A stretch of DNA of 64,000 bases from a virus: positions 1 to 64,000 of the IMG/VR virus record IMGVR_UViG_3300025010_000053, one strand, 5' to 3'. The notes below the pieces were generated by a model, which was not told the DNA's origin, searched no databases, and was given only the letters and a program-made list of their open reading frames with translations. Both the position numbers and the translations under genes were made by a program. Positions 1 to 64,000 of this stretch are shown piece by piece. How positions within the stretch are numbered: the stretch's first letter is position 1; every line of letters begins with the position of its first letter.

Positions 1-1362
1 GACATTGAAAAGCAAGTAGCGGCACTGAATGCCGGTGGTGTGCCAGATTTATCGGTACCGGCAAATGTTAACACAGAAGAGTTAAATAAGCAGGTAGCGG
101 CAATAGGCGGAACTAAAGTGCCCGACCTAAACGTTCCTGCCAACCTTGATGTTAACGGGCTAACTAACCAGGTCAACAAGCAAATGCCGGAGCTTGGCAA
201 TAATACATCTGCCGAATACGCTAAGGGAATAGACAGTGGACTGCCTAAGGTTGCTGACGCGGTCAAAAGAGTGACAGAGACAGTTAAGAGTAACCTGCCG
301 ACAGCGGAGCAGATGAATACTCTTGGACTTGGTGTGGCGCATAACTTGGCAGCAGGAATAAGTAGTGGCTCAGAAGGCGTGACTTCTGCAGCTAAAAGCC
401 TGGCAGATAAGGTTATCGGCACGGTTAAGGCATCGTTTGGAATTCAGTCTCCTTCAACCGTTTTTCATGGCATCGGCATTAACATGATTCAGGGACTGAT
501 TAACGGACTAAAGGCAAATGACTTAAAGAGCATGGCAACTGATATTTTTGGCGATATTCCAAGTGCTTTAGGTGGTGTACTTAGCGGTGGTGGAGCTGTC
601 AGCGGTAACGTTACACAGTGGCTGTCGGCGGCACTAGCTTTGACAGGAACATCTCAGTCATGGTTGCCTGGTTTGCAAAGGTTGGTTGCTGCAGAGTCAG
701 GCGGAAATCCGAAAGCGTACAATTCAACGCCTGTTGGCAAAGAGCACGCTACAGGGTTATTGCAGACTTTGCCGAGCACTTTTAGGGCTAATGCTGCGCC
801 TGGCATGGGCGATATCAATAATCCGGTGCATAATGCGGCTGCCGCTATAAACTACATCAAAGGGCGTTATGGCAGTGTTTATAATACGCCTTTGTTCCGG
901 AGTGGTGGCAAGTATGTCGGATATGCAACCGGGGGCATAATCAATCAAAAGCACCTGGCATATGTCGGTGAGGAAGGCCCTGAGTCTATTATACCACTGT
1001 CAAATAACAGAAACAGGGCACTGTCTCTTTGGGAGAAGACAGGGCATATTCTTGGCGCTCTCTCTCCGATAAGAAGCATTAGAAACATCTTGGACGCAAA
1101 TCAAGCGAATACGCCAATAGCTCAGGAAATGACACAGACAGCGCAAACTATTACGGTAAATTCACAGGGCAATGGCGGTAGCGCACCTTCGATTAAGATC
1201 GAGTCGGGTGCAATAGTTATTCAGGCAAGTCCAGAGCAAAGTGCAGACGATATAGCCCAAGCAGTAGTTAAAAAAGCCATGCCCCTTATAGCGCGAAAGT
1301 ATGAGCAAATGATCCGTGATAAGATGCGCAATACCGGCAAAATATCTGTGGGGGTGCTCTAA
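1..1362 (+). CDS. Tail tape measure protein, C-terminal part, with SLT lysozyme-like domain
   Basis: The frame is open from base 1, so the N-terminal part lies outside the window. Two degenerate copies of a repeat containing VPDL.VPAN occupy the first ~60 visible residues. The stretch around 'FGIQSPSTVFHGIG' is typical of tape measures. Residues about 215-295 form a soluble lytic transglycosylase-like domain: candidate catalytic Glu in 'AAESGGNP' (residue ~232), then 'GLLQTLPSTF' and 'NPVHNAAAAINYI'. Known role of the family: sets tail length and is ejected with DNA. The SLT domain would locally open peptidoglycan (inference). It is followed at once by the LysM protein gene. Confidence 0.88.
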   Translation, partial: DIEKQVAALNAGGVPDLSVPANVNTEELNKQVAAIGGTKVPDLNVPANLDVNGLTNQVNKQMPELGNNTSAEYAKGIDSGLPKVADAVKRVTETVKSNLPTAEQMNTLGLGVAHNLAAGISSGSEGVTSAAKSLADKVIGTVKASFGIQSPSTVFHGIGINMIQGLINGLKANDLKSMATDIFGDIPSALGGVLSGGGAVSGNVTQWLSAALALTGTSQSWLPGLQRLVAAESGGNPKAYNSTPVGKEHATGLLQTLPSTFRANAAPGMGDINNPVHNAAAAINYIKGRYGSVYNTPLFRSGGKYVGYATGGIINQKHLAYVGEEGPESIIPLSNNRNRALSLWEKTGHILGALSPIRSIRNILDANQANTPIAQEMTQTAQTITVNSQGNGGSAPSIKIESGAIVIQASPEQSADDIAQAVVKKAMPLIARKYEQMIRDKMRNTGKISVGVL

Positions 1363-1363
1363 G

Positions 1364-2005
1364 TTGGGTTACAGGCTGAAGCTAAAAGGCGGATCCAAGA
1401 CGATCACCTTCGATATACATGAACTGCCCGAACAGATACCACTTGGCGGGGAACAGTTGTTAGCGGTGCATAAGTTTCCCGGTGGGTATAAGTCGATTCA
1501 GGCTCTAGGCGCATTCGATGAAGCTGTCGAATGGTCGGGTGAGTTTTTATATGAAGAAGCCATGGACAGGGCGGCGGAGCTTGACTCTATGCGTAGGGCA
1601 GGCAAGCAATTAACTCTGTCATGGGGACCAATATCGCTGCCCGTTGTGATAGCAAGTTTTACTTATCAGCCACAAAACAAGTACAGCGTGCCGTATACAA
1701 TCAAGTTGGAGGTGTGTCAGGAACCTCCGATCGGGACGACGTTATCACTAGATGCACTAGCTGTAGCGGCAAATGCAGTGGCTCAAACTAACCCGCCCGA
1801 AAAGCAAACCGTAACATATGTAGTGCAACACAGAGACTCGCTGTCCAAAATATCAAATAGGTTTGGCGTTACTTGGCAGGCAATATACGAAGCTAACGCG
1901 GATAAGATTAAAAATCCAAGCATGATCTATGCTGGCATGGAACTGGTAATACCCGTTGAAAATACAGATAATACATCATGGCTGGTGATACCAAGTGCTC
2001 AGTAA
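1364..2005 (+). CDS. LysM-domain tail/baseplate protein (PBSX XkdP-like)
   Basis: Start taken as TTG 1364, one base after the tape measure stop, with a GGGGGTG ribosome binding site ahead of it; an ATG at 1316 lies inside the tape measure and has no RBS. About 213 residues. The C-terminal ~50 residues are a LysM module ('YVVQHRDSLSKISNRFGV..QAIYEAN...NP..IYAGM.L.IP'), which binds peptidoglycan. Size, domain and position between tape measure and hub match XkdP of PBSX-type contractile tails, where it links tube and baseplate. Its 3' end overlaps the hub gene by 11 bases. Confidence 0.85.
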   Translation: MGYRLKLKGGSKTITFDIHELPEQIPLGGEQLLAVHKFPGGYKSIQALGAFDEAVEWSGEFLYEEAMDRAAELDSMRRAGKQLTLSWGPISLPVVIASFTYQPQNKYSVPYTIKLEVCQEPPIGTTLSLDALAVAANAVAQTNPPEKQTVTYVVQHRDSLSKISNRFGVTWQAIYEANADKIKNPSMIYAGMELVIPVENTDNTSWLVIPSAQ

Positions 2006-3092
2006 GCAAATATTAAAACCTGGTTTTTTTCGTGGATATGGTAAACCAAAGGCAACTGTCAGGATGTTAGGTTATGACCTGCCTAAATGGGAAAGTATTC
2101 TGGTAGAAAATAACGCTTTTTCTGTAGCGGACAGTTTTGATATATCCCTACCATGGGATGTATCTGATAAGCAGATTGATCCTCTTTTATCAAGTGGCCC
2201 GGACTTTCAAAGCCAGTTCGTGAGCGGTACCAATATCCCAGTAGAAGTTTATCTGGGATTTGAGCGCGAGTCGGCAAAGCGGATTATGTACGGCAAGATG
2301 GATGTAGCGCGATGGAACTTTGACAGTGACGGGGAAGTCGCAACTGTTATAGGTCGAAATTTAACCGGACAGCTAATCGACACTAAAACAACTGAAAAAT
2401 ACCAAAACCTGACTGCCAGCAAGGTTGCCGAGCAGTTTTTTATTCAACACGGACTGACTCCACAGGTCACAAAAACGACAAACCTTGTAGGTACATACCT
2501 GAACAAAGATCAGACGCAAATGGAGCGTGAGACAGCACAGTGGGACTTGTTGCTGTGGTTGGCTCAGGAGGAAGGTTTTGTTTGCAGGGTAAACGACAAC
2601 GTGGGGTATTTTGGCCCGAGATCCGGAGTGGTAAACCTTTCCGCAGAGCCCTTGGTATATACCTGGGGTTTAAATATTTTAGACCTGGAAATAGAACGTG
2701 GTCCGCATGCAGCGCGTAACCTTGTCGTTGAAGTGGTTAGTTGGCATGGTAAAAAGCGCGTGGTAGAAAAAGCCACATCAAGAACGCATGTTGAGGAAAA
2801 GTATACCCAGAGATTTACCATTCCAGGCTTAACACGAGAGCAGGCGCAGAAGCGGGCTAGGTCTATCCTAGAGGAACTGAGCGCGCAAGAGATGTTTGGA
2901 CGACTCAGGACTGATTGGATACCTGAGTTTGGCACTGACCGCAGAATTGCTTTGCATGGTGTAGGACTTGGTTTGTCACAGATTTATTATGTGACAAAAA
3001 CTACCGTTCAATCATCCTTGAGTGGTGGCATTGAAGCAGAATTATCATTTGTAAACAACTACATCCAGGACGCGGGGAGGTATTCGCCTTGA
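1995..3092 (+). CDS. Baseplate hub protein (XkdQ / late control gpD-like)
   Basis: 365 residues from GTG 1995, overlapping the LysM gene. The N-terminal beta-rich part and the motif 'LLLWLAQEEGFVCRV' (residues ~182-196) resemble the hub family, in which the sentence 'll..lae.eGf' recurs. The C-terminal part 'EQAQKRARSILEEL' is the usual helix before the last beta domain. In contractile tails this trimer sits at the baseplate centre and carries the spike. Order LysM protein - hub - spike - gp25 - J supports the call. Ends in a TTGA overlap with the next start. Confidence 0.82.
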   Translation: MLSKQILKPGFFRGYGKPKATVRMLGYDLPKWESILVENNAFSVADSFDISLPWDVSDKQIDPLLSSGPDFQSQFVSGTNIPVEVYLGFERESAKRIMYGKMDVARWNFDSDGEVATVIGRNLTGQLIDTKTTEKYQNLTASKVAEQFFIQHGLTPQVTKTTNLVGTYLNKDQTQMERETAQWDLLLWLAQEEGFVCRVNDNVGYFGPRSGVVNLSAEPLVYTWGLNILDLEIERGPHAARNLVVEVVSWHGKKRVVEKATSRTHVEEKYTQRFTIPGLTREQAQKRARSILEELSAQEMFGRLRTDWIPEFGTDRRIALHGVGLGLSQIYYVTKTTVQSSLSGGIEAELSFVNNYIQDAGRYSP

Positions 3093-3445
3093 CACAGCGC
3101 ATGATTGAACAGCTAAAGGACATAGTAAACACTCAAGCGGAAACGGTGACTTCCTGCCATGGGGTGGTTGTTTCTCAGGACAATGCAAGCCGAGCATTAA
3201 AAGTGATGCTAGAACCTTATGGCGTCGAGTCTGGTTGGCTCAGAGTGCTGCAGTGGCCTTATTTACCTAAAAAACACAGCCCGCATACGCACAACGAACC
3301 ACCACTAACGACAAGCGCCGAAAACCAAGACCTTAATCACGAAAAAGACGAATTTTCTAGCTATAACTGGGTAGGACAGGAGGTGGTGGTCCTAATGCTG
3401 TACAGTGACTTTAGTAGTGGAGTGATATTGGGTCCGCTCTGGTGA
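3089..3445 (+). CDS. Baseplate spike/assembly protein (gpV-like or XkdR-position protein)
   Basis: 118 residues from TTG 3089, overlapping the hub stop by four bases (translational coupling). The C-terminus 'VGQEVVVLMLYSDFSSGVILGPLW' region looks like the end of an OB-fold as in gpV/gp5 spike proteins, where 'G..VlV.f...d...g.vlG' is common. A middle stretch 'HSPHTHNEPPLTT' is probably a flexible loop. Its place between hub and gp25 fits either a small gpV-like spike or the DUF2577 protein XkdR of PBSX; I cannot separate these by eye. Confidence 0.6.
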   Translation: MTQRMIEQLKDIVNTQAETVTSCHGVVVSQDNASRALKVMLEPYGVESGWLRVLQWPYLPKKHSPHTHNEPPLTTSAENQDLNHEKDEFSSYNWVGQEVVVLMLYSDFSSGVILGPLW

Positions 3446-3828
3446 GTATTTTGGGTACAGATATAGCGGCACTTGAAGACATAAAGTTTGCAGGTACGGA
3501 CTTAGTGACAGTAACCAATGTTGATAATCTTAAGCAAGCCCTGTATCACAGATTAATTGCCGACAAAGGCGAATTAGTCCATCACCCTGAGTATGGCAGT
3601 GAAATATATAAGTATGTGGGCAAACCGATGACTCCAGGCAATATATCTGATATTCAGAACGAGGTGGCGCAGTGCGTGTTGCAGGATCCGCGCGTTGAGG
3701 TTGTGTTGACTGTTGAGGTGGAGGTAATTGCAAAAGCGATTTTGGTTTATCTAACCTTTAAGGCAATAGGAGTACAGGTCCCAATTAATGCAGTATTCCC
3801 TTTCAGTGAGGTGATCGAAGGTGTTTAG
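3442..3828 (+). CDS. Baseplate wedge protein, GPW/gp25 family (XkdS position)
   Basis: 128 residues from GTG 3442, overlapping the previous stop by four bases. The pattern 'NLKQALYHRLIADKGELVHHPEYGSEIYKYVG' followed by 'IQNEVAQCVLQDPRV' matches the gp25/GPW fold (a short helix-strand domain with lysozyme-like name only). Family role: wedge subunit linking baseplate periphery to the sheath. It is followed by baseplate J with an 8-base overlap, the canonical order in P2- and PBSX-type tails. Confidence 0.85.
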   Translation: MSILGTDIAALEDIKFAGTDLVTVTNVDNLKQALYHRLIADKGELVHHPEYGSEIYKYVGKPMTPGNISDIQNEVAQCVLQDPRVEVVLTVEVEVIAKAILVYLTFKAIGVQVPINAVFPFSEVIEGV

Positions 3829-4888
3829 GAAGTTTACTGAGATAGCACAGTCCTTGGTGGAAGGGATATTCAGCGCAACCACCAAGATTACCGACCTAAA
3901 CCCAGGGTCGATTATCAGAACTCTGATTGAAGGAATATCTGACATTCAGGAGAAGTTTTACGTTGCCCTAAAATGGTCTTTCGATCAGTCCTTTGTTTTG
4001 GGTGCAACCGAAGAAAATTTGGATAAGAAGGCTGCAGAATGGGGTTTAACGAGGAAGAAGGCAACTAAAGCCGTAACAGTTTGCGTGTTGGAGAAAGCAA
4101 GTCCTGTGTCGATCGATACTCCTATTGGTGCCGGTATTCTAGTCACAACAACGCCAATAGGTGGCAGCGAACCGGTTTATTTTGTTACGACTGAGGCAAC
4201 TATTATTCCTGCCGGTTCTCAATATTCCAATCCAGTTGTCACTGAATGTACGGTTGCCGGGTTAATTGGAAACGTCATGACAGGTGAGATTAACCTTTCC
4301 GCCAGTACGGGCATTGACGGGGTAAGTAATACCTCTCACGCTTCGGGCGGCACGGATACTGAGAGTGACGATGATTTCAGAGCCCGCATACTGGAACTGC
4401 TAAGAACTCCTGTTAGGGGTGGTACAAAAGCGGACTATGAATATTGGGCGCTGTCTGTGTCCGGCGTGACAGATGCTAAATGCTATCCGCTTAATCGTGG
4501 GCCCGGTACTGTGGATGTACTGATCAATACCACAAGCGGGGTGCCTCCGGCGATTTTATTGCAGGCGGTTGCTGACTATATCGAAACGGTAAGACCGATT
4601 GGTGCAGACGTGGATGTAGTAGCGCCTAACCCCATAACTGTTGATGTAACCGTGACATTGCAAGCCAAAACGGGATATCTGGTAGTTGATTTAGTAGAAC
4701 CTGTGCGTGATGCAATAGATAACTATATCAGCAGCGTAGCGATAGGCGATGTTGTGCGCTTGACCGGTATTGGCAACGCTGTCATTGATGTGTCCGGCGT
4801 ATTGGACTATGTAATTATTTCACCTGCCGCAAATGTGACTCTTGGTAATACTGATGTGGCTGTACCTGGCGTAATAAGTGTTGAATAA
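3821..4888 (+). CDS. Baseplate J-like protein
   Basis: 355 residues from GTG 3821. Residues ~170-205 carry the hallmark of the family: 'GGTDTESDDDFRARILELL' followed by 'GGTKADYEYWAL'. N-terminal helix 'LNPGSIIRTLIEGISD' is also typical. Family role: wedge protein that together with gp25 and gpI forms the baseplate arms of contractile tails. Length is close to PBSX XkdT (~350). The gene overlaps its neighbours on both sides, suggesting a tightly coupled structural operon. Confidence 0.9.
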   Translation: MFRKFTEIAQSLVEGIFSATTKITDLNPGSIIRTLIEGISDIQEKFYVALKWSFDQSFVLGATEENLDKKAAEWGLTRKKATKAVTVCVLEKASPVSIDTPIGAGILVTTTPIGGSEPVYFVTTEATIIPAGSQYSNPVVTECTVAGLIGNVMTGEINLSASTGIDGVSNTSHASGGTDTESDDDFRARILELLRTPVRGGTKADYEYWALSVSGVTDAKCYPLNRGPGTVDVLINTTSGVPPAILLQAVADYIETVRPIGADVDVVAPNPITVDVTVTLQAKTGYLVVDLVEPVRDAIDNYISSVAIGDVVRLTGIGNAVIDVSGVLDYVIISPAANVTLGNTDVAVPGVISVE

Positions 4889-4901
4889 GTGGGTGGGTGC
4901 T

Positions 4902-5543
4902 ATGGATTTTGGTACTGTACTAAGAAACTTTTTCCCGCGCAGGTGGTTTAATTCAGGGGACTCTGCAATTATTGCCGCTCTTGGTGCAGAGTTTGATCTA
5001 CTAGACAGTGACCTCGAAGAGTTTCGCCAGCAACTACTTGTTGCTAGTGCCACTGGAGGCTTAAGCGAATGGGAAACAATATTTAACCTGCCGTCTAATT
5101 CTGCCATGACTTACGAGGAACGGCGAGCGATTATTTTGTCTAGGATACGTGGTTTTGGTGCGCCAACTGTGGCTAAAATCAATAACGTAGCGAGAGTATA
5201 TATTGAAAACGCGCGGGTAGTTGAGGCAGGCAATGTTTATCTTTATCAACTAATTATCGAATCTCCTGAACCTGCTTTGCTGCATAATACTATGGCAATG
5301 TTGAAAGCTGTTGATGTCATGAAGCCAGCGCATTTAATACTGGGCTATAGGTATATCGGCACTACATGGGATGACCTTGATGCTTTAAGTTTATCGTGGG
5401 ACGAAATAGAGCGTTTTATATGGGATGACTTTGAGGTGTCAGTCAGGACATGGGACGATCAGGACGCACTTGATCTGACATGGGATCAGACGGATGGCGA
5501 CAGTTGGGACGGGTACGAAAGTACTGTATTATGGTTTCAGTAG
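4902..5543 (+). CDS. gpI/XkdU-like baseplate protein (DUF2313) with W-D repeat tail
   Basis: Start set at ATG 4902 behind GGGTGG; a TTG at 4878 inside the J gene is an alternative without a clear RBS. The first ~150 residues resemble DUF2313/gpI ('RRWFNSG', 'LPSNSAMTYEERRAIILSRI', 'VDVMKPAHLILGYRY'). The last ~60 residues are a low-complexity array of Trp-Asp motifs ('TWDDLDAL', 'SWDEIE', 'TWDDQDAL', 'TWDQTDG', 'SWDGYE'), probably a tandem repeat that contacts the next fibre gene product (inference). Confidence 0.75.
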   Translation: MDFGTVLRNFFPRRWFNSGDSAIIAALGAEFDLLDSDLEEFRQQLLVASATGGLSEWETIFNLPSNSAMTYEERRAIILSRIRGFGAPTVAKINNVARVYIENARVVEAGNVYLYQLIIESPEPALLHNTMAMLKAVDVMKPAHLILGYRYIGTTWDDLDALSLSWDEIERFIWDDFEVSVRTWDDQDALDLTWDQTDGDSWDGYESTVLWFQ

Positions 5544-5563
5544 TATTATTGGGGGTGTGAGTA

Positions 5564-6682
5564 TTGCCGGTTGAGACAGCGAAATTAGGGCTTAAAAAGC
5601 CGCTTGGGACGGATAAAGTAACCAGGGCGGCATATAATGAAAATCTTGATATTATCGACAGGTTAGTAACGCGAGATCAGTTTTATCTTGACTCGCTGAG
5701 CTATAACGAAACGGGAAGTGTAATAAGTTTTGTTCTCGGTGCTGGCTTTGTGGAGATTGTGGGAAGTGAGGTTGTAAGTGCTTCACTGAGTGTGGACACT
5801 GCTTGTAACATTGTAAATCCGGCCATTAATACCATTTATAACGTTTGCATTAAGAGTGACGGAACTATTGCCACAAATACTGGTGATATTCCGGCAGATA
5901 GCTTGCTGCTGTGGGAGATTGTAGTAGGTCAGAGTTTATCTGACCTGTCCAAGAGAGACAAGAGGGGTATTTTAAGCAATATCGGCAAAAGAGTTGTGGA
6001 GCACATTGACGATGACACTGCACATGGAATTGGTAATCATTTAACAAACCCTAATGCACACACCCTTACTAGCAGTATAACTTACTATGTAAACGCTGCT
6101 ACTGGCAATGACGATAATGACGGAAGTAGTGAAAGTCCACTAAAAACAATAACTGCAGCCATAAACAAACTTCCTGCGAGAATTAATGTCACCGCTAATA
6201 TTACTATATATGCTGGTATCTATGATGAGAATGTGTATATCAAAGGTTTTTATGGCAGTGGCGCTATTAATATTAGGAGGCATACTGTCGACATTGTAAA
6301 TATTAATGGGAGTATTGCTATTTCAGGTTGCCAGCTAACGGTTACATTGTCTAACTTAATAATTAGAAGTGTCGACATAGATAATAGTGTTGACGCCAAA
6401 GTGGAGTATTGCTTTATAAATACTGCGGAACCGCCTGTAAGTATATCTGTTGGGGTTGATGTAAAAAACTCAAACGCTTGGATATATGTCACAACAATAT
6501 CAAATTGCAGTGGCGGTGCGATAGAGGCACACAGAGGTTCTCAGGTGCTTAGTGACACCAATAGCGGCGCTAATAATGTAATTGGATTGCGTGCGTGGTC
6601 AACTGGATGTATTGCAAAAAGGCTTAGCCAACCCCCCGGAACCACGCCTGAAGCTACTGTGGACGGCGGCCAAATCAGATAG
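5564..6682 (+). CDS. Tail fibre/tailspike with beta-helix domain
   Basis: 372 residues from TTG 5564 with GGGGGTG upstream. The N-terminus 'TAKLGLKKPLGTDKVTRAAYNENLDIID' region resembles attachment domains of phage tail fibres. From about residue 178 a right-handed beta-helix begins with 'YYVNAATGNDDNDGSSESPLKTI', a signature of pectate-lyase-like tailspikes, followed by short repeating beta-strands. Probable role: receptor binding or polysaccharide depolymerisation at the tail tip. No catalytic residues can be assigned by eye. Confidence 0.7.
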   Translation: MPVETAKLGLKKPLGTDKVTRAAYNENLDIIDRLVTRDQFYLDSLSYNETGSVISFVLGAGFVEIVGSEVVSASLSVDTACNIVNPAINTIYNVCIKSDGTIATNTGDIPADSLLLWEIVVGQSLSDLSKRDKRGILSNIGKRVVEHIDDDTAHGIGNHLTNPNAHTLTSSITYYVNAATGNDDNDGSSESPLKTITAAINKLPARINVTANITIYAGIYDENVYIKGFYGSGAINIRRHTVDIVNINGSIAISGCQLTVTLSNLIIRSVDIDNSVDAKVEYCFINTAEPPVSISVGVDVKNSNAWIYVTTISNCSGGAIEAHRGSQVLSDTNSGANNVIGLRAWSTGCIAKRLSQPPGTTPEATVDGGQIR

Positions 6683-6693
6683 GCGGTGATTTC

Positions 6694-7341
6694 TTGAACT
6701 TTTCCTCACCATTAAACATTAACAATGAATTAACCCCGGCAAGCGACTTTATGACAATTGTTGCTGACGTGGCGGACACGCCATTTCTACTGACAAATGA
6801 TCCTTTGTTAGCTAGTGGAGTATATGAGCAGAAAGTTAAAAACCGCTTTGGTAGCGTCTTAGTTAATCGTGTGAGAGGTTTTGTGTATACAGACCAAAGC
6901 GGCACTTTGTACGTCGAAGAACGGTCGGAAGATGGCACGTGGACAGAGCGAAAGCAGGTTACTGTGACGCTAAACACACAAGCAGACACGGGTTGGGTAG
7001 CACTAACTAAAAAAATGTATCGGTTTAGGTACGAAAACAATGCCGACGCGCAGGGAGAGTTATATATTTACCAGGCAGTCGGTTTTGGTTTTTCGGCCGG
7101 CATATTCAAAGAACCGTTTAGCGGTAGTGAGACGGTTACACACGTATTCAGTCAGACGATGCGGGGGCTAATGATTAAGAATGACGGCGAAGAATCACTG
7201 TCATTTACTATTGACGATGGCCCTTCTGCTGGTGACACGCGGGAGATACTGCCATATGAGGGTTGGAATTTTAACCTCGAACCTTTTACAACTGTGACGA
7301 TAACTACAAATGTTGCTTTCCGTGCTGAAGGAGTGAGTTGA
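6694..7341 (+). CDS. Putative tail/baseplate accessory protein, unknown family
   Basis: 215 residues from TTG 6694, preceded by GGCGGTGAT. Beta-rich, no membrane segment, no motif I recognise. The middle part ('GSGTLYVEERSEDGTWTE', 'MYRFRYENNADAQGELYIYQAV') reads like a jelly-roll or immunoglobulin-like domain. It lies in the structural run between tailspike and the large fibre, so a virion role is inferred from position only. Confidence 0.55.
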   Translation: MNFSSPLNINNELTPASDFMTIVADVADTPFLLTNDPLLASGVYEQKVKNRFGSVLVNRVRGFVYTDQSGTLYVEERSEDGTWTERKQVTVTLNTQADTGWVALTKKMYRFRYENNADAQGELYIYQAVGFGFSAGIFKEPFSGSETVTHVFSQTMRGLMIKNDGEESLSFTIDDGPSAGDTREILPYEGWNFNLEPFTTVTITTNVAFRAEGVS

Positions 7342-7342
7342 G

Positions 7343-7735
7343 ATGTTTTTTACTCCACCACCGATTACGACAGCGCAAAAAACAAGAGTGCTTGTATTTG
7401 CAGTCTCTGGCCCGATTGAGGCAGGTGTGGTCGATGTACCTATTATGTTTCCAACCAAGGGACGCGTTATCCAGGTTGCCGCAAGTTGTCATGTGCCAAG
7501 CAGTACATTGGTTAGTTTATCGGTAGAAAAGACTACTGAGATGGACTTTGCAGCAAATACAGGCTGGCAGTCTATTACCGTTAGTCAAATTCTACTTCAA
7601 GGAGGCAGCAAAGTAAGCGACCCGGCAACGCCAAGAGGTGATCCTATCTCGGAAAGGGATTACTTTAGACTAAACATCTTGGATGAAGTTGCAGGCCTGG
7701 AAGGTTTGTCTGTCGAAGTAGTTATTTTAGTTTAG
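7343..7735 (+). CDS. Small putative virion structural protein
   Basis: 130 residues from ATG 7343, one base after the previous stop. Predicted beta-sandwich: alternating hydrophobic stretches such as 'VLVFAVSGPIEAGVVDVPIMFP' and 'YFRLNILDEVAGLEGLSVEVVILV'. This pattern is common in accessory fibre or decoration proteins. No family recognised. Role inferred from its place in the tail fibre cluster. Confidence 0.55.
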   Translation: MFFTPPPITTAQKTRVLVFAVSGPIEAGVVDVPIMFPTKGRVIQVAASCHVPSSTLVSLSVEKTTEMDFAANTGWQSITVSQILLQGGSKVSDPATPRGDPISERDYFRLNILDEVAGLEGLSVEVVILV

Positions 7736-7746
7736 GAGGGGGTTCT

Positions 7747-8241
7747 ATGGGAGCACCAATTTTAACTTTACGAGATCCGATTACTTTACAAGAAATACCG
7801 CTTACTCTTGCAGCATCCGGTGGGTTTAATCCTGGCATTGTCCGGGCAGGTGGTCAGTCGGAAGAAAAGAGGATTTTAGTTTGCAATAATTTTGACGGTG
7901 TGGACGGTGTTACAGATGCCCACGACTTGACCGTAACGACTTATGACGATTTGAGCTTTAACGAGGTTAAGCCTCCGGTTGTTGGCAAGTGGCTAAATGT
8001 CCGCTGTCAATCGCTCGGAGACGCTGAATTTACTGCAGTAGGAGGAGTCAGTAACGATCATATAATCGGAGCTGCTGGCACTCCTGGTGTATTGAGCGGG
8101 GTAAAGCCTGCCGGTGCAAGTATGGAGCTTACCGACACTGCAAACTATGCGGATATTTCCCTGAGACTTAACGTTCCTGCTGACTGTATTGACTTTGGGG
8201 ATCACGTCATGCAGACGGTTTTTGTATATACGCATGTCTAG
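7747..8241 (+). CDS. Putative virion structural protein
   Basis: 164 residues from ATG 7747 with an AGGAGGGGG ribosome binding site. Begins 'MGAPILTLRDPITLQEIPLT' and continues with beta-strand patterns and few charged clusters. No recognised family. Overlaps the next gene by eight bases, which supports co-translation within the tail fibre block. Confidence 0.55.
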   Translation: MGAPILTLRDPITLQEIPLTLAASGGFNPGIVRAGGQSEEKRILVCNNFDGVDGVTDAHDLTVTTYDDLSFNEVKPPVVGKWLNVRCQSLGDAEFTAVGGVSNDHIIGAAGTPGVLSGVKPAGASMELTDTANYADISLRLNVPADCIDFGDHVMQTVFVYTHV

Positions 8242-8689
8242 GCAAAGATTGTTTTGGTTGGCTCAATACGCTGATGGGAAGCAGTTATCTGAGCGTGAAG
8301 GGGTAAGTTTTAGCCTAGTCGATAGATCAAAGCTAATTTCTTTTGGTTTGGAAGGTAACGGCTTTAGAAACTATTTTGATATGGCCGGGACATTTTGGGT
8401 GCAAGGACAGAGGTTTGAGGTGGGACGTGACGGACATAGGTTTACGCCTGGTGAGATACTGCAGTATAAGCACTCTGCTTTTGCTTTAGGTGCGGGCAGT
8501 AGGATTATTCAGCACAATATTGGATTTAGCTGCAATGATGCCAAAGTGCTGTTGTGTGTTCCGACAACAGGGAATCCCGCTTATTTAAAAGCTGAAACTG
8601 CCGACGAGAGCAGTTTTTTTGTTGCTCGAAATGGCGTGACATTAAGTCAGGTGCGGGTCAATTGCATGAAATGGGAATTAAAGAGGTGA
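8234..8689 (+). CDS. Putative virion structural protein
   Basis: 151 residues from ATG 8234, which overlaps the previous stop; longer in-frame starts upstream lie inside that gene. Beta-rich ('YFDMAGTFWVQGQRFEVG', 'VLLCVPTTGNPAYLKAE'). No family recognised. It precedes the largest fibre gene by four bases. Confidence 0.55.
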   Translation: MSRQRLFWLAQYADGKQLSEREGVSFSLVDRSKLISFGLEGNGFRNYFDMAGTFWVQGQRFEVGRDGHRFTPGEILQYKHSAFALGAGSRIIQHNIGFSCNDAKVLLCVPTTGNPAYLKAETADESSFFVARNGVTLSQVRVNCMKWELKR

Positions 8690-8693
8690 GAAT

Positions 8694-11225
8694 ATGTCAG
8701 TTGGGCAACAATTATTAGCTCCCGAAGCTGGGTGGGTTAGATTTGACGGGTCAGATCCTAGGGTGGTTTTTATTGCTCCCTCTTCTGCGGCAGTAAATCA
8801 ATGGAAATCAGACGCTAATGCACAATATTATAATGGTGAAGATAGATACTCAGCGGTTATAGGAGCTAGAATATCGTTCCTATTTACTGGAACTAGAATA
8901 AGATTACTTGATGTGGGAGATCAGTACAGGGCTTATGATGTATCGGTATCAATTGACGGAGTAAGTCAAACAGTATCTTTAGCTAATCTGGGTCCCCCTC
9001 AGACTGTGTTCTTTGAAAAAACTGGACTTCCCAATACAAAACATACTGTACTAATAACTCTGAATGTTGCGAATTATATGGGTTTTGACTGCGTCGACAT
9101 AGATAGTGGTTGCGAGATATTTCATCCTGCATTAGCAAATATGAGAACTGCTTTTGCAGATGTGAGTGTTATTGGAGATTATTTAAAAGCTAGGTATGCT
9201 GCTTTGAGTGGTGCATTTGGGGCAATATTCGAAGTTGGTAATTGCACTAAGCCAGCCATATTACCTTCTGGGACTGCCACGCCAGATGGTTCATTTCTCC
9301 TGATATTTTGTGGATATGATTCTGAAGGGCGTAAATTATTTATAGCAGATAGAAATATTCAGCATAGCATATCCTACTCCACCCTAGATGCTGCTGGCAT
9401 AACTACGGGCATTTCGATACTAGATAGTCCCGGGGTGAAATGTACTCTACAATTACCGACAGGCGGATCTAGCAGTACCGATAAGGATAATGAATGGGAT
9501 AATATAGTCGCTGGCTCGTCACTTGGGGGACTTATTACTCCCGGCGATACAAATGTGTGGAATTGGCGTGGTTCTTTAGCAGCAACATGGACAGTTAATA
9601 CTACGACAAACACCAACAAGGTTACCAGAGGAGAGTACAGCTACTCTGGTACTGTCTACGGAACTAATGACGTTTCTTTTTACACAACTCAAAATCCTAG
9701 CACTGCGTCTAATGTAGCAGGATTTAGACCTGTACTTTTGGTTGAATCAACGATATCTGTTAATAACTTAATGACTACTCCGTCATTAGTGCACAATTCT
9801 AATATTGCACTAACCTGCACATGTACAGCAGAAACTCAAGTCAAATATCAGGTTTCTGTAAACGGCGTGGTTGTGATCCCTTATGGGATATTAGCATCTT
9901 CTCCAATTAGTGTTAATTTAACATTAGATAACTCCTTGTTTATTGTTGGGACTAACACGGTTCAAGTAACAGCAATGAACGCGATGTCTGAAGCAGTCTC
10001 AGCATCAACCACTGTAACTAAAACCAATATAGCGCCAACCATAAGTGCAATATCGAATACGATCACAAGTTTAGTTGTCAGAATATTAGACGCTGACGCC
10101 GACAGTGTATCGTACAAGATAGAGCGCTTAGATAGCGATGGAGTAGTTTTGAGCACTATTATCGGAGAGAGAATAGCAGAACTAGATACAGATATTTTTA
10201 TTGACCTATCATCCATTGACTTTTATGTCGGAGATCGGATTAAAATCACTACTACTGATGAAATCGGGGCGGTTACTGCACAGATAGTTGACCCTGTTAT
10301 TCCTGACGCTGTGATTACAAATCCGGCAGTGGTATCTAATATACACATCGGGGACTCAGAGCTTACCGCTACATTAACAACCGACAAGGGAGAAATGCTT
10401 TACCGCGTCCTGAAAGACGGGGTGGAGATATACCCTTGGGAGCAGGTTACTTCTCCTGTAAACATAGACAAGGCATTGGCAAACAATCTATTTACTGTCG
10501 CTACTGTAAGCACAATAACGCTTGAAGTCAAGAATACTGCTGGAAAAACTGCTTCGTGGCAGGGCTTTGTGACGAAAAATAACACGCGTCCGAGCGTTAC
10601 AGCGTCTACCAGTCATATGACATTAACGGCTAATATAACTGACCCGGAGTCAGACACGACGCGGTACAAGCTCAAAGTAAATGGTGTGCAGGTATATCCT
10701 GAGAGTGACTTTACCGACTTTTTGCCGACTCCTATTGACATTAGCTACAGATTTAATGCCTCAGACGTTATTATTGATGAGCAAAATACACTGCTAATTG
10801 AATTTGAGGACTCTTTGGGTAGTGCCGGATCATGGGCAATGCCGTTTACGCCTACCTATCAAAATATAATGCTTTTAAATAACGGTCTGTATATGTCAGA
10901 TGACATGAGGAATGTATTGAATCGTCCTGACCTAGGCATTGTTAAAGCCGGTGGTATGTCAAGCGTTCTGGAGCTTATGGCCAAGAACATGACCGGAAAG
11001 ACGCTGGCAGGTGTACGCATTTGGACTGATACAGTCAATGAGGGACAGACCTATCAATTCAGCAGGACAGCAACTCCGTTTGTAGCGGAAAATGATTTGT
11101 TGATTGAGGAAGAGCTTGTGGACGGTGCAAGTGCTACTTTTTATATGCGTGTTGTGTTGGCGCAGACTGTTACTGCTCCATCGTCTGTAGTCAAGGTCAG
11201 AGTGGAAGAAGTGATAGGGGCGTGA
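8694..11225 (+). CDS. Large tail fibre / adhesin with Ig-like repeats
   Basis: 843 residues from ATG 8694. The first ~140 residues look like a carbohydrate-binding or galactose-binding-like jelly roll ('GARISFLFTGTRIRLLDVGDQYRAY'). Residues ~150-350 hold a domain with 'NEWDNIVAGSSLGG' and 'YGTNDVSFYTTQ'. From ~355 on there are tandem ~90-110-residue Ig-like units sharing 'Y.v.vNGv.v.P' ('YQVSVNGVVVIPY', 'YRVLKDGVEIYPW', 'YKLKVNGVQVYP'). Likely a host-binding fibre exposed on the tail. The repeats suggest length variation between relatives (inference). Confidence 0.72.
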   Translation: MSVGQQLLAPEAGWVRFDGSDPRVVFIAPSSAAVNQWKSDANAQYYNGEDRYSAVIGARISFLFTGTRIRLLDVGDQYRAYDVSVSIDGVSQTVSLANLGPPQTVFFEKTGLPNTKHTVLITLNVANYMGFDCVDIDSGCEIFHPALANMRTAFADVSVIGDYLKARYAALSGAFGAIFEVGNCTKPAILPSGTATPDGSFLLIFCGYDSEGRKLFIADRNIQHSISYSTLDAAGITTGISILDSPGVKCTLQLPTGGSSSTDKDNEWDNIVAGSSLGGLITPGDTNVWNWRGSLAATWTVNTTTNTNKVTRGEYSYSGTVYGTNDVSFYTTQNPSTASNVAGFRPVLLVESTISVNNLMTTPSLVHNSNIALTCTCTAETQVKYQVSVNGVVVIPYGILASSPISVNLTLDNSLFIVGTNTVQVTAMNAMSEAVSASTTVTKTNIAPTISAISNTITSLVVRILDADADSVSYKIERLDSDGVVLSTIIGERIAELDTDIFIDLSSIDFYVGDRIKITTTDEIGAVTAQIVDPVIPDAVITNPAVVSNIHIGDSELTATLTTDKGEMLYRVLKDGVEIYPWEQVTSPVNIDKALANNLFTVATVSTITLEVKNTAGKTASWQGFVTKNNTRPSVTASTSHMTLTANITDPESDTTRYKLKVNGVQVYPESDFTDFLPTPIDISYRFNASDVIIDEQNTLLIEFEDSLGSAGSWAMPFTPTYQNIMLLNNGLYMSDDMRNVLNRPDLGIVKAGGMSSVLELMAKNMTGKTLAGVRIWTDTVNEGQTYQFSRTATPFVAENDLLIEEELVDGASATFYMRVVLAQTVTAPSSVVKVRVEEVIGA

Positions 11226-11229
11226 TGCT

Positions 11230-11976
11230 GTGTACAGCAATGACGCTGAGGTATCGCTTAAGACAGGCAATGTCCTGTCCCTTGAAACAGCTTTCACAGT
11301 TGAGGTTGGTGAGGCCCTATGTCTAGAAACTGGCTTCGTTGTGCCATGGACAAACAATGGGGAAATAGATTTAGCTGTCGGAAAGATTCTGGCACTAGAG
11401 ACTAGATTTGTTGTTGAAGTCGGCGAAGCTCTAGGACTAGAAACTGCTTTTGCAGTACCATGGCTAAATGACGCTGAGGTATCGCTTAAGACAGGCAATG
11501 TCCTGTCCCTTGAAACAGCTTTCACAGTTGAGGTTGGTGAGGCCCTATGTCTAGAAACTGGCTTCGTTGTGCCATACTCGAATAGTGCAGAAATTAGTTT
11601 CAGTATTGACGTTATTGCATCTGGTTTTCTTTCTGTCTATCTTGACACTATAGCTCCTGTTCTGAATATTACTGCGCCTGTCAGCGTGGTAAAAGGCGAG
11701 GATATTGCGGTTCATGTTACGAGCAGTGAGGATTTGGATAACTGGCAGGAGGTTGTCATTAAAGATTCTGCCGGTAATAGTCATGTCGTCACTGGTTATT
11801 TCGTTAACAAGAGAACGTGGCAGGGCATGATTAGCAGTTCTGTACTGTCTGTCGGTACTGCCCTGGTAACTGCTAGTTTTCGCGATGAGGTGCATAACGA
11901 CGCTACCGAAACGTCAAGTGTCAATATAGCAAGGTCTGTTTTGCTCAGAATGAAAGTTCGAGTGTTCATAATTTGA
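11230..11976 (+). CDS. Repeat-containing fibre protein with identical 109-bp repeats
   Basis: 248 residues from GTG 11230. Residues ~4-117 are three-plus 38-residue units built on 'LETAF.VEVGEAL.LETGF', and units 1 and 3 are identical at DNA level over 109 bp. The C-terminal half is an Ig-like domain ('LNITAPVSVVKGEDIAVHVTS'). The order repeat-stalk plus Ig-like head suggests a fibre shaft with a terminal domain. The end is unusually basic ('LLRMKVRVF'), so the natural C-terminus may have been altered. Adhesin role is inferred from context. Confidence 0.6.
   Translation: MYSNDAEVSLKTGNVLSLETAFTVEVGEALCLETGFVVPWTNNGEIDLAVGKILALETRFVVEVGEALGLETAFAVPWLNDAEVSLKTGNVLSLETAFTVEVGEALCLETGFVVPYSNSAEISFSIDVIASGFLSVYLDTIAPVLNITAPVSVVKGEDIAVHVTSSEDLDNWQEVVIKDSAGNSHVVTGYFVNKRTWQGMISSSVLSVGTALVTASFRDEVHNDATETSSVNIARSVLLRMKVRVFII
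11239..11347 (+). repeat. Direct repeat copy 1 (109 bp, identical to 11467-11575)
   Basis: Base-by-base comparison shows 109 identical bases with the copy 228 bp downstream. The period of 228 bp is 76 codons, so unequal recombination keeps the reading frame of the fibre gene. Confidence 0.95.
11467..11575 (+). repeat. Direct repeat copy 2 (109 bp)
   Basis: Second copy of the identical 109-bp segment inside the fibre gene. The segment between the copies encodes a diverged version of the same protein unit, so the identity is recent or maintained by gene conversion. Confidence 0.95.
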
Positions 11977-12021
11977 TCCGTAAGGGTCAATTAATATAAC
12001 TAAATAGGGGAGGGATTTAAA

Positions 12022-12702
12022 ATGGCAAGTAGTATTGAGGTGAATTTAGACATGAGTGGTCCGGCAAATCCAAGTATTTCTCTTGATGGTGGAGCAACCT
12101 ATTCAACATCTCTATTATGCAACAGCACTATTGGCACTGACGATGTAATTACGACTGGGTACCAAATGAAGCTTTGGGGAGACGTTGACGAGTCTGAAAA
12201 CGTAAATATCCAGACTGCTGAGGAAGATTCTGAATGGATAAGTTTCAGCACGTCTCAGCAAATTAAGTGGTCTGCCGGTGACGGTACTAAGACTATTAAC
12301 TTAAGATTGCGTGACGATGTTTTAAACGAATCAACTGTCGCAACCGACACCATTATCTTGGACACTACTTCACCCATTATTACGATTACTGGTGGCCCGA
12401 CTCCGGCCAAGATTTCCAAGGTAACCGGTAAGCGCGTAACTACCTTCAGCTTCCGCTCTGACGAAGGGTTTGAGGCTTACGAGGTTATGGTAGTAGCTAA
12501 TGCCGGTGATGGACATGCCTCTGGTACCTTGATTGGAGTAGTAAATGGCTCTGTGAATATGTCAGGTAGTGCAGGCGGGTATGCTGCAGACACTGACATT
12601 GAATGCACCTTAGACGGCGCAGATTTAGAGACTGCTGGTGCTGAGGGTGTTAACGTCATTAAGGTATTTGTGCAAGACGAGGCAGGCAACTGGTCTATCT
12701 AA
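12022..12702 (+). CDS. Ig-like putative tail/decoration protein
   Basis: 226 residues from ATG 12022 with GGGGAGGG upstream. The core 'IKWSAGDGTKTINLRLRD' plus 'DTIILDTTSPIITITGGP' is the usual Ig-like/bacterial surface domain found in fibre and decoration proteins; the end 'VFVQDEAGNWS' repeats the same theme. No signal peptide or membrane segment. It is the last structural gene before the lysis cassette and is followed by a hairpin, so it may end the structural operon. Confidence 0.62.
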   Translation: MASSIEVNLDMSGPANPSISLDGGATYSTSLLCNSTIGTDDVITTGYQMKLWGDVDESENVNIQTAEEDSEWISFSTSQQIKWSAGDGTKTINLRLRDDVLNESTVATDTIILDTTSPIITITGGPTPAKISKVTGKRVTTFSFRSDEGFEAYEVMVVANAGDGHASGTLIGVVNGSVNMSGSAGGYAADTDIECTLDGADLETAGAEGVNVIKVFVQDEAGNWSI

Positions 12703-12723
12703 TCTATCTAGTTGCTTAATTAT

Positions 12724-12745
12724 AAGGAGGGCGAAGGCTCTCCTT
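12724..12745 (+). terminator. Hairpin after structural operon
   Basis: AAGGAGGGC - GAAG - GCTCTCCTT forms a 9-bp stem with one G-U pair and a 4-base loop, shortly after the Ig-like gene. Only a weak T-rich tail follows, so it may be a leaky terminator or an RNA processing/stability element. Confidence 0.5.
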
Positions 12746-12780
12746 TACATAATCATTAATTGTTTTTACGCGTAATATTT

Positions 12781-12821
12781 GAGGTATACAAAAAGTATAC
12801 AAGTATACCTATGTATACCTC
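12781..12821. promoter_or_regulatory. Four GTATAC palindromes ahead of the lysis genes
   Basis: The hexamer GTATAC occurs at 12784, 12795, 12803 and 12813, and the outer arms GAGGTATAC / GTATACCTC are perfect inverted complements. The element sits 40 bp upstream of the holin start. It could be an operator for a late regulator or a cruciform/hairpin. No known site recognised. Confidence 0.5.
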
Positions 12822-12861
12822 TTCGGAGGTTATTTTTATTTGGTTACCGGGAGATGGTTTT

Positions 12862-13275
12862 ATGGATTTCAACAGAATAAAAGTATGCGCGGGAGTGCTT
12901 GGGACTGCAGTTGGCAGCTCCCTGGGGGCAGTGTTGGGAGGGTGGGACGCGCTACTCAAAGCCTTAGTTATTTTTATCGTGTTGGATTATATTAGTGGTC
13001 TTATTGCCTCTGGCTTTGAAGGCAGGCTTAGCAGTAGGATAGGTTTTCGGGGGGTAGCTAAGAAGGTTTTTATCCTCATACTGGTAGCTGTAGCCTATAT
13101 TATTGATCAACTGATTGGAGCGAACATGATACGTGACGCTGTTGTTGGCTTTTATCTCGGTATAGAGGGACTATCTATACTTGAAAACGCAGGTAGGGTG
13201 GGCATTCCGTTACCTGCTATCTTAAAAAATATGCTAGAAATTTTGAAGTCCAAGAAACAGGAGCAAGGGAAATAA
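12862..13275 (+). CDS. Holin, toxin secretion/phage lysis family (Cph1-type)
   Basis: 137 residues from ATG 12862; a longer frame from 12760 would read through the GTATAC palindromes and is disfavoured. Three hydrophobic segments: ~10-27, 33-50 ('ALVIFIVLDYISGLIASG') and 68-88 ('VFILILVAVAYIIDQLIGA'). The 'LDYISGL', 'FRGVAKKV' and 'EGLSILENAGRVGIPLP' motifs are diagnostic for the holin_4 family. Makes the membrane lesion that releases endolysin. Endolysin follows after 23 bases. Confidence 0.9.
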   Translation: MDFNRIKVCAGVLGTAVGSSLGAVLGGWDALLKALVIFIVLDYISGLIASGFEGRLSSRIGFRGVAKKVFILILVAVAYIIDQLIGANMIRDAVVGFYLGIEGLSILENAGRVGIPLPAILKNMLEILKSKKQEQGK

Positions 13276-13298
13276 GTTATTTGTTAGGAGTGATGAGT

Positions 13299-14534
13299 AT
13301 GAGAAAAAAACCCGTTCATTACCTGCAATACGACCCTAAGTGGGGTAAAATAATGTTCTCTAACCACAACGACACTAAACAAACAATCGCTTCGTCCGGT
13401 TGTGGTGCTGCGTCATCTGCAATGGTACTTGCTACTTTGCGCGATCCTGCTATTGCGCCGGAAGGTGTGGCTTATGACATAATGGATAGCGGCTATCGTA
13501 CCTATAATAATGGCGTAGACTGGGCATGGTTTCCGGTCATGGCTAAAAAATATGGGCTTAGAATGAAGCAAACAACTTCAACTGATGAGACAATTGAGGA
13601 ACTCAAGAACAACGCCTTGGTTGTTGCAAGTATGGGCCCGGGATATTTCACAAAGTTTGGCCACTATATTTTGTTGTGGAACGTTGATGAAGCTAACAAG
13701 ATTATTTACGTCAATGATCCGAACAGTACTACCAGAACCAAAGCAGCCTACGACATATTCAAGAAGCAGGCAAGGCAGTATTTCATATTTTACGGGGAGG
13801 CAAAAGGCATGGAGCCAAAACAATTCATCAGTCTACTAGTTCCTGATGCTCAAAAGTTGCAACTGGAATTTGGTATTTTTGCTTCTGTAACGTTAGCGCA
13901 AGCAGCACTGGAAACCGGTTGGGGAAAATTTATGCCAAAGGATAAAAATACCGGTCAGGTAAGCTATAATTTATTCGGCGTAAAAGGTAAGGGTACAGCC
14001 GGTAGCGTACTGTCCCGGACATGGGAGGTATATGACGGCAAGCGGGTTGAAATAGATGCACAATTCAGAGCTTATAATAATTATCTGGAAAGCCTACGGG
14101 ATCATCATGCGTTTCTTATGCAGGACCGTTACATCCCTGTTTGCCAGGCAGTAACACCTGGGGAAGCAGCTGAACAGTTATACAAATGTGGCTATGCAAC
14201 TGACCCTGATTATCCAAAGAAGCTTATTGATATAATAAATACCCATAATCTGCAGCAGTATGATATTGTAGTTGCAGAGTGGGCGAGGGAATCATGGCGG
14301 AAGGCTATGGCAAAAGGCATTCTGGATGGCACAAACCCGCAGGGGGCAGTAACCCGGGAAATGCTGGCTGTAATGTTGAACCGCTGTGGATTGCTTGACG
14401 CAGCTGAGATTCCGCAAAGCTTTGTAGATGCGCTGAAAGCTGCAGGGATAATCAGTAGTGACCACCCTGTTGGCGCAAGGCCGACATGGGGAGAGCTAGC
14501 TTCAGTGATTAGTAAGCTGGAAGTTAAGAAGTAA
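13299..14534 (+). CDS. Endolysin: C39-like peptidase + glucosaminidase + SLH-like tail
   Basis: 411 residues from ATG 13299 (AGGAG eight bases upstream). Residues ~1-165: C39_2-like cysteine peptidase, candidate nucleophile in 'SSGCGAASSAMV', His in 'FGHYILLWNVDE', Asp/Asn in 'VNDPNS'. Residues ~175-320: FlgJ/LytG-type endo-beta-N-acetylglucosaminidase ('FASVTLAQAALETGWGKFMP', 'YNLFGVKG', 'FRAYNNYLESLRDH'). The end 'WARESWRKAMAKGILDG' resembles an SLH-type unit for wall anchoring. It should cut both cross-links and glycan strands. Confidence 0.88.
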   Translation: MRKKPVHYLQYDPKWGKIMFSNHNDTKQTIASSGCGAASSAMVLATLRDPAIAPEGVAYDIMDSGYRTYNNGVDWAWFPVMAKKYGLRMKQTTSTDETIEELKNNALVVASMGPGYFTKFGHYILLWNVDEANKIIYVNDPNSTTRTKAAYDIFKKQARQYFIFYGEAKGMEPKQFISLLVPDAQKLQLEFGIFASVTLAQAALETGWGKFMPKDKNTGQVSYNLFGVKGKGTAGSVLSRTWEVYDGKRVEIDAQFRAYNNYLESLRDHHAFLMQDRYIPVCQAVTPGEAAEQLYKCGYATDPDYPKKLIDIINTHNLQQYDIVVAEWARESWRKAMAKGILDGTNPQGAVTREMLAVMLNRCGLLDAAEIPQSFVDALKAAGIISSDHPVGARPTWGELASVISKLEVKK

Positions 14535-14592
14535 TCTTTGGCCCTGGCTCACGCTGGGGCTTCTTAAATTTTAAAATGGAGGTGCAGTTAGC

Positions 14593-15066
14593 ATGGATTT
14601 AAGTCAATTCACCCCGGACATGGACACGGCCATTAAGTCACTAATAAGTATACTACTCACAATGGGTGCTTATTATCTTAGGCAGCATTTCACCGAGAAA
14701 CAAATGGCTACTGCCAAGGGCATTGCTAAGATAGCTGTGTCTGCAACTGAGCAGTATGCAGCAATAAAGGGAATTAGGGGCGAGGATAAACTGAGTGATG
14801 CTATTTTGCGGGCTGTTGGGTTAGGAAAAGCGTCAAGGATTAAGTACACTGACGACAAGTGGGATAGCTTAATCCATGATGCGCTGGCTGAGGTTAAGAA
14901 AGTTTGGAACACTACAGACACTACCACCGCCACAGCGCAAACTACCGACATGGTTGTTACTGCTGAATTCGATCAGCTAAAATCAGGGGTAGAGGCGTCA
15001 ATTGAACAGTTGCAGAAACAAATAGCTAACTTTTCTGCAGGGGTTATTTTGAAAAAATTAGGCTAA
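14593..15066 (+). CDS. Second holin, LL-H family-like
   Basis: 157 residues from ATG 14593 behind TGGAGGTG. One membrane segment near residues 14-30 ('AIKSLISILLTMGAYYL'), then 'AKGIAKIAVSATEQYAAIKGIRGEDKLSDAI', which follows the LL-H holin pattern of a helix with 'A..aV..ae.......G..Kl'. The tail is predicted coiled coil ('SGVEASIEQLQKQIANF'). It may be a second holin, antiholin or spanin-like helper working with the holin at 12862. A strong terminator follows. Confidence 0.72.
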   Translation: MDLSQFTPDMDTAIKSLISILLTMGAYYLRQHFTEKQMATAKGIAKIAVSATEQYAAIKGIRGEDKLSDAILRAVGLGKASRIKYTDDKWDSLIHDALAEVKKVWNTTDTTTATAQTTDMVVTAEFDQLKSGVEASIEQLQKQIANFSAGVILKKLG

Positions 15067-15092
15067 AATAACATAACGCGAATTAATTTTGT

Positions 15093-15142
15093 GCCTCGGA
15101 ACTGTCAAAGAAATGTTGACGGTTGCCGGGGCTTTTTTATTT
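15093..15142 (+). terminator. Intrinsic terminator of the lysis cassette
   Basis: A long imperfect stem pairs GCCTCGG..CTGTCAA with TTGACGG..CCGGGGC and is followed by TTTTTTATTTT. It separates the late operon from the convergent minus-strand gene. Confidence 0.85.
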
Positions 15143-15147
15143 TCCGA

Positions 15148-15612
15148 TTAAGTTTTATATTTCCTGCCCTTAATAGGCAACCCCGTAACATGGTTCCATG
15201 TGTAACCGTTAATTATTCTGGAAACTGCACTCAGGTGGACATGGAATCTTTTAGCCAACTCTAATTGTGTAACTCCACCTTTATTATATGTAGTAAATAT
15301 TTCTTCTACCTGCTCTTTGGTCAGTATGGCGTGCGGATGCCGGTCCCCGATGGCCGGATTTGGCCTATGTGCTATTTTAATTCTTGTTTCCTCAGATTTC
15401 TCTATCCCCCTATGACCTGCGGCAATACGTTCCCGATGCTGTAGGGTGTATTTTCTGCCGAGGATGGGGGAAGGCTTTCCGATCTTACCTTTCCTGGCAT
15501 TCCTTAGCTTCTCTTTTGTTTCTTCGGTGCACTTATAACTTCCGCGCTCCCTCCTTGTTGCAACCATTTTAGCTATCCGCTCAGATGTGTATTTCGTTGC
15601 CAATATCACCAA
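15148..15612 (-). CDS. NUMOD3/IENR-type DNA-binding protein, homing-endonuclease-like without visible nuclease
   Basis: 154 residues on the minus strand. The first ~95 residues contain NUMOD3-like repeats ('TEETKEKLRNARKGKIGKP', 'SEETRIKIAHRP') and the C-terminal ~50 a helix-turn-helix ('TQLELAKRFHVHLSAVSRIING'). These modules usually accompany HNH or GIY-YIG homing nucleases, but I see no HNH or GIY-YIG core. Start uncertain: TTG 15612, GTG 15609 or TTG 15603 behind GGGAGG. Being a lone reversed gene between modules fits a selfish or decayed element. Confidence 0.68.
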   Translation of the reverse strand: MVILATKYTSERIAKMVATRRERGSYKCTEETKEKLRNARKGKIGKPSPILGRKYTLQHRERIAAGHRGIEKSEETRIKIAHRPNPAIGDRHPHAILTKEQVEEIFTTYNKGGVTQLELAKRFHVHLSAVSRIINGYTWNHVTGLPIKGRKYKT

Positions 15613-15753
15613 CCTCCCTTATTAAAACTATATCAGAAAATATTTATTTTGGAAAACTTTTTATGAAATATGTTGAAGGCTAGGAAAAGCGGAGGGACAT
15701 GGTTAGTAGAGAGCGTATGGGGAAAGGCCGGGCGAATAGCTAGGTTATCACTT

Positions 15754-15788
15754 CTAAACTTACCACTAAGTTATTTTCCTCAAAACTA
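15754..15788 (+). repeat. 35-bp upstream repeat, copy 1 (similar to 30917-30951)
   Basis: 29 of 35 bases match 30917-30951, including the shared block 'TTATTTT.CTCAAAACTA'. In this copy it lies 50 bases ahead of the small RNA start; in the other copy about 250. Likely a shared regulatory sequence or a relic of duplication. Confidence 0.7.
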
Positions 15789-15802
15789 CTTTCAGCAGGG
15801 AG

Positions 15803-15831
15803 TTGTGACCTTGATGCTAAAATGGTATGAT
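15803..15831 (+). promoter_or_regulatory. Promoter of small RNA copy 1
   Basis: TTGTGA, 17 bp, TATGAT. The spacing to the conserved AACAG element is seven bases, exactly as at the second locus (31168-31196), which supports both promoters. Confidence 0.65.
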
Positions 15832-15837
15832 ATAGCC

Positions 15838-15899
15838 AACAGATCCTCCCGCGCCTCTCGACGCATGTCGTGATCATGTGAAGCGTACCAGGGGAGGAC
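15838..15899 (+). ncRNA. Twin small structured RNA element, copy 1
   Basis: The first 21 and last 17 bases are identical to the element at 31203-31247. TCCTCCC pairs with GGGAGGA and GCGC with GCGT, leaving a conserved ACCAG bulge. Here the apical loop is 24 bases longer-form sequence with its own hairpin CGAC-GCAT-GTCG, versus 7 bases in copy 2. A promoter seven bases upstream points to the first A as the transcript start. No protein is encoded. Function unknown; the CCTCCC segment could pair with ribosome binding sites (speculation). Confidence 0.6.
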
Positions 15900-15925
15900 G
15901 GCCTTTTCAGTACGGAAACATTTGT

Positions 15926-16000
15926 TCAACAAAGCTCTCCTTGGCTAAGTTCCTCTAACCCAATGCTCTCCAAAATCTCATCAATCAATTCTTTAGTCAA
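15926..16000 (-). CDS. Possible 24-residue peptide gene
   Basis: TTG start at 16000 with an excellent AAAGGAGGTG ribosome binding site and a minus-strand promoter 30 bp upstream. The product starts MTKELIDEIL and ends GELC: acidic, amphipathic, no membrane segment. Promoter plus RBS argue that it is translated, but length prevents a family call. Transcription would run into the antisense of the small RNA element at 15838-15899, so mutual regulation is possible. Confidence 0.4.
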   Translation of the reverse strand: MTKELIDEILESIGLEELSQGELC

Positions 16001-16034
16001 CTATATCCACCTCCTTTCAAAGAGTGACTTGGCT

Positions 16035-16064
16035 ATCTTACCACTAATGGGATTGTCTTGTCAA
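16035..16064 (-). promoter_or_regulatory. Minus-strand promoter for the 24-residue ORF
   Basis: Read on the minus strand: TTGACA, 18 bp, TAAGAT, followed by the AAAGGAGGTG ribosome binding site of the small ORF. Confidence 0.6.
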
Positions 16065-16129
16065 TAAATTACTTATCTTGTTCTGACCAAATAAAAAAGC
16101 TCATCAAGTAGAGTCTAGAAAATCATTAT

Positions 16130-16158
16130 TTGTATCTTTTATGATTATGGTGTATACT
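16130..16158 (+). promoter_or_regulatory. Promoter for RHH protein gene
   Basis: TTGTAT, 17 bp, TATACT, 23 bp before the start codon of the ribbon-helix-helix gene. Confidence 0.5.
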
Positions 16159-16181
16159 ATTATCATGAAAGGAGTGATTCT

Positions 16182-16370
16182 ATGCTTATGTGTTCCCCGC
16201 GCGGTGGGGCCAGGACGGGATCTGGGCGACCGCCAAAGCCATCAGAGGAAAAATACAGCTCCCATCACATTAAATTTCTTGACGATGATTGGGAAAAAGT
16301 TAAGCGAAAAGCTAAAGAAAAAGGAATATCGGCTAGTGAATACGTACGGCGAAAAGCTCTGGAGGATTGA
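16182..16370 (+). CDS. Ribbon-helix-helix DNA-binding protein
   Basis: 62 residues from ATG 16182 (AAAGGAGTG upstream; ATG 16188 also possible). The N-terminal 'GGARTGSGRPPKPSEEK' and the C-terminal 'DWEKVKRKAKEKGISASEYVRRKAL' fit the RHH/MetJ-Arc fold seen in plasmid mobilisation and phage repressor proteins. A second relative with the same 'GG.R.G.GRP' opening lies at 30188. Likely an early transcriptional regulator, possibly autoregulatory given its own promoter. Confidence 0.75.
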   Translation: MLMCSPRGGARTGSGRPPKPSEEKYSSHHIKFLDDDWEKVKRKAKEKGISASEYVRRKALED

Positions 16371-16422
16371 AACTTCGGGGCTTTTTATTTTGCCCAATTT
16401 TAAAAAATCTTTGATTATGGTG

Positions 16423-16451
16423 TTGACAGATTTCATAGATTAGTGTAAAAT
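16423..16451 (+). promoter_or_regulatory. Strong early promoter
   Basis: Consensus TTGACA, 17 bp, TAAAAT, about 35 bp before the RBS of the 16488 gene. It is the best candidate for driving the early operon from 16488 towards the helicase and IbrA/B genes. Confidence 0.8.
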
Positions 16452-16487
16452 AAGGGTGTAGACAGAAATCAAAGGAGGTCGAAACGG

Positions 16488-16667
16488 ATGCAAAACTTTA
16501 TTCAGCAACAACTGCAGGAAATTGAATCAGAATTCAAGAGTGGAACATCATCAAAGTTGTTTTTGGAAGGTCGCGCGAAGCAGCTCGTATTGACCGCCAG
16601 ACATATTGGTGACAAGAAACTAGAGATTAAGGTAGTCGACCTGTATGTAGAAATTATGTCTAGCTAG
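16488..16667 (+). CDS. Small hypothetical protein
   Basis: 59 residues from ATG 16488, RBS AAAGGAGGTC. Starts MQNFIQQQLQEIESEF and ends in 'LEIKVVDLYVEIMSS'; mixed helix and strand, no membrane segment. First gene after the strong promoter at 16423. Family unknown; the promoter and RBS make it a convincing gene. Confidence 0.7.
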   Translation: MQNFIQQQLQEIESEFKSGTSSKLFLEGRAKQLVLTARHIGDKKLEIKVVDLYVEIMSS

Positions 16668-16686
16668 TACAGAGGAGGTCATGGCA

Positions 16687-16974
16687 ATGACCAAAAATGA
16701 ATTAATTGCAGAGGTCAAAGAAATTAGAGCATTATTCAGAAACGTAACGGAAAAAGAAATATTTGCAATACAGGCAGTACTAAGAGAAAAGGAACTAGAT
16801 GGAAGGCACGAATACTGGCACAAAGCAAATAAGCTAAACATCATCTGGAACCACAGGACAGAATCAGGGATGAGAAAGATGACCAAAAAACAGTTAAGCG
16901 AATACATAGAGGAATTAATCGCCGATCTAGGCGAAGCAAACGACTTGATGAGAGAAGGATTGTCGATGTTGTAG
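16687..16974 (+). CDS. Small hypothetical helical protein
   Basis: 95 residues. ATG 16687 is chosen over ATG 16681 because AGGAGG lies at the right distance. Almost entirely helical and highly charged ('ELIAEVKEIRALFRNVTEKEIFAIQAVLREKEL', in part). No recognised domain. Followed by a TCAGG/CCTGA hairpin and a duplicated 14-base leader (17027-17040 and 17053-17066) that includes the RBS of the next gene. Confidence 0.65.
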   Translation: MTKNELIAEVKEIRALFRNVTEKEIFAIQAVLREKELDGRHEYWHKANKLNIIWNHRTESGMRKMTKKQLSEYIEELIADLGEANDLMREGLSML

Positions 16975-17065
16975 GGGTTTAATTCCTTACTCAGGTCCTT
17001 GACCAAGATCGTTCTCCTGAAAAGGTGAGGTTTGGAAATAAAATTTAAAATGGAGGTTTGGAAAT

Positions 17066-17383
17066 ATGAAAGCATACAGAATTTATTACATGGACGGTTG
17101 CAGAAAAGTGTATCTTTGTGAGTCAGGTGGTTACTGGATGCACCATTGCGAAAGTCCAGAACAATGCTGCATTTACCTAACCCCGGAAAGCGCTCAAATG
17201 ACTGCGACAGCAAACGAAGGCTTCGTATCTCCATCGGAAGCCAAACGACACATTGAAGAATACGAGGAAACAAGGGGTATTGCAGTAAATAGGCATAACG
17301 GCAATGCAAGGGATGCCGCGCTACTAAGGTATTTAAGTGACAGATACTCGTATGATATTATTCAAGAACCCGCTAAGGCATGA
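17066..17383 (+). CDS. Hypothetical Cys-rich early protein
   Basis: 105 residues from ATG 17066 behind TGGAGG. Cysteines cluster at the start ('DGCRKVYLCESGGYWMHHCESPEQCC'), which could bind metal. The C-terminal half is helical. No family recognised. It belongs to a run of small early genes each separated by an RNA hairpin, next to the Csx3/Acb2-like pair. Confidence 0.65.
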   Translation: MKAYRIYYMDGCRKVYLCESGGYWMHHCESPEQCCIYLTPESAQMTATANEGFVSPSEAKRHIEEYEETRGIAVNRHNGNARDAALLRYLSDRYSYDIIQEPAKA

Positions 17384-17454
17384 CCGAGAAGGCCGGTCGC
17401 CGGGAGAAATCCCGGTCCAGTTCAAGGGTTAAAAAAAAGAAAGGGGATATAAAA

Positions 17455-18093
17455 ATGAAAATGACAGCAACTGAATTAATCAAAAAATACAACATCACGC
17501 TACACATTGAAGGTCAAATCAGGGTTCCGAACGCAAAGAAGCTTTCTCAGAAAACACGCGACATGCTCGTAGCAGCAAAGCCGGAAATCATTGCAGAATT
17601 GCAACGTCGGGAACAGGAGAAGGCTGAACTAAAAGCCAGGGAACTGGCGGAGAAAGAAGCAGAGAAACAGGCTATCCTTGCTGGAGAAAAAGCCATCCAC
17701 CTGAAATATCATGACGGCGAGCATCTGAGTGGTCACTTTGCTACTGGGCAGGCAGCAGAGGTTCTAATGGGTTTAGGGATTGCAAATTATGTTAGCGGTT
17801 GGGGTTGTCATGTAGACCTTAAAGCCGTTGAAGCACTGGGCGAAGAGTTCACCTACCCGCAGGCCGCTTTATATGCAAGTCCGATGATTGAGGCAAAAAC
17901 AGAGGCTATTCGGAAGAAATACGCTGAACGTCAAGAGAAATTTGACCAAGCTAGAGAAACTGGTAAGCCCGTATTGTTGAGTAGTTGGAGTGCCCCATGC
18001 TGTGACCCACGGGAAGAATGCTCCTGGGATAACCATTATGAGCACGCAATGCCAGACGGTAGAGTAAAGAAATCCTGGAACCACACCTGGTAG
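17455..18093 (+). CDS. TubC_N-like domain protein
   Basis: 212 residues from ATG 17455 (AAAGGGG upstream). Residues ~3-48 resemble the TubC_N docking fold: 'ELIKKYNITLHIEGQIRVPNAKKLS' followed by 'LVAAKPEIIAELQ'. Residues 50-80 are charged coiled coil. The rest ('GHFATGQAAEVLMGLGIANYV', 'CCDPREECSWDNHYEH') is unrecognised. TubC_N-like starts are common in phage and plasmid proteins of unknown role. The gene is preceded by a CCGGG/CCCGG hairpin. Confidence 0.65.
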   Translation: MKMTATELIKKYNITLHIEGQIRVPNAKKLSQKTRDMLVAAKPEIIAELQRREQEKAELKARELAEKEAEKQAILAGEKAIHLKYHDGEHLSGHFATGQAAEVLMGLGIANYVSGWGCHVDLKAVEALGEEFTYPQAALYASPMIEAKTEAIRKKYAERQEKFDQARETGKPVLLSSWSAPCCDPREECSWDNHYEHAMPDGRVKKSWNHTW

Positions 18094-18104
18094 AACGCAA
18101 AAAA

Positions 18105-18132
18105 GTTAGGTCGGGCGGGTTGCCTGGCCTAA
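18105..18132 (+). repeat. Repeated intercistronic hairpin, copy 1 (identical to 29805-29832)
   Basis: 28 identical bases occur here and at 29805-29832. TTAGGTC pairs with GGCCTAA and an inner GGC with GCC. Both copies lie directly upstream of a small-gene RBS. Probably an mRNA stability or attenuation element. Confidence 0.85.
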
Positions 18133-18161
18133 TCTAAAATAAATATATAGGAGGAATAGAA

Positions 18162-18647
18162 ATGTTAACAGCGCAAATCAGTCAAGATTGGCAGAAAAAA
18201 ATGGTCATAGATGCCATTTTAAAAGAATACCCAAAAGCTACAGGATTCCAGTTTTCCTGTGGATTTAATCGTACAGAATGGAATGACAGTCCAAACCTGT
18301 CGCCCTACTTCCATTGTGATTTCATCGAGGAAACCAGCGCATACCAGGCATATGTCCACAAGGACGGTATTGATTTCAACTATCAGGGAGAATTATGCCA
18401 AGAATATCAGGTATCCGGACAGTTTTACTTTCTTACGAAGGAACTTACCTTTCAAGAAATGCTTGTTAATGTAGTCAAAGTCCACGCTGTCGCAGGGTAC
18501 AACGATGGAGGCCACATCCGCCTGATCCATTGGAATATCACGTGTCAGGAGGACTGGAAGCGTTTGAAAAAGCAGTGCCCGAACAGTGAGAAACGCTTGA
18601 TTTTCTACTACCCGGACGGCAAAACAGCAGCAGAGTCGGTCTTTTAG
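18162..18647 (+). CDS. Hypothetical early protein
   Basis: 161 residues from ATG 18162 behind TAGGAGGAATA. Mixed alpha/beta with several cysteines, no signal peptide or membrane segment. Motifs such as 'YQAYVHKDGIDFNYQGELCQEY' and 'GYNDGGHIRLIHWNI' do not point to a family I know. Located immediately before the Csx3-like gene, so a host-interaction role is a reasonable guess only. Confidence 0.65.
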   Translation: MLTAQISQDWQKKMVIDAILKEYPKATGFQFSCGFNRTEWNDSPNLSPYFHCDFIEETSAYQAYVHKDGIDFNYQGELCQEYQVSGQFYFLTKELTFQEMLVNVVKVHAVAGYNDGGHIRLIHWNITCQEDWKRLKKQCPNSEKRLIFYYPDGKTAAESVF

Positions 18648-18711
18648 TTTTCCCAGGCTTGGGGTTAGCCGAAAAAGCCCTGCCAGGAAAAAATAAAAAG
18701 GAGGAATAGTT

Positions 18712-19443
18712 ATGAAATTAAGCGTAAACGACGCTGACGGAACTGCTGTTGTCGCAGTACTGAAGTTGAACGGACAACCTGCTGTAGAGAAAATCGACTA
18801 CATCAATTGGGAAGGACAATACCACAAGAACGGAAAGTGGAGCTATACCGAAGGTGGCGTTTCCCTGTGTGATGGCATTGTCTTAATTAAGCATATGTCT
18901 ACTCACAGCAGTGCCAACAATCTGCGCTATGCCCACATTGTCGCGGATAATGTGGAGGAGGACAGCATATTTGTCATGGGCGTAGTCTCGGAGCAAGACG
19001 AATACCCAAAAATGCCTGCCGGTTTTACTCTTGGATACCATGTCTGGGATGCTATCGTGGAAGGGTTTTTGAACATCCCGAATCCCACAGACAGATTTAA
19101 ACAGAGCGTTGCCGATGCCCGAGCACGCTGGGAACTTGCAGAGCAATTCAATCCCACCAGGCCGATTACAGTAGAAGGTCCCGTATTTTGGAGTATTGGC
19201 GTAGATGGCCCCTGTACACCATCAGATCCGTTGCCAGTCATGCCGGAAATTCCCCGCGGATCCCTGTTGGTCATCGGTGGACGGGCACCTATTTGGAGGT
19301 ATGGCTTAGCCCTACATCAAGCGCACGGATCCGCTGCCGGTGCTGCAGCCACCTTTGATCCAAAGATTGGGGCGGTGGTAGTAGCAACACACAACGCCAA
19401 TTGGAAGGAGAGGCAGATTGTCGCTGTGGACTGGCCGTTTTAG
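18712..19443 (+). CDS. csx3: Csx3-like ring nuclease (candidate type III anti-CRISPR)
   Basis: 243 residues from ATG 18712 (AAAGGAGG upstream). The C-terminal ~65 residues match the CRISPR-associated Csx3 family closely: 'LLVIGGRAPIWRYGLALH' (183-202), His202/His205, 'FDPKIGAVVVATH' with Asp216 and His227. In characterised Csx3 (Crn3), these His/Asp positions hold manganese and the protein degrades the cyclic tetra-adenylate that activates type III CRISPR effectors. Residues 1-150 are an extra N-terminal region I do not recognise. No cas genes are nearby, so in a phage this most likely serves to switch off CRISPR signalling (inference). Confidence 0.85.
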   Translation: MKLSVNDADGTAVVAVLKLNGQPAVEKIDYINWEGQYHKNGKWSYTEGGVSLCDGIVLIKHMSTHSSANNLRYAHIVADNVEEDSIFVMGVVSEQDEYPKMPAGFTLGYHVWDAIVEGFLNIPNPTDRFKQSVADARARWELAEQFNPTRPITVEGPVFWSIGVDGPCTPSDPLPVMPEIPRGSLLVIGGRAPIWRYGLALHQAHGSAAGAAATFDPKIGAVVVATHNANWKERQIVAVDWPF

Positions 19444-19474
19444 TCCGCAAGATTAAGCTAAGGAGGTGATACAT

Positions 19475-19660
19475 ATGATTAATCTAGATATTAAACCCAC
19501 AGAAGAACAATTGGCAAAAGTTCCCGAAACCAAAAAAGCGCTGAATGCTCTTTATGTGGCAATTGAAGCTGAGTTTCCAGTTGGTAGAGAAAAGTCACTT
19601 ATTTTTACCAACCTGGATGTGGCAATATTATGGATTCGTGAGGCCATTATGAAACTTTAG
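19475..19660 (+). CDS. Acb2/Tad1-like hairpin protein (candidate cyclic-nucleotide sponge)
   Basis: 61 residues; ATG 19475 lies eight bases after AAGGAGGTGAT. The C-terminal part 'GREKSLIFTNLDVAILWIREAI' (residues 37-58) follows the hallmark of phage Acb2 and Tad1-type hairpin proteins, where 'sREKSLalT.LeeA..WanaAI' is conserved. Acb2 forms hexamers that bind cyclic di- and trinucleotides and thereby blocks CBASS; Tad1 relatives bind Thoeris signals. It starts 32 bases after the Csx3-like gene. Ligand cannot be inferred from sequence. Confidence 0.75.
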   Translation: MINLDIKPTEEQLAKVPETKKALNALYVAIEAEFPVGREKSLIFTNLDVAILWIREAIMKL

Positions 19661-19726
19661 TCTACTATCTCTGCCCGTTTAGATACGGGCGGGGGTGGTG
19701 GGATTGAAAATAGGGGAGGGGTAATT

Positions 19727-20584
19727 ATGAATTTTGATGAATTATGTGTCAGGGTATTCGCTGGTTTTGAAGCCGGAGAAGTCCACTACTACATCAACGA
19801 ATGCTTCAGAGAAAGAGGATTTGGGAGAGATAGTGTTGAACAGATCCTCAAAAATTACGGTTTTGAGTTCAACTTGGATGATACAGATGTATATGAAAAA
19901 ATTTGTGAAGTTTCAAAAGGATTGTTCGTTGAGTTGGCACCCTTTGAAGAGCTTCGCAAAAAGGTGTATGAAGGATATCGAACAGGTAAAGTACACCACT
20001 ATTTTACTAATTCTTTCGGTCATTATTACTCCAAAAAAACCGTCATAAGCCACTTAAACCGCTATGGCATTCCTGTCGATTTGGACGCTCAGGATGCTTA
20101 CGAGCAGATTTTAAAACTGTCCATACCGTTGTTTTTGGAGTCAAAAGGGCTCCACTTAGGCAAGAATACTTTCAAGCTTGATGACGGAAAGTATCTCGTT
20201 AACGACGGCGGCAAGTACAGGCCCAATCTGTCTCTAATTTTCACTGAGGACAGGTTGTTAAAAGCATTTGATTATGCAGCCGATACCGAACTTCAAGGCA
20301 GTCTTAATGTCTCTTTTTCTGGCAACATGGGGTTTAAGTTTGGTCGTTTCTTTAAGAGCAAGAAAGGCACTAACTGCTTTGAGGAAATGGATCGCGATAA
20401 AGCCCCGCATATGCTCATCAAAATAAATTGGGGCGGTGCTTTTGATAGTTCGCGTGGGTTTAGAAGTTGGCCCGAAGGAAGTCTATACCGTCGCGTTGCC
20501 AAATCAAATGGCGGCGGAGCTGGCAATGACTACCTTGTACTGCCGATTAATTTTAAGCAGACCTTAAGGTTTGGGGATATTTAA
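19727..20584 (+). CDS. Hypothetical protein with internal duplication
   Basis: 285 residues from ATG 19727 behind AGGGGAGGGG. Residues ~2-70 and ~77-145 are two diverged copies of one unit: 'FDELCVRVFAGFEAGEVHYYIN' versus 'FEELRKKVYEGYRTGKVHHYFT', each ending in 'D..DvYE.I...s..LF.E'. The C-terminal ~130 residues, rich in Gly and aromatic residues ('NVSFSGNMGFKFGRFF'), form a separate domain. No family recognised. Position next to the Csx3 and Acb2-like genes makes it a candidate host-interaction protein. Confidence 0.65.
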   Translation: MNFDELCVRVFAGFEAGEVHYYINECFRERGFGRDSVEQILKNYGFEFNLDDTDVYEKICEVSKGLFVELAPFEELRKKVYEGYRTGKVHHYFTNSFGHYYSKKTVISHLNRYGIPVDLDAQDAYEQILKLSIPLFLESKGLHLGKNTFKLDDGKYLVNDGGKYRPNLSLIFTEDRLLKAFDYAADTELQGSLNVSFSGNMGFKFGRFFKSKKGTNCFEEMDRDKAPHMLIKINWGGAFDSSRGFRSWPEGSLYRRVAKSNGGGAGNDYLVLPINFKQTLRFGDI

Positions 20585-20611
20585 TCTTAGAGTTCGTTGG
20601 AGGTGTCAAGC

Positions 20612-21748
20612 ATGGCCCAATACAACGTTACCCGTGCTTGCGGGCATGAGGAAACAGTTAACCTTATTGGTAAGCACAAACTACGGGAGTGGCGACTGGA
20701 GAACGTCGAACCAAACAAGTTATGCCACACCTGTTACCATGCGGAACTTGAACGCCAGCGTGAAAAGGCCACCGCCGAAGCTATCGAGGCAGCGAAAGAA
20801 ATGGAGTTGCCAGCACTCGATGGAACTGAAAAACAAGTGGCCTGGGCAGAGCGAATACGCCAGGAGATATTGCTCCGGGCAGAAGGATTCCTGCATGGAA
20901 ATATCACCGATGAGCAACGCGCTGATCTAATGACCGGACTTGACCACCTACAACAGATCGAGTCAGCGAGTTGGTGGATTGACCGCCGTGATATGTCATT
21001 GCGGATGCTTGAAACTCTACTGCTCAACACTGCCAAACAGCAGAAGGATAAGCCGCCACAGGTGCTTACCGACGCTGTTAAAATAGAGGCGACTGTCAGG
21101 CCTGAAAACACCGTCACCGAAACTGTAGCGGAAATCCGAGCACTTGAAAAAAGCATGGAAATATATTTTCCCGAGAAGCGCGACGACTTTCGGGAAATTG
21201 TAAAGGAAAAATTGAGTATGGATTGGACCGGGCTGTGCTGGAGAAGAAAAATAGCGAAGCACAACGGCACTCCGGCAGATCGTGCATCTGAGGCAGGGCA
21301 CAGACTGCTTGCTGCTGGGTTCCCTGTTAGAATCTTTGACGATGAGACACGGCAGAAGGCCATCGACGGCACATATGAGCCAGAGCATACCCGCTGGATT
21401 ATGTGCCGCACTACAGGCGGTTATGCTGGTCACCTAGTGGTACGGTGGAGCAAGAAAGAAGACTTCTACCGTGCTGCAAAGGGTATTAACGGTAGTCGAT
21501 ATGACAAACCCGATGTTGTGGTTCCCCCCGAGCATTTTGCCGAGGTACTGGACTTCGCACAAATGTATGACTTTAGGATCTCGTCAGGTGCGCAGAAGGC
21601 AATAGATTTAGCACGGCAGGCATGGGAGAGCATACTTACCGTAATTGTCGCGCCGCCAGCGGAAAAAGATTGCGTGGTTGCCATCGGCAAGCCTCCCGTC
21701 TTGGAGGTTCCTATTGATATGAATATTGCAGATGAATTTAGGGATTAG
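20612..21748 (+). CDS. Hypothetical protein with N-terminal zinc motif
   Basis: 378 residues from ATG 20612 (TGGAGGTG upstream; the longer GTG frame has no RBS). The first ~45 residues hold a likely zinc site 'ACGHEE ... CHTCYHAE'. Then comes a long charged helix. The C-terminal part ('SRYDKPDVVVPPEHFAEVLDFAQMY') reads as an alpha/beta domain. I do not recognise the family, although proteins with this zinc opening occur in other Gram-positive mobile elements. It precedes the SNF2 helicase and may be a partner. Confidence 0.65.
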   Translation: MAQYNVTRACGHEETVNLIGKHKLREWRLENVEPNKLCHTCYHAELERQREKATAEAIEAAKEMELPALDGTEKQVAWAERIRQEILLRAEGFLHGNITDEQRADLMTGLDHLQQIESASWWIDRRDMSLRMLETLLLNTAKQQKDKPPQVLTDAVKIEATVRPENTVTETVAEIRALEKSMEIYFPEKRDDFREIVKEKLSMDWTGLCWRRKIAKHNGTPADRASEAGHRLLAAGFPVRIFDDETRQKAIDGTYEPEHTRWIMCRTTGGYAGHLVVRWSKKEDFYRAAKGINGSRYDKPDVVVPPEHFAEVLDFAQMYDFRISSGAQKAIDLARQAWESILTVIVAPPAEKDCVVAIGKPPVLEVPIDMNIADEFRD

Positions 21749-21760
21749 GAGGGGTAAGTC

Positions 21761-21961
21761 ATGCTCATAAAAGAAGACGGCGGACTTTATGACGCGCACG
21801 AAGAGTGCAATTTAGCTAAAACCTGCGATAAATACAAAACCGTCGGTAAATTTAGCGGTTGTCAGAACATCGGAAGAATAGGAGTCACCTGCTTTTGCTT
21901 AATTAGACCAGATCACCCTCGTATCAAACTTGATCTGGTCTATGTTAAGTGTGAATCTTAG
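21761..21961 (+). CDS. Small Cys-rich protein
   Basis: 66 residues from ATG 21761 with AGGAGGGG upstream. Six cysteines ('EECNLAKTCDKY', 'SGCQN', 'VTCFC', 'KCES') suggest metal binding. Its 3' end carries an 11-bp inverted repeat and overlaps the start of the SNF2 helicase gene by 20 bases, so translation of the two is probably coupled. Confidence 0.65.
   Translation: MLIKEDGGLYDAHEECNLAKTCDKYKTVGKFSGCQNIGRIGVTCFCLIRPDHPRIKLDLVYVKCES
21905..21941 (+). promoter_or_regulatory. Perfect 11-bp inverted repeat at the helicase start
   Basis: AGACCAGATCA and TGATCTGGTCT are exact reverse complements with a 15-base loop. The hairpin ends immediately before ATG 21942, where no Shine-Dalgarno sequence is visible. 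It could gate translation of the helicase or serve as a protein-binding operator. Confidence 0.6.
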
Positions 21962-23366
21962 AACCGAACTGTTGCCGCACCAAGTACCTGCTGTTGAGAA
22001 AGTGCTGCCGTCTCGTATTGGCGGTCTATTCTGCGACATGGGTACTGGCAAAACGCGCATGTCAATTGAACTGGTTGACCGACGCAAAACCAAAATTGAC
22101 AAGGTAATCTGGTTTTGCCCGGTTAGCCTAAAGGAAACGGTCAGACAGGAGATACTCAAGCATACTGACTGTATAGACAGTGACATTTGCGTATTTGGAG
22201 ACAGGACAAATGAGAGCAACGTCCCAAGCGTGCCTTGGTATGTTGTAGGGATTGAGTCAATGAGTAGCAGTACCCGCGTGGTCTTGACTGTAAATAAGCT
22301 TATTACCGAGAGTACGATGGTTATCTTGGACGAATCGTCATACATCAAGGGTCACCGCTCAATGCGGACGTTGCGGATTACGGAATTATGCAAACGCGCA
22401 CGGTACCGACTCATCTTAACCGGTACTCCGCTGTCTCAGGGAGTAGTTGATCTATTTGCGCAAATGCGTTTTTTATCTCCCAAGATTTTGGGTTACGAGT
22501 CGTTTTACTCTTTCGCGGCGAATCACCTGGAGTATTCGGAAAAGTATCCGGGCATGATTGTTCGTGCTCACAATGTTGAGTACCTGGCCGCGAAAATAAA
22601 ACCTTACATTTACCAGGTTACTAAGGAGGAATGCCTTGATCTTCCGTCGAAACTTTACGAAACTAGGTATTTCAGTATGAGTTACGAACAGCGGCAGCAT
22701 TATGAGTGGGCAAAGGAGGAAATCCTTGCCGATCTCCTGGAGGACGATGACGATTCTATTCCGATCTTTAGACTGTTCACTGCTCTGCAGGGTATCGTCT
22801 GCGGGTTTTGGAATCGGAGGATTAGTCGGGGTCATTATCAGAAAATGAGGTTTGAGCATGACCGGGTGAGCACCTTACTCGAAACGATCTATAGCGTACC
22901 GCGTGACACAAGATTTATTATTTGGGCAAAATATACATATGACATCCAACAGATCGCCGATATGCTGCAGGCCAATTTTGCCGACCAGGGGTTTAGTTTG
23001 TATCATGGTGGGTTATCAGAAAAGCAACGTAACGCCGAAGAAGCTAGATTTCATGCCGGAAATAGATTCTTTGTTGGTACCGCCAAGACCGGCGGGCATG
23101 GACTAACCTTAAATGAGGCACATTATACTATTTTCTATAATAACTCGTTTAAATACAGCGAACGACTGCAGTCGGAAGATCGGAATCACCGGATTGGCCA
23201 GACCAATAAGGTAACCTATATTGATATTCGCTGTTCGAACAGTATTGACGAAAGAATCGCTGAAAACTTAGCCCAAAAGGGCAATACTGTAAATAGTTTC
23301 CGGAGGGAGGTTGAAAAGGTCAAATATAAAAAAGACCGTCTAAAGGAGTTGATTATGTCGCTGTGA
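21942..23366 (+). CDS. SNF2-family (superfamily 2) helicase
   Basis: 474 residues from ATG 21942; TTG 21930 is also possible. Motif I 'DMGTGKTRMS', motif II 'ILDESSYIKG' (DEAH variant DESS), motif III 'LILTGTPLSQG', motif V 'KTGGHGLTLNEAHY', motif VI 'QSEDRNHRIGQ'. The 'SEDRNHRIGQ' signature places it in the SNF2 group, with the short single-subunit form common in phages. Likely role: translocation on DNA during replication or recombination. Its 3' end overlaps the DUF3440 gene by four bases. Confidence 0.88.
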   Translation: MLSVNLRTELLPHQVPAVEKVLPSRIGGLFCDMGTGKTRMSIELVDRRKTKIDKVIWFCPVSLKETVRQEILKHTDCIDSDICVFGDRTNESNVPSVPWYVVGIESMSSSTRVVLTVNKLITESTMVILDESSYIKGHRSMRTLRITELCKRARYRLILTGTPLSQGVVDLFAQMRFLSPKILGYESFYSFAANHLEYSEKYPGMIVRAHNVEYLAAKIKPYIYQVTKEECLDLPSKLYETRYFSMSYEQRQHYEWAKEEILADLLEDDDDSIPIFRLFTALQGIVCGFWNRRISRGHYQKMRFEHDRVSTLLETIYSVPRDTRFIIWAKYTYDIQQIADMLQANFADQGFSLYHGGLSEKQRNAEEARFHAGNRFFVGTAKTGGHGLTLNEAHYTIFYNNSFKYSERLQSEDRNHRIGQTNKVTYIDIRCSNSIDERIAENLAQKGNTVNSFRREVEKVKYKKDRLKELIMSL

Positions 23367-24658
23367 GTAAGAAAAAGTATCTCAAAAAGAACGTGTATGA
23401 AGCAGCACTGGAACGCGTCAAAACTATTTTCGAAGAGTTCGAAAAGGTGTATGTTTCCTTTTCCGGCGGCAAGGACAGCGGGGTTGTTTTGAACCTTGTC
23501 CTTGATTATATGCGTAAAAACGGGATAACGAATAAAATCGGGGTTCTTGTTGTTGATCTGGAAGGTCAGTATCAAGAAACCATAAATTACATACATACCA
23601 TGCTTACGGACAATGCTGACTTGATAGAACCATACTGGGCATGCTTGCCGCTAAATCTGCGCAATGCTGTGTCAGTCTATCAGCCGTTCTGGTGTTGCTG
23701 GGAGCCAGGACTAGAAGATAGATGGATTAGGCAATTTCCTGACTATCCGGTTATAAAAGATCAGGAATTCTTTCCGTTCTATCAGTACAGAATGGAATTT
23801 GAAGAATTCGTTCCGAAGTTCGGCAAGTGGTTTTCTGGTGGAGAAAAGACTGCTTGCCTGGTAGGCATACGTTCCGATGAAAGCCTTAACCGATTCAGAA
23901 CAATTGTAAGCGACAGTAAAGAGACTTATAGCGGCATAAACTGGACAACGAAGATAGACGAGAATCTTTACAATTGCTATCCAATTTACGATTGGCGAAC
24001 TGAAGATATTTGGACCGCCAATGGTAAAAACGGGTGGGAATATAACAAACTCTATGATCTGTTTTACAAGGCCGGTGTCGGCATCCACGATATGCGGATT
24101 TGCCAGCCCTATGGTGATGACCAACGGATCGGGCTGAATCTGTTCCGGGTTATCGAACCCGAGACATGGGCCAGGGTAGTTAATCGTGTATCCGGGGCAA
24201 ACTTTGGTAATATTTATTGTGGTACTAAGGCATTAGGGTATCGTCAGGTACAGCTACCGGCCGGGCATACGTGGAAAAGCTACACAAAGCTTTTACTTGC
24301 ATCACTTCCACCCGAAACCAGGGAGAACTATGTTAGCCGGTTTATCCGTTTTATGAGATATTGGAATAGAAACGGGTGTGGGTTGCCAAGTGAATGCTTT
24401 AGCAAACTGCCCCCTTCCGCTGTTGTAACGGATAAGATAGCTACCAGAGGGAATAAGGATAAACGTGTCGTTAGGTACAGGAAAATAGAAGATAGCCTTG
24501 ACGGCGATATTGAAAGCAAACACTATGCTCCTACTTGGCGTAGGATGGCCATGTGCATCCTTAAAAATGACCACCTGTGCAAAGGATTGTCGTTTGCCCA
24601 AATCAAGAACCAGGCAGAGCGGCAACGACAGCTGATAGAAAAGTACCGAAATTTGTAG
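23363..24658 (+). CDS. IbrA-like PAPS-reductase-family protein (DUF3440)
   Basis: 431 residues from GTG 23363, overlapping the helicase stop. The PP-loop 'VSFSGGKDSGVVLNL' (residues ~31-45) binds ATP or PAPS. Downstream 'CCWEPGLEDRWIRQ', 'WFSGGEKTACLVGIRSDESLNRF' and 'YDWRTEDIWTANGKNGW' are hallmarks of DUF3440, the IbrA family. Together with the ParB-like gene at 25071 it forms the conserved IbrA-IbrB pair described in E. coli as regulators; the biochemical reaction is not established. Confidence 0.85.
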   Translation: MSKKKYLKKNVYEAALERVKTIFEEFEKVYVSFSGGKDSGVVLNLVLDYMRKNGITNKIGVLVVDLEGQYQETINYIHTMLTDNADLIEPYWACLPLNLRNAVSVYQPFWCCWEPGLEDRWIRQFPDYPVIKDQEFFPFYQYRMEFEEFVPKFGKWFSGGEKTACLVGIRSDESLNRFRTIVSDSKETYSGINWTTKIDENLYNCYPIYDWRTEDIWTANGKNGWEYNKLYDLFYKAGVGIHDMRICQPYGDDQRIGLNLFRVIEPETWARVVNRVSGANFGNIYCGTKALGYRQVQLPAGHTWKSYTKLLLASLPPETRENYVSRFIRFMRYWNRNGCGLPSECFSKLPPSAVVTDKIATRGNKDKRVVRYRKIEDSLDGDIESKHYAPTWRRMAMCILKNDHLCKGLSFAQIKNQAERQRQLIEKYRNL

Positions 24659-24670
24659 GGGGTACCGTCC

Positions 24671-25084
24671 ATGAAGATAATTAGACTAACAAACCAGGAC
24701 AAAAGCTTTTACTCCACACTGGGGCCGTTTCTGGCCCGTCGTGACGTTGAGCGCGAAATTGGCTACAAGATATACGACGATGACGGAAAAGTGTGGATTA
24801 CTGCTCTTGAATTAAAAAAGGTCGTGGGGTTTTGTTATCTTTGGGAGAAAACAAAAGCACATTATCAGATCGGTAGTTGCTATGTCGTTGAAAAGTACCG
24901 GCAACAAGGTGTTTTTCGCCAGCTATTTAACAGTGCAATTAAGGATATTAAAGGCGTTGTTACTATGACAACGAAGAATAAATATTTAATGGAAATGATA
25001 GCTGATGAAGGTTTTATGGAGAGTAAGAAGAGAGGTAGCTTTACTGAGTATGCAAAGGAGTATGGTTCAAATGAAAGCGTTTAA
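24671..25084 (+). CDS. GNAT-fold acetyltransferase-like protein
   Basis: 137 residues from ATG 24671 (GGGGGTACC upstream). Residues ~68-95 contain the GNAT motif A region: 'IGSCYVVEKYRQQGVFRQLFNSAI', in the pattern Q/R-x-x-G-x-G/A loosened to 'RQQGVF'. It lies between IbrA- and IbrB-like genes and overlaps the latter by 14 bases. It could acetylate a protein, or, like phage Mu Mom, a DNA base; the sequence alone does not decide. Confidence 0.65.
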   Translation: MKIIRLTNQDKSFYSTLGPFLARRDVEREIGYKIYDDDGKVWITALELKKVVGFCYLWEKTKAHYQIGSCYVVEKYRQQGVFRQLFNSAIKDIKGVVTMTTKNKYLMEMIADEGFMESKKRGSFTEYAKEYGSNESV

Positions 25085-25580
25085 GAGCCCAGTTTACAAT
25101 GTTATTGCCGTGCCAATTAAAAATATTAGGGCAAATGCTTGGAATCCTAATGCCGTAGCTCCACCCGAAATGAAACTTCTTTATGACTCAATTAAAGAAG
25201 ATGGCTATACAATGCCAATAGTTTGTTACTTTAATCCGTCTGATGATACATATGAGATTGTTGACGGGTTTCACCGCTACAGCGTTATGTTGAAACATAA
25301 GGATATTTATGATCGCGAGAATGGCTGTTTGCCTGTATCTGTGATCGATAAACCAATCAGTGATAGGATGGCTTCAACAATACGCCACAACCGCGCTAGG
25401 GGTACGCATAACATTGACTTGATGAGCAATATCGTGGCCGAGCTTGTTGAAATGGGCAAATCTGATTCCTGGATTGCTAAGCATTTGGGAATGGACGTTG
25501 ATGAGTTGCTGCGACTTAAACAAATTACCGGTCTAGTTGCGCTTTTCAGGAGCCGGGAATACTCAAAATCATGGATATAG
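25071..25580 (+). CDS. IbrB-like ParB/Srx-fold protein
   Basis: 169 residues from ATG 25071, behind AAAGGAG and inside the end of the GNAT gene. 'IKNIRANAWNPNAVAPPEMKLLYDSIKEDGYTMPIV' (in part) and 'YEIVDGFHRYSVM' form the ParB N-terminal domain, with the 'DGFHR' loop that binds nucleotide in ParB/sulfiredoxin folds. 'DSWIAKHLGMDVDELLRLKQI' is the helix-turn-helix. Pairing with a DUF3440 protein defines the IbrB type. Followed by two hairpins and the tyrosine recombinase. Confidence 0.82.
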   Translation: MKAFKSPVYNVIAVPIKNIRANAWNPNAVAPPEMKLLYDSIKEDGYTMPIVCYFNPSDDTYEIVDGFHRYSVMLKHKDIYDRENGCLPVSVIDKPISDRMASTIRHNRARGTHNIDLMSNIVAELVEMGKSDSWIAKHLGMDVDELLRLKQITGLVALFRSREYSKSWI

Positions 25581-25612
25581 ATAAAAAGGAGGCATGGTAA
25601 ATTAATTATTAC

Positions 25613-25677
25613 GTAGTCGCTCAGGCCGTCCTGGCAGACATATCGCTGAGCGACTACCGAAACCGCTAGGGGTTCGG
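25613..25677 (+). promoter_or_regulatory. Two consecutive hairpins ahead of the tyrosine recombinase
   Basis: GTAGTCGCTCAG (25613-25624) and CTGAGCGACTAC (25646-25657) are a perfect 12-bp inverted repeat. A second stem CCGAA/TTCGG spans 25657-25677. There is no T-run, so this is not a standard terminator. It may be recombinase-binding arms, a recombination core or an RNA control element. Confidence 0.6.
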
Positions 25678-25721
25678 AATATAGTATATCGGGATCGCTT
25701 CCAAAATTCAAGGAGGGTTAA

Positions 25722-26660
25722 ATGGATCTAGAGAAATCCATACAGGAATTATTCGTGTATCTCGAAAGTCAAGGGTACTCCGTCCATAGCTTGGAATGGT
25801 ATGGCGTTGCGCTCAGACAATTCAAAAAGTTTCTGAACGATGCAGGGATACATACTATTGAAGAAATCACCCAGCAAGTCATATATGATTACCTGCTCTA
25901 TCTGCGTAACCGTCCGAAAATGGACGGCAAGCCAGGAAAGCTAAGTATTTCAGCTATAAATAACGCAATTAAAGCGATTAAGGGTTTGTTTAGGTATCTA
26001 TGTGAAGTGATTGAAACTTTACCGGACAACCCGACTAGAAAGTTAAAATACCTCAAGGCAAGACATGCAGTCATAAATAGTTATACAGAAGAGCAGATAC
26101 GTGCAATTTTGTCTTATATTCCTCAGAAAAATTTTGCTGGACAACGAAATAGTATGCTTATTCAACTGCTCGTTGACACTGGCCTACGTATATCCGAGGC
26201 TTTAAGTATTTGTGTTAGCAATATAAATTTCACTAAGTCATTAATACGGGTAGTTGGCAAAGGGAACAAAGAGCGTTTAGTTCCCTTTGGTGAAAATTCA
26301 AAGAAGCTATTGGAGCAATGGATTGTTATTCAGTCCCTAAGTGAAACGAGCAAGATATTTTTTGCTAAAGGTTCGGATAGTATTTCAACCGCTGCAATTA
26401 GAAACGCTTTTAGAAAGTACGGAGTTTTAGCAGGGTTAAAGGTAACGTTTAGGCCGCATATTTGCCGTCACACTTTTGCTCTTATGTTTTTACGCAACGG
26501 TGGGCAGGTGTTTGTTTTGCAGAAAATAATGGGCCATTCGACGCTTGATATGACTAGGCGTTACGTGAATATGCTTACCGAAGATATCCAGGAAGAGCAT
26601 CGGAGATGTGGCCCTGGAGACAAGCTGTTTAGCAACAAAGACGACGATAACCAGGAATAA
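25722..26660 (+). CDS. Tyrosine recombinase (XerC/D-like integrase)
   Basis: 312 residues from ATG 25722 with AAGGAGGG upstream. N-terminal SAM-like core-binding domain (residues 1-105). Catalytic set visible: Arg in 'DTGLRISEAL', Lys in 'VGKGNKERLVPF', His/Arg in 'HICRHTFA', His in 'MGHSTLDM', Tyr in 'TRRYVNM'. Length and pattern match Xer-type enzymes. It may integrate the phage, resolve multimers or invert DNA. The phage also carries a large serine recombinase, so roles are probably divided. Confidence 0.9.
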   Translation: MDLEKSIQELFVYLESQGYSVHSLEWYGVALRQFKKFLNDAGIHTIEEITQQVIYDYLLYLRNRPKMDGKPGKLSISAINNAIKAIKGLFRYLCEVIETLPDNPTRKLKYLKARHAVINSYTEEQIRAILSYIPQKNFAGQRNSMLIQLLVDTGLRISEALSICVSNINFTKSLIRVVGKGNKERLVPFGENSKKLLEQWIVIQSLSETSKIFFAKGSDSISTAAIRNAFRKYGVLAGLKVTFRPHICRHTFALMFLRNGGQVFVLQKIMGHSTLDMTRRYVNMLTEDIQEEHRRCGPGDKLFSNKDDDNQE

Positions 26661-26748
26661 ACTAAACATGGTTATTTTTAAATTAAATATGCCTTGAACT
26701 TTTTAGAATAACATGGTAGATTGAAACTGGTTAGGGAGTGATGCAAGA

Positions 26749-27042
26749 ATGGAAGAGATGAGGAATTGTCTTGGCTGTGGTATCAGCTTTGCTCCAAAAA
26801 GCAAAAGACATGTTTACCATAGCACCCAATGTCGGTATAGGATGAGACAGCAGATGCTTAGACTACAGCGCAAACTTGCTGGTTTGTGTCCTCAGTGCGG
26901 CGGAGAGATGGATTACCCTACATCCACCCACCGCACCAAGAACAAAATTACCTACTGCTCTAAATGTCGAGAGTACTTTAGGATCCGGCATAGTGCTGGT
27001 GGGCAAAATAAATTAGTAGCGGCCACAGTTATTCCAGACTGA
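26749..27042 (+). CDS. Small double zinc-ribbon protein
   Basis: 97 residues from ATG 26749 behind GGGAGTG. First metal site 'CLGCGISFAPKS..HVYHSTQCRYRMRQQ', second 'CPQCGGEMDYP ... YCSKCREYF'. Such proteins in phages often act as DNA-binding regulators. No catalytic motif. It stands alone after the recombinase with short AT-rich flanks. Confidence 0.68.
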   Translation: MEEMRNCLGCGISFAPKSKRHVYHSTQCRYRMRQQMLRLQRKLAGLCPQCGGEMDYPTSTHRTKNKITYCSKCREYFRIRHSAGGQNKLVAATVIPD

Positions 27043-27095
27043 CTCAGCTAGTTATAATATTGCTGGTGGAATCCACTAAAAAGAAGGAGCAAACC

Positions 27096-28499
27096 ATGAA
27101 TAAAGCCGTCCATGCTATTACCTGTTTAGAGCGCAGGTGCAAGAAGTGTAAAATATACATATCAGTCAGGGTGCAGGATTATGGCGTGCAGACAACTTGG
27201 GAGGACTTAGACGCTCAATTAGACAAAAGTCTATATCAGATCATTAAGGTTCGTTGCCCAAAATGCGGGATCGAAGAATGGCCGGAATTTACGACAATGT
27301 ACAATATAGCGAACGGAGCAAAGGAACAAATCATTAAGACCAAGCTTGGCAGCGAGGATATGCCGGTTATAGGTGGCACGGATACGCCTTATGCTATCAC
27401 CCATAGCTTGGAGGAAGAGGCTGAGTATAATCGCGGCCTGGCTAAAACTAAGGAATGTTATCGCGAAAAATCAGAAGAATTTTGGACTGGTTACTGTAGC
27501 TTTGCCTTGGAGAAGTGGTCAAGCCTCATGAAAGATTTGACCGACAAGGAGTTTGAAGTCGCCTACCTGGAACTTGGTTTTCCGGCACCTTTGAACTATG
27601 GTGCCATCAGTGTGGCAGCATGGCGTAAGGACGCGGAGAGGCGAATTGTCACCGATGAACAAAAGTTAGCCTTTTGGCGAGCGTCCAACTTATACATTAT
27701 AGAAGAGGAATTCGTTTGGGCACCAATCGGGCAGTGGCCCATGGAGGAATGGATCCGCTCATATGGTCGGGAGCGGGTAACTTACCTTACTTTAAATATA
27801 CCGCTGCCGGAAGAGTTGGAGTCTTGGAGAACCAAAGCCTTAGCGAAGGTGATAAAAAAGAAAACAGGAGAAACCGGTGTACTTTTCGAGCGGATCGGTC
27901 AACTTGGGCGCGATCTGGACAAGCAGCGCAACCGGTCGATGGAGCTAGGACGGCAACTGCAGCAGGAGAGGCAGGATAGTGCCACATTAAACGATCAAGT
28001 GTCGAAACTTAAGCAGGAGAATGCACGCTTAAAAAATAGGCCTGCAGAGGTTATTCGGGATCCGAACGATACAAGGAAAATTAAATCCCTAAAAGGGCTA
28101 GTTGCAGAAATGCGGGCTGAGGTGGAGAGGCTTGCCGGGTTGCTTCCGGCTGAAGTTATAATCCAAGAACCAGATGATATAATAGAAGAAACTAAAATTG
28201 AAGTCCAGGAACCCGCCATTGATCTGAGCGGCAAGACAGTCCTGATCGTTGGTTGGCCGAGGGAAACGATTGGAGCTGAGTGCCTGGTTATATGGCATGA
28301 CGGGGATTTAGTGGACGCAAAGCTCCAGACCCTGACCACGGAGGCAGATATATTCGTTGTGCTGACCCGCTTTATAAGCCATCAGGCTATGTGGTGGCTG
28401 AAAGCGGAAGCGGCCATGCAAGATAAGCCGATCGTGTTTGTCAAGGAAACCAATGTCGATCGGATTTTAGGCATTATTAAATCAAGTCTAGCCAGGTGA
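27096..28499 (+). CDS. Coiled-coil protein with C-terminal DUF2325-like domain
   Basis: 467 residues from ATG 27096 (AGAAGGAGC upstream); TTATAAT at ~27052 may be its -10. N-terminal zinc site 'CKKCKIY ... CPKCGIEEW', middle part unrecognised, coiled coil at ~270-345 ('LGRQLQQERQDSATLNDQVSKL'). The last ~90 residues, starting 'KTVLIVGWPRETIGAECLVIW', follow DUF2325 (a Rossmann-like domain, here with 'IFVVLTRFISHQAMWWLKAEA'). Function of that family is unknown. A strong terminator overlaps the stop codon. Confidence 0.72.
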   Translation: MNKAVHAITCLERRCKKCKIYISVRVQDYGVQTTWEDLDAQLDKSLYQIIKVRCPKCGIEEWPEFTTMYNIANGAKEQIIKTKLGSEDMPVIGGTDTPYAITHSLEEEAEYNRGLAKTKECYREKSEEFWTGYCSFALEKWSSLMKDLTDKEFEVAYLELGFPAPLNYGAISVAAWRKDAERRIVTDEQKLAFWRASNLYIIEEEFVWAPIGQWPMEEWIRSYGRERVTYLTLNIPLPEELESWRTKALAKVIKKKTGETGVLFERIGQLGRDLDKQRNRSMELGRQLQQERQDSATLNDQVSKLKQENARLKNRPAEVIRDPNDTRKIKSLKGLVAEMRAEVERLAGLLPAEVIIQEPDDIIEETKIEVQEPAIDLSGKTVLIVGWPRETIGAECLVIWHDGDLVDAKLQTLTTEADIFVVLTRFISHQAMWWLKAEAAMQDKPIVFVKETNVDRILGIIKSSLAR

Positions 28500-28516
28500 A
28501 AGCCTGGTTTTTTTTT
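28492..28516 (+). terminator. Intrinsic terminator after the DUF2325-like gene
   Basis: CCAGG - TGAAAG - CCTGG followed by nine T residues. The stop codon TGA of the gene lies in the loop. Confidence 0.9.
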
Positions 28517-28662
28517 GTGAAATAAAATGATAATAGCAGTTAGTGGTAGATAATGAATTGAAATATTAGAAAATAGAACATATTTTGCTTTCTCATAATT
28601 TGATTTAATTTATCTTCATGCTATTATAAGAATATATATTTAATAGGAAAGGAGGGGAAGTG

Positions 28663-28770
28663 TTGAAGAAAATAGGTATTGCTTATGGCGGAAAGGGTAT
28701 AGGAGTTCCGATTATTGGGCTGGTTGCATTAGGTGCCATGCTTTTCTTTGTAGGACGCAAAATTAAATAG
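28663..28770 (+). CDS. Single-pass membrane micropeptide (35 residues)
   Basis: TTG start at 28663 with AAGGAGG seven bases upstream and an AT-rich promoter-like region before it. Product: MKKIGIAYGGKGIG, then a hydrophobic helix 'VPIIGLVALGAMLFFVG', then basic RKIK. One membrane span with positive ends. No family known. A bidirectional terminator follows. Good RBS and clean hydrophobic profile make it likely real. Confidence 0.55.
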   Translation: MKKIGIAYGGKGIGVPIIGLVALGAMLFFVGRKIK

Positions 28771-28776
28771 CATAAA

Positions 28777-28814
28777 AAAAGGGGCTGACTATAGGCGACA
28801 GTCCCTTTTCCCTT
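28777..28814. terminator. Bidirectional terminator
   Basis: AAAAGGGGCTG and CAGTCCCTTTT pair around an 11-base loop, with A-run on one side and T-run on the other. It serves the micropeptide gene and the convergent membrane gene. Confidence 0.8.
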
Positions 28815-28824
28815 TTTGTGTATA

Positions 28825-29106
28825 CTATTTAACCTCTTCTATTTCAATATCTGCTTTACTTCCACAGCAGGGACATGTCATTGTGCCCTTGAATCTTCCC
28901 TTTTCATTGAAAATTTCTTTATAGAATTGACTTATAATGCCAGGCAGAGAGAGCATCATTATTAATAAAGTGATAACTCCCATATGCACTGTATCCTGAA
29001 TTAACTTTTTATTTTGCAATGAAAGCGTAATAGTAATTAAAAGATATATAAAAATAATGAGTCCAGAGAGTCCAATAAATGCAATAGAAATTCTTCTTAG
29101 GAACAT
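28825..29106 (-). CDS. Small membrane protein with C-terminal Cys-knuckle
   Basis: 93 residues. Two membrane segments ('IAFIGLSGLIIFIYLLITITL' in part, and 'VITLLIMMLSLPGIISQF'), then a cytoplasmic 'TCPCCGSKADIEIEE' tail that may bind zinc. ATG 29106 is used, but the only good RBS (AAGGAGGTGA) lies some 35 bases upstream, so a non-AUG start giving ~8 more residues is possible. Likely a lysogenic accessory gene; function unknown. Confidence 0.6.
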   Translation of the reverse strand: MFLRRISIAFIGLSGLIIFIYLLITITLSLQNKKLIQDTVHMGVITLLIMMLSLPGIISQFYKEIFNEKGRFKGTMTCPCCGSKADIEIEEVK

Positions 29107-29434
29107 TGCAATTTTTTTAATTTTCTGATAAATGTAAAGTCACCTCCTTGGTAAAATATTTTATTTAGATATTTCGTTATAAACATAAAAGTTTCCTTTA
29201 ATATTATTGGCTATTTTATTGATCAATGAGTGATGCATATAATGGATGAGCATATAAAAATGACTCATTGCTTTCACAAATAAATAAAATCGCTTAAATA
29301 CTATTTTCCGCAAAAAAATATATTTTAACTTTCTTTGATTTATGTATTGCATTATTCTATGGATCTGCTATAATTATATTTAAGGAAAGCAAATAAAAAA
29401 CAAAACGGTCACAGAGCCGAAGGGAGATTAAATA
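29107..29434. other. AT-rich intergenic region
   Basis: About 330 bp without a supported gene. It contains the leader of the minus-strand membrane gene (RBS near 29145) and a plus-strand promoter at 29347-29374. A 63-codon minus-strand frame here has no RBS and AT-driven composition, so I do not call it. Confidence 0.6.
29347..29374 (+). promoter_or_regulatory. Promoter ahead of the 29435 gene
   Basis: TTGCAT, 16 bp, TATAAT, about 60 bp upstream of ATG 29435, followed by the RBS GAAGGGAG. Confidence 0.6.
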
Positions 29435-29794
29435 ATGAAATTATTCGCACAGATAGCACCATTCATTGAAGGAACATGTAAATACAATATTATAGCAGGA
29501 GACGGACTGAGTCGTCAGGCGGGATTCAGTCGTCAAGTGTCAGAAGATATTGACTTCGACGGAGACAAGGTTTTTACCTACCCGCAGGACAGTACAGACT
29601 TTGCGGATACTGAGATGCAGGTTAAGTTGGAAAACGGGGTAACTAGGGAAGAGTGGATGCAAATGTTCCCGGATGGTGTGGCAGTTTTGGAGTTAGTGCC
29701 GAACGCAGAAACAGAGGAAAGGAACACTAACGGACAAAGCACGTGGTGGTACTACTTCTGGAAGGGTATCTGGGAAAAGGAATTATTAGCATAG
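29435..29794 (+). CDS. Hypothetical acidic protein
   Basis: 119 residues from ATG 29435, RBS AGGGAG, own promoter at 29347. Acidic, no membrane segment ('EDIDFDGDKVFTYPQDSTDF'). No family recognised. The downstream intergenic hairpin is identical to the one at 18105, linking this locus to the early operon by duplication or common regulation. Confidence 0.62.
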   Translation: MKLFAQIAPFIEGTCKYNIIAGDGLSRQAGFSRQVSEDIDFDGDKVFTYPQDSTDFADTEMQVKLENGVTREEWMQMFPDGVAVLELVPNAETEERNTNGQSTWWYYFWKGIWEKELLA

Positions 29795-29804
29795 TCAAAA
29801 AAAG

Positions 29805-29832
29805 GTTAGGTCGGGCGGGTTGCCTGGCCTAA
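29805..29832 (+). repeat. Repeated intercistronic hairpin, copy 2
   Basis: Exact 28-base copy of 18105-18132, here between the 29435 gene and the RBS of the 29860 gene. Confidence 0.85.
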
Positions 29833-29859
29833 CGAAAAAATAATTTAGGGGGAATTCTA

Positions 29860-30138
29860 GTGAGAAAAATGTTTTTAACTTTGCGTTGCCTGGTTAGAAC
29901 AAAAGCTATTGAACCAGCGTACGCCAGACAGCTTATGAAAATTCATGTTGGAAAAAACGCTTCAAACGGCATGGCCGCATGGTTCAGCCATGGTTGGAAG
30001 TACGACAAAGAGGTTTTCGGTAACAAGGATGTTGGTGGAGATTACTTGGCTTCACCAAGGCGCATCAGGCACAAGTCAATGGTACATCTTATCTGTCAGA
30101 CGTACCTACCGCATGACAGAAAAAGAAAATTACCATAA
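29860..30138 (+). CDS. Small basic hypothetical protein
   Basis: 92 residues from GTG 29860 (TAGGGGG upstream; ATG 29869 is possible). Basic throughout with 'RCLVRTKAIEPAYARQLMKIHVG' and a C-terminal 'PHDRKRKLP', so nucleic-acid binding is conceivable. No family known. A CCCACT/AGTGGG hairpin separates it from the next gene. Confidence 0.58.
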   Translation: MRKMFLTLRCLVRTKAIEPAYARQLMKIHVGKNASNGMAAWFSHGWKYDKEVFGNKDVGGDYLASPRRIRHKSMVHLICQTYLPHDRKRKLP

Positions 30139-30187
30139 ATAAAAATCCCACTTGTCTAGTTGGTGAGTGGGGAAAGGAGTTGAGTTG

Positions 30188-30364
30188 ATGCCCAAGGGCG
30201 GAAAGCGCGAGGGAGCCGGGAGACCGGAAATAGCAGACAAATTGATTACCAAGACCTACAGACTTCTTCAGTCGGACATAGAAAAACTGGAGAAGTTAGC
30301 GAAAAAACAGGAAATAACCGCTTCTGAGGTGATGCGGAATTTAATAAGAAGGGAGGGAAATTGA
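30188..30364 (+). CDS. Ribbon-helix-helix DNA-binding protein
   Basis: 58 residues from ATG 30188 behind AAAGGAG. 'PKGGKREGAGRPEIADKLI' followed by 'SDIEKLEKLAKKQEITASEVMRNLI' is the RHH pattern, related to the 16182 protein. Directly followed by two small genes, probably one transcript. Likely transcription regulator. Confidence 0.75.
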   Translation: MPKGGKREGAGRPEIADKLITKTYRLLQSDIEKLEKLAKKQEITASEVMRNLIRREGN

Positions 30365-30556
30365 GTGGATAAATTAGCAAAAGTCATTCTGGAAGGAGGC
30401 AAGTGGGAAGTAGTCTCTATTGAAAACGGAAAAACCGTAAAATCCCTTGACTCCTGCGACCAGGCTATGGACTGGGCATGGGAAAACGGTTGGGACGTCA
30501 TGGAGGTGCCGAATGAAACAGCGACTAGAACCGCAAGATTTGCAGGGACTAGCTGA
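30365..30556 (+). CDS. Small hypothetical protein
   Basis: 63 residues from GTG 30365, directly after the RHH stop; GGAGG in the RHH gene end serves as RBS. 'GGKWEVVSIENGKTVKSLDSCDQAMDWAWENGWDVMEV' (in part) resembles short DUF-type host-modulating proteins but no family is recognised. It overlaps the next gene by 44 bases. Confidence 0.55.
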   Translation: MDKLAKVILEGGKWEVVSIENGKTVKSLDSCDQAMDWAWENGWDVMEVPNETATRTARFAGTS

Positions 30557-30872
30557 AGAGCAGAAGGTCAGACTTCGGGAGTTATGGGAAGTGCGCGCAG
30601 GCGACTTTTATGTAAAGCATTTTACATTTAACTGCACTCACGGTGAAACTCTTGTTGTCACCGAACAAAATATTAAATATCTCAATCTGAATTCTGCTAT
30701 TCCTCTACTGAGCGTCGGACAGATGATTGAGATACTGCAGAACTCCGGCAAGGTTGAATACGATCCGTGTGAGCCAAGTTATTTTTGGGCTTTGGGGGAA
30801 GATTTTTACCTGAGCGTACTTGACGGAAAGCTTTGTGACGCTCTTTGGTTGGCAGTCAAAAAAATATTATAG
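30513..30872 (+). CDS. Hypothetical protein
   Basis: 119 residues from ATG 30513 with TGGAGGTG; longer frames upstream lie in the previous gene. 'WEVRAGDFYVKHFTFNCTHGET' then 'AIPLLSVGQMIEILQ' and 'YDPCEPSYFWALGEDFYLSVLDGKLCDALWLAVKK'. The 'lLs.GQmieiL' phrase is seen in small phage proteins of unknown function. A terminator follows at once. Confidence 0.65.
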   Translation: MKQRLEPQDLQGLAEEQKVRLRELWEVRAGDFYVKHFTFNCTHGETLVVTEQNIKYLNLNSAIPLLSVGQMIEILQNSGKVEYDPCEPSYFWALGEDFYLSVLDGKLCDALWLAVKKIL

Positions 30873-30900
30873 CACTCCTTTGGTGGTGCTTATTTTTTTT
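30871..30900 (+). terminator. Intrinsic terminator
   Basis: AGCAC..CC and GG..GTGCT pair around TTT, followed by TATTTTTTTT. Confidence 0.85.
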
Positions 30901-31167
30901 CGCCATACAGCACTACCTAAACTTCCCATCAGATTATTTTACTCAAAACTAGCATATTTCAATCTATTAGGGAATAGCTTTTGAGTAACGCATTAACGAA
31001 GTTAAGAGTAACGCAAAAAAGCAGTAGGGCATTTCCGGCACTATTGAAATATATCCGAAATAAGAGTAAAATAAGCATGTTGGCAGACATGTCCGGTACC
31101 TCGTCAAACCGAAGCCCAGCTATGCTTGGTATTATGTACATAGGGTTGACGGGGTTTTGGCGTCCCA
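30901..31167. other. Non-coding regulatory stretch upstream of the structured RNA
   Basis: No gene is supported here. It holds the 35-bp upstream repeat (30917-30951), a 10-bp inverted repeat ATATTTCAAT (30954) / ATTGAAATAT (31043), and two direct GAGTAACGCA repeats (30983 and 31006). These look like regulator-binding sites ahead of the RNA promoter at 31168. Confidence 0.5.
30917..30951 (+). repeat. 35-bp upstream repeat, copy 2
   Basis: 29 of 35 bases match 15754-15788. Both copies precede a promoter that drives a copy of the twin RNA element. Confidence 0.7.
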
Positions 31168-31196
31168 TTGACTAATTTATTATCTTTGACTATAAT
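31168..31196 (+). promoter_or_regulatory. Consensus promoter of the structured RNA
   Basis: TTGACT, 17 bp, TATAAT; the conserved AACAG element begins seven bases after the -10 box, as in the copy at 15803-15838. Confidence 0.85.
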
Positions 31197-31202
31197 AGGC
31201 CT

Positions 31203-31447
31203 AACAGATCCTCCCGCGCCTCTTAATAATGCGTACCAGGGGAGGACATTAATTTAAAAACTTGATGAGTGCCTGCTGTACCAATCCGTTGTGAAGTGCG
31301 GCAGGCCAAATAAACAAGTTATACTGGTTCCGTTTCGCTTCTGCTTATGTGGTGCGCGATGCGGAGAATACCCAAGAGACGCAGTACACAGCGTTGAGGG
31401 CAACAAAAAACCCCAACTTAGATTAAACTAAGAGGGTTTTTTTGTTT
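31203..31447 (+). ncRNA. Structured non-coding RNA, contains twin element copy 2
   Basis: A ~245-nt unit with a consensus promoter, no ORF with an RBS, and a terminator at its end. Bases 31203-31247 repeat the 15838 element (TCCTCCC/GGGAGGA and GCGC/GCGT stems). Next an AACTTG/CAAGTT stem (31258-31321) encloses an 11-bp stem GCCTGCTGTAC / GTGCGGCAGGC. Then TACTG/CAGTA (31323-31387) encloses TTCTGC/GCGGAG pairings. Layout is that of a regulatory RNA, riboswitch-like leader or sRNA. I do not recognise the family. Confidence 0.6.
31405..31447 (+). terminator. Terminator of the structured RNA
   Basis: AAAAAACCC..CTTAG pairs with CTAAG..GGGTTTTTTT around ATTAAA; the 3' arm runs into the U-tract. 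Confidence 0.88.
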
Positions 31448-31630
31448 GGGTACCTTTTTTAAGGGTTTTAGTGGCTATATCCTTGGCAGCTCTGTTGATG
31501 TCGTAGCTGTCGCGGTCGTATTCCTTGCCTATAAGTTTTGATGTTTTTAATACTGATAACAAAACAATCACCTCTGGCAGTATTATTTCCCGAGTCAATG
31601 TTGAATATACATAACAAAGGGGTGATTTTA

Positions 31631-32020
31631 ATGTTTAGACAATTAGACCTGCCTTCGGACATGGCAGAGATTTTATGTACCATATACGCCAAAGCGCGAA
31701 AAATAGATCTAGGACTGACCGAAAAGCTATTTATCCAGCAAATAATTGATGACTGGTTGAAGCCGTATAACCGGGATAAGGAACCTGACAAACCAGCGAC
31801 AAAAAAGACAATACGCCTAAGAAATAACATAAAGGATGCAATGCGGTTATCCGGCAAAACTCAGGCACAATTAGCACTGGAAACAGGCATTAACAGGGCA
31901 TACATAAGCCAAATAGCGAACGGTCACCACGAGCCTACTGTAACTGCTGCCGTCCTGCTGGCAAGGGCTACGGGATGCAATACAGACGATTTATTTTATG
32001 TAGAACCTATTGAGGAATAA
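31631..32020 (+). CDS. XRE-family transcriptional regulator
   Basis: 129 residues from ATG 31631 (AAAGGGGTGAT upstream). Residues ~62-125 form the HTH_3 domain: 'NIKDAMRLSGKTQAQLALETGINRAYISQIANGHHEPT'. The N-terminal ~55 residues are helical ('LPSDMAEILCTIYAKARKI'). It stands in front of the membrane protein/ATPase block and may control it or the adjacent RNA. Confidence 0.82.
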   Translation: MFRQLDLPSDMAEILCTIYAKARKIDLGLTEKLFIQQIIDDWLKPYNRDKEPDKPATKKTIRLRNNIKDAMRLSGKTQAQLALETGINRAYISQIANGHHEPTVTAAVLLARATGCNTDDLFYVEPIEE

Positions 32021-32130
32021 ATTACCTTCGGTAGGCTCTATTTTTATTGGAATAGTGGACAAGCAATAAGACATAAAATTGTAACACATATTAAACAGAA
32101 CGGTTTAACATTTTGAAAGGTGGTTATCGA

Positions 32131-32703
32131 ATGATCATAAAAATCAACGGCAAACCATTAAATTATAGACAGTCAGCAGAAAAACCAGTTAAAAACGAAG
32201 CTTTTACATGGCAGACCAAAGTTAAAAAATCAACCAATATCCAAGTCAGACCCGAATCATCCCCGGTAGCAGTTACCAAACCACAACCAAAAACCGAAAC
32301 TTTGCGCGACAGACTGGCCCGCATTCGTGAGGCTGCCAAGCGCCACATACTACCTTTGACTACAGGCATAAACCTCCTGGCTACTGCTCCAATCTCAGCC
32401 ATGACAGGGCAGTACAGCGTAGCAAATCAGGCAGTACCAGTCGCAAATACGGCCTACATCGGCATTGCTCCGGCATTGCAGCCCGTTATCTCGATGTTGC
32501 AGGAGTTAGCTTTACCTGTCGGTATCGGCATGGCTATTTGGGGATTAATTGAAATTATAATCGGCAATCCCGGAGGCAAGGACAAAATCAAGTATGCCAT
32601 GCTTGGTTACATCGGGGTGTTTATTATCCCATTTTTCTTCTACCAGATCAAGGGGGCGCTCAGCGTTATGCCTCTCGCTATGGGACTGCTGGGGGTGGCG
32701 TAA
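32131..32703 (+). CDS. VirB2/TrbC-like membrane protein
   Basis: 190 residues from ATG 32131 (AAAGGTGG upstream). The N-terminal ~65 residues are soluble and basic. Three hydrophobic stretches follow: ~78-95, ~128-146 ('LALPVGIGMAIWGLIEIIIG') and ~158-176 ('YAMLGYIGVFIIPFFFYQI'). The paired C-terminal helices around 'GNPGGKDKIKY' resemble TrbC/VirB2 pilins and their Gram-positive counterparts. A small membrane protein and a conjugation-type ATPase follow. No relaxase or other T4SS parts are visible. Confidence 0.55.
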   Translation: MIIKINGKPLNYRQSAEKPVKNEAFTWQTKVKKSTNIQVRPESSPVAVTKPQPKTETLRDRLARIREAAKRHILPLTTGINLLATAPISAMTGQYSVANQAVPVANTAYIGIAPALQPVISMLQELALPVGIGMAIWGLIEIIIGNPGGKDKIKYAMLGYIGVFIIPFFFYQIKGALSVMPLAMGLLGVA

Positions 32704-32940
32704 TTGCCTGGAATGGCTGCTTGGTTGGTCGGGATGGGACTGAAAAAGCTGACTGGGTGGGTTACTGTTATTACTGGAGTCGGGACAGCGTTTTACTACT
32801 ATTCGTTTGAATTTTGCCTTATGGGCGCTATGGTGTCGTTGCTTTTCTCGATGTTTGGCTTTTCTCTGGCCCGGAAGGGTGTGCTGTTTTCGGTGGCGTT
32901 GTATGTGGTGGTGCAGGTTGTTGGTGCATCATTAAAATAA
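32704..32940 (+). CDS. Small membrane protein
   Basis: 78 residues from TTG 32704, directly after the previous stop with GGGGGTGG as RBS. Hydrophobic segments ~5-28, 31-50 and 57-75, so two or three spans with almost no loops. Fits a VirB3-like or channel subunit next to the VirB2-like gene (inference from position). No family recognised by sequence. Confidence 0.55.
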   Translation: MPGMAAWLVGMGLKKLTGWVTVITGVGTAFYYYSFEFCLMGAMVSLLFSMFGFSLARKGVLFSVALYVVVQVVGASLK

Positions 32941-32950
32941 AAACGGCGTC

Positions 32951-33184
32951 CTATGCTCTAAACTTAATAGCATCAATATGATTATCGTGGTAAGCAACTT
33001 TCAGATCACTGCCACTATAAAGAGCATTATCTAGTTCATCCATAAAGAAACTTATCCATTTACCAATTTTAGTTTCAACAATAACGAACGATTTATTTGT
33101 TTTGTCACCCGTTAATACTTCAAGAGTTCTGTTTATAATCGGCACGATGCCGTCAGTAGTTTTAATGTGTTTAAGATTTATCAT
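32951..33184 (-). CDS. Small hypothetical protein
   Basis: 77 residues; ATG 33184 with AAGGAG upstream is preferred to the longer frame. Mixed alpha/beta ('SFVIVETKIGKWISFFMDELDNAL'). No family. Convergent with the membrane protein genes, so expressed separately. Confidence 0.55.
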   Translation of the reverse strand: MINLKHIKTTDGIVPIINRTLEVLTGDKTNKSFVIVETKIGKWISFFMDELDNALYSGSDLKVAYHDNHIDAIKFRA

Positions 33185-33270
33185 TTCCAGCACTCCTTTT
33201 TGTGTTTGATTATATTTTGCGCAGGATGAGCGTGTATTATACACATTTTAAAAGAGAGGGAGGAATAACT

Positions 33271-33396
33271 GTGAGCAGAAATATTGACGATGCTATAAGC
33301 TGTCTAAAAGGATTAAAGCCTAAGTCTGACGCCGATAAAAAGAAAATCCAGAAGAAAGTAAAAGAACTGCAGTCTTTGAAGCGCGAGGGCTGGTAA
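33271..33396 (+). CDS. Small basic protein (41 residues)
   Basis: GTG 33271 behind GGGAGG. Starts 'MSRNIDDAISCLKGLKPKSD' and ends in a Lys-rich helix. Short but with a good RBS and a terminator immediately after. Function unknown. Confidence 0.5.
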   Translation: MSRNIDDAISCLKGLKPKSDADKKKIQKKVKELQSLKREGW

Positions 33397-33402
33397 AATA
33401 AA

Positions 33403-33420
33403 AACCGCCCGTAGGCGGTT
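33403..33420. terminator. Hairpin terminator between convergent genes
   Basis: AACCGCC - CGTA - GGCGGTT, flanked by A-rich and T-rich bases on either side, separates the 33271 gene from the minus-strand operon. Confidence 0.7.
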
Positions 33421-33435
33421 AATTAATAGACGATT

Positions 33436-33690
33436 CTACCATTCTTTCCAAAAAGGAATCATGGCAGACCGTATGCCTGACTCTCTGTGGGATAAAATAT
33501 CGTCTTCCCAGTAAACTTCCGTCTGTCTGGTGACAATATTTAAATGTTCTTCCCTGATTACATTTTCGGCTTCCGTGGAGCTTTTGCAGGTTGCTGTGTG
33601 GCCCGCCCAATCCACAGAGTAAACATGATTCCTATATTTACGGTCTGGCAATGGCACATAAACGACTAAAGTTAAAATTGCATCTTTCAT
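33436..33690 (-). CDS. Hypothetical protein
   Basis: 84 residues from ATG 33690, RBS GGAGGAATTTTG. Predicted alpha/beta ('AILTLVVYVPLPDRKYRNHVY'). Ends 'MIPFWKEW'. The RBS segment is identical to the one of the 33981 gene. Last gene of a four-gene minus-strand operon. No family. Confidence 0.6.
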   Translation of the reverse strand: MKDAILTLVVYVPLPDRKYRNHVYSVDWAGHTATCKSSTEAENVIREEHLNIVTRQTEVYWEDDILSHRESGIRSAMIPFWKEW

Positions 33691-33750
33691 CAAAATTCCT
33701 CCTTCTGTGGTTTTAACGGTTGACCACAAACCGGATTTTTTTGATATCCG

Positions 33751-33981
33751 CTATACGCTTCTAATATGCAGTCGTCTGAGATCGTCCTCAGACGGGGTAC
33801 TGTCAAGGTAATAACCGCAGGTAGCACAAACAGCGTCGGCATAAGGGGTGCCGTCCGGCATCCTACAAACAGTCCCTACTATCATGGTAGATCTGCAGGG
33901 TACTTCTGAAATACCAATTTTGATAGTGCCGGGGCATACAGTAGTTGCACGAAAAGCGGCGGGTCCAATAAGTTTAAGCAT
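33751..33981 (-). CDS. Hypothetical Cys-rich protein
   Basis: 76 residues from ATG 33981 (GGAGGAATTTTG upstream). Cysteines at 'TVCPGT', 'VPCRST', 'TVCRMPDGTPYADAVCATCGYYLD' suggest a zinc site. No family recognised. Lies in the minus-strand operon behind the HTH gene. Confidence 0.58.
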   Translation of the reverse strand: MLKLIGPAAFRATTVCPGTIKIGISEVPCRSTMIVGTVCRMPDGTPYADAVCATCGYYLDSTPSEDDLRRLHIRSV

Positions 33982-33996
33982 CAAAATTCCTCCTTC

Positions 33997-34161
33997 TTAT
34001 TTTTTTGGATTCGGGTGGTCTTTGGGTATTACCCAAGTTTTCCCGATTTTTACGGCAGTGACTTTGCCAGCAGCGCACATGTCTTTAACCGTGCTGGGAG
34101 CTAGGCCCCAAAGCTTGGAGGCGTCTTCAACTCCCATGATTTTGTCAAGTATTTCGTGCAT
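33997..34161 (-). CDS. Excisionase-like helix-turn-helix protein
   Basis: 54 residues from ATG 34161, one base after the upstream stop (coupled). 'GVEDASKLWGLAPSTVKDMCAAGKV' followed by 'AVKIGKTWVIPKDHP' is the MerR/excisionase-type HTH_17 pattern, ending in the winged strand. Could be an excisionase for one of the recombinases or a repressor of the divergent ATPase gene. Too short for most ORF callers but well supported. Confidence 0.72.
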   Translation of the reverse strand: MHEILDKIMGVEDASKLWGLAPSTVKDMCAAGKVTAVKIGKTWVIPKDHPNPKK

Positions 34162-34162
34162 A

Positions 34163-34360
34163 TTAGTTACCAAAATCCCTAATAGCTTTTTCTATTACTT
34201 CGCGGTATTCTTTTTCGGATCCGCTGAAGTAAAGTCCGCTATCATCGTGAGTAAAGCGATTGTCAAGCGAAGCGGCAAAATATGGATTATCCAGAAAATC
34301 ATCGTCAAACTCAATTTCCCAGTTGAACATCCCGTTTTCATACATGCCTATTGTTAGCAT
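34163..34360 (-). CDS. Small acidic hypothetical protein
   Basis: 65 residues from ATG 34360, RBS AAAGGGG. Very acidic middle ('EIEFDDDFLDNPYFAASL', 'FTHDDSGLYF'). First gene of the minus-strand operon, divergent from the ATPase. DNA-mimic behaviour is possible for such composition but is speculation. Confidence 0.58.
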   Translation of the reverse strand: MLTIGMYENGMFNWEIEFDDDFLDNPYFAASLDNRFTHDDSGLYFSGSEKEYREVIEKAIRDFGN

Positions 34361-34381
34361 TTGTTTAATCCCCTTTCGTTT

Positions 34382-34395
34382 AAGCGTTACCGCTT
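34382..34395. promoter_or_regulatory. Palindrome in the divergent intergenic region
   Basis: AAGCG - TTAC - CGCTT, an inverted repeat in the 70 bp between the divergent 34360 and 34431 starts. Possible operator. Confidence 0.4.
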
Positions 34396-34430
34396 GTCAA
34401 ACACTATTTTTAAAAAAAGTAGGTGATTTT

Positions 34431-37073
34431 TTGAAAAAGTTTTTTCAGTCAACTGCCCTGGTACCGAAAAATAATCAGACTGACTACATAGACGCTGAAT
34501 GGTACGAGAATGAGCAAAAACAGCGTTTTAACCTCCGTAGTCATTACCAGATAGTCGCTCCTGCACATAGGGTTATCCGCGTCCGTCCGGACACATCGGC
34601 CCGGAACTGGCACACGGAGGACATAGCTAAATCCATAACAGACGCTTTTAAAATACCTCTGGATAGGTTTTATTTTGAGGACGGATGGAAGTTAAGATAC
34701 CGGCAGTCTGACCGCGCAACATGGGAGATTGACTACACCCAGGGCAGTATTGATTTCCTCCTGACAGTGCCGGGAGATCGTGTTGATAGTTGGATACGCA
34801 GGTTAAGTGGCATATGGGATAAGTCAACTATCACTGTTGACGGTGATTGCCGCGAAGCCTGGGAGCCCGACAAAGCTACTGTATATGAGTTAGTCTATCG
34901 TAAGCATGATATGTATTCGTTACTTGCTGACAGTAAAAACAACCTGCCTTTGCCGTCCCTACTGCAGGCAGTTAAGACCCTGCACGGCACCGACAAGGCA
35001 AAAGTATTTATATTTTTTGATCCTGTGGGCCGCCTTGATTGGAACGCTACTTATCAAGAGGCCTGGGAGATGCTCAGGAACGGACGGCAACCGCTGAAAC
35101 GGAACGGTGATGCTAGAGGCTATTTACGTTCAGGATTGACCTGCACAGGGCAGTTGATGCAGGAGGTTATGGTGGGGCTTGGCGACATGATCAAATCCGA
35201 CAAACAAGAGAACCGTTACGCCAAAAAAGAAGTAGACCCGGAGGCAGGGCTGTTTGCGATAGAAAATTTAACATCGGCAACAAAGCGTAAGGGTGGGATG
35301 GGTGCCATGCGTACCTATCTTTGGATAGTGGCACAATCTGACGATAGAGGTAGCAGAGAATCAACTGCCCGCACTCTGGCAGGAGCTTTTGCTGACCTTG
35401 TAGGGGATAATGAATTTGAAGCAAGGGAGGTAAAAAACCGGAAAAAGAAAGCTGCAGCTATCGAAGCCATGACGACCAAGCGACTGCCAAAGCTGAAATT
35501 TAACTACAGTATTTTATCGACTGCAGAGTCTGGGAAACTGATACAAATACCCGGCCGGGAACTCCAGGAGGACTATCCGCAGATCAACGGGATTAAGCTC
35601 CAGGAAATTACCCTGCCTGCAGAACTGTTCGGTACTGTTGGTATACCATTAGGGAAAGTTACAGATAGGGGAGTAACACGACAGGCCATGTTACCTATCA
35701 GCGACCCAGATATTGAGTGCAAAACAGAGATTGACTACGGAAATATGGGATGTGGTAAAACAGGGAGGGGGATTGTGCTTGCTGTCGAAGGTGTTAAAAA
35801 TAACAGAACGGTATTCCTTTTCGACATGGCCGATGGTGCCGCTATTGACGCTGTCAGGGATAGTCTACCAAGCGATACACCTGATCACAAAATACTTGAC
35901 TTAGATTTTGGCTGCAAGCACTGGCCGATACCTTTGACACTGACTGATGTTGCTTTGCGTGGGATGCAGGGGGAGAGCGACGAACTAGCCGCTTTGGACG
36001 CTGCAGAGCGAATGACTGACTACATATATACGTTTATAAACCAACTAGCCAGCAGCGAGTTTTCAGATAGGATGGAATACTTTCTATCACCTGTCGGAAA
36101 AGGCGTGCTGACAGATCCGCGCCGTGGGTTGCTAGATGTAGTGCTGGCTTTATCATCACCAGTTTACCGAGAGGAGTTATTGCAGGACCAGACTATTCAG
36201 CAGCAGTCGGAGGTTGTTGATGTTTTGCGGGAGTTACAGCAAAAAGCCGTCAAGGGCTCCGACAAAACTTTAGTACAGCCCATTTTAGACCGGCTTAATT
36301 TGCTGGCTGGTAAGCGAACCTTAGTAAATATATTTTTACAGCAGGAAAAGTTAGGTCAGGATGGCAAGCCTGTTTTGGATTTCCGCAAAATGATGGATGA
36401 GGGTGGGTACTTCGTAGGGCTCAGGATACCCAAAGCTGAGCTTGGCAAGGACGGAGTTAACCGCGTGGCAAGTTTCCTGATGGCTAAAATATGGTTAGCT
36501 ACTTTAAGTCGTTTGGATACTCCACAGAGCAAACGCAGGCCGTTTTATACAATCATCGACGAACCGCACAACTGCCTAGAGGGTACTGGGCCACTCCTGG
36601 ACGGTGAAATAGGAGTGGAGGCCCGGAAGTATCGAAACAAGATGATTTTTCTTGCTCACAGTGCAGAGCAGTTTGGAAAATACAAGGCTGGTATTTATGC
36701 AGGCGGGCCGTTTTTCAACTTCTTTAAAACTGAGTTCCAGAAAACTTTCATCGACCATGCGGAAAAGTTAACCCCCTTGGAGGCTAGAAAGCTATACGAA
36801 CAACTGCCAAAGCGTTGGGTTGCTGCTTGCAAGATGGAGTTGCCGAGTGCTGATAGTTTGCCAGCGTTTATTTGCCATATGACAGCGCCACCAAGGCCGG
36901 TTAAGGATCGGAGTTATCGGCGATCGCAATGTTCAGAATATTTCGGCCGGCACTGGAAGGAGGTTACTGACTACATCCAGGGCAAGCGGAAAATAACGCT
37001 ACGGGATGAAGCTTGGCGAGAGGAGCGAAAGGAAGAAGCTAAAGCCCAAAAGAAAAATAAAAAGGGGGATTAA
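34431..37073 (+). CDS. VirB4/TraG-like conjugation-type AAA ATPase
   Basis: 880 residues from TTG 34431 behind AGGTGAT; the frame is open further upstream but overlaps the divergent gene. Residues ~1-420 are a domain of unknown fold. Walker A 'DYGNMGCGKTGRG' (~435-445), Walker B 'YTIIDEPHNCL' (~700), followed by 'MIFLAHSAEQF'. The DEPH box and layout match HerA/VirB4/TraG ATPases that move DNA or protein through type IV secretion channels. With the two upstream membrane proteins it suggests a partial T4SS-like module in a phage. Confidence 0.75.
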   Translation: MKKFFQSTALVPKNNQTDYIDAEWYENEQKQRFNLRSHYQIVAPAHRVIRVRPDTSARNWHTEDIAKSITDAFKIPLDRFYFEDGWKLRYRQSDRATWEIDYTQGSIDFLLTVPGDRVDSWIRRLSGIWDKSTITVDGDCREAWEPDKATVYELVYRKHDMYSLLADSKNNLPLPSLLQAVKTLHGTDKAKVFIFFDPVGRLDWNATYQEAWEMLRNGRQPLKRNGDARGYLRSGLTCTGQLMQEVMVGLGDMIKSDKQENRYAKKEVDPEAGLFAIENLTSATKRKGGMGAMRTYLWIVAQSDDRGSRESTARTLAGAFADLVGDNEFEAREVKNRKKKAAAIEAMTTKRLPKLKFNYSILSTAESGKLIQIPGRELQEDYPQINGIKLQEITLPAELFGTVGIPLGKVTDRGVTRQAMLPISDPDIECKTEIDYGNMGCGKTGRGIVLAVEGVKNNRTVFLFDMADGAAIDAVRDSLPSDTPDHKILDLDFGCKHWPIPLTLTDVALRGMQGESDELAALDAAERMTDYIYTFINQLASSEFSDRMEYFLSPVGKGVLTDPRRGLLDVVLALSSPVYREELLQDQTIQQQSEVVDVLRELQQKAVKGSDKTLVQPILDRLNLLAGKRTLVNIFLQQEKLGQDGKPVLDFRKMMDEGGYFVGLRIPKAELGKDGVNRVASFLMAKIWLATLSRLDTPQSKRRPFYTIIDEPHNCLEGTGPLLDGEIGVEARKYRNKMIFLAHSAEQFGKYKAGIYAGGPFFNFFKTEFQKTFIDHAEKLTPLEARKLYEQLPKRWVAACKMELPSADSLPAFICHMTAPPRPVKDRSYRRSQCSEYFGRHWKEVTDYIQGKRKITLRDEAWREERKEEAKAQKKNKKGD

Positions 37074-37075
37074 TA

Positions 37076-37432
37076 ATGCTCATACAAGTACCCGCTGCGA
37101 CAAAAATTATAGGATTAATACTTTGCGGCGTTCTGACGCTGGGGAACGCGGCCGGCAATGTAGTTAGCGTGTTTACTGATAATAATGAGGTAATAATTGA
37201 GCAACAGAGAAATAGTTACGTTAACGGTCATTATGGCGACTATAAATTCTCAGGCAAAGTTTTTGATAATCCGAGCGACATGGGCATTGACGACGGAAGA
37301 ATCTCAAAGTTGACGATCACTAAGGACGGAGTGGAAGAGATAAATTATGACCGTGGCTGGGATATGAAACCAGACAGCGAGAACGGATCGGCATACAACG
37401 AGATAAAAGAAAAATTGGAGCACTTGAAATAA
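37076..37432 (+). CDS. DUF7678-like protein with N-terminal hydrophobic segment
   Basis: 118 residues from ATG 37076, two bases after the ATPase stop. Residues ~8-28 form a signal or membrane segment ('TKIIGLILCGVLTLGNAAG'). The rest contains 'HYGDYKFSGKVFDNPSDMGID' and 'DGRISKLTI', a pattern recurring in small phage proteins. Probably exported or membrane-anchored. A strong terminator follows, so it closes the ATPase operon. Confidence 0.62.
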   Translation: MLIQVPAATKIIGLILCGVLTLGNAAGNVVSVFTDNNEVIIEQQRNSYVNGHYGDYKFSGKVFDNPSDMGIDDGRISKLTITKDGVEEINYDRGWDMKPDSENGSAYNEIKEKLEHLK

Positions 37433-37455
37433 CCCGAAAGGGTTTATTTTTTTTT
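37431..37455 (+). terminator. Terminator of the ATPase operon
   Basis: AACCC - GAAA - GGGTT followed by a long T-run. Confidence 0.9.
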
Positions 37456-37550
37456 GTCTTAAAATATGTTCAGGTAAGGAAGGTATAGAGAAAATTATTT
37501 ATGATATAATAAGAGTACCGTCGGAAGCGGCACAAAACAAGGGATCTTTA

Positions 37551-37599
37551 GGTGTCTATTGGGTTGACTTGGTAGAGCATTTGCACCCGATAGACACCA
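37551..37599 (+). ncRNA. tRNA-like 49-nt hairpin
   Basis: A 14-bp stem (GGTGTCTATTGGGT with ACCCGATAGACACC, one G-U pair) closes a 20-base loop containing 'TTGGTAGAGCA', the usual sequence of a tRNA D-arm. The outer seven pairs plus the following A look like an acceptor stem with discriminator base. No anticodon or T-arm is present. It sits six bases before a full tRNA-Pro, downstream of a TATAAT at 37505. Either a collapsed tRNA or a dedicated tRNA mimic. Confidence 0.6.
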
Positions 37600-37604
37600 T
37601 TCCC

Positions 37605-37679
37605 CGGGATGTAGCTCAGCTTGGCTAGAGCGCACGGTTCGGGACCGTGAGGTCGCATGTTCGAATCATGTCATCCCGA
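37605..37679 (+). tRNA. tRNA-Pro (anticodon CGG)
   Basis: 75 nt with all arms: acceptor CGGGATG/CATCCCG, D-arm GCTC..GAGC, anticodon arm CACGG-TTCGGGA-CCGTG, T-arm GCATG-TTCGAAT-CATGT, discriminator A. CCA is not encoded. Anticodon CGG reads CCG proline codons. Phage tRNAs commonly supplement host codon supply or replace cleaved host tRNAs. Confidence 0.92.
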
Positions 37680-37687
37680 CTCATTAG

Positions 37688-37722
37688 AAAAGCCCTCCTG
37701 GTTAAAGGAGGGCTTTTCTTTT
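37688..37722. terminator. Bidirectional terminator, tRNA / serine recombinase
   Basis: AAAAGCCCTCC and GGAGGGCTTTT form a perfect 11-bp stem with an 8-base loop, T-rich on both strands. Confidence 0.92.
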
Positions 37723-39205
37723 AAAAGCTCATAGTTGTTTCAGTATTCTTTTGAGGGATTATTTCTATCTTTCTAAAAAATATATCCATTTCAATATAAT
37801 CAGTATATGGCGAAATAGATTTAATAATATCCCTCAGGGACATTTTCCTTTCCTCGAAGGTCATTAGCGTCCAAGCTGTTCTTAAAGCAGATAGCTGTCT
37901 TTGTAGTAGATCTATGTCGGCTGCTTGGGCGGCGAAATGGTTATCTATCTGATCTAACTTTTCTAAATAGTTTACTAACTGACTTTCTTCCTCAAGATAT
38001 TGCTTATTGATTTCCATAAATTGCTCCCGTGGTATAATTTTTTCTTCATAATAATCTTTAAATAAGTCTTTCATGGCAGATCTTATTTTCTTAAGCCTTT
38101 TTTCTTTTTCCATTTTATCTATAATAGGCTTTTCTTCTGCTGCAGCTGTCGCGACTTCTTTTAGCGACTGTTTGGCATCCTCAAAATAGCCTAATGAATC
38201 GCCAAGTGTAAGTACAGTATTAATTATTTCTGTTTCCAAACTATCAGCGTCAAGTATTTTACATTTGCACTCATTAACTCCCATGTTAATCCTGGTATAA
38301 CACATATACCGGCGTATTCGTTTCTTGCCGTTAAATCTAGCTTGGAGATGGCGACCGCAGTAAGGACAAATTAAAAGTCCGGAAAGTAGGTGCTGACTAT
38401 CCCTGCTGCGCGGTGCCATTTCGCTGTTCTTGCTTAAAAGGTGCTGCACCCGATCGAAAATATCCTGAGAAATAATAGGCTGATGCTTGCCGTCCACAAC
38501 CTCACCGGCGTATTCTATTTTACCGATGTAAACAGAGTTCCTAAGTATATATCGAATTGTTGTAGGAGCCCACCATTTGCCGTCAGAGGGGGCTTGTACA
38601 GCATTCTGATATAAAAGGTTACGAATGCGATTTGCCCCCGGATTTGAGGCGTATTCTTCGAACATAAGCAGTACCCATTTTGCGTTGTCGTTTGGTACTA
38701 ATAGTTTTTGTTCATCGTCCCAGTCGTAGCCATATGCTTTCTGACCACCATTCCAGGATCCCCGCCTGGCGTTTTGAATCATGTTATCACGAACACGCTC
38801 GGAAATCATTTCTGATTCAAACTGGGCAAAGTCGATAAGGATATTTCTGAGCAGGCGGCCAGTGGGGGAGCCAGTGTCAATGCTCTGGCTGATAGATATT
38901 AGACTGCAATTATTTTTCTCCAAGATTTCTACGTAGTGGTGGAAGTCCCTGACGTTTCGGGCAAAGCGATCAAGGCGGTAGACTAAGACAACATCATATT
39001 TACCGCCCTTTACGTCTTCGATTAGTTGCTGAAAGCCTATTCTTTTAGTTGCGGATCGGCCTGATATGTCCAAGTCCTCATAGACTTTCACGATGTCGAT
39101 GGAGGATAGACTTGCTTGTAGTTGCGCCTTTTCCATTTGCGTTTCCGGACTTACTCCGTCATCCTTTAGGTGGGAAACCCTAATATAAACTGCTCCGCGC
39201 TTCAT
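37721..39205 (-). CDS. Large serine recombinase (phage integrase)
   Basis: 494 residues from ATG 39205 (GAGGTG upstream). Resolvase domain with nucleophile Ser in 'AVYIRVS' (residue 11) and 'VYRLDRFARNVRDF', 'GRLLRNILIDFAQFESEMISERV'. Then the recombinase domain ('RRGSWNGGQKAYGYDWD', 'LRNSVYIGKIEY'), the zinc ribbon 'CPYCGRHLQ ... MCYTRINMGVNECKC', and a coiled coil at ~330-420. Complete size for an integrase that joins attP and attB. It heads the lysogeny block. Confidence 0.93.
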   Translation of the reverse strand: MKRGAVYIRVSHLKDDGVSPETQMEKAQLQASLSSIDIVKVYEDLDISGRSATKRIGFQQLIEDVKGGKYDVVLVYRLDRFARNVRDFHHYVEILEKNNCSLISISQSIDTGSPTGRLLRNILIDFAQFESEMISERVRDNMIQNARRGSWNGGQKAYGYDWDDEQKLLVPNDNAKWVLLMFEEYASNPGANRIRNLLYQNAVQAPSDGKWWAPTTIRYILRNSVYIGKIEYAGEVVDGKHQPIISQDIFDRVQHLLSKNSEMAPRSRDSQHLLSGLLICPYCGRHLQARFNGKKRIRRYMCYTRINMGVNECKCKILDADSLETEIINTVLTLGDSLGYFEDAKQSLKEVATAAAEEKPIIDKMEKEKRLKKIRSAMKDLFKDYYEEKIIPREQFMEINKQYLEEESQLVNYLEKLDQIDNHFAAQAADIDLLQRQLSALRTAWTLMTFEERKMSLRDIIKSISPYTDYIEMDIFFRKIEIIPQKNTETTMSF

Positions 39206-39215
39206 GTTTTCACCT

Positions 39216-39246
39216 CAAAAATAATACCCGGCGTCGGTACCGGGTA
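39216..39246 (-). terminator. Terminator of the lipoprotein operon
   Basis: On the minus strand ACCCGG - 8 bases - CCGGGT followed by ATTATTTTT, between the nuclease gene and the recombinase gene. Confidence 0.8.
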
Positions 39247-39260
39247 ACTGTTTTATTGAA

Positions 39261-40130
39261 TTAGGGATTACATACCTTGCATGGCACGTATCCAGCATTT
39301 ATAGCCTCTTCTCGGGTATTAAAGTAGACCCTATTAGCTGGACTGGTTTTTTCTGCCCAACGACAGTCAGAAAAGTGCAGTTTATGGGAATTGGAATTGC
39401 CCATGTATTTACTATCTGTGTTAGTTACTATACTGCTACCATTTTTATTATCTTTTGTTACTGTTGGTGCTACCGGGGTAACTGGTATTCCCCAAAGCCC
39501 TTTATTGTTTTCCCTCGATTCAGTCTGGTACTTGGTGAAGTAGTCAACATACTTTACATCCGGCGCAATGGTCAACAACTGCCCGTAGCCATCTAACAGC
39601 AGTTTGGCATTGAACATCTTTGCCTGGATTTCGGTATCATTTATTTCGGTTGGTTGCTCAGTCCAAACATAAGCCAACATTCTGCCATACTTGTCCCGCT
39701 CCTGAACGTCCATTTCAATCCAAATGGTTTTGCCTGTTAGTTGCGCCTTTGTAAAGGACGACGCTTCCGGGCCATATGGTTCAATAGGGGCATTGGGCTT
39801 TACAGTCTCTGGGGTATCAACACCTATGAGCCGTATAGCTTCATCTTTGCCGTTTACCATGGCGTGGATCGTGTCACCATCAACTACACGGGTAACTTGT
39901 GTTTCGATTAGTTGAATAGGTGACTTAACTTCTTGTTGTTCTCCTGTGGATTTATTTATCTGCACATTGCCAGTAGACTGATCTGTGTCTTTGGTTTGCG
40001 CTGATGTCTGCTGAATATTTTCAGTGATTTCGGCTTTTGGTGCGCTGGTAGAGCTGCAGCCGGACAGAAAAAGCATAAAAAGCGAGAGGATTAAAACAAG
40101 TGAAATTTTACTTTTACTGATTTTGTTCAT
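39261..40130 (-). CDS. Lipoprotein staphylococcal-nuclease-like enzyme
   Basis: 289 residues from ATG 40130. Signal peptide with lipobox 'LFLSGC' (Cys ~25), linker to ~75, then an SNase domain: 'VTRVVDGDTIHA', 'AIRLIGVDTPE', 'QERDKYGRMLAYVW', 'LLLDGYGQL', which holds the catalytic Arg and Asp residues. C-terminal ~50 residues 'HFSDCRWAEK ... YVPCKVCNP' form an Ada-like metal site. It would sit on the outer membrane face and degrade incoming DNA, fitting a superinfection-exclusion role (inference). Overlaps the next lipoprotein gene by 17 bases. Confidence 0.85.
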   Translation of the reverse strand: MNKISKSKISLVLILSLFMLFLSGCSSTSAPKAEITENIQQTSAQTKDTDQSTGNVQINKSTGEQQEVKSPIQLIETQVTRVVDGDTIHAMVNGKDEAIRLIGVDTPETVKPNAPIEPYGPEASSFTKAQLTGKTIWIEMDVQERDKYGRMLAYVWTEQPTEINDTEIQAKMFNAKLLLDGYGQLLTIAPDVKYVDYFTKYQTESRENNKGLWGIPVTPVAPTVTKDNKNGSSIVTNTDSKYMGNSNSHKLHFSDCRWAEKTSPANRVYFNTREEAINAGYVPCKVCNP

Positions 40131-40698
40131 TATTTTCGCCTCCTGAATTATTTTGACCTATGTCTATATTTAATTCTACGGCTTTTGTTGCTAATGATAT
40201 GACTGCCATTTGTTTTAGCTTTGAACCGTCTTCAAAGGATTTTTGAGCTTCGGCAAGGGTACTTGTTTTATTATCGTCCATATATGCCATTACTCCCTTT
40301 GCGAATTGCTTAATACTAATAGTAGAGTACTGGTAGGCGTCTTTGATGTCGCTAAGGCTTTTATCATCTCCAGGAACCGGTATGACTATTATGTCACCGT
40401 AGAGCTTTGTCATGGATTCTTCTAGTTGCTGCAAGAGAAGGTACCCTTTTGTTGACGATACGCTTCCGGAGGCGATGGCTTGAACAACTTCGGTTACTTG
40501 CTTCTGTTGCTTAGATAGCACTTTGTCTACTAAAATAAATGACCTAACAAATTTAGCTGATTGTTCCTTGGTTTCTTTAATGGACTTTTCCTGAGTTAGT
40601 TTGGTATCTATACTTGACTCCTCGCCGCACCCAGTAAGCAAAATAGCCATACTCAAAATAATTAAAAGGGTGACAGTCTTTAAGCAATTCTTAAGCAC
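40114..40698 (-). CDS. Lipoprotein, unknown, lysogenic-conversion candidate
   Basis: 194 residues. Signal peptide 'VTLLIILSMAILLTGC' with lipobox Cys ~24. The mature part is helical and charged ('AEAQKSFEDGSKLKQMAVISL'), ending in an Asn/Gln/Glu-rich tail. No known domain. Coupled upstream of the nuclease lipoprotein. Phage lipoproteins next to repressor genes often block infection by related phages; here this is inference from place and form. Confidence 0.7.
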   Translation of the reverse strand: MLKNCLKTVTLLIILSMAILLTGCGEESSIDTKLTQEKSIKETKEQSAKFVRSFILVDKVLSKQQKQVTEVVQAIASGSVSSTKGYLLLQQLEESMTKLYGDIIVIPVPGDDKSLSDIKDAYQYSTISIKQFAKGVMAYMDDNKTSTLAEAQKSFEDGSKLKQMAVISLATKAVELNIDIGQNNSGGENNEQNQ

Positions 40699-40717
40699 GG
40701 TAGCACCTTCCTCCTGA

Positions 40718-41239
40718 TTATTGCTCTAACATACTTGAAGTCCACAGGTCTAGATTAAACACCTGCCTTCCCTTTATTCTAATCCCGTATTCCCTAAGCT
40801 CCTGCTTCAGAAATGTCAACTTCGCCATACAAAAAGAGGCTGTAACTTCAAAAAATTCTGCTAATTCCTGCGGGTTTTTAATGCCGTGCCTTTTGATTGC
40901 GGCGTATACTTCTGCATTCGGCATTAATGCATTAGCAGCCCACTTCATCGCTCGGCGTTCATCACGGGATCTTTCTATTTCAGTCGTATAACCAACGCTG
41001 GCATAAAGAAAGTTCGTCCTCGCGCCGGTGAAGTGGTGGGCAACCTCATGGGTTAAGGTGCAGTTATATTGACGCGTATTAGATAGTAGGCTTTTATCTA
41101 AAACAATCAGGGGTCCAGCGTCGGACCTGTATATGTAAACACCAATTAAGCCTTCCTTGGTGTGCTTAATATGGTCGTGTTTTACTACTATATTTTCTTC
41201 TTTGATTTTTTCCCAGATAAATAGCATTTTTTTGTGCAT
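40718..41239 (-). CDS. ImmA/IrrE-family metallopeptidase
   Basis: 173 residues from ATG 41239 (GAGGAT upstream). Zinc-binding 'LTHEVAHHF' (HExxH) with 'RSRDERRAMKWAANALMPNAE' supplying the third ligand region, the standard ImmA layout. ImmA proteases cleave the partner repressor on induction, as in ICEBs1 and phage phi105. The XRE repressor gene lies directly upstream in the same operon. Confidence 0.88.
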   Translation of the reverse strand: MHKKMLFIWEKIKEENIVVKHDHIKHTKEGLIGVYIYRSDAGPLIVLDKSLLSNTRQYNCTLTHEVAHHFTGARTNFLYASVGYTTEIERSRDERRAMKWAANALMPNAEVYAAIKRHGIKNPQELAEFFEVTASFCMAKLTFLKQELREYGIRIKGRQVFNLDLWTSSMLEQ

Positions 41240-41332
41240 ATAAATATCCTCACAGGTGTTATTTAGTCACAAAAACTCGTATTTTGTCGAATGATCCTAA
41301 AAATATTATAACTACCGTGTAGGGTAGTTATT

Positions 41333-41905
41333 TTAGGTCTTATTATTTCTTTCTCTTTCTCGCTGGTCTATCACGTCACCAACGATTCTTTCGAGTATTT
41401 CCCTTAGTTCGTCGGAGATAGGCGTCATTTCTATGTAGCCCTCGGCTTCTGCAGCTATGACCATGTCGCTGAGATCTACTTTTTTTCTTTGTTGTTTAAC
41501 TTCTGTAGGATTGTATGCAACTCCTTTTTCGGCAACACATACATTGTCTGTTTTTTCTTCATCCAGTATTTTTAATATTTTTAGCCTCTTGTCAGGAGCG
41601 ATAGGTTTTCCGGCTACCGTAATATTATTTGGGTTTCCTTCAAAGATATCTAAGAGGTCTATTCTATTATTATCTATCTCTGGTATGTATCCTGCCGCTT
41701 TTAGCAGTGTTTCGTATGGGTAATTATATACATTTGACAATTTTTGCAGGATGTCGGCAGATGGTTTTATCTCTTTTCCACTACGGGGATCGTGACCCTT
41801 TTCCAATAGACTTAAGTATGTATGACTAATCTCTGCCCTGTCCGCTATATCACGCAAGGGAGTAGTTCCCCGTAATTCACGCAATAGTTTACTTAATCGG
41901 CTCAT
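41333..41905 (-). CDS. CI-like XRE repressor
   Basis: 190 residues from ATG 41905. HTH domain 'PLRDIADRAEISHTYLSLLEKGHDP' (residues ~15-40), then a linker and a C-terminal helical part ('ISDELREILERIVGDVIDQRE'). Divergent from the Cro-like gene with a ~150-bp operator region between, and followed by ImmA: the arrangement of an ImmR/ImmA lysogeny switch. Probably the immunity repressor. Confidence 0.85.
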   Translation of the reverse strand: MSRLSKLLRELRGTTPLRDIADRAEISHTYLSLLEKGHDPRSGKEIKPSADILQKLSNVYNYPYETLLKAAGYIPEIDNNRIDLLDIFEGNPNNITVAGKPIAPDKRLKILKILDEEKTDNVCVAEKGVAYNPTEVKQQRKKVDLSDMVIAAEAEGYIEMTPISDELREILERIVGDVIDQRERERNNKT

Positions 41906-42053
41906 AATGCGTCCTCCTTCCTTGTAAACCTTGCTTTACTAATTGTAAATCAAAAGACATAAAAAATAAAGCTGTTTAGACTGAAATATCTGTTCTACAT
42001 GCTTTACATACTGTTAAACATGTGCTACAATACTGGTATGGAGGTGACAGGCA
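41906..42053. promoter_or_regulatory. Lysogeny switch operator/promoter region
   Basis: Between divergent repressor and Cro-like genes. Half-sites TGTAAA/TTTACA recur (41922, 41944, TTTACT 41934, TTTACA 42003), and TTTACA (42003-42008), 17 bp, TACAAT (42026-42031) form the rightward promoter. The half-site overlapping the -35 box fits repression by the CI-like protein. Confidence 0.65.
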
Positions 42054-42314
42054 ATGTTAAGAAACCGGCTCCGTCAGATTAGACGGTCAAAAGATGTAAC
42101 ACAGGAAGAGTTAGCAAAAGCAATAGGTACTACACGACAAACCATTATATCCATTGAAAAAGGCCATGTTAAGCGCACTTCTGATGAGCTAATGGTATCT
42201 ATTGCAGATTTTTTTAATATGAAAGTGGAGGATATTTTTTTTACCACTCTCGTTCAACATGTTTTACAGGGTAAATTAAATAGCGACCACAGCGCAACTG
42301 GCACCTCCATCTAA
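42054..42314 (+). CDS. Cro-like XRE regulator
   Basis: 86 residues from ATG 42054 (TGGAGGTG upstream). 'LRQIRRSKDVTQEELAKAIGTTRQTIISIEKGHVKRT' is the HTH (in part), followed by 'ADFFNMKVEDIF', the layout of YozG-type small regulators. First rightward gene from the lysogeny switch, so the natural Cro/antirepressor candidate. Confidence 0.85.
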   Translation: MLRNRLRQIRRSKDVTQEELAKAIGTTRQTIISIEKGHVKRTSDELMVSIADFFNMKVEDIFFTTLVQHVLQGKLNSDHSATGTSI

Positions 42315-42334
42315 TCGGCCCCACGGGAGCTGAC

Positions 42335-42511
42335 ATCATAGTTAAAATCATAACTGCTGAAACCGCAGCAGAACTGGAACGCAAAGCAAATGATTGGATT
42401 GTTAATACAAAGCCGGTCATTAGATTCATACAGTACGCCACTGACGGGGCTGAGTATCCTTACTCGATATTTATACTTTACCGAGGTGGCGAACCAGAAA
42501 AAGTAATGTAA
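42335..42511 (+). CDS. Cse60-like small protein with non-canonical start
   Basis: 58 residues. 'IVKIITAETAAELERKANDWI' and 'EYPYSIFILYRGG' follow the sporulation protein Cse60 family (short ferredoxin-like beta-alpha-beta). The frame is open from 42284 but contains no ATG, GTG or TTG before the conserved region; ATC 42335 lies five bases after GGGAG and would give an N-terminus like Cse60's (M-I-x-V/K). Either AUC initiation or a sequencing/assembly difference. Confidence 0.55.
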   Translation: MIVKIITAETAAELERKANDWIVNTKPVIRFIQYATDGAEYPYSIFILYRGGEPEKVM

Positions 42512-42589
42512 TTAAATTGTAGCACTACTGGTATCAGGATAATAGCTGTAAATAGTGGTCCTGTTGCCAGTTAAAAAGGAGGTGCTAAT

Positions 42590-42802
42590 TTGAGACCAAC
42601 TTTCAATTCAGAAAAAGGTCTTGCCCAGGTTAAGGAAGATTTGCGCAAGGCCAGGGCTACCGACCCCGAGCTTAACGCTAGGTGGCGGCGGTTTGAAAAA
42701 ATGGTCGGACAAGCACTAGCTAGGGAGCACCTGCAAATTCTAGCTATGAGGGCGAAAGGAGGTGCAGACATTGCCACAAATACCGCAAGTAGTGCAAACT
42801 AG
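42590..42802 (+). CDS. Small helical basic protein
   Basis: 70 residues from TTG 42590 behind AAAGGAGGTG. Helical and charged ('AQVKEDLRKARATDPELNARWRRFEKMVG'). No family. Overlaps the next gene by about 30 bases. Confidence 0.62.
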   Translation: MRPTFNSEKGLAQVKEDLRKARATDPELNARWRRFEKMVGQALAREHLQILAMRAKGGADIATNTASSAN

Positions 42803-43067
42803 CATATTCGATAGGACAGGCTATTCGATTGAAAATAACACCCTAGATTTTGAAACCAGACGATTATTCGATATGTTGCATTTCACCATTATGTTAAGTG
42901 CCGACAGTTGGGCCAAGATAAAATCTGAATCAATGGACGATGTCCATCGCGGCGAACTAATAGGCTCGGTGCGGTCATGGTACGCTGCGGCAAATCACTT
43001 CGAGCTACCCAACACAGAAGAAATCTACAGCGAGTATCGTGCGCTGTGGGAAGCTCAGTCAGAGTAG
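42771..43067 (+). CDS. Hypothetical protein
   Basis: 98 residues from TTG 42771, eight bases after GGAGG; GTG 42762 lies within the RBS. 'TLDFETRRLFDMLHFTIMLSADSW' and 'ELPNTEEIYSEYRALWEA' suggest an all-helical protein. No family recognised. Confidence 0.62.
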   Translation: MPQIPQVVQTSIFDRTGYSIENNTLDFETRRLFDMLHFTIMLSADSWAKIKSESMDDVHRGELIGSVRSWYAAANHFELPNTEEIYSEYRALWEAQSE

Positions 43068-43106
43068 TCTCACGACTACAATTTATCACAATATAAAAAA
43101 TAAGTC

Positions 43107-43145
43107 TGTGAGCGTCGCCACAAAAACAATGTGAACGTCGCCACA
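43107..43145. repeat. Tandem 16-base repeats (TGTGARCGTCGCCACA)
   Basis: TGTGAGCGTCGCCACA at 43107 and TGTGAACGTCGCCACA at 43130 differ at one base and are spaced 23 bases start to start, about two helical turns. They lie in the ~100-bp gap before the 43164 gene. Candidate paired operator. Confidence 0.6.
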
Positions 43146-43163
43146 CTTTTGAAATTATTTTGA

Positions 43164-43454
43164 GTGGAGGTGATTTGTCTGAGGGGTAGAAGAGGGCGAA
43201 ATAAAAAGATTCTAGAGAAACTAGACGCAAAAATTAGGTCTAGTGTAGTAGAGTATCATCGGGCCGGAGCTAATTGGCTTGATAGAGAGTATTACAGGGG
43301 CTTAGCCGTTGGGTGGATTGAGGCCTGGAAGTTAATGGCCGTTAGGTACGGTGCAAAGGGTTTGATCCAGAAGTATGACGAGTACTGGAGCCTACTTATC
43401 GGGGATACAGACGAGGAGGAGGTGGACGAGCAGTGGCAGGTCCTATTTCCATGA
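43164..43454 (+). CDS. Hypothetical helical protein
   Basis: 96 residues if GTG 43164 is used; GGAGG at 43167 would instead favour CTG 43179, so the start is open. 'KILEKLDAKIRSSVVEYHRAG' and 'AVGWIEAWKLMAVRYGAKGLI' are amphipathic helices. No family. Overlaps the next gene. Confidence 0.58.
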   Translation: MEVICLRGRRGRNKKILEKLDAKIRSSVVEYHRAGANWLDREYYRGLAVGWIEAWKLMAVRYGAKGLIQKYDEYWSLLIGDTDEEEVDEQWQVLFP

Positions 43455-43699
43455 AAGTCAGGATTGAGTATGCCAAGGTCGGCGATATCGTTGCGGACAA
43501 GGGCGAGGTCGTGGAAGTCATCGACCGCAGACATGCTAGCTTTATACGCCTTGTGGTTAAAGGCGGTGTGGTTGTCGAAGGAAACTATGGCAAGAAAGTT
43601 TCCATACTCAGGCCGGATAAGAATCTTTCGGGCATGAATGCTTTTATGCCTGGATTTAATGAGTATCTGGAAAAAGAAAAAGCCCTCAAGAGGGGCTAA
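43433..43699 (+). CDS. Small SH3-like hypothetical protein
   Basis: 88 residues from GTG 43433 (GGAGGAGG upstream). 'YAKVGDIVADKGEVVEVIDRR' and 'RLVVKGGVVVEGNYGKKVSIL' form a short beta-barrel pattern like SH3/KOW domains. No specific family. Overlaps the upstream gene end by 22 bases. Confidence 0.6.
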   Translation: MAGPISMKVRIEYAKVGDIVADKGEVVEVIDRRHASFIRLVVKGGVVVEGNYGKKVSILRPDKNLSGMNAFMPGFNEYLEKEKALKRG

Positions 43700-43745
43700 G
43701 TAAGTATCTAAAGATATTCTATCACAAAGCGGGGTGAAAAATCAA

Positions 43746-43913
43746 TTGGACGAGATAAAGGAAATCATGTCCAGATTGAGACTATTTCAGAATGGTACGT
43801 TGTGGACGATAGATGCCGGGTTGGCTTCAAGCCTAGGTGGAATAATCGGGGACATGGAAAGAGCTATTAGGGCGGTGGAGGCTGAGGCTAGTGACAGCAC
43901 AGCGGCGGCGTAA
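43746..43913 (+). CDS. Small hypothetical protein (55 residues)
   Basis: TTG 43746 with GGGGTG upstream. 'DEIKEIMSRLRLFQNGTLWTIDAGLASSLGGIIGDMERAIRAVEAE' (in part) is helix - Gly-rich turn - helix. No family. Overlaps the zinc protein gene that follows by 23 bases. Confidence 0.55.
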   Translation: MDEIKEIMSRLRLFQNGTLWTIDAGLASSLGGIIGDMERAIRAVEAEASDSTAAA

Positions 43914-44079
43914 ATGTGATATGTGCGGGGCCGAAATGCAATACGCCTGGGTGCCCACCACAACATATGACCATGCAGCGGGTAATCTGATTGAGAGAGA
44001 CACCATGGACGACATGGAGTTTTGCCCGAATGGATGCATGTCAAATAGTGAATCAGAGGCGGACCATATACCGTTTTAG
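43891..44079 (+). CDS. Small zinc-ribbon protein
   Basis: 62 residues from GTG 43891 (GGAGG about ten bases upstream). 'KCDMCGAEMQYAWVP' and 'EFCPNGCMS' make a four-Cys metal site. One of at least nine tiny zinc-ribbon genes in this block. Confidence 0.6.
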   Translation: MTAQRRRKCDMCGAEMQYAWVPTTTYDHAAGNLIERDTMDDMEFCPNGCMSNSESEADHIPF

Positions 44080-44092
44080 GGAGTTGGTAGGG

Positions 44093-44488
44093 TTGGTAGG
44101 GTTGGTAATATCAGAGCAGGATTATTTTGCAATTAAGTTCGCGGATGGGACATATCGTAAAATCGAATATCCTTCAAATTTACCAAAAAACGATATTGCC
44201 AGGATAATAAAATATCGCGACCTAGAAGACGCAAAGGACGCGGCTGCTGATTTCAACAAGCACGGTCGTAAATGTGAGATAGTTCCGATTACTATAACTA
44301 TTAAAGAGAAGGAGCACAACCATAAAGACCTTTTGGTTTATCACTTCTCACATAAATTTAATCAGAATGAAACTGGTTGGACTATCAGAACAGATCAGTA
44401 TATGTGGTCTTATTGGAATATTCATGCTTTATGTGACAATAATTTTCCGTACGATAACGGTTTTAATTATGGAGCTTTGACGGATTGA
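44093..44488 (+). CDS. Hypothetical protein
   Basis: 131 residues if TTG 44093 is the start (AGGGAG nine bases before); TTG codons at 44084 and 44102 are equally possible since the sequence repeats GGTTGGTAG. 'SEQDYFAIKFADGTYRKIEYPSNL' and 'FNKHGRKCEIVPITITIKEKE' give an alpha/beta fold. No family. Confidence 0.55.
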   Translation: MVGLVISEQDYFAIKFADGTYRKIEYPSNLPKNDIARIIKYRDLEDAKDAAADFNKHGRKCEIVPITITIKEKEHNHKDLLVYHFSHKFNQNETGWTIRTDQYMWSYWNIHALCDNNFPYDNGFNYGALTD

Positions 44489-44497
44489 GGTGATAAT

Positions 44498-44734
44498 ATG
44501 CCAGGCTGGCTGGAGGACATGGAAGGCAAGGCTGGTACTAACGCAAACCCTGTAGTTGGAATTTGCCGGACATGCAAGAAGCATATTTATTTGCACGAAC
44601 TAAACATCGGAGCAAGTCGCAACTATTGCGGTGACAGGTGCAGGGAAGAGTCGTGTAATAGTGTATCGGAAGAGCTTTACCAGCTTGTGAGTAGTTTTTA
44701 TAACCGAATCAAGCTAAGAGAAATGGAGGCGTAA
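44498..44734 (+). CDS. Small zinc-ribbon protein
   Basis: 78 residues from ATG 44498 (GAGGTGAT upstream). 'ICRTCKKHIYLHELN' with 'YCGDRCREESC' is a treble-clef-like Cys4 site. C-terminal helix. Just upstream of the recombination gene pair. Confidence 0.62.
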   Translation: MPGWLEDMEGKAGTNANPVVGICRTCKKHIYLHELNIGASRNYCGDRCREESCNSVSEELYQLVSSFYNRIKLREMEA

Positions 44735-44738
44735 ATAG

Positions 44739-45767
44739 ATGGCAGTAGCAGAGCAGAGCGTAGCTTTATTTCAAAATATGCAGACAGAAATAGCGGCACT
44801 CAGAAAACAGCATATAGCTTGTTTGGGTGACGGTGAAGTTTTTATTAAGAGAAATCAGAACGGAACGTTAAGGTCAGTCAAGGGTACGGTTACCCTTGAC
44901 GAGACTAACGGAGACATTGCTGTAATCAAGGGTAAGGCCATGGTCACTGGAAAAGGCTTTTATCGTGCAAATCAAATAACCTCTCTTAGTATCATCACAC
45001 CTGACAAACTTACCTTACCAACAGGTCAGGTTGTAGTAAATCCTTATCCTATTATTGATGAAGAATCAGGGACTATCCGCAAAGTTTGGGCCAAGAAAAT
45101 GGCCGTTGGCTACGGTCCTATAGGAAATTTGGTTATTACGACCGCCACCTTGCTATATGACATCAACATGTACTTCATTCAAGATTTACTTAAAAAAGTA
45201 ACCGGTAGTGCCGGTGCCGGTCGGGTCTGCATGGAGAGCATGCTAACCGACAAAGAGAAACAAGTCGGCATGTTTTATAAGATTGACGGAGCATTAGGTA
45301 TATGGGTTGACTTTGGTCACAAGGATATACTTAAGGCCATTGATACCTTTGTTAATAAAAAGCAATTTTGTGAGCGTAACGCTCAGACTATAGCCACCAG
45401 GTTGGCGATGGGTCAACATCCGGCACTTTCACATATCACCTATGTTAACGCCGCCGGGAAAGAATATCATCGAACCGCAAAAGTTACTTTGGTAGGCTAC
45501 GTTCACGATTTCACTCAGGATCAACTCTTAGATATGGCCGGGCAGGCTGAGGAAGGTAAAGAGATAGTAATCGGAGATCAAAAGGCCGAAGTTATCGACG
45601 TTAAAGCCGAGGCATCTGCCGATGATATCAATACTGATGTGGACGACGAAGAGAACTTAAATAAAGCCGCGTCAGATGAACCGGAGGACGCAGGAAATAA
45701 CATGTTCAGCAACGGCAACGATAAGTTTGAGCAGGATCTGAACGCCTTAGGCGGTGATATGTTTTGA
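44739..45767 (+). CDS. Phage recombination-associated protein of unknown family
   Basis: 342 residues from ATG 44739. Residues 1-270 are alpha/beta with 'LGDGEVFIKRNQNGTLRSVKG' and 'GSAGAGRVCMESMLTDKEKQ'. The last ~45 residues are an acidic linker ending 'FEQDLNALGGDMF', a shape reminiscent of SSB tails that dock partner enzymes. It overlaps the SMC-like ATPase gene by four bases, so the two are likely a functional pair, perhaps in ssDNA handling. I do not recognise the core domain. Confidence 0.62.
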   Translation: MAVAEQSVALFQNMQTEIAALRKQHIACLGDGEVFIKRNQNGTLRSVKGTVTLDETNGDIAVIKGKAMVTGKGFYRANQITSLSIITPDKLTLPTGQVVVNPYPIIDEESGTIRKVWAKKMAVGYGPIGNLVITTATLLYDINMYFIQDLLKKVTGSAGAGRVCMESMLTDKEKQVGMFYKIDGALGIWVDFGHKDILKAIDTFVNKKQFCERNAQTIATRLAMGQHPALSHITYVNAAGKEYHRTAKVTLVGYVHDFTQDQLLDMAGQAEEGKEIVIGDQKAEVIDVKAEASADDINTDVDDEENLNKAASDEPEDAGNNMFSNGNDKFEQDLNALGGDMF

Positions 45768-47923
45768 TTAACAAAATCGAAATAAAGAACGTCAAGGGAC
45801 AGACCGGAGTGCAACCACTAACAGGCATGGACATATTTGTAGGCAGGAACGGTAGCGGAAAGACTACCAGAGTGCAGGCTGTTGGTGCCGCGATAATGGG
45901 ATACGTGCCTGGGAATGGCAAGCGGGCAGAAGATACGTTCAAGCTTTCAACCAACGGAGTAATGACGGTGGGGCTGCAGACAGACCATTTTAAATTCAGC
46001 AGAACCTTCACCAAAAAGGAAACCGAGGATGGCAAGACTGGTGCCAAAAAGGTCACTGTCAGCGAGTCAATTTTAGTATCACCTGGCAAGGGCGAGAAAA
46101 ACGACACTGCAAAGAAAGCCCGTATTCTTGACGAGATTGGAAGCTTTCCGGTGATGTTGGATTTCTCAGAATTTCTTGGGTTGTCGGACGCCAAGCGCAG
46201 GGATTTCGTTTATTCTCTTAGTCCGATTACATCAAATACTTGGACCAGGGAAGATGTTGAAAAGTACATCACAGAACAGCTTTTAACATCTGAGATAGAG
46301 GCCAATAACCCTGATAGATATAACGCAAATAAAGAAATTATCGGGCTCGCTATGGCAGAGTATCCACAGGACGCTGACATACACGCAGGGCTACAGTCAA
46401 TGCTGGATTGGACTTCTACTCAATCTTCCTATTGGAATAGCAAGCAGAAGGACGCTCAGGGAGCTGTCAGGCAGATTGCCGAAAAGAAAAACGAACTCGA
46501 GGAGACTGACCGGAATATTATTCAGGCCAAAACCGAACTTGAAGAACTGCAGCAACAACTTATCACAGTAGAAAAACAGATTTCCACAGGGATTGAGAAA
46601 AAGAAGGCTGTAGATAAGAGAACCTCAAAGATAGTCGAACTGCAGTCTACTATCAGCAAGTTAGAGGAAGCACCTGTTAGTGCTGATACTGCCTCCTTAG
46701 ATACTCAGATAGTGGAACTGCAGGGGCAGATTACGCCTCCGGTGGATAACGAGGCTGAGACGGCAGAAATAAAGAAAAGGCTGTCTGAGATAAAGAAACA
46801 GCTTAAAGCCTTAACCGCTCAGCGGATGGATACAAACAGTCAAATAACAGTCATTAAGACACAGATAAAAACAATTCAAGATGCAGTGGCTAAGACCGGT
46901 GAACTTACCGGGAAATGCACCCTACACCAACAGATTAGTTGCCCGAAGGATTGGACAGGCTTAGATAGTTTTGCAGAAAAGAAAAAGGCTGACGGTGAAA
47001 ATAGGATTGCAGCTTTAACGGAGGAAGTTGAAGGGATTGATGGGCTGAACGCCCAAATAAAAACCCTGGAAACAGAATCTGAAGCACTGGAAGACAAGCG
47101 TGATTTAGCTGTACTGCAAGCACAAAAGGCTAATAACCTAAACGCTGATTTGCAGAATAAAATAACTACTCTAGAACGGAATAAAAATAAAGTCCTGTCC
47201 GAGGCTGAAAAGTATACAAATCAGCTTAACCTGCACAAAACAGAGTTAATTAGTCTGATGAACGAACCGGCAGAAAGCTTTGCACCTGTGGACATGCAGG
47301 AGAAGCAGGCTGAGGGTATTCGGTTGCAGATAGCAGGGTTAAATCAGTCCGTGGCTGAAAAAGAGAAAGCGCGGCAGACAATCCTTCTCCTGCAGCAGTC
47401 AATGATCGAAAATACTAAAGCTGAGTACATGAGCGCTGGGCTAAAATCGCTGAGTCAGGCATTAGGTCCTAAGGGTATACAGGGTGAGTTGGTCAAGGAA
47501 ATTTTAGAGCCGATACGGTCAGATATAGGCGGTAACCTGCAGCTAATGGGATTTAACCAGACGCCGTTCTTCCAGACCGAGAGCGACACCGGCAAGGAAA
47601 TATTCCAATTCGGATGGGTGAACGAGAAGGGCCATACAGTAAATTTCGATGCTCTGAGCATGGGCCAGCAGACAGTGTTTTTAGCGGCAATGATGGTCAC
47701 CATCCTGGACCGAGCAAATCCGAAACTTAGGATCTTGGTGATGGACAATATCAATCACCTGGACAAAGAAAACTTTCACATGTTCACCGATGGCCTGAGG
47801 AAAGTAGCGCACAAACTGGATAACATCATTCTGGCAGGAGCAATTGGGTTTGAATTCGAGGCTGAAGGTTGGAAGGTTTGGGATCTGAGTGCCCCTGTGA
47901 GTGAGGTGGCTCAGAGTGCGTGA
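45764..47923 (+). CDS. SMC/RecN/SbcC-like ATPase
   Basis: 719 residues from TTG 45764. Walker A 'FVGRNGSGKTTRVQA' (residues ~25-40), coiled coils ~230-330 and ~415-530, ABC signature 'LSMGQQTVFLAAMMV', Walker B 'LRILVMDNINHLD'. The catalytic Glu usually after the Walker B Asp is Asn here. Between the coils 'GKCTLHQQISC' (C-x7-C) sits where Rad50 has its CxxC hook. Likely binds DNA ends during replication or recombination. Confidence 0.85.
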   Translation: MINKIEIKNVKGQTGVQPLTGMDIFVGRNGSGKTTRVQAVGAAIMGYVPGNGKRAEDTFKLSTNGVMTVGLQTDHFKFSRTFTKKETEDGKTGAKKVTVSESILVSPGKGEKNDTAKKARILDEIGSFPVMLDFSEFLGLSDAKRRDFVYSLSPITSNTWTREDVEKYITEQLLTSEIEANNPDRYNANKEIIGLAMAEYPQDADIHAGLQSMLDWTSTQSSYWNSKQKDAQGAVRQIAEKKNELEETDRNIIQAKTELEELQQQLITVEKQISTGIEKKKAVDKRTSKIVELQSTISKLEEAPVSADTASLDTQIVELQGQITPPVDNEAETAEIKKRLSEIKKQLKALTAQRMDTNSQITVIKTQIKTIQDAVAKTGELTGKCTLHQQISCPKDWTGLDSFAEKKKADGENRIAALTEEVEGIDGLNAQIKTLETESEALEDKRDLAVLQAQKANNLNADLQNKITTLERNKNKVLSEAEKYTNQLNLHKTELISLMNEPAESFAPVDMQEKQAEGIRLQIAGLNQSVAEKEKARQTILLLQQSMIENTKAEYMSAGLKSLSQALGPKGIQGELVKEILEPIRSDIGGNLQLMGFNQTPFFQTESDTGKEIFQFGWVNEKGHTVNFDALSMGQQTVFLAAMMVTILDRANPKLRILVMDNINHLDKENFHMFTDGLRKVAHKLDNIILAGAIGFEFEAEGWKVWDLSAPVSEVAQSA

Positions 47924-48239
47924 GATTATTATTGAGGGAATAACTTCTTTGGTGAAAGATTATCCTGCAAATAGTCATATGGTTGGAGTGGTTTCTGGAG
48001 CTTCTGAGTTAAGAAAAACGACAACAGCACCATTAAAGGTTAAGGATATTTCTGAATTAATTAAAGTTATGCTTAATAGTATGCCTTTGGGTTCAGCAGT
48101 GCGGATTCTGATTGAAGTGGAGTCGCCTAAAGAACAGATTGAGTCGAGGGCAATAGAAATGACAACACAACAAAAAAATCTCAATCTACTGAATAGACTT
48201 ATCAATGAGTCGGAGGAAAATGCAAATGGAACTCCTTAA
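47916..48239 (+). CDS. Hypothetical protein
   Basis: 107 residues from GTG 47916 (GAGGTGG upstream), overlapping the ATPase gene by eight bases. 'REIIIEGITSLVKDYPANSHMVGVV' and 'LGSAVRILIEVESPKEQIES' suggest an alpha/beta fold. No family. Placed between the SMC-like ATPase and the UvrD helicase. Confidence 0.62.
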   Translation: MREIIIEGITSLVKDYPANSHMVGVVSGASELRKTTTAPLKVKDISELIKVMLNSMPLGSAVRILIEVESPKEQIESRAIEMTTQQKNLNLLNRLINESEENANGTP

Positions 48240-50049
48240 CGGTTTAAACGACAATCAGCGCTCAGCAGTAATATCAAATGCCCCGGTTATTTTAACATTA
48301 GCCGGGGCCGGTACCGGAAAGACACGGACACTGACGCACAGAGTCGCTCACTTAAACCAGGAATGCCGGGTAGGTACAGGGCAGATGCTTTGCTTAACCT
48401 TTACGAGATTGGCGGGAAAGGGCATGAAGGAGCTAATCATTAAACTCATAGGTGAGGAGCAGGGTAAGAAGCTATTCAGTAATACTTTCCATGCTTTTTC
48501 GGTTTCAGTGTTACGTCGGTGGGGCCACAAGGTAGGCTTAGAACCTAACTTTACCATTTACGACCAAGAGGACAGGGAGAGCATTTTAAAAACCATTATT
48601 GAGGAATTTGGTGGCAAAGTAACGCTTAAAAAATGCTTGGAGTGTTACGAGAGCGGAGAAATACCAATTAGGAAACATGAAATAGATAGAGTCCTTAAAG
48701 AGTACGGGTACAGGTTAAAACAGAATAACGCTGTAGACCTAGACAAACTCATAAGTATTGTAAATATTTTGTGGGCAGTGTATCCAGAAGCTCTAAAGGA
48801 ATACCAGAATAACTACACTCATGTTTTCGTGGATGAGTTCCAGGACACCAGCGACGACCAGAAACAAATGATTAACTTGTTAGCACCTAAGAATTATTTT
48901 GTAGTTGGAGATTATTTCCAGGCAATTTATGGCTGGCGCGGAGCCAGGGTTGACTACATACTTCGATTCCCGGAAGAATATCCGGGTTGTGAGGTTATCA
49001 AGCTGGAAGATAATTATAGGTCTACCGGTGCGATTGTAGCAGCTGCCAATAGGCTCATATCCTTCAATGTAAATCAGACTGAGAAAAAACTGATAGCACA
49101 CAAAGAAGGGCCGGAAATTGATATTTTAGTAACTCAGTCAAGCGCACAAGAGGCACTGATTGTCGGCAAAAATATTGAGGAACTCATTTACAAAGGCACC
49201 AGACCTCAGGACATTGCCATACTAGCCAGGACTAATCGGCAAATAGAGAACGCTGCATTTTACCTTTACGGTATGAAAATACCTACTCAAATAGTTTCTG
49301 GTAGTGATGATCCATTTAAGAAAAATGGTGTTCGCGGGATGCTGGAGTTTATGGAATTTATCAACAACAAAAAGGATAACTACACATTTAAAAAGTGCTT
49401 GGATTTCTCGCTAAGGAAATATAGTGAAATAGAACTGCAAGAGATTGAATTATTCGCTTTGGATAATGGTTGCAGTCTCCATGAAGCTACTTATACGTGT
49501 AGTGAAAATAGCTCAATCTATCCTTTTAAGAAGATTGTTGAAGATATAGAAATGGTAGTTGAGCAAGGACAATATATAAAAGCAAGTCAGTATTTCAAGA
49601 GTATCGACCTTGTGCTTGGAATAACTGAACTATATTCCAGTCATGGGCAGCAGAACAGGGTAGATGATATTAAAAAGGCCATAGCCACCATGGAGAACTG
49701 GGAGCAGGGCAAGCGGAATCTTGGAGAGAGTGATAGCGTTCAAAGCTTCCTGAAGTTTCTGAAATACCGCGATATTCAGGAGAAGCTCATCGAGGAAAAG
49801 CCTGCTGTGAAGCTGATGACCATTCACGCAAGTAAGGGCTTGGAATTCGACACAGTCTTTATCCTTGGTCTTATACAGGGAGTTTTCCCATCCAAAAGCA
49901 ACAAGGATGAGGAAGAGGAAAGAAGATTGTGCTATGTAGCACTGACGCGGGCAAGGGAACGCTTAATACTATGCCGATCACTGACTTATTCAGACTACAG
50001 GGGAAATCCTGTTCCAGGGGAGCCAAGTCAGTATTTTAGTGAGATATAA
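48226..50049 (+). CDS. UvrD/Rep/PcrA-like superfamily 1 helicase
   Basis: 607 residues from ATG 48226; ATG 48220 also fits GGAGG. Q-motif 'LNDNQRSAV', Walker A 'LAGAGTGKTRTL', motif II 'VFVDEFQDTSDDQ', motif III 'VVGDYFQAIYGWRGA', motif IV 'LEDNYRST', motif V 'MTIHASKGLEFDTVFI', motif VI 'CYVALTRARERL'. All core motifs are intact; the protein is shorter than cellular PcrA (~720), lacking the C-terminal tail. 3'-5' DNA unwinding in phage replication or repair. Confidence 0.92.
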   Translation: MELLNGLNDNQRSAVISNAPVILTLAGAGTGKTRTLTHRVAHLNQECRVGTGQMLCLTFTRLAGKGMKELIIKLIGEEQGKKLFSNTFHAFSVSVLRRWGHKVGLEPNFTIYDQEDRESILKTIIEEFGGKVTLKKCLECYESGEIPIRKHEIDRVLKEYGYRLKQNNAVDLDKLISIVNILWAVYPEALKEYQNNYTHVFVDEFQDTSDDQKQMINLLAPKNYFVVGDYFQAIYGWRGARVDYILRFPEEYPGCEVIKLEDNYRSTGAIVAAANRLISFNVNQTEKKLIAHKEGPEIDILVTQSSAQEALIVGKNIEELIYKGTRPQDIAILARTNRQIENAAFYLYGMKIPTQIVSGSDDPFKKNGVRGMLEFMEFINNKKDNYTFKKCLDFSLRKYSEIELQEIELFALDNGCSLHEATYTCSENSSIYPFKKIVEDIEMVVEQGQYIKASQYFKSIDLVLGITELYSSHGQQNRVDDIKKAIATMENWEQGKRNLGESDSVQSFLKFLKYRDIQEKLIEEKPAVKLMTIHASKGLEFDTVFILGLIQGVFPSKSNKDEEEERRLCYVALTRARERLILCRSLTYSDYRGNPVPGEPSQYFSEI

Positions 50050-50072
50050 AAAAAACTGGGAGGTAATGAGTA

Positions 50073-50222
50073 ATGAAGACGACTAAATGTGCTGACTGCA
50101 AAACTGCAGATGCTAAGTTTTCGATTGACAGAGGAATAGCCAGTGTTGCGTTATGTTTGGATTGCGCTAATAGGGAGTTAAGAAAGCAAGGTCGGGAAGA
50201 AATAAGACCTACTAAAAAATAA
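50073..50222 (+). CDS. Small zinc-ribbon protein (49 residues)
   Basis: ATG 50073 behind GGGAGG. 'TTKCADCKTADAKF' and 'ALCLDCANRELRK' form a Cys4 site. A CGGGAG/CTCCCG hairpin follows. Probably a regulator or adaptor; no function known. Confidence 0.6.
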   Translation: MKTTKCADCKTADAKFSIDRGIASVALCLDCANRELRKQGREEIRPTKK

Positions 50223-50310
50223 AGACGGGAGCCGTCAACTCCCGCCGCTTAAATAAACATACTGAATAATTATACACATACTTTGTGCAATATGCAAGGG
50301 AGGCAGTGTA

Positions 50311-50496
50311 ATGGAAAATCCATACGATCAGGGGTTTAAGTCTGGGTTTTTGGGTAGGAAAAGACTGCCTCCCAAAGGCCAGCACGAAAGACAGATTTAC
50401 CTTGTGGGTTATCGCGACGGGGCTAAATCTGCTAGGCAAAAGCCGGTACTTGCCCGATGGGTACTAAGCGTAGCGGAGAGTAAAGCAATTGGATAA
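50311..50496 (+). CDS. Small basic hypothetical protein
   Basis: 61 residues from ATG 50311 (GGGAGG upstream). 'YDQGFKSGFLGRKRLPPKGQHERQIYLVGYRDGAKSA' (in part) is rich in basic and Gly residues; the phrase 'GyrdG' recurs in small phage proteins. Family unknown. Confidence 0.58.
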   Translation: MENPYDQGFKSGFLGRKRLPPKGQHERQIYLVGYRDGAKSARQKPVLARWVLSVAESKAIG

Positions 50497-50536
50497 ATTT
50501 TTTTAATCTCCTGCATTGGAACAATATTCCTATATT

Positions 50537-51010
50537 CTAAATATGAGTTTTATAAATCCGGTTACCAAAAAGACCTTCTGAGATTTGGGTTAATATCAGC
50601 AACATTGCAAAAGACAAAATGTAATCATAAAACACGCTATATTGCCCAATAAAAGACATATTGCCAACAGCAATAGCAATGTATGCAGCAATTTCTGACA
50701 CTGCTGAAAAGAATATCAGTAGCGGTATCTTTTTACTAAAATCCTGTTTCATGTAATTCATAATAATGATTCCAGCAGCAGCACCCCAAATAGGGTTAAA
50801 TAACGGAACGCTGGAAACTAAAATCCAACCTTTATTGAATTTAATAAGGTTTAATGAAATTAAAACTAACTGCACTGCAAATAGAAGGATTGCTGCAATT
50901 ATACCGATGGGTAACAGTTCTAATACTCGTTTAGGCTTTATTAAAGCAAATACCACAACCCATGTAAGAATAGTAAAGATTGGGTTTATCCATTTTGCTA
51001 AAAAATCCAA
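50537..51010 (-). CDS. Integral membrane protein (CBO0543-like), moron candidate
   Basis: 157 residues from TTG 51010 (GGAGG upstream). Five hydrophobic segments cover most of the length ('FTILTWVVVFALI', 'LLPIGIIAAILLFAVQLVLI', 'NPIWGAAAGIIIM', 'IPLLIFFSAVSEIAAYIAIAVG', 'YILSFAMLLILTQI'). Resembles the spore-former membrane family CBO0543. It is a lone minus-strand gene in a rightward block, typical of an acquired cargo gene. Confidence 0.65.
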   Translation of the reverse strand: MDFLAKWINPIFTILTWVVVFALIKPKRVLELLPIGIIAAILLFAVQLVLISLNLIKFNKGWILVSSVPLFNPIWGAAAGIIIMNYMKQDFSKKIPLLIFFSAVSEIAAYIAIAVGNMSFIGQYSVFYDYILSFAMLLILTQISEGLFGNRIYKTHI

Positions 51011-51166
51011 ATTTATAGAGCCTCCTGCTTATTGTTAACTTGGTTTATTTATCTTTAGCTAATATTAGACGGTTTATACCTAACTGGAACAATATTTATC
51101 TAGTTATTGGTATGTGAGGATGATGAATAAAATGCCTGAGCTAATAATTAGGGAAGAAGTTCGTTA

Positions 51167-51445
51167 TTGGCGCTGGTTGTCTGCATCTTAACCAATAGAA
51201 CGCCGGAAGAATCATTTCAACTTATAGCACCAGTGCGGAAGCCTAGGGGGAAGAATATCAGCCTAATGGACGATGTTATCGAGGAAATGGTGAGACTCAA
51301 GGAAACCATGTCATATGAAGCACTTGGAAAGCACTACGGAGTGTCGGTTAACACTGTTTACAGAAAGATTAAGAAATATCGGGAAAGGACGGTGGAAGCG
51401 GATGGAAGCACGGAAGGAAGTAAAAATAGATATACCTGCTGTTGA
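51167..51445 (+). CDS. Helix-turn-helix protein
   Basis: 92 residues from TTG 51167, or a shorter 59-residue form from ATG 51266; neither has a strong RBS. 'EEMVRLKETMSYEALGKHYGVSVNTVYRKIKKYRER' (in part) is a clear HTH. A 22-codon ORF (ATG near 51121) overlaps its start and may couple translation. Regulator of the downstream block by position. Confidence 0.6.
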   Translation: MALVVCILTNRTPEESFQLIAPVRKPRGKNISLMDDVIEEMVRLKETMSYEALGKHYGVSVNTVYRKIKKYRERTVEADGSTEGSKNRYTCC

Positions 51446-51767
51446 GGACTGGACTACTGCAGAACTTCGGAGGTGCTGCAAAAAAAGCAAGGTTAAGGGT
51501 TATTCAAAACTTAGCCGTGCCGAGTTGGTTGAAGCGGTTAAGGACAGTATTAAGCAGTTCAATAAGGATACCCATGATGAGCACAGGAAGACCGACGCCG
51601 CCAAGGAAAAGCTAAAAAAGGTTGTTAATGCGGTAAACAATATAATTATTGAAAACAACTGCACTATAGGCGCGGAGATTAAAAACGGTGAGATTAGAAT
51701 AATTTTTACCGACCACGATTCGAATATGATTGCGCGACTGCCTGAAAAGCTGGAGTTGATAGTATGA
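51402..51767 (+). CDS. SAP/Rho-N-like domain protein
   Basis: 121 residues from ATG 51402. 'DWTTAELRRCCKKSKVKGYSKLSRAELVEAVK' (residues ~14-45, quoted in part) is a SAP-type helix-extended-helix nucleic-acid-binding motif. The remainder is coiled coil and a short beta part. Overlaps both neighbours. Likely DNA- or RNA-binding accessory protein. Confidence 0.68.
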   Translation: MEARKEVKIDIPAVEDWTTAELRRCCKKSKVKGYSKLSRAELVEAVKDSIKQFNKDTHDEHRKTDAAKEKLKKVVNAVNNIIIENNCTIGAEIKNGEIRIIFTDHDSNMIARLPEKLELIV

Positions 51768-52066
51768 GCGAAGAAAAACGCGTCTATCAATGTGAGTGTG
51801 AAATTTGCGGTGGTGCTGGAGAATTAAGCGGAGAATGTTCCGAGTGTGGAGTCAAGTCGTTAACTACCGATGAAGTAAATGCCTCTAGAGTTAGGAATTT
51901 AACGGCTTTAGTGGCTTCCAAAAAACTAGTAATAGGTGCACTGAGAGTCAAAAATGGTTGGCTTAGTGCAGAAAATAAGAGTCTGCAGGCAGAGGTTGAG
52001 AGATTACGCAAACAACTTGAATTATGTACTGACATGCTGGTCAAGGAAGAGATTATTCCTTTCTAG
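51764..52066 (+). CDS. Zinc-ribbon and coiled-coil protein
   Basis: 100 residues from ATG 51764 (ATGA overlap). 'CECEICGGAGELSGECSECG' gives a DnaJ-like Cys cluster, followed by a C-terminal coiled coil ('LSAENKSLQAEVERLRKQLE'). Likely an adaptor or regulator; unknown. Confidence 0.62.
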   Translation: MSEEKRVYQCECEICGGAGELSGECSECGVKSLTTDEVNASRVRNLTALVASKKLVIGALRVKNGWLSAENKSLQAEVERLRKQLELCTDMLVKEEIIPF

Positions 52067-52084
52067 GTCTGGAGGTTGAAAATT

Positions 52085-52501
52085 ATGACAAAAAATCAAC
52101 AAAAAGATGCTGATGAATGTAACCAAATGATGGATCAGGGAAGAACTAAGGAATGTTTTGGATGCAGTTGTAACGTGTGCTTACTTACGGTTAGTGATAA
52201 TGAGCAAAGGATCGAGGAAATGACTGCAGGCATCAAGGGTTATCACGAACAGGGTGCTGATGATCTAGGAACTATTAACCGATTACAGGCAGAGACTAAG
52301 AAGCTAAAAGACATCATCAAAGACCTCCTGGAACTGGGATTAACTCCTCACAAACAGAAAGATATTGATTATCACAAAGAGGCTAGATGTTCAGAATGTG
52401 ACGGGGAATGTACGCAGAGCAACGATTTATGCAGCATCCCCGATGAAATGCTTAAGTTCAACGAATTAATAAAAGTAGCCAGGGATGCCATAAGTGGATA
52501 A
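52085..52501 (+). CDS. Cys-rich coiled-coil protein
   Basis: 138 residues from ATG 52085 with GGAGG ten bases upstream; TTG 52076 is too close. Two Cys groups ('ECFGCSCNVC' and 'CSECDGECTQSNDLC') flank a coiled coil ('NRLQAETKKLKDIIKDLLEL'). Could bind zinc or an iron-sulfur cluster. No family recognised. Overlaps the next gene by eight bases. Confidence 0.6.
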   Translation: MTKNQQKDADECNQMMDQGRTKECFGCSCNVCLLTVSDNEQRIEEMTAGIKGYHEQGADDLGTINRLQAETKKLKDIIKDLLELGLTPHKQKDIDYHKEARCSECDGECTQSNDLCSIPDEMLKFNELIKVARDAISG

Positions 52502-53060
52502 GTCGGCTATTCGTAGGTTTGCAGGTTCCTCCAATCGGAGAGAGCGGAGGAAGGCTAAAAGGCTTATCGCTAAGAAACTGAAAACCGGTGGACTTTTTAG
52601 AACAGGAACTGGCAAGCTGCACGAGGTACAGCAAAAGACAGCAAGCCATGTTTATATATATTCCAGCGATAAGGGTACTACAGTTAAGATACCACTTTTA
52701 AACATCAAGCTAATGGTTGCTTATTTCAACAGGGTCAGGATAGCTGAGCGCAAAGAGCTAGAAGCTTTCCACTCATACAACAGCATCATGTTCGGACTGC
52801 TTCATCAGTTATTTGATAACGAATCAAAGATTAGTCTCATCGGAAAAGTCATGAGACTAATAAAAATAGGGGTTCGGATATTCCTGGCCGGTGGCGAAAG
52901 ATGCCCTAAGGATCTAGAAATGGCTTCAATGGCTGGTGCTAAATACGTTTTATTTTCTTACTATTACCTCAGAGACAGGCAAGCTATAAGGAGAAAGTCA
53001 AGCAACTTCTCCTTACTGCTGAAAGGCAAGGTGTTGTTTTGGAACCAACGGAAGATTTAA
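52494..53060 (+). CDS. DpdA/TGT-like N-terminal region, possibly truncated by frameshift
   Basis: 188 residues from GTG 52494. Residues ~127-160 'GVRIFLAGGERCPKDLEMASMAGAKYVLFSYYYLRD' (quoted in part: FLAGGE, VLFSYYYLRD) resemble the opening of phage tRNA-guanine-transglycosylase-like DpdA proteins, but the barrel that should follow is missing. After ~160 the frame becomes basic and unstructured, while the -1 frame reads a protein-like helix to TAG 53075 ('SYKEKVKQLLLTAERQGV'). A single-base change or programmed shift may exist. Function therefore unsure. Confidence 0.5.
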   Translation: MDKSAIRRFAGSSNRRERRKAKRLIAKKLKTGGLFRTGTGKLHEVQQKTASHVYIYSSDKGTTVKIPLLNIKLMVAYFNRVRIAERKELEAFHSYNSIMFGLLHQLFDNESKISLIGKVMRLIKIGVRIFLAGGERCPKDLEMASMAGAKYVLFSYYYLRDRQAIRRKSSNFSLLLKGKVLFWNQRKI

Positions 53061-53094
53061 AAATGCTACCGGAGTAGCTCAGGAGGGATAAAAA

Positions 53095-53223
53095 TTGAAG
53101 TGCCCTCACTGTTTAACTGAGCAGTATGTGCTTTTCGTTGTTAAGAAAGACAAGCGACTATTAACAATAGAGTGCAATAAATGCGAAAAGCGTTTTACTG
53201 TGTATACGCATAAAACAGCATAA
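53095..53223 (+). CDS. Small zinc-ribbon protein (42 residues)
   Basis: TTG 53095 behind AGGAGG. 'KCPHCLTEQYVLFVV' and 'ECNKCEKRFTVY' form a compact Cys4 ribbon. Lies just before the radical SAM gene. Confidence 0.62.
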   Translation: MKCPHCLTEQYVLFVVKKDKRLLTIECNKCEKRFTVYTHKTA

Positions 53224-53256
53224 AGATTTTCGGTAGCTAGTAAAAGAGGTGGCAAA

Positions 53257-54201
53257 ATGCAAGTTGGCCTTTTAGATATAGGCGGTAAAATCCCAAACTT
53301 GGCGCTGATGAAAATATCAGCCTACCATAAGCAACTTGGCGACACGGTAAGGATTAATGCAGGTGGCGAGGTAACTTATGTTAGCTGTATCTTCTCGAAG
53401 CACAGTCACATAGCAGAACGGGCTCAGGAAATGTATAAGAACGTTGTGGTGGGTGGTCCTGGTTGGGATACGGAAACCATATTGCCTGCCGAAATAGAAA
53501 AGCTTAAACCGGATTATTCACTTTACGGCATTAATTATGGGCTTGGCAGGTTAACAGCAGGTTGCCCGTCAGATTGTGAGTATTGTGTAGTACCAAGGAC
53601 AGAAGGACGGATAGTCAGGACAGTGAACAGTATCAGAGATTTAGCTAATCCGTTGGGTGACATGGTGGTGCTGCTGGACGCAAATATTTTAGCCGGGTCC
53701 GATTGGACGGATCACTTTAGGGATATTGAGCAGTGGGGCGGTTGGGTGGATTTCACTCAGGGTTTAGATATTAGGAACGTTACTGATTTGGCAGCTGCTA
53801 AAATAGCAAAGCTGAAAACATGCTCATACAAGGCATGGCTTAAGGCAAAGCAGGATGGTACGCGCCTCAGAAAAGGGCAAATCCATTTTGCTTGGGACAA
53901 GATGGAGAACGAAACACAGGTTAGGGAAGGCATTAAATTATTATCGAAGTACATGTCCCTTGACCGACTGACATTTTACATGCTTTGTGGTTACAATACG
54001 ACCTTTGAGCAGGATATGTACAGGTTTGAGGTACTACGAAGCCTCAAAGTAAAACCTTTTGTGATGCTGTACGAAGGAGCGTCACAAGAACTCAGGCATT
54101 TTGCATGTTGGGTAGATAGATACTATTATACAGCGTGTAGTTGGGACGAATTTAAGCGGCGTGATAAGGGACAGCAGAGTTTATTTGAGGGAGTGATTTG
54201 A
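53257..54201 (+). CDS. Radical SAM protein
   Basis: 314 residues from ATG 53257 (AGAGGTGG upstream). Cluster motif C-x3-C-x2-C in 'AGCPSDCEYCVVP' (residues ~105-117). N-terminal 'LLDIGGKIPNLALMKISAYH' is common to a phage/bacterial subgroup with a B12-like start. 'FTQGLDIRNVTDLAAAKI' and 'FYMLCGYNTTFEQDMYRFEVL' complete the barrel. Substrate unknown; neighbours (TGT-like fragment, ASCH, DUF5131) hint at nucleic-acid modification. Confidence 0.85.
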   Translation: MQVGLLDIGGKIPNLALMKISAYHKQLGDTVRINAGGEVTYVSCIFSKHSHIAERAQEMYKNVVVGGPGWDTETILPAEIEKLKPDYSLYGINYGLGRLTAGCPSDCEYCVVPRTEGRIVRTVNSIRDLANPLGDMVVLLDANILAGSDWTDHFRDIEQWGGWVDFTQGLDIRNVTDLAAAKIAKLKTCSYKAWLKAKQDGTRLRKGQIHFAWDKMENETQVREGIKLLSKYMSLDRLTFYMLCGYNTTFEQDMYRFEVLRSLKVKPFVMLYEGASQELRHFACWVDRYYYTACSWDEFKRRDKGQQSLFEGVI

Positions 54202-54410
54202 TGTCTCGAAATAATATAAATAATAAAAGACCGATTGGAACTCAAAAACCAACCGAGACCAAACAGCAAACTGATTGTATAGATTGCGCTTTTGGATACT
54301 ACGGTGAACGTTCTTGTGTAAGCGGTCGCAACGTCAGGCGGAGAGGTGTTGGTTTGTGTGCTGACGGAAGAAGTATTAGACCACCCAAAAACCGCAAGAA
54401 GGTGATTTAG
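54201..54410 (+). CDS. Small Cys-rich protein
   Basis: 69 residues from ATG 54201, overlapping the radical SAM stop by one base. 'DCIDCAFGYYGERSCVSGRN ... GLCADG' has five cysteines, so metal binding is likely. Basic C-terminus. Family unknown. Confidence 0.58.
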   Translation: MSRNNINNKRPIGTQKPTETKQQTDCIDCAFGYYGERSCVSGRNVRRRGVGLCADGRSIRPPKNRKKVI

Positions 54411-54956
54411 GTGGCACATATAGAGTTTCAAAACGCTTACGAGGTAGAACATATTGCGCGAAAGTGCATAGCTACACATCATAAACACCTGGTGGAGGCT
54501 AATATCAGATACCTTTTCAGGGATGGTCCATGGAGTAGCAAAGACAGAACCACTTGGGGACGTGCTATTAAGGTGACTGCGCGAGAAAGGCACCTGACCG
54601 GAAATGACTTTTGTATAGTGATAAATACTAAGGTGTGGAAGGCGATCGAATATCACCAACAAGTTGCACTCGTAGACCATGAATTAAGTCATTGTGGCCG
54701 AAAGGCGGACGATGACGATGACGGCAACCCGGTGTGGTATGAAGTTTCACATAGCATCGAAGATTTTGTGGGGGTTATAAAAAGGCATGGCTTATGGTCG
54801 GAAGATGTGCAGAGAATTGCGCGGGCGATAGAACAACATCAACTACCCTCACTACTGGATCATGGGTTAGAGGATGATGAAACGGAGCGGGAGGAGGTTG
54901 ACGATAATGAACTGCCGCTTACAGGTCTTAACTTATCGGAAAGCCTCCCGAACTAG
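54411..54956 (+). CDS. Putative phage metallopeptidase
   Basis: 181 residues from GTG 54411. Zinc motif 'ALVDHELSHCG' (HExxH) at ~88-98, preceded by 'DFCIVINTKVWKAIEYHQQVA'. This matches the PhageMetallopep family of small, often single-domain phage proteases of unknown target. The acidic C-terminus overlaps the next gene. Confidence 0.82.
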   Translation: MAHIEFQNAYEVEHIARKCIATHHKHLVEANIRYLFRDGPWSSKDRTTWGRAIKVTARERHLTGNDFCIVINTKVWKAIEYHQQVALVDHELSHCGRKADDDDDGNPVWYEVSHSIEDFVGVIKRHGLWSEDVQRIARAIEQHQLPSLLDHGLEDDETEREEVDDNELPLTGLNLSESLPN

Positions 54957-55107
54957 GCAGTTAGTTGTTAAGGTTGAACGAATGGTTACTGTGGTGCAGG
55001 AGTGGCTGGAGGGTGAGGAAAAGCTGCCCTCCAAGGTCGCTGGATATGTGGTTGTAGCGGTGGCGTTTTTGTACCTGATTGGTCAGGTGGTGAGGTGTTT
55101 CTTATGA
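54907..55107 (+). CDS. Small single-span membrane protein
   Basis: 66 residues from ATG 54907 (GGAGGAGG upstream), overlapping the metallopeptidase gene. Basic N-terminus, then a membrane helix 'VAGYVVVAVAFLYLIGQVV'. No family. Could anchor a neighbouring complex. Confidence 0.58.
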   Translation: MNCRLQVLTYRKASRTRQLVVKVERMVTVVQEWLEGEEKLPSKVAGYVVVAVAFLYLIGQVVRCFL

Positions 55108-55550
55108 AAGCGATAACGCTTTGGGGACCATGGGCACATTTAATCACGCTCGACCTTAAGCACTATGAGACACGAAGTTGGGGAACTAAGTATAGGGGAT
55201 TACTGGCTATTCACGCTAGTAAGAAAATTGTCCCGCTTAACGATTCTCTTAGGGCCTTGACTTTAAATCAAAGACGTTATGTAAATGACAAGATATGCCT
55301 TAAGTACAGTGACTACCGCAGTATGCCTGCTGGTGCTGTTATTGCAATCTGCAGCTTAGTTGATTGTGTAGAAATAACCGCAAGTTTTATTTCAAAGCTA
55401 AACTGGCTAGAAAAAGCATGTGGTGATTATACGCTAGGTAGATTCGCTTGGGTGCTGGAGGATGTCAGGGCAATTTCGGAGCCTATACCGATACGTGGCA
55501 AACAGAAGCTTTGGGAGTGGGAAGTGCCGGAGGGAGTGAAGGTTTCGTGA
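55104..55550 (+). CDS. ASCH-domain protein
   Basis: 148 residues from ATG 55104 (GAGGTG upstream). 'AITLWGPWAHLITLDLKHYETRSW' with 'YRGLLAIHASKK' is the ASCH RNA-binding fold, which relates to PUA domains and often handles modified nucleotides. 'GAVIAICSLVDC' and 'WEWEVPEGV' complete it. The end overlaps the DUF5131 gene by four bases. Confidence 0.85.
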   Translation: MKAITLWGPWAHLITLDLKHYETRSWGTKYRGLLAIHASKKIVPLNDSLRALTLNQRRYVNDKICLKYSDYRSMPAGAVIAICSLVDCVEITASFISKLNWLEKACGDYTLGRFAWVLEDVRAISEPIPIRGKQKLWEWEVPEGVKVS

Positions 55551-56563
55551 CAGACATTAAACGCATTGAAAAAGGCATGTACTGGGATCGCGCTTGGTCT
55601 TTGGTTCGAGGTTGCAGCAAGGTTAGTGATGGTTGCTTGAATTGCTGGGCGGAGCGAGAAAACCATATGAGGTCATTCAATCCCAACGAAAAGGTTAAAG
55701 CTCAGTATGAAGGTTTGACAGACGGAGATGGTAGGTTTAACGGTCAGATTAGGCTTATGGTGCAGAATCGTAATTTACCTCTGATCGTCAAGAAGCCTAC
55801 TGTATGGGCAGTGTGGAACGACCTTTTTCATGATGATGTTCCGGGAGATTTCATATATGGCGCATTTAATAGGATGCGAAAATGTGAGCAACACACTTTC
55901 ATAGTTTTAACGAAAAGACCAGAACGGATGAAGATGATTTTTGATGGCTTTAAAATTTATAATAATTATTTGTGTGATTTACCAAACGTATGGCTTGGCG
56001 TAACAACTGAGAATCAGGAGCAGGCAGATAAAAGGATTCCGATACTTCTGCAAATACCGGCAGTTGTGAGGTTTGTATCTGTAGAGCCGATGTTGGGGCC
56101 GGTCGTATTGCGGAGAAAAGCCGCTAATGAGCAAGAAATAATTCAGGCCACTCTTATGGATAGACTAGAGGAATACAGCAGACCTATAGAACGAGGAATT
56201 GATTGGGTTATCTGCGGTGGAGAGTCTGGGCCAGGAGTAAGACCATTGCACCCTGATTGGGCAAGATATTTACGCGATCAGTGCGTGGCGGCAGGGGTTC
56301 CGTTCTTCTTTAAGCAGTTGGGTGAGTTCAGGGAGATACGAAGATATTGGACATTCGCAAAGTACGCGGATACTGTTGGAATGGTATCCCGCATAGTTGG
56401 GCATGGTCGAACTGCCTTATTAAATGCCGATGACTCTGATCTTGTGAATGGTGGGCCAGAACATAAAGTCTATCCAATTAGTCACCTTGAGCGGGTAGGT
56501 AAAAAGATAGCAGGTCGTGAATTGGATGGTCGAACTTGGGACGAGTTCCCGGAGGTGAAATAA
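55547..56563 (+). CDS. DUF5131 / phage Gp37-Gp68 family protein
   Basis: 338 residues from GTG 55547, inside the ASCH stop, with GGAGGGAG upstream. N-terminal 'WSLVRGCSKVSDGCLNCWAE' has the C-x6-C-x2-C cluster motif and 'VKKPTVWAVWNDLFHDDVP', 'FIVLTKRPERM', 'VWLGVTTENQEQADKRIP', 'CGGESGPGVRP' are the family hallmarks. DUF5131 is distantly like radical SAM barrels; its reaction is unknown. Confidence 0.88.
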   Translation: MTDIKRIEKGMYWDRAWSLVRGCSKVSDGCLNCWAERENHMRSFNPNEKVKAQYEGLTDGDGRFNGQIRLMVQNRNLPLIVKKPTVWAVWNDLFHDDVPGDFIYGAFNRMRKCEQHTFIVLTKRPERMKMIFDGFKIYNNYLCDLPNVWLGVTTENQEQADKRIPILLQIPAVVRFVSVEPMLGPVVLRRKAANEQEIIQATLMDRLEEYSRPIERGIDWVICGGESGPGVRPLHPDWARYLRDQCVAAGVPFFFKQLGEFREIRRYWTFAKYADTVGMVSRIVGHGRTALLNADDSDLVNGGPEHKVYPISHLERVGKKIAGRELDGRTWDEFPEVK

Positions 56564-57327
56564 TGGTTGAAATAATAAAAGACGAAATGATTGAGCTGAA
56601 TGAGGATAATAAGGCTGTTTGCCTTAAATCCATAAAAGATATGTTCTTTGCCGCTAAACAGCTTCATGAGTGGCTTGCAAAAGATGAGTTGTCAGTTGAA
56701 ATGAAAAATACTCTCATAAGTCTCATAGAGAGCCATACAGCGGAATTTGCTAAAATACTCGAATATAATTCTCAGGCCGCTAACAGGATTGATGATGTGT
56801 TCGGTGGCATTAGGCAAGCCAATGTGAGAATACGAGAGTTGGAACATCAACTAGCTAATAACAGTTCGGTATCTGGAGTTAAAGAGTTACTCCGAGAGAT
56901 GCACGACGGGTTATATAGTTGGTGGAATTTACAGGGTTTTAGTCACATAGGTGATGATAACTTTGGTTCATTCGGATATAGAGGAAAGTTTCACTTAAGT
57001 CTTAGCAGTGCAAGAATCTTTTCAAGCAAGCCTGTCACCGAGGAGCAGGAGCGCAAAAATAAACTGCAGCAGATGATTGACGATGGCTATGATTTTAGTT
57101 TTGTTGGCGGTGATCGGGAGTACGTTTTACTTGATACACCAGTAAACAGAAAGAAAATAACCGAACTTTTAAAAACAGCGTTCCCGAGTGTAAAAATTAT
57201 AAAGTGGAATAATTACCATCTTAAAGATGATGATTTTAAATTGTGGGACGTTGAGGTTATTATTTACGACTTATCCGAGATTAAAAGCATTGTCGATTCT
57301 GCGAAAACTGCCAAGGCTGAGGATTAA
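56563..57327 (+). CDS. Hypothetical protein
   Basis: 254 residues from ATG 56563 (TAATG overlap with the DUF5131 stop). Helical N-terminal ~110 residues ('FFAAKQLHEWLAKDELSVEM'), then an alpha/beta domain ('DFSFVGGDREYVLLDTPVNRKK'). No family recognised. Followed after two bases by the m6A methyltransferase. Confidence 0.6.
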   Translation: MVEIIKDEMIELNEDNKAVCLKSIKDMFFAAKQLHEWLAKDELSVEMKNTLISLIESHTAEFAKILEYNSQAANRIDDVFGGIRQANVRIRELEHQLANNSSVSGVKELLREMHDGLYSWWNLQGFSHIGDDNFGSFGYRGKFHLSLSSARIFSSKPVTEEQERKNKLQQMIDDGYDFSFVGGDREYVLLDTPVNRKKITELLKTAFPSVKIIKWNNYHLKDDDFKLWDVEVIIYDLSEIKSIVDSAKTAKAED

Positions 57328-57329
57328 GG

Positions 57330-57941
57330 ATGCAAAAGTGTCGCCTAATTATTGCGGATCCTCCTTGGCGCTATAATGACCAGGGAACACGATTAAGCCC
57401 TCAGTACGAGGGCAAGCAGCGGAAGTCGGGTAAACACTATGACACTATGTCTTTAGAGGAAATATGTGCTTTAGGCGAGTGGATAAAATCTATCACAGCG
57501 CAGGACGCGATCCTGCTGCTGTGGAGCACCCACCCGATTAAAGAAACGCATCCATGGCCGGTCATGAAGGCGTGGGGGTTTAGATATTCTACGGCAATAC
57601 CCTGGGTGAAGGCTAGATGGGACGCAAAGAAGAAGCGACTTGTATATCAAATCGGCGGTGGTAAAACCACCAGGTCATGTAGCGAGGAGTTATTGGTTTG
57701 TACACGCGGGAAAGGTGCCTCGCTGGTGCGAGACAGAGGAATTCCTGGAGCCATAATAGCGCCGAGGACAAAGCACAGCGCCAAACCGGATGAGCAATAT
57801 GACATAGCAGAACGCATGGTACCATGTGGGCCGATGTTGGAGTTGTTTGCCCGCCAGATTAAGCATAAATGGTCAACTTGGGGCGATGAAATCAGCGATT
57901 GGGGTAGTGGAGCTTGGACGAACTTAAAAAAGCTAGGCTAA
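57330..57941 (+). CDS. MT-A70-family adenine methyltransferase
   Basis: 203 residues from ATG 57330. 'IIADPPWRY' (DPPW catalytic motif, residues ~7-15), 'KHYDTMSLEEICAL', 'LLLWSTHP', 'EELLVCTRGK' and 'PDEQYDIAERMVP' are the MT-A70/m6A phage enzyme pattern. Transfers methyl from SAM to N6 of adenine in DNA (or RNA); in phages usually protection against restriction. Confidence 0.9.
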   Translation: MQKCRLIIADPPWRYNDQGTRLSPQYEGKQRKSGKHYDTMSLEEICALGEWIKSITAQDAILLLWSTHPIKETHPWPVMKAWGFRYSTAIPWVKARWDAKKKRLVYQIGGGKTTRSCSEELLVCTRGKGASLVRDRGIPGAIIAPRTKHSAKPDEQYDIAERMVPCGPMLELFARQIKHKWSTWGDEISDWGSGAWTNLKKLG

Positions 57942-58042
57942 GACTTAGGATTGAGCGACTACGGAAGAAGCTATATGACTGCAAGCCGGAGAAGCTTTGT
58001 TTTTGCGGGATACTGCCCAAAGATATTGAGGAAATAGCTTAA
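57914..58042 (+). CDS. Small basic protein (42 residues)
   Basis: TTG 57914 with GTGGAG upstream, overlapping the methyltransferase gene by 28 bases. 'LRLRIERLRKKLYDCKPEKLCFCGILP': basic coiled helix then a CxxC-like turn. Plausible coupled small gene. Confidence 0.45.
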   Translation: MDELKKARLRLRIERLRKKLYDCKPEKLCFCGILPKDIEEIA

Positions 58043-58066
58043 ACCAAAACAACAGGGGGAAGGCAA

Positions 58067-58984
58067 ATGGCGCGGGCAAGAAATATTAAACCAGGATTTT
58101 TCTTGAATGACGAATTAGCGGAAATAGAACCTCTTGGTCGCTTGCTATTTGCTGGCCTCTGGACTATTGCAGATAGGGAGGGACGCCTTGAGGATAGACC
58201 CAAGAAAATCAAGGCGGCTGTACTTCCCTATGACGATTGCAACGTAGATAGTTTATTGCAGGAGCTAAATAATAAGGGATTCATTGTCCGGTATACGGTA
58301 AATGGCAATAGTTATATAGCTATTATTAACTGGAAAAAGCACCAAAACCCACATATAAAAGAAGCTGCAAGCGAGATACCTGCACCGGAAAAAATAGTTT
58401 CTTCCATTAAAGAGGTTAGGGATGAAACTATTTTAGAACATGAAAAGAACAGTACAAGTACAGTACTAGAACAGAATCAGAATACAACTAATCCTGCTGA
58501 TTCCCTTAACCCTATTACTGATTCCCTTAACCCTATTACTGATTCCCTTAACCCTATTACTGATTCCCTTAACCCTATTACTGATTCCCTTAACGGTGAT
58601 AAAAAACAAAAAGAGGGCAAAGGAAAAAGTCCACCAAAAAATAATTATGCCGAGTTCGTGAGAATGACCGAAGCTGAGCATCAAAAGTTAGTTGACGAAT
58701 ATGGAGAAGAAAAAACAAAATCCATGATTCAAATACTAGATAACTATAAAGGCTCGAAAGGTAAAACATACAAAGATGATTACCGGGCTATCTTGTCCTG
58801 GGTAGTCAAACGAATTGAGGAAGAGGAGAGGAATAAGCATGGAGGCTGTTACTATAACGACGGAAAGCGTAAAACAGAGATGGCAAAGACAGGCACAAGA
58901 AAGACAGCAGAAGATTACACAAGCGGGGAGTATGGAAAATTTTTTGAGATTGACTTACCCGATGACCATGGAAAAGTTTGCTGA
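58067..58984 (+). CDS. Replication initiator, DnaD-like/phage O-type, with internal repeat
   Basis: 305 residues from ATG 58067 (GGGGGAAGG upstream). Residues 1-95 are the typical phage replication winged-helix start: 'IKPGFFLNDELAEIEPLGRLLFAGLW' (quoted in part), 'DREGRLEDRPKKIKA', 'INWKKHQNPH'. Residues ~143-175 are four copies of DSLNPIT, encoded by 21-bp DNA repeats. The C-terminal part ('YKDDYRAILSWVVKRI') contacts helicase loader in relatives. The helicase loader gene overlaps its end. Likely binds the origin and loads helicase. Confidence 0.82.
   Translation: MARARNIKPGFFLNDELAEIEPLGRLLFAGLWTIADREGRLEDRPKKIKAAVLPYDDCNVDSLLQELNNKGFIVRYTVNGNSYIAIINWKKHQNPHIKEAASEIPAPEKIVSSIKEVRDETILEHEKNSTSTVLEQNQNTTNPADSLNPITDSLNPITDSLNPITDSLNPITDSLNGDKKQKEGKGKSPPKNNYAEFVRMTEAEHQKLVDEYGEEKTKSMIQILDNYKGSKGKTYKDDYRAILSWVVKRIEEEERNKHGGCYYNDGKRKTEMAKTGTRKTAEDYTSGEYGKFFEIDLPDDHGKVC
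58497..58594. repeat. 21-bp tandem repeats, candidate replication origin (iterons)
   Basis: CTGATTCCCTTAACCCTATTA repeats exactly at 58497, 58518, 58539 and 58560, plus a 14-base partial copy. The array lies inside the initiator gene, as iterons do in lambda O. AT-rich sequence flanks it. Serves both as coding linker and possibly initiator binding site. Confidence 0.7.
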
Positions 58985-59771
58985 AATAATCATGTCAACG
59001 AATAACGGACAGCAGGAGTTTGATGAATTTCAACTTGGCGATGCCGAGAGGTCATTAGTCGGTTGCCAAAAATGTACTGGACTTGAGTTTTGCGAAAGTG
59101 TTTCCCCTGGACTTGCGGTAAGACAGTTAACTAATCATTTTGGCTCTCTAAGTATTTCATATGGTCATTGTGAATTTGAGTTAGCTAGGCAGGGGCAAGT
59201 AAAAATAGGCGAATTGCTGCAGAGTTCAAGGATTAAAAAGAGATTTCTTCAAAGAACGCTTGACCGCTTTGAAATTACCAAGGGGAATAAAAAGCCTTTC
59301 AGTATGATTAAAAGCTATGTTGAGTCATTTAACTCCGATGTGAGTGTAGGTATCATGCTTGTTGGGCCGGTCGGAACTGGTAAAACGCATTTGGCTATAG
59401 CCATCTTGCAGGAGTTGATTAAGAAAGGACATGCCGGTGCTTATGTTACGGTACCGGAACTCCTTGATGAAATTAGGGATTCTATAAGCTCTGACGTTAA
59501 AGGTGGTAGCGCTAAGCTGATGCAGTTAGTCAAAACAATACCTGTTCTTGTGTTGGATGATATGGGAACAGAAAAGGCCACTGAGTGGGTGCGGGAAAGG
59601 CTTTTTGTGATAATTAATGCCCGATACGAGGACATGAAGCCGACAATCATCACGACCAACTGCGGTATTGAGGAATTGCAGGAGAGGATAGGAGAAAGAA
59701 CTGTCTCTCGCCTCTGGGAAATGTGTAAAGGTGTGGTTCTGGAAGGTGAAGATAGAAGAAAGCGGCGGTAA
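58839..59771 (+). CDS. DnaC-like helicase loader
   Basis: 310 residues from ATG 58839 (GAGGAGAGG upstream), overlapping the initiator gene by 146 bases. N-terminal Cys pair group 'GCQKCTGLEFC', then an AAA+ core: Walker A 'LVGPVGTGKTHLAI', Walker B 'VLVLDDMGTEK', sensor 'TIITTNCGIEEL', Arg finger region 'ERTVSRLWEM'. The pattern is that of DnaC/DnaI. Loads the host or phage DnaB at the origin. Confidence 0.9.
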   Translation: MEAVTITTESVKQRWQRQAQERQQKITQAGSMENFLRLTYPMTMEKFAEIIMSTNNGQQEFDEFQLGDAERSLVGCQKCTGLEFCESVSPGLAVRQLTNHFGSLSISYGHCEFELARQGQVKIGELLQSSRIKKRFLQRTLDRFEITKGNKKPFSMIKSYVESFNSDVSVGIMLVGPVGTGKTHLAIAILQELIKKGHAGAYVTVPELLDEIRDSISSDVKGGSAKLMQLVKTIPVLVLDDMGTEKATEWVRERLFVIINARYEDMKPTIITTNCGIEELQERIGERTVSRLWEMCKGVVLEGEDRRKRR

Positions 59772-59807
59772 GAATAAGCCCATGGATGAGCAACAGAAAG
59801 GATGGTC

Positions 59808-60053
59808 ATGGTGACAAAAACAGAGAGGCTTAAAGTAGCTCTGAATGCAGTGAAGGAGCTAAGGGAAGAGATTAATACTATTTTGAATGATTGTCCTGTT
59901 CAACATGGATATAAATCAAAAATAACTTGTACGCAAAAACCAGATGACTGCGTCAGATGCTGGGACGATGCGCTAAACAATGCGGTAGAACCTGACGCCG
60001 GGGTGCCAGAGGTTTTCGACGATAGTGGGTTGCCGATGCGGGGAACGGCGTGA
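59808..60053 (+). CDS. Small hypothetical Cys-containing protein
   Basis: 81 residues; ATG 59808 chosen among ATG 59802, 59808 and GTG 59811 because of AAAGGA spacing. 'LKVALNAVKELREEINTILNDCPVQHG' then 'CTQKPDDCVRCWDDAL'. Helix plus Cys group. No family. Confidence 0.58.
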   Translation: MVTKTERLKVALNAVKELREEINTILNDCPVQHGYKSKITCTQKPDDCVRCWDDALNNAVEPDAGVPEVFDDSGLPMRGTA

Positions 60054-60478
60054 TGCTGGTAGTTTTAAAAATAGGCCTTATCGCCTGCAGTAAGAAAAAA
60101 CTGGCTAATGCGTCAGAGGCAAAAGACCTTTACTGCAGTCCGTTATTTAAAGCGGCGAGTCAATACGCAGAAAAGAACTATGACAAGTGGCTTATATTAT
60201 CAGCAAAACACGGATTATTGCATCCATACAGGATTATAGAGCCTTACGACTTATCACTAAACGATATGTCTGCAAAAGAACGGGCAAAATGGTCTGAGAT
60301 GGTGTTGTCTCAAATTGCAAAGCTTGGTTTAGATGACGAAAAATTTTACGTCCATGCCGGAAAAAAGTATCAGGGTATTTGTAAGTATCATGCAAATTAT
60401 CACGTACCTTTGGCCGGTCTTGGCATAGGACAGCAGTTGGCTTGGTACAAGGAGCGTAATGATGCTAGTGGGAGGTGA
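60053..60478 (+). CDS. DUF6884-family protein
   Basis: 141 residues from ATG 60053, overlapping the previous stop. 'KIGLIACSKKKLANASEAKDLYCSPLFKAASQYAE' (in part) and 'WLILSAKHGLLHPYRIIEPYDLSL' match the DUF6884 signature 'iACS.kK...a.A..LY.SplF ... ilSAkhGLl'. The family is common in phages, and its function is unknown. Confidence 0.82.
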   Translation: MLVVLKIGLIACSKKKLANASEAKDLYCSPLFKAASQYAEKNYDKWLILSAKHGLLHPYRIIEPYDLSLNDMSAKERAKWSEMVLSQIAKLGLDDEKFYVHAGKKYQGICKYHANYHVPLAGLGIGQQLAWYKERNDASGR

Positions 60479-62177
60479 GGAGATAGAGCACACATATACA
60501 GCCATATACTTATTTTGCGGTTCGGGCGGGTTCGCATTGGGAGCCCAAGAGGCGACAACAGAATACCGGGGAGTATCGGCAAACTTTATTACACTAGCCG
60601 GGATTGACTGCGACCCTGACGCGTGCAAAGACTTTGAAGCACTTACCGGAGCCCCAGCGGTGCAGATGGACTTGTTTAGCCGGGAAGATTATATCGCTTT
60701 CCATGGTCAAGAACCACCTGAAGGATGGAGGGAAGTGACTCCTAAGGATATACGGAAAGTGGCTGGTGGAATAGCTCCAGACGCGGTTATTACTTCTCCA
60801 CCATGCAAAGGGTTTAGCGGATTATTACCCAGCAAATCAGCGGCATCGGAAAAGTACCAAGCGCTTAACCGGTTGACTATAAGGGGCTTAAAACTAACCC
60901 TGGAGGCCTTTTCCGATGACCTGCCAGGCATAATTCTCTTGGAAAACGTGCCGCGAATAACAACTAGAGGCAAGGATCTGCTGCAGGAAATGAAAAGTCT
61001 GTTGGGTGGTGCCGGATATGTTTTTCACGAAGGATTTCATGATTGCGGAGAGCTCGGAGGCCTGGGACAGCATCGGAAAAGGTATCTGTTGATAGCCAGA
61101 AACCCGGCCAAGGTGCAAAACTTCGTGTATCAGTCGCCAAAACTGCAGGTTCGTAGTATAGGCGAAATATTGGGACCACTGCCCATGCCAGGAGACCCAA
61201 GAGGCGGGATAATGCACAGACTACCGAAACTGCAGTGGAAAACATGGGTACGTCTGGCACTTATACCGGCCGGGGGAGATTGGCGGGATCTTGAGAATAT
61301 AGCACCGGAAGAATATAGGCTTGAATATCTCCCAAGGGGTGGCGGTTCGTTCGGGGTACAGGATTGGGATAAACCTTCTAAGACCGTAACAGGAAACGCC
61401 AAAGTAAACGGTTCTAATGCTGCTAATATTGCAGACCCAAGACTATCAGAAAGGGGCACTAGACACCCTGCAGTTTATCAAGTAGTCAACTGGACAGAGC
61501 CAGGACCATGTGTGACAGGAACCCGCTTTGGGAGTGGTGCACCAGCAATAAGTGACCCGCGAACAGGCTTTAAGGACAGCACACATCACGCCATCTATCG
61601 GGTGAGCAAGTGGGACGAATCAGCCAATACCGTAACTGGAGCTATGAGGCCGAACAATGGAGCATTAACTATAGCTGACCCAAGGTTAGGATGTAAATGC
61701 AGGTCAGGCAGTTATGGAGTACAGGACTGGTCGGACCCGGCAAAGACAGTCACAGGTGCAGACATCCACAGCGGCAATTGTGCGGTGTCTGACCCTAGAA
61801 TTCCAAAAGACACCGAATCTGGGGTTTGGATAATAATAGCTTTGGACGGCAGCTGGCATAGACCACTAACAACCTGGGAACTGCTTGCACTACAAGGATT
61901 TCCACTCTATATGCCAGATGGTTCGCCGGTAGTATTGTCAGGGAAATCAGATGCCAAATGGCGGGAGCGGATCGGTAATGCGGTACCGCCACCGGCAGCA
62001 AGAGCTATCGGGGAACAGATTCTAAGAACGTTGTTACTGAGTAAGCTTGATGTTTGGGAACTAAGTAATCAGGAAATATGGGTACAGCCCGGCGGGGATG
62101 ATGGACATGCCTGGTACACGCGGTTTATTCCCGAATCATCCAACGAGGAACTGCCCGGACTGCGGCAGACCATATAA
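60462..62177 (+). CDS. DNA cytosine-5 methyltransferase with four TRD-like repeats
   Basis: 571 residues from ATG 60462 (AAGGAG seven bases upstream). Motif I 'YLFCGSGGFALGA', motif IV 'SPPCKGFSG' with catalytic Cys, motif VI 'LLENVPRI', motif VIII 'GLGQHRKRYLL', motif X 'RIGNAVPPPAARAIGEQI'. Between VIII and IX are four ~35-residue units on the pattern 'V..W..p..TVTG......g...i.DPR' (DNA ~61348-61803). Such repeats form the target recognition region in related phage enzymes. Protects phage DNA from restriction. Confidence 0.9.
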   Translation: MLVGGEEIEHTYTAIYLFCGSGGFALGAQEATTEYRGVSANFITLAGIDCDPDACKDFEALTGAPAVQMDLFSREDYIAFHGQEPPEGWREVTPKDIRKVAGGIAPDAVITSPPCKGFSGLLPSKSAASEKYQALNRLTIRGLKLTLEAFSDDLPGIILLENVPRITTRGKDLLQEMKSLLGGAGYVFHEGFHDCGELGGLGQHRKRYLLIARNPAKVQNFVYQSPKLQVRSIGEILGPLPMPGDPRGGIMHRLPKLQWKTWVRLALIPAGGDWRDLENIAPEEYRLEYLPRGGGSFGVQDWDKPSKTVTGNAKVNGSNAANIADPRLSERGTRHPAVYQVVNWTEPGPCVTGTRFGSGAPAISDPRTGFKDSTHHAIYRVSKWDESANTVTGAMRPNNGALTIADPRLGCKCRSGSYGVQDWSDPAKTVTGADIHSGNCAVSDPRIPKDTESGVWIIIALDGSWHRPLTTWELLALQGFPLYMPDGSPVVLSGKSDAKWRERIGNAVPPPAARAIGEQILRTLLLSKLDVWELSNQEIWVQPGGDDGHAWYTRFIPESSNEELPGLRQTI

Positions 62178-62295
62178 ACCACTTTCCGGCAACCAGAAAC
62201 GTTGCAAAAGCTGCATAAGGGCAGCGAGAAGAGAAAGGGGAAAAGAGAAATATGAGCAGAAAAAGCGCAATAAAGAGAGCGCAGGAAATAGCTGA
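62101..62295 (+). CDS. Small zinc-ribbon protein
   Basis: 64 residues from ATG 62101 (ATG 62098 also possible), overlapping the methyltransferase end by 77 bases. 'NCPDCGRPYKPLSGNQKRCKSCIRAARRERGKE' (in part) is a typical phage Cys4 ribbon with basic tail. Confidence 0.58.
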   Translation: MDMPGTRGLFPNHPTRNCPDCGRPYKPLSGNQKRCKSCIRAARRERGKEKYEQKKRNKESAGNS

Positions 62296-62659
62296 GCTTA
62301 AGCAAAACGTAAGTAATTTACAAACTAGACTTTCCGTGCTGAGTGGTGCCTATGACTACCACCGAGAAGAAATAGAAAGGTTAAGCTCTGAGATAAGAAC
62401 TCTTGCAACTGCCAATAGAATACTGACCAATAGCCTAAATGACCATATAGATATAGTCACTTTTGACCGTGAGTCTCAGGCCCAGGAAAACCTCAGAATA
62501 CAAACTCAACTATCTGCCCTTGAGAGAAAGCTTAACTCAGAGAGCAAGATTAATACAAGGCATATGCTCAGACTTATCGACAGGGTTGCCGCACTCGAAA
62601 CAAACCCCGTCATAAAACTGTTTAGCTGGCCTAAGAGGAGGGTGGTTAAGGATGCCTAG
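62252..62659 (+). CDS. Coiled-coil protein
   Basis: 135 residues from ATG 62252 (GGGGAAAAGAG upstream). Long heptad pattern from ~8 to 125 ('AELKQNVSNLQTRLSVLSGA', 'IQTQLSALERKLNSE') and a basic end. Structural or scaffolding helper; no family. Confidence 0.62.
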   Translation: MSRKSAIKRAQEIAELKQNVSNLQTRLSVLSGAYDYHREEIERLSSEIRTLATANRILTNSLNDHIDIVTFDRESQAQENLRIQTQLSALERKLNSESKINTRHMLRLIDRVAALETNPVIKLFSWPKRRVVKDA

Positions 62660-62891
62660 ACCCAAAGTTAACCCTATTGAGTTGGTTGTGCAGGCCATCC
62701 ATGAGGCAGGGACTTCTGAGCCGGGCAAAGTTAGCCTTCAAATTGAGGAAATAGTACAGCGTAAGATGGCAAACAGAACAGCAAAAGGAAAAGTATTGTT
62801 CTGTTTGTATCGGGAGATAGAACGCTACGGGATTAGGAAGTACAGCGATGTTGTCAGACTGGTCGAGAAGGTCAGGAGGGCTGTCTCATGA
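62652..62891 (+). CDS. Small hypothetical protein
   Basis: 79 residues from ATG 62652 (GGAGGGTGG upstream). 'RPKVNPIELVVQAIHEAG' and 'KGKVLFCLYREIERYGIRKYSDVV': helical, basic, possible nucleic-acid binder. ATG overlaps of 4-8 bases on both sides indicate one operon. Confidence 0.62.
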   Translation: MPRPKVNPIELVVQAIHEAGTSEPGKVSLQIEEIVQRKMANRTAKGKVLFCLYREIERYGIRKYSDVVRLVEKVRRAVS

Positions 62892-63046
62892 AATGCCATT
62901 GTTGCGGCGGTACCGAACAAGTCAGCATGGACAAGTCCTTTGGTTACTTCCTCTGTGTGTTATGTCGGAGGCAGTGGATAAGGGCTAACACCAAGATAGA
63001 CCCGGAAATGCCCAGAAGAATGAGAAACAAAAAGGCGGCTGTGTGA
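62888..63046 (+). CDS. Small zinc-ribbon protein (52 residues)
   Basis: ATG 62888 behind AGGAGG. 'KCHCCGGTEQVSM' and 'FLCVLCRRQWIRA' form a Cys4 site followed by a basic tail. Coupled by overlap to both neighbours. Confidence 0.65.
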   Translation: MKCHCCGGTEQVSMDKSFGYFLCVLCRRQWIRANTKIDPEMPRRMRNKKAAV

Positions 63047-63336
63047 TGGGATACAGCAAATACAAAAACCAGTATTCGGAAGAGGAGAAACGTATAGCAA
63101 GCCTAAAACATCCCATCGAGCAAGTATATAAAATCTACCGTGAGGCAGGGTTCACCAGAAGCAAAGAATGCCTTAGAAAGTGGAGGTATGACAACGGCAT
63201 ATTGGAGTCAGATTTTAAAGCCGGAATAACTGTAAGGCATAAGCCAAAGCGCAAGACTAAGCAAGTCAACCGCTTTCCTGAAGGAGTTCGGGAGTGGTTT
63301 ATGGACACCAGAACTGATAGTTTTGTTGGACTATAA
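63046..63336 (+). CDS. Hypothetical protein with HTH-like helices
   Basis: 96 residues from ATG 63046 (TGATG overlap). 'IEQVYKIYREAGFTRSKECLRKWRYDNGI' is helix-turn-helix-like, then a basic stretch 'RHKPKRKTKQVNRFPEGV'. Possible late regulator; no family recognised. Confidence 0.58.
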   Translation: MGYSKYKNQYSEEEKRIASLKHPIEQVYKIYREAGFTRSKECLRKWRYDNGILESDFKAGITVRHKPKRKTKQVNRFPEGVREWFMDTRTDSFVGL

Positions 63337-63391
63337 CAAAATACATAGCAGACCGGTGCCGAGCCGGTCAAGTCCCGAAAGGGTGAGATGG

Positions 63392-63622
63392 ATGAGAAAA
63401 GCACACAGCCAACAGAAAGGCGTTAAACGTCTGGTCATCGGGAAGTGCATGGGTTTAATTTTTGGCTGGTCAACCAAAGAAAAAGACTACTGGTATGACA
63501 AAAAGCCAGGAGATAAACCGCGTGTATGGTATGAAATATACAATGTCGAGTGCGTAAAAGTAAGATGCGTGTATATGTTTCGTGCTTATGTAGCAATATT
63601 TTGGAAAAAGGAGTTGTTTTAA
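63392..63622 (+). CDS. Small basic hypothetical protein
   Basis: 76 residues from ATG 63392 (AAAGGGTGAG upstream); the frame is open to TTG 63323. 'GKCMGLIFGWSTKEKDYWYDKKPGDKPRVWYEIYN' (in part) and 'VRCVYMFRAYVAIFW'. No family. Confidence 0.5.
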   Translation: MRKAHSQQKGVKRLVIGKCMGLIFGWSTKEKDYWYDKKPGDKPRVWYEIYNVECVKVRCVYMFRAYVAIFWKKELF

Positions 63623-63676
63623 CAATGCAACTCTTGAAATTAAACAAAAATCCAATCTCTCGCATAACTCAGTTAT

Positions 63677-63778
63677 CCCGTTGATACGGGTTGTCGAAAT
63701 CGGGCATTGAGGTAATCACCAACAGGTAACTACCCGCTGTCGAGCGGATGCCCGTCGAAGTCCCGGAGTTACGCCGGG
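63677..63778 (+). ncRNA. Structured RNA candidate
   Basis: Five perfect short stems in ~100 nt: CCCGT/ACGGG (63677-63690), CGGGCAT/ATGCCCG (63701-63754) enclosing CCGCT/AGCGG (63734-63747), and CCCGG/CCGGG (63762-63778). It fills a 280-bp non-coding gap with no ORF. Compact nested pairing suggests a riboswitch-like leader or small RNA for the PP-loop gene downstream. Family not recognised. Confidence 0.55.
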
Positions 63779-63872
63779 CGCCATATGAAAAATAGACGTA
63801 AAACTGAGCATGGTTAGGGTTATCTATGGCGGTTAGTTGCCGTAGGATGTCAATACGGTACCAATCCCACTT

Positions 63873-63899
63873 AGCTGATTAATTCAGTTAAAGTGGTGC
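63873..63899 (+). promoter_or_regulatory. Hairpin before the PP-loop gene
   Basis: CCACTT..GCTGA and TTCAG..AAAGTGG pair around TTAA, ending at the ribosome binding region of the 63904 gene. Could modulate its translation. Confidence 0.45.
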
Positions 63900-63903
63900 G
63901 GGT

Positions 63904-64000
63904 GTGCGAGAGGTTGTTAGTCTTAGTCTAGGCAAGGATAGCAGCGCCTTAGCTATCTATCTTAAAAATAAATACCCAAACAGGAAATTTGAATTCGTTT
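63904..64000 (+). CDS. PAPS-reductase-family PP-loop protein, partial
   Basis: Starts at GTG 63904 (GTGCGGGTG upstream) and runs off the right edge; 32 residues visible. 'VVSLSLGKDSSALAIYLKNKYP' is a PP-loop variant (SLGKDSS for SGGKDSS) of the phosphoadenosine-phosphosulfate reductase-like family common in phages. The reaction cannot be told from this fragment. Confidence 0.75.
   Translation, partial: MREVVSLSLGKDSSALAIYLKNKYPNRKFEFV

Follow-up and report, generated by a model that had tools for sequence, protein, structure and literature searches.

The closest described relatives of the protein analyzed here are the CRISPR-associated Csx3 (Crn3) ring nucleases, for which cleavage of cyclic tetra-adenylate (cA4) has been documented in the accessible text of Athukoralage et al. 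2020 (eLife, PMC7371418). According to that text, Arg71 of AfCsx3 contacts the scissile phosphate, is termed absolutely conserved, and when replaced (R71A) leaves an enzyme of strongly lowered activity. With a Methanosarcina Csx3, E. coli lost part of its cA4-based immunity, and the in vivo effect of cellular Csx3 was smaller than that of the viral protein AcrIII-1 (PMC7371418, same portion). Viruses and phages are represented among published ring nucleases by AcrIII-1 (DUF1874, Crn2), AcrIII-2 (a viral SAVED protein), Crn4b, Csx16, and Csx20, as given in the abstracts and sections available, where Crn3 is not named among the phage proteins. The initial annotation of this DNA, which took AcrIII-1 to be the known viral ring nuclease and Csx3 to be a second solution, is therefore outdated on this point, and a phage Csx3 acting as a ring nuclease would be a further solution, not the second. 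Among 28,114 phage genomes surveyed, AcrIII-1 occurred in 36, Csx20 in 4, and Csx16 in 2, and the accessible part of that text does not name Crn3 (PMC12409355). No published report of a phage-encoded Csx3 was found among titles and abstract openings, subscription journals lying mostly outside the search. A different mode of interference is represented by Acb2 and Tad1, which bind cyclic di- and trinucleotides according to the available part of a review (PMC12043709). Csx3 in phages, its fusion to a further region, and a sponge-like neighboring gene appear new within what was searchable.

The window, by which we mean the whole 64-kb stretch of DNA that was analyzed, is part of a 70.5-kb virus record in IMG/VR. 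The record is that of a temperate tailed phage. The features on which the analysis is based are as follows:

18105..18133, plus strand, intergenic hairpin before the upstream gene (18090-18165 folds at -19.2 kcal/mol; energy alone)
18162..18647, plus strand, upstream gene, 161 aa, with a ribosome-binding site of the csx3 type
18712..19443, plus strand, csx3-fusion gene, 243 aa (open reading frame, strong Shine-Dalgarno sequence, Csx3 matches)
18712..19155, plus strand, N-terminal region of the fusion, residues 1-148 (weak models: short strands, then helices at 109-120 and 127-145)
19171..19440, plus strand, Csx3 domain of the fusion, residues 154-243 (PF09620, AlphaFold2 model, VIA, residue table)
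19475..19660, plus strand, Acb2/Tad1-hairpin-like gene, 61 aa, with its own Shine-Dalgarno sequence, 31 bp after the csx3 stop
19656..19708, plus strand, strong hairpin after the Acb2-like gene (19655-19730 folds at -32.8 kcal/mol; energy alone)
37605..37680, plus strand, tRNA-Pro (ARAGORN)
37721..39205, minus strand, large serine integrase (phrog_95, 1.3e-122)

The open reading frame at 18712-19443 stood at the coordinates first assigned to it and is preceded by a strong ribosome-binding site (ggaggaatag-tt-ATG). Its predicted product carries a clear C-terminal Csx3 domain, as initially annotated, with matches well above chance to Pfam PF09620 (52.3 bits, E 5.2e-14; gathering score 21), to the PADLOC Csx3 model (2.3e-18), and by sequence to the PDB chains of AfCsx3 (1.8e-5). 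The NCBIfam equivalog TIGR02579 gave 45.4 bits against a cut-off of 55.4. The proposed HMM comparison with Csx3/Crn3 was thus positive for PF09620 and negative for TIGR02579; we accordingly file the product as a Csx3-domain protein (PF09620) and not as a Crn3 equivalog, and it could for the same reason be overlooked in annotation. The PADLOC CARF_HEPN_CSX3 model matched weakly (E 0.033), and no PHROG family matched the 243-aa protein.

Structure prediction, also suggested as a check, returned the AfCsx3 fold. In an AlphaFold2 model of the full 243-aa protein built from 48 sequences, pLDDT was 95-97 over residues 161-243. VIA-align 2 placed this predicted model on 6yud_D, a chain of AfCsx3 (AF_1864) in complex with cA4, with a Z of 11.8 and an rmsd of 1.8 A over 85 residues, and the 13 best rows of a Foldseek search of the PDB were all AfCsx3 (E 2.0e-5). 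The domain model further showed a likeness to one domain of Cat1, an effector in its cA4-bound form (VIA Z 8.2). A search of a viral fold library gave nothing at E 0.001 or better, and inspection by eye around residue 150 found no ATG with a ribosome-binding site from which a Csx3-only product could start.

The description of the domain as having the complete Csx3 pattern was right for its motifs and wrong for one residue. GRAPIW, the two His, FDP-(K)-IGAVVV, and TH are all present. Residues were mapped to AfCsx3 by hand from the sequence alignment, with the numbering of Athukoralage et al. 2020 (PMC7371418), and those of the His/Asp metal site are kept (H57=H202, H60=H205, D69=D216, and H80=H227, AfCsx3 first), whereas the equivalent of Arg71 is Lys218. 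Among 48 relatives, the equivalents of H57, H60, and D69 are invariant (48/48) and that of H80 is found in 47/48; the R71 position is Arg in 46/48 and Lys in two, both from genome contigs. Judged from the alignment, the active site would be nearly, yet not fully, canonical. The protein thus shares with Crn3/Csx3 (AfCsx3, 6yud) its C-terminal sequence, predicted fold, and His57/His60/Asp69/His80, and differs in being phage-borne with no Cas10 match in its record, in its 148-aa fusion, in the Lys at Arg71, and in scoring below the equivalog cut-off. Another phage Csx3 (contig L007, 9995-10270) has Trp in place of the conserved cA4-contacting Arg46.

The N-terminal 148 residues are, by the searches made, an orphan region, in line with the roughly 150 unrecognized residues of the initial annotation. 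They matched nothing in Pfam up to E 1 and nothing in the PDB better than E 1. Scans of IMG/VR yielded a single relative, the identical protein of a sister phage (contig L001), and when genome contigs were scanned for patterns of the whole protein, no relative was confirmed. In the full-length model, pLDDT was 30-55 over residues 1-110 and 62-80 over 111-160; folded alone, the region reached a mean of 39.7, a model too poor for a structure search. VIA hinted at a Tad1-like helical pair (Z 4.2, for 47 residues in a weak model), which profile comparison did not support (hhalign probability 0.07), the control, a profile of the Acb2-like neighbor against Tad1, giving 90.5; a likeness to Acb2 was not supported either (profile probability 0.10). 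Some phage and plasmid Crn4 proteins also bear N-terminal extensions without assigned function, according to the available part of PMC12830947; Crn4b of phages and plasmids, as described there, belongs to another family, and the extension in the window is about 148 aa long.

The gene that follows csx3, absent from the initial annotation, provides the strongest hint on function. Its 61-aa product matched PF24729 (Acb2/Tad1 hairpin) at E 3.4e-5 and 24.4 bits, short of the gathering score of 27, and is for this reason called Acb2-like only. Two distant phage relatives (tblastn E 0.02 and 0.3) pass PF24729 with 59.5 and 95.7 bits and have in common with it the signature REKSL..T.L..A..W. The single sequence retrieved no PDB chain, whereas a profile of the three sequences matched 9ptq, 'Acb2 homolog 43' (5.6e-5), Tad1 (0.0025 and above; hhalign probability 90.5, the control value given above), and T4 Vs.4 (0.083); this profile contains two stronger family members, so that its matches do not test the window sequence independently. 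Compared with the Acb2/Tad1 sponges, the protein is short and by itself below the Pfam cut-off, and it belongs to a profile that matches 9ptq. From its sequence we regard it as a candidate cyclic-nucleotide sponge. In the stretches examined around other csx3 loci there was no Acb2-like neighbor, and the window is the single case.

Distribution of gene functions along the window places csx3 outside the early genes. Genes for the tape measure and the baseplate are found at 0-5 kb, putative lysis-type genes, assigned from the list of open reading frames, at 13-15 kb, a tyrosine integrase at 25722-26660, and SbcC-like, helicase, replication, recombination, and methylase genes at about 45-62 kb. 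The serine integrase, a nuclease, and a repressor-like gene occupy the minus strand at 37.7-41.9 kb. Since csx3 sits between the lysis-type genes and the integrases, it belongs to an accessory region and not to the early replication genes, and its earlier placement in a phage early operon does not agree with this layout. The tRNA-Pro and serine integrase (37605..39205) form the right border of this region, likely its attachment side. Two types of integrase, tyrosine and serine, occur in the one phage record, with the tRNA-Pro beside the serine one. The statement that no cas gene is nearby agreed with our searches: the Cmr2-type Cas10 model matched nothing in the 70.5-kb record, and a simple scan found no CRISPR-like array in the window.

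The upstream gene (18162..18647) had no Pfam match, and the best of its PHROG matches reached no more than E 0.21. A 27-nt region at its start recurs before csx3 with 81% identity. A hairpin-forming repeat of 49 nt is found twice (18099-18147 and 29799-29847, 86% identical), each time before an accessory gene, and is possibly a shared regulatory element. Numbers of predicted promoters (15; 10.6 expected) and terminators (3; 5.7 expected) were uninformative.

Another IMG/VR contig, L001, matches the window letter for letter at about 18.0-25.5 kb (~7.5 kb), and the seven genes compared from 18162 to 24658 had zero differences. On the left side the two contigs are strongly diverged at 13-17.5 kb and return to 96-100% identity at 11.5-12.9 kb; on the right side, identity is 71-96% at 25.5-27.4 kb. 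This pattern of identity suggests that the common block was probably exchanged recently between phages. As the block is identical in L001, selection on csx3 is not measurable there. For the window at 35-59 kb there was no near DNA match among phages, and one large early gene gave no protein match. Best rows for three other window proteins were mostly Bacillota phages, the matching records spanning other phyla too.

Queries of IMG/VR with the window and Pyramidobacter sequences identified csx3 in seven contigs besides the window (L001, L006, L007, L008, L010, L005, and L012), and a final profile scan recovered the same seven with none added. Csx3 is thereby present in five viral lineages besides that of the window, and a further copy is broken (L012, 1891-2090, with a TAG stop or frame break). 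GpA-type terminases are encoded by L006 and L007, and phage-type nucleotide/DNA-metabolism and recombination genes by L008, L010, and L012. Matches to phrog_2, which we take to be the terminase large subunit, were found in two of the nine viral and plasmid records, several of which are fragments; the Cmr2-type Cas10 model matched in 0/9. Most other phage csx3 frames are short (88-126 aa). The longest, of 180 aa in L007, has a possible inner start that would give 92 aa and thus possibly an 88-aa extension of its own. The Csx3 domains of L006, L007, L008, and L010 and of the Pyramidobacter prophages L003 and L043 are about 48-62% identical to that of the window and likewise come without a Cas10 match, but these proteins have no match to its N-terminal region, nor an Acb2-like neighbor in the stretches examined. 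In 50,697 GenBank phage records, a set that may lack records close to the window, tblastn with the full window protein, its Csx3 domain, and the Pyramidobacter protein found no csx3.

Cellular csx3 was found at 53 genome loci, mostly of Planctomycetota, Methanothrix, and kin, in a set collected with phage-derived patterns that left out more distant cellular Csx3. A Cmr2-like ORF was present in the fetched stretch at 24 of the 53 and at none of the viral loci, as counted with one seed and with many stretches cut by contig ends. Among the 31 genomes behind 32 of the 53 loci, 28 had a Cas10 match with the Cmr2-type model (25 above cut-off), and the three without one included the genome to which phage contig L035 is assigned. 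Two of the 53 loci were counted as phage (L035, which equals phage contig L007 in length and has an identical protein, and the prophage L043). The alignment and tree used 42 of the remaining 51; nine that were broken, short, cut, or near-duplicate were left out (L023, L032, L044, L045, L050, L060, L063, L064, and L065), as was the broken viral copy L012, and longer ORFs were trimmed at the N-terminus before they were aligned. In the resulting tree (95 columns; 3/46 inner branches starred), the window, L006, and L008 formed one supported group (99/97), with L008 on a long branch, and the other phage copies were unresolved except for the Pyramidobacter pair. The tree needs three changes for the seven phage Csx3 rows, and a single clade of these rows was not rejected (AU p 0.455). 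At the three loci L017, L015, and L028, all with a Cmr2-like ORF, Csx3 stands at the end of proteins of ~500 aa.

The prophages of Pyramidobacter allowed phage csx3 to be viewed together with host CRISPR genes. The L005 protein recurs in genome contig L043 of Pyramidobacter sp. C12-8, which identifies L005 as a prophage. Pyramidobacter sp. YE332 has an 18-kb record that is listed as a plasmid (L003, NZ_CP133039.1) but matches chromosomal sequence of genome G087 along 12.9 kb with 99.5% identity and is therefore most likely a prophage copy; G087 would be the YE332 genome, judging from a second contig in which csx3 has an identical position. In these prophages (L003 and L005/L043), csx3 comes after a LexA-type repressor and HTH genes. 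Strain C12-8 has one Csx3, that of the prophage, and on another contig encodes Cmr1, Cas10, Cmr3, Cmr4, and Cmr6 (type III-B) along with two CARF proteins (PADLOC CARF-HD and CARF-RelE) and a 24-repeat array. The Pyramidobacter Cas10/Cmr2 frame is broken after GGDD (L066, 8264-9650), with the same frame pattern in G087, which may reflect either decay or recoding. None of the 23 spacers of the C12-8 array matched its own prophage, the longest stretch being 17 nt with one mismatch. In the stretch seen of the second Pyramidobacter genome, all four spacers equal spacers of the first, so that the two hosts count about once. Among 149 genomes of the order to which Pyramidobacter belongs, csx3 was present in three and a Cas10 match in 34 (23 above cut-off). 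All three csx3 genomes have a Cas10 match, that of G065 being below cut-off. Coming from two related hosts, the Pyramidobacter evidence amounts to weak support.

Judged from its sequence, the window protein most likely acts in the manner of viral ring nucleases or else traps cA4. We consider it probable that the csx3 fusion is a phage counter-defense protein that removes cA4 and is thus a candidate type III anti-CRISPR. This reading is the best supported because the domain and fold are the right ones, the His/Asp residues are kept, the record has no Cas10 match, the neighbor is Acb2-like, and csx3 occurs in other phages. The protein, if expressed during infection, would bind cA4, presumably its ligand, between stacked dimers of the Csx3 domain and, Lys218 notwithstanding, cut it with the help of a metal. 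Crn3 enzymes cleave cA4 with Mn2+ in head-to-tail tetramers. As cA4 is the messenger made by activated Cas10 of a type III CRISPR system, its removal would prevent host effectors that respond to cA4 from being switched on. The orphan N-terminal region probably contributes something further, be it a partner, a location, or a second ligand, and the Acb2-like neighbor may mop up other cyclic nucleotides (cA3, cGAMP), so that the two genes might act as a small counter-signaling pair against type III CRISPR and CBASS. The proposed role is that of AcrIII-1 and AcrIII-2, namely viral removal of cA4 against type III signaling, whereas these belong to other families and have been tested biochemically, and the role suggested here draws on sequence and a predicted fold. 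Should phage proteins of this kind prove to cleave cA4, CRISPR ring nucleases of yet another entire family would have been turned against their maker.

Among other explanations, one is that the Csx3 domain holds cA4 and hardly cuts it, owing to the Lys at the Arg71 site, and so sequesters the messenger as the Acb2-type neighbor would sequester its ligands. Both the Lys at this catalytic position and the sponge-like nature of the adjacent gene would fit, but the equivalents of D69, H57, H60, and H80 are all kept, and the same Lys in two genome-contig relatives may be tolerated; we regard a pure sponge as unlikely. It is more doubtful that the protein is an effector gated by a host signal, its Csx3 domain sensing cA4 and switching the N-terminal domain, for example as a prophage weapon against rival phages. 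The N-terminus contains no effector family, and the other phage copies, at 88-126 aa, are too short for such a domain, except that of L007 (180 aa). What speaks for gating is the placement of Csx3 at the end of the ~500-aa proteins of L017, L015, and L028, the weak CARF_HEPN_CSX3 match of the window protein (E 0.033), and the resemblance of its domain to that of Cat1 (Z 8.2).

A further explanation is an action on the ends of phage or host RNA instead of on cyclic oligoadenylate. AfCsx3 was reportedly first described as a deadenylation enzyme. It was also crystallized with RNA, as the title of entry 3wzi indicates, whereas the neighboring gene points to nucleotide signals and cA4 cleavage by the family is on record (PMC7371418, accessible text); we think an RNA enzyme quite improbable. 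Least probable in our view is that the gene is a passenger, a captured piece of csx3 under no selection for ring cleavage. The broken viral copy with its TAG stop (L012), the changed Arg71, and the identity of the block in L001, where selection is not measurable, could be so explained, but an open frame with a strong ribosome-binding site, kept His/Asp residues, and a well-predicted domain could hardly, and several phage lineages keep csx3.

A broader form of the cA4-removal reading is possible, and we put it forward tentatively. The two genes may form a cassette in which a fusion ring nuclease with a new nucleotide-binding or targeting N-terminal fold cleaves cA4 and an Acb2-like sponge captures smaller rings, disarming type III CRISPR and CBASS at once; the cassette would travel in an ~8-kb block exchanged between phages, and Csx3 would be a recurrent phage anti-CRISPR family that has gone unlisted. 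The sponge-like neighbor in any case bears on whether phages bundle signal destruction with signal capture.

Further genes of the window gave minor observations. An IbrA-like gene (PAPS reductase/DUF3440) lies at 23363-24658, and a gene at 25005-25580 has a weak ParB_N match (E 0.001) and is possibly IbrB-like; both are found beside an SNF2 helicase and a GNAT acetyltransferase. The product of 32113-32703 weakly matched Maff2 and T4SS pilin-like models (E 0.0014, below cut-off). At 27060-28499, a 479-aa protein has a DUF2325-like end (31.6 bits; cut-off 33.6) and a middle part that weakly matches several coiled-coil families.

What the first reader, a model, noticed from the sequence alone, without database searches (positions are those of the whole stretch)
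19475..19660. Acb2/Tad1-like sponge next to the ring nuclease
A 61-residue protein carries the GREKSL..T.L..A..W...AI pattern of Acb2/Tad1 hairpin proteins that sequester cyclic nucleotides in CBASS and Thoeris. Its gene follows the Csx3-like gene by 32 bases. Acb2 homologues bind some cyclic trinucleotides made by type III CRISPR as well.
Basis: partly seen in the sequence, partly recalled or inferred. Interest (0 to 1): 0.8.

Follow-up and report, generated by a model that had tools for sequence, protein, structure and literature searches.

The report
Small Acb2/Tad1-type hairpin beside ring nuclease
A phage gene for a 61-residue protein belongs to the family that soaks up bacterial alarm molecules; it lacks the N-terminal aromatic that all sampled relatives have, and it sits next to a gene whose family breaks down a CRISPR alarm molecule.

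Summary
It is homologous to the Acb2/Tad1 hairpin family: Pfam PF24729 E=3.4e-5 (below the curated cut-off); a profile built only from phage relatives gives 49 bits versus 9.8 for the best of 5000 shuffles. Profiles of the set find solved Acb2 homolog 43, Tad1 and T4 Vs.4 by sequence. AlphaFold2 gives a confident two-helix hairpin.

All 78 relatives alignable there carry an aromatic in the N-terminal FxYH-type motif; T4 Y8, needed for ligand binding, lies in it. The window protein has none. It keeps the hairpin signature, including the T equivalent to T4 T68. It is a divergent, nearly hairpin-only member, not a demonstrated Acb2.

The neighbour does carry a Csx3/Crn3 domain with its catalytic residues (R71 to K). 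Only one other contig has both genes, identical there; six other Csx3-bearing viral contigs lack the hairpin gene. The pairing is suggestive, not a conserved operon. Best guess: a sponge for cyclic trinucleotides (cA3-like), complementing cA4 cleavage. No ligand binding is shown.

The parts
19475..19660 (+). 61-aa Acb2/Tad1-hairpin family gene (candidate cyclic-nucleotide sponge)
   Evidence: PF24729 E=3.4e-5, below cut-off; relatives-only HMM 49.1 bits; AF2 hairpin H10-33/H38-60, pLDDT 89
19460..19469 (+). Shine-Dalgarno AAGGAGGTGA, full 10-base match; its GGAGG core ends 8 bases before the ATG
   Evidence: sequence
19583..19648 (+). signature GREKSLIFTNLDVAILWIREAI (residues 37-58); R38, T45 and W53 are nearly invariant in the family; T45 aligns with T4 Vs.4 T68
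   Evidence: T68M lowers T4 Acb2 affinity (PMC12657230)
19475..19501 (+). shortened N-terminus MINLDIKPT in place of the family's FxYH-type motif; no aromatic residue before Y27
   Evidence: 78 of 78 alignable relatives have an aromatic here
18712..19443 (+). 243-aa protein with a C-terminal Csx3/Crn3 ring-nuclease-type domain and an N-terminal part of unknown fold
   Evidence: PF09620 5.2e-14, TIGR02579 7.3e-12 below cut-off, PDB AfCsx3 by sequence and by fold E 6e-5
19177..19440 (+). Csx3 domain (residues 156-243); H202, H205, D216, K218, H227 correspond to AfCsx3 H57, H60, D69, R71, H80
   Evidence: alignment; residue roles from PMC7371418

Best explanation
A phage counter-defence protein of the Acb2/Tad1 hairpin family. 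It folds as a two-helix hairpin (model), is inferred to assemble into an oligomer as its relatives do, and to inactivate an immune second messenger by binding rather than cutting it. The shared hairpin, which in Acb2 and Tad1 builds the trimer-interface trinucleotide site, is kept, while the N-terminal aromatic of the Acb2 dinucleotide pocket is lost; so the likeliest ligand class is a cyclic trinucleotide such as cA3. The adjacent Csx3-domain protein would remove cA4, so the pair could blunt type III CRISPR (or CBASS plus CRISPR) signalling. Shown: homology, modelled fold, gene adjacency, retained and lost residues. Inferred: oligomer, ligand, sponge action, cooperation with the neighbour.
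For: Family homology. Hairpin model. Retained signature residues including the T4 T68 equivalent: with PMC12657230. Loss of the N-terminal aromatic. Acb2 and Tad1 bind trinucleotides at the hexamer's trimer interfaces, apart from the dinucleotide pockets (PMC12043709). Csx3 neighbour with catalytic H57, H60, D69 and H80 equivalents. Strong ribosome-binding site, fitting a protein needed in stoichiometric amounts.
Against: No ligand binding, oligomer or activity is shown. Pfam score is below the curated cut-off. The fold search was not significant (best hit Vs.4, E=3.1), as expected for a short hairpin. The typical ANAAI segment has become IREAI. The pairing is not recurrent: six other Csx3-bearing viral contigs and a Csx3-bearing plasmid have no family member, and 48 sampled viral records with hairpin relatives have no Csx3. 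Host and its defences are unknown.
Confidence: 0.45

Rival explanations
1. A canonical Acb2-type sponge binding cyclic dinucleotides (anti-CBASS), with the missing aromatic replaced by another residue.
For: Same family as Acb2 homolog 43 and T4 Vs.4.
Against: T4 Y8A is binding-deficient (PMC12657230); the window protein has no aromatic in its first 26 residues, unlike all 78 alignable relatives.
Confidence: 0.15
2. A divergent hairpin-family protein with a different ligand (for example cA4 or a TIR-derived signal) or a wholly different role that kept the fold.
For: Changes at family-typical positions (FxYH lost, ANAAI to IREAI). Relatives lie in varied contexts, such as next to terminase or lysis genes, and most are not tested.
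Against: The RE..L..T.L..W..AI core is kept, and a second-messenger enzyme family member lies next door.
Confidence: 0.3
3. A decaying remnant of an Acb2 gene that has lost its N-terminal motif and no longer works.
For: Short N-terminus; the only second copy is nucleotide-identical over the whole surrounding 7 kb, so purifying selection cannot be measured.
Against: Intact ORF, perfect Shine-Dalgarno, complete hairpin signature.
Confidence: 0.1

Closest known systems
Acb2 (phage T4 Vs.4, PDB 7uq2; Acb2 homolog 43, PDB 9ptq)
   Same: Helical hairpin with the conserved C-terminal signature; T45 aligns with T4 T68, W53 with T4 W76.
   Different: No N-terminal aromatic (T4 Y8); 61 aa rather than 76-89; ANAAI segment altered.
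Tad1 (Thoeris anti-defence 1; PDB 7uav, 8kbb-8kbh)
   Same: Shares the C-terminal hairpin with the RE...T..E..W pattern.
   Different: Tad1 is about 125-138 aa with an N-terminal beta-sheet domain that helps form the gcADPR pocket (PMC12043709); that domain is absent here.
PF24729 members in tailed phages (phrog_1454 and others, unknown function)
   Same: Same fold and signature, 30-38% identity over the domain.
   Different: All 78 alignable relatives keep an aromatic in the N-terminal motif.
Crn3/Csx3 ring nuclease (neighbour gene)
   Same: Domain homology, fold and catalytic residues.
   Different: Fused to a 155-aa N-terminal part of unknown fold; R71 is K, which also occurs in some cellular Csx3 relatives.

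Membership tests
Acb2/Tad1 hairpin family (PF24729) | sequence match to the family profile | tested here: met
   E=3.4e-5 but 24.4 bits against a cut-off of 27; relatives-only HMM 49.1 bits, E=3e-14 in the window
Acb2/Tad1 hairpin family (PF24729) | two long antiparallel helices | tested here: met
   AF2 H10-33 and H38-60, mean pLDDT 89
Acb2/Tad1 hairpin family (PF24729) | significant fold match to solved members | tested here: inconclusive
   best Foldseek hit is Vs.4 but E=3.1
Acb2 | N-terminal aromatic required for ligand binding (T4 Y8) | tested here: not met
   no F/Y/W/H before Y27; 78 of 78 alignable relatives have one; Y8A binding-deficient in PMC12657230
Acb2 | conserved C-terminal signature with T equivalent to T4 T68 | tested here: met
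   R38, T45, W53, A57 and I58 present
Acb2 | homohexamer with three dinucleotide and two trinucleotide sites | not testable with these tools
   only monomers can be modelled
Acb2 | binds cyclic nucleotides and protects phage from CBASS | not testable with these tools
   needs protein and phage assays
Tad1 | N-terminal beta domain forming the gcADPR pocket | tested here: not met
   only 9 residues precede helix 1 in the model
Crn3/Csx3 (neighbour) | Csx3 domain with H57, H60, D69, R71, H80 | tested here: met
   all kept except R71 to K (residue roles); K also seen in L183, L200 and L209

The most novel reading that the evidence does not exclude
A minimal, nearly hairpin-only Acb2/Tad1 sponge that has lost the dinucleotide site and is dedicated to cyclic trinucleotides, encoded beside a phage Crn3 fusion, so that one locus removes cA3 by sequestration and cA4 by hydrolysis to disarm type III CRISPR signalling.
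Probability: 0.22. Interest if true: 0.75.

Novelty: new variant of a known kind. Interest (0 to 1): 0.45.

Why it matters
If it binds trinucleotides only, it would show that the shared Acb2/Tad1 hairpin alone is enough for a sponge and would separate the two ligand sites by natural variation. Beside a phage-borne Crn3, it would be a candidate two-pronged block of cyclic oligoadenylate signalling. A survey of ring nucleases in 28,114 phage genomes names only AcrIII-1, Csx20 and Csx16 as found in phages (PMC12409355), so viral Csx3 domains are themselves notable.

Tried and rejected
Searched for a recurrent Csx3-hairpin pair: six further viral contigs with Csx3 (L171, L172, L224, L225, L226, L228) and a Csx3-bearing Pyramidobacter plasmid have no hairpin-family member; 48 sampled viral records with hairpin relatives have no Csx3, the two positives in that search being the near-identical contig and L171, and none of the 50 has an AcrIII-1-type protein PF08960. 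phmmer of the single 61-aa sequence against PDB found nothing; only profiles did. Foldseek was not discriminating for a short hairpin. The Csx3-like protein has no match among INPHARED phages, and a genome scan with its full-length peptides found nothing. The N-terminal 155 residues of the Csx3-like protein modelled poorly. No close DNA relative among phage records, so the host was not identified. The second contig is nucleotide-identical over the region, so selection could not be tested. The RNA around the start shows no unusual structure (z 0.76). The primary Acb2 structure papers were not held, so trinucleotide-site residues could not be mapped one by one.

Full report
Observation. The window is part of a 70,537-base virus record. 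At 19475-19660 on the + strand an ATG-started ORF encodes 61 aa, preceded by a full AAGGAGGTGA at 19460-19469 and following a 243-aa gene (18712-19443) by 31 bases.

Homology. Pfam's Acb2_Tad1_hairpin is the only hit (E=3.4e-5, 24.4 bits, below the gathering score of 27); PHROGs gives unknown-function phage families. Weak tblastn matches in Microbacterium, Paenibacillus, Mycobacterium and Gordonia phages were aligned as A1. That profile finds PDB Acb2 homolog 43 (1.4e-8), Tad1 (3e-4) and T4 Vs.4 (0.018). A wider set from IMG/VR gave A2, which finds Acb2 homolog 43 at 1.1e-11, Tad1 at 1.5e-4 and Vs.4 at 0.002. A1 and A2 contain the window protein, so the cleaner test is the HMM built without it: 49.1 bits, E=3e-14 among 1087 window ORFs, next best 6.1 bits, best of 5000 shuffles 9.8 bits. 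The homology is secure.

Fold. AlphaFold2 on A2 gives helices 10-33 and 38-60 with mean pLDDT 89. Foldseek's best PDB hit is Vs.4, but with E=3.1; a short hairpin is not discriminating. The oligomer could not be modelled.

Residues. In a model-based alignment of 83 distinct family sequences, 78 have letters at the FxYH-type motif, and all 78 have an aromatic (F, Y, W or H) there, 72 of them at both positions. The window protein reads MINLDIKPTEEQLAKVPETKKALNALY: no aromatic before Y27, and the reading frame has no room for the motif upstream. hhalign places T4 Vs.4 GYKPHTEEK against its LDIKPTEEQ. T4 Acb2 Y8A is binding-deficient and T68M lowers affinity (PMC12657230). T68 aligns with T45, which is kept, as are R38, E39, W53, A57 and I58. 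The usual ANAAI has become IREAI. Review text states that Acb2 and Tad1 bind trinucleotides at trimer interfaces of the hexamer, apart from the dinucleotide or gcADPR pockets (PMC12043709). From this I infer, without demonstration, that a hairpin without the N-terminal motif could retain the trinucleotide site.

Neighbour. The upstream protein has a C-terminal Csx3 domain: PF09620 5.2e-14, PADLOC Csx3 2e-18, AfCsx3 by sequence and by fold (E 6e-5; the domain is modelled at pLDDT above 90). The residues equivalent to H57, H60, D69 and H80 are kept; R71 is K218, a change also seen in some cellular relatives (L183, L200, L209). Crn3 cleaves cA4 (PMC7371418). The first 155 residues have no recognised homologue and were not modelled with confidence.

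Is the pair a unit? Only one other contig, IMGVR_UViG_3300001041_001615, carries both genes, and it is nucleotide-identical from 18162 to 25084, so it is not independent evidence. Six other viral contigs carry stand-alone Csx3 and a Pyramidobacter plasmid record with phage-like genes carries another; none has a hairpin-family protein. Among sampled viral records with hairpin relatives none of 48 has Csx3. Adjacency is therefore suggestive and post hoc, not a conserved association.

Verdict. The protein is a divergent, nearly hairpin-only member of the Acb2/Tad1 hairpin family, failing one tested feature of Acb2 proper. Sponge action is likely by family, the ligand is open, and trinucleotides are the best guess. 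Cooperation with the Csx3-domain protein against type III CRISPR is plausible and untested.

Noticed in passing
L171:3506-3775, L172:471-746, L224:2842-3108, L225:5989-6267, L226:5992-6276, L228:1888-2090: Six further IMG/VR viral contigs encode stand-alone Csx3/Crn3-like proteins (L228's reading frame is interrupted); tblastn with the window protein found none in INPHARED phages.
   Followed up: partly
window:18712-19176: The Csx3-domain protein carries a 155-residue N-terminal part with no Pfam, PHROG or PDB match and no confident model.
   Followed up: partly
L093:6603-6887 (NZ_CP133039.1): A record deposited as a Pyramidobacter plasmid carries crn3 among phage-like genes (integrase, LexA-type repressor, Rha, DNA polymerase).
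   Followed up: partly
window:23363-25580: DUF3440/PAPS-reductase protein (best phage matches annotated IbrA), a GNAT acetyltransferase and, by eye, a ParB-like protein lie in sequence downstream, after an SNF2-type helicase (21930-23366).
   Followed up: partly
window:19727-20584: The next gene downstream encodes a 285-aa protein whose N-terminal half looks like two similar copies of about 65 residues; no family match.
   Followed up: no
L065:3040-4084: One viral contig encodes two different hairpin-family proteins within about 1 kb of each other.
   Followed up: no
L224:4452-5321: Downstream of a viral Csx3 gene lies a protein that by eye looks like a DHH-family phosphoesterase; it might act on linear oligoadenylates.
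   Followed up: no
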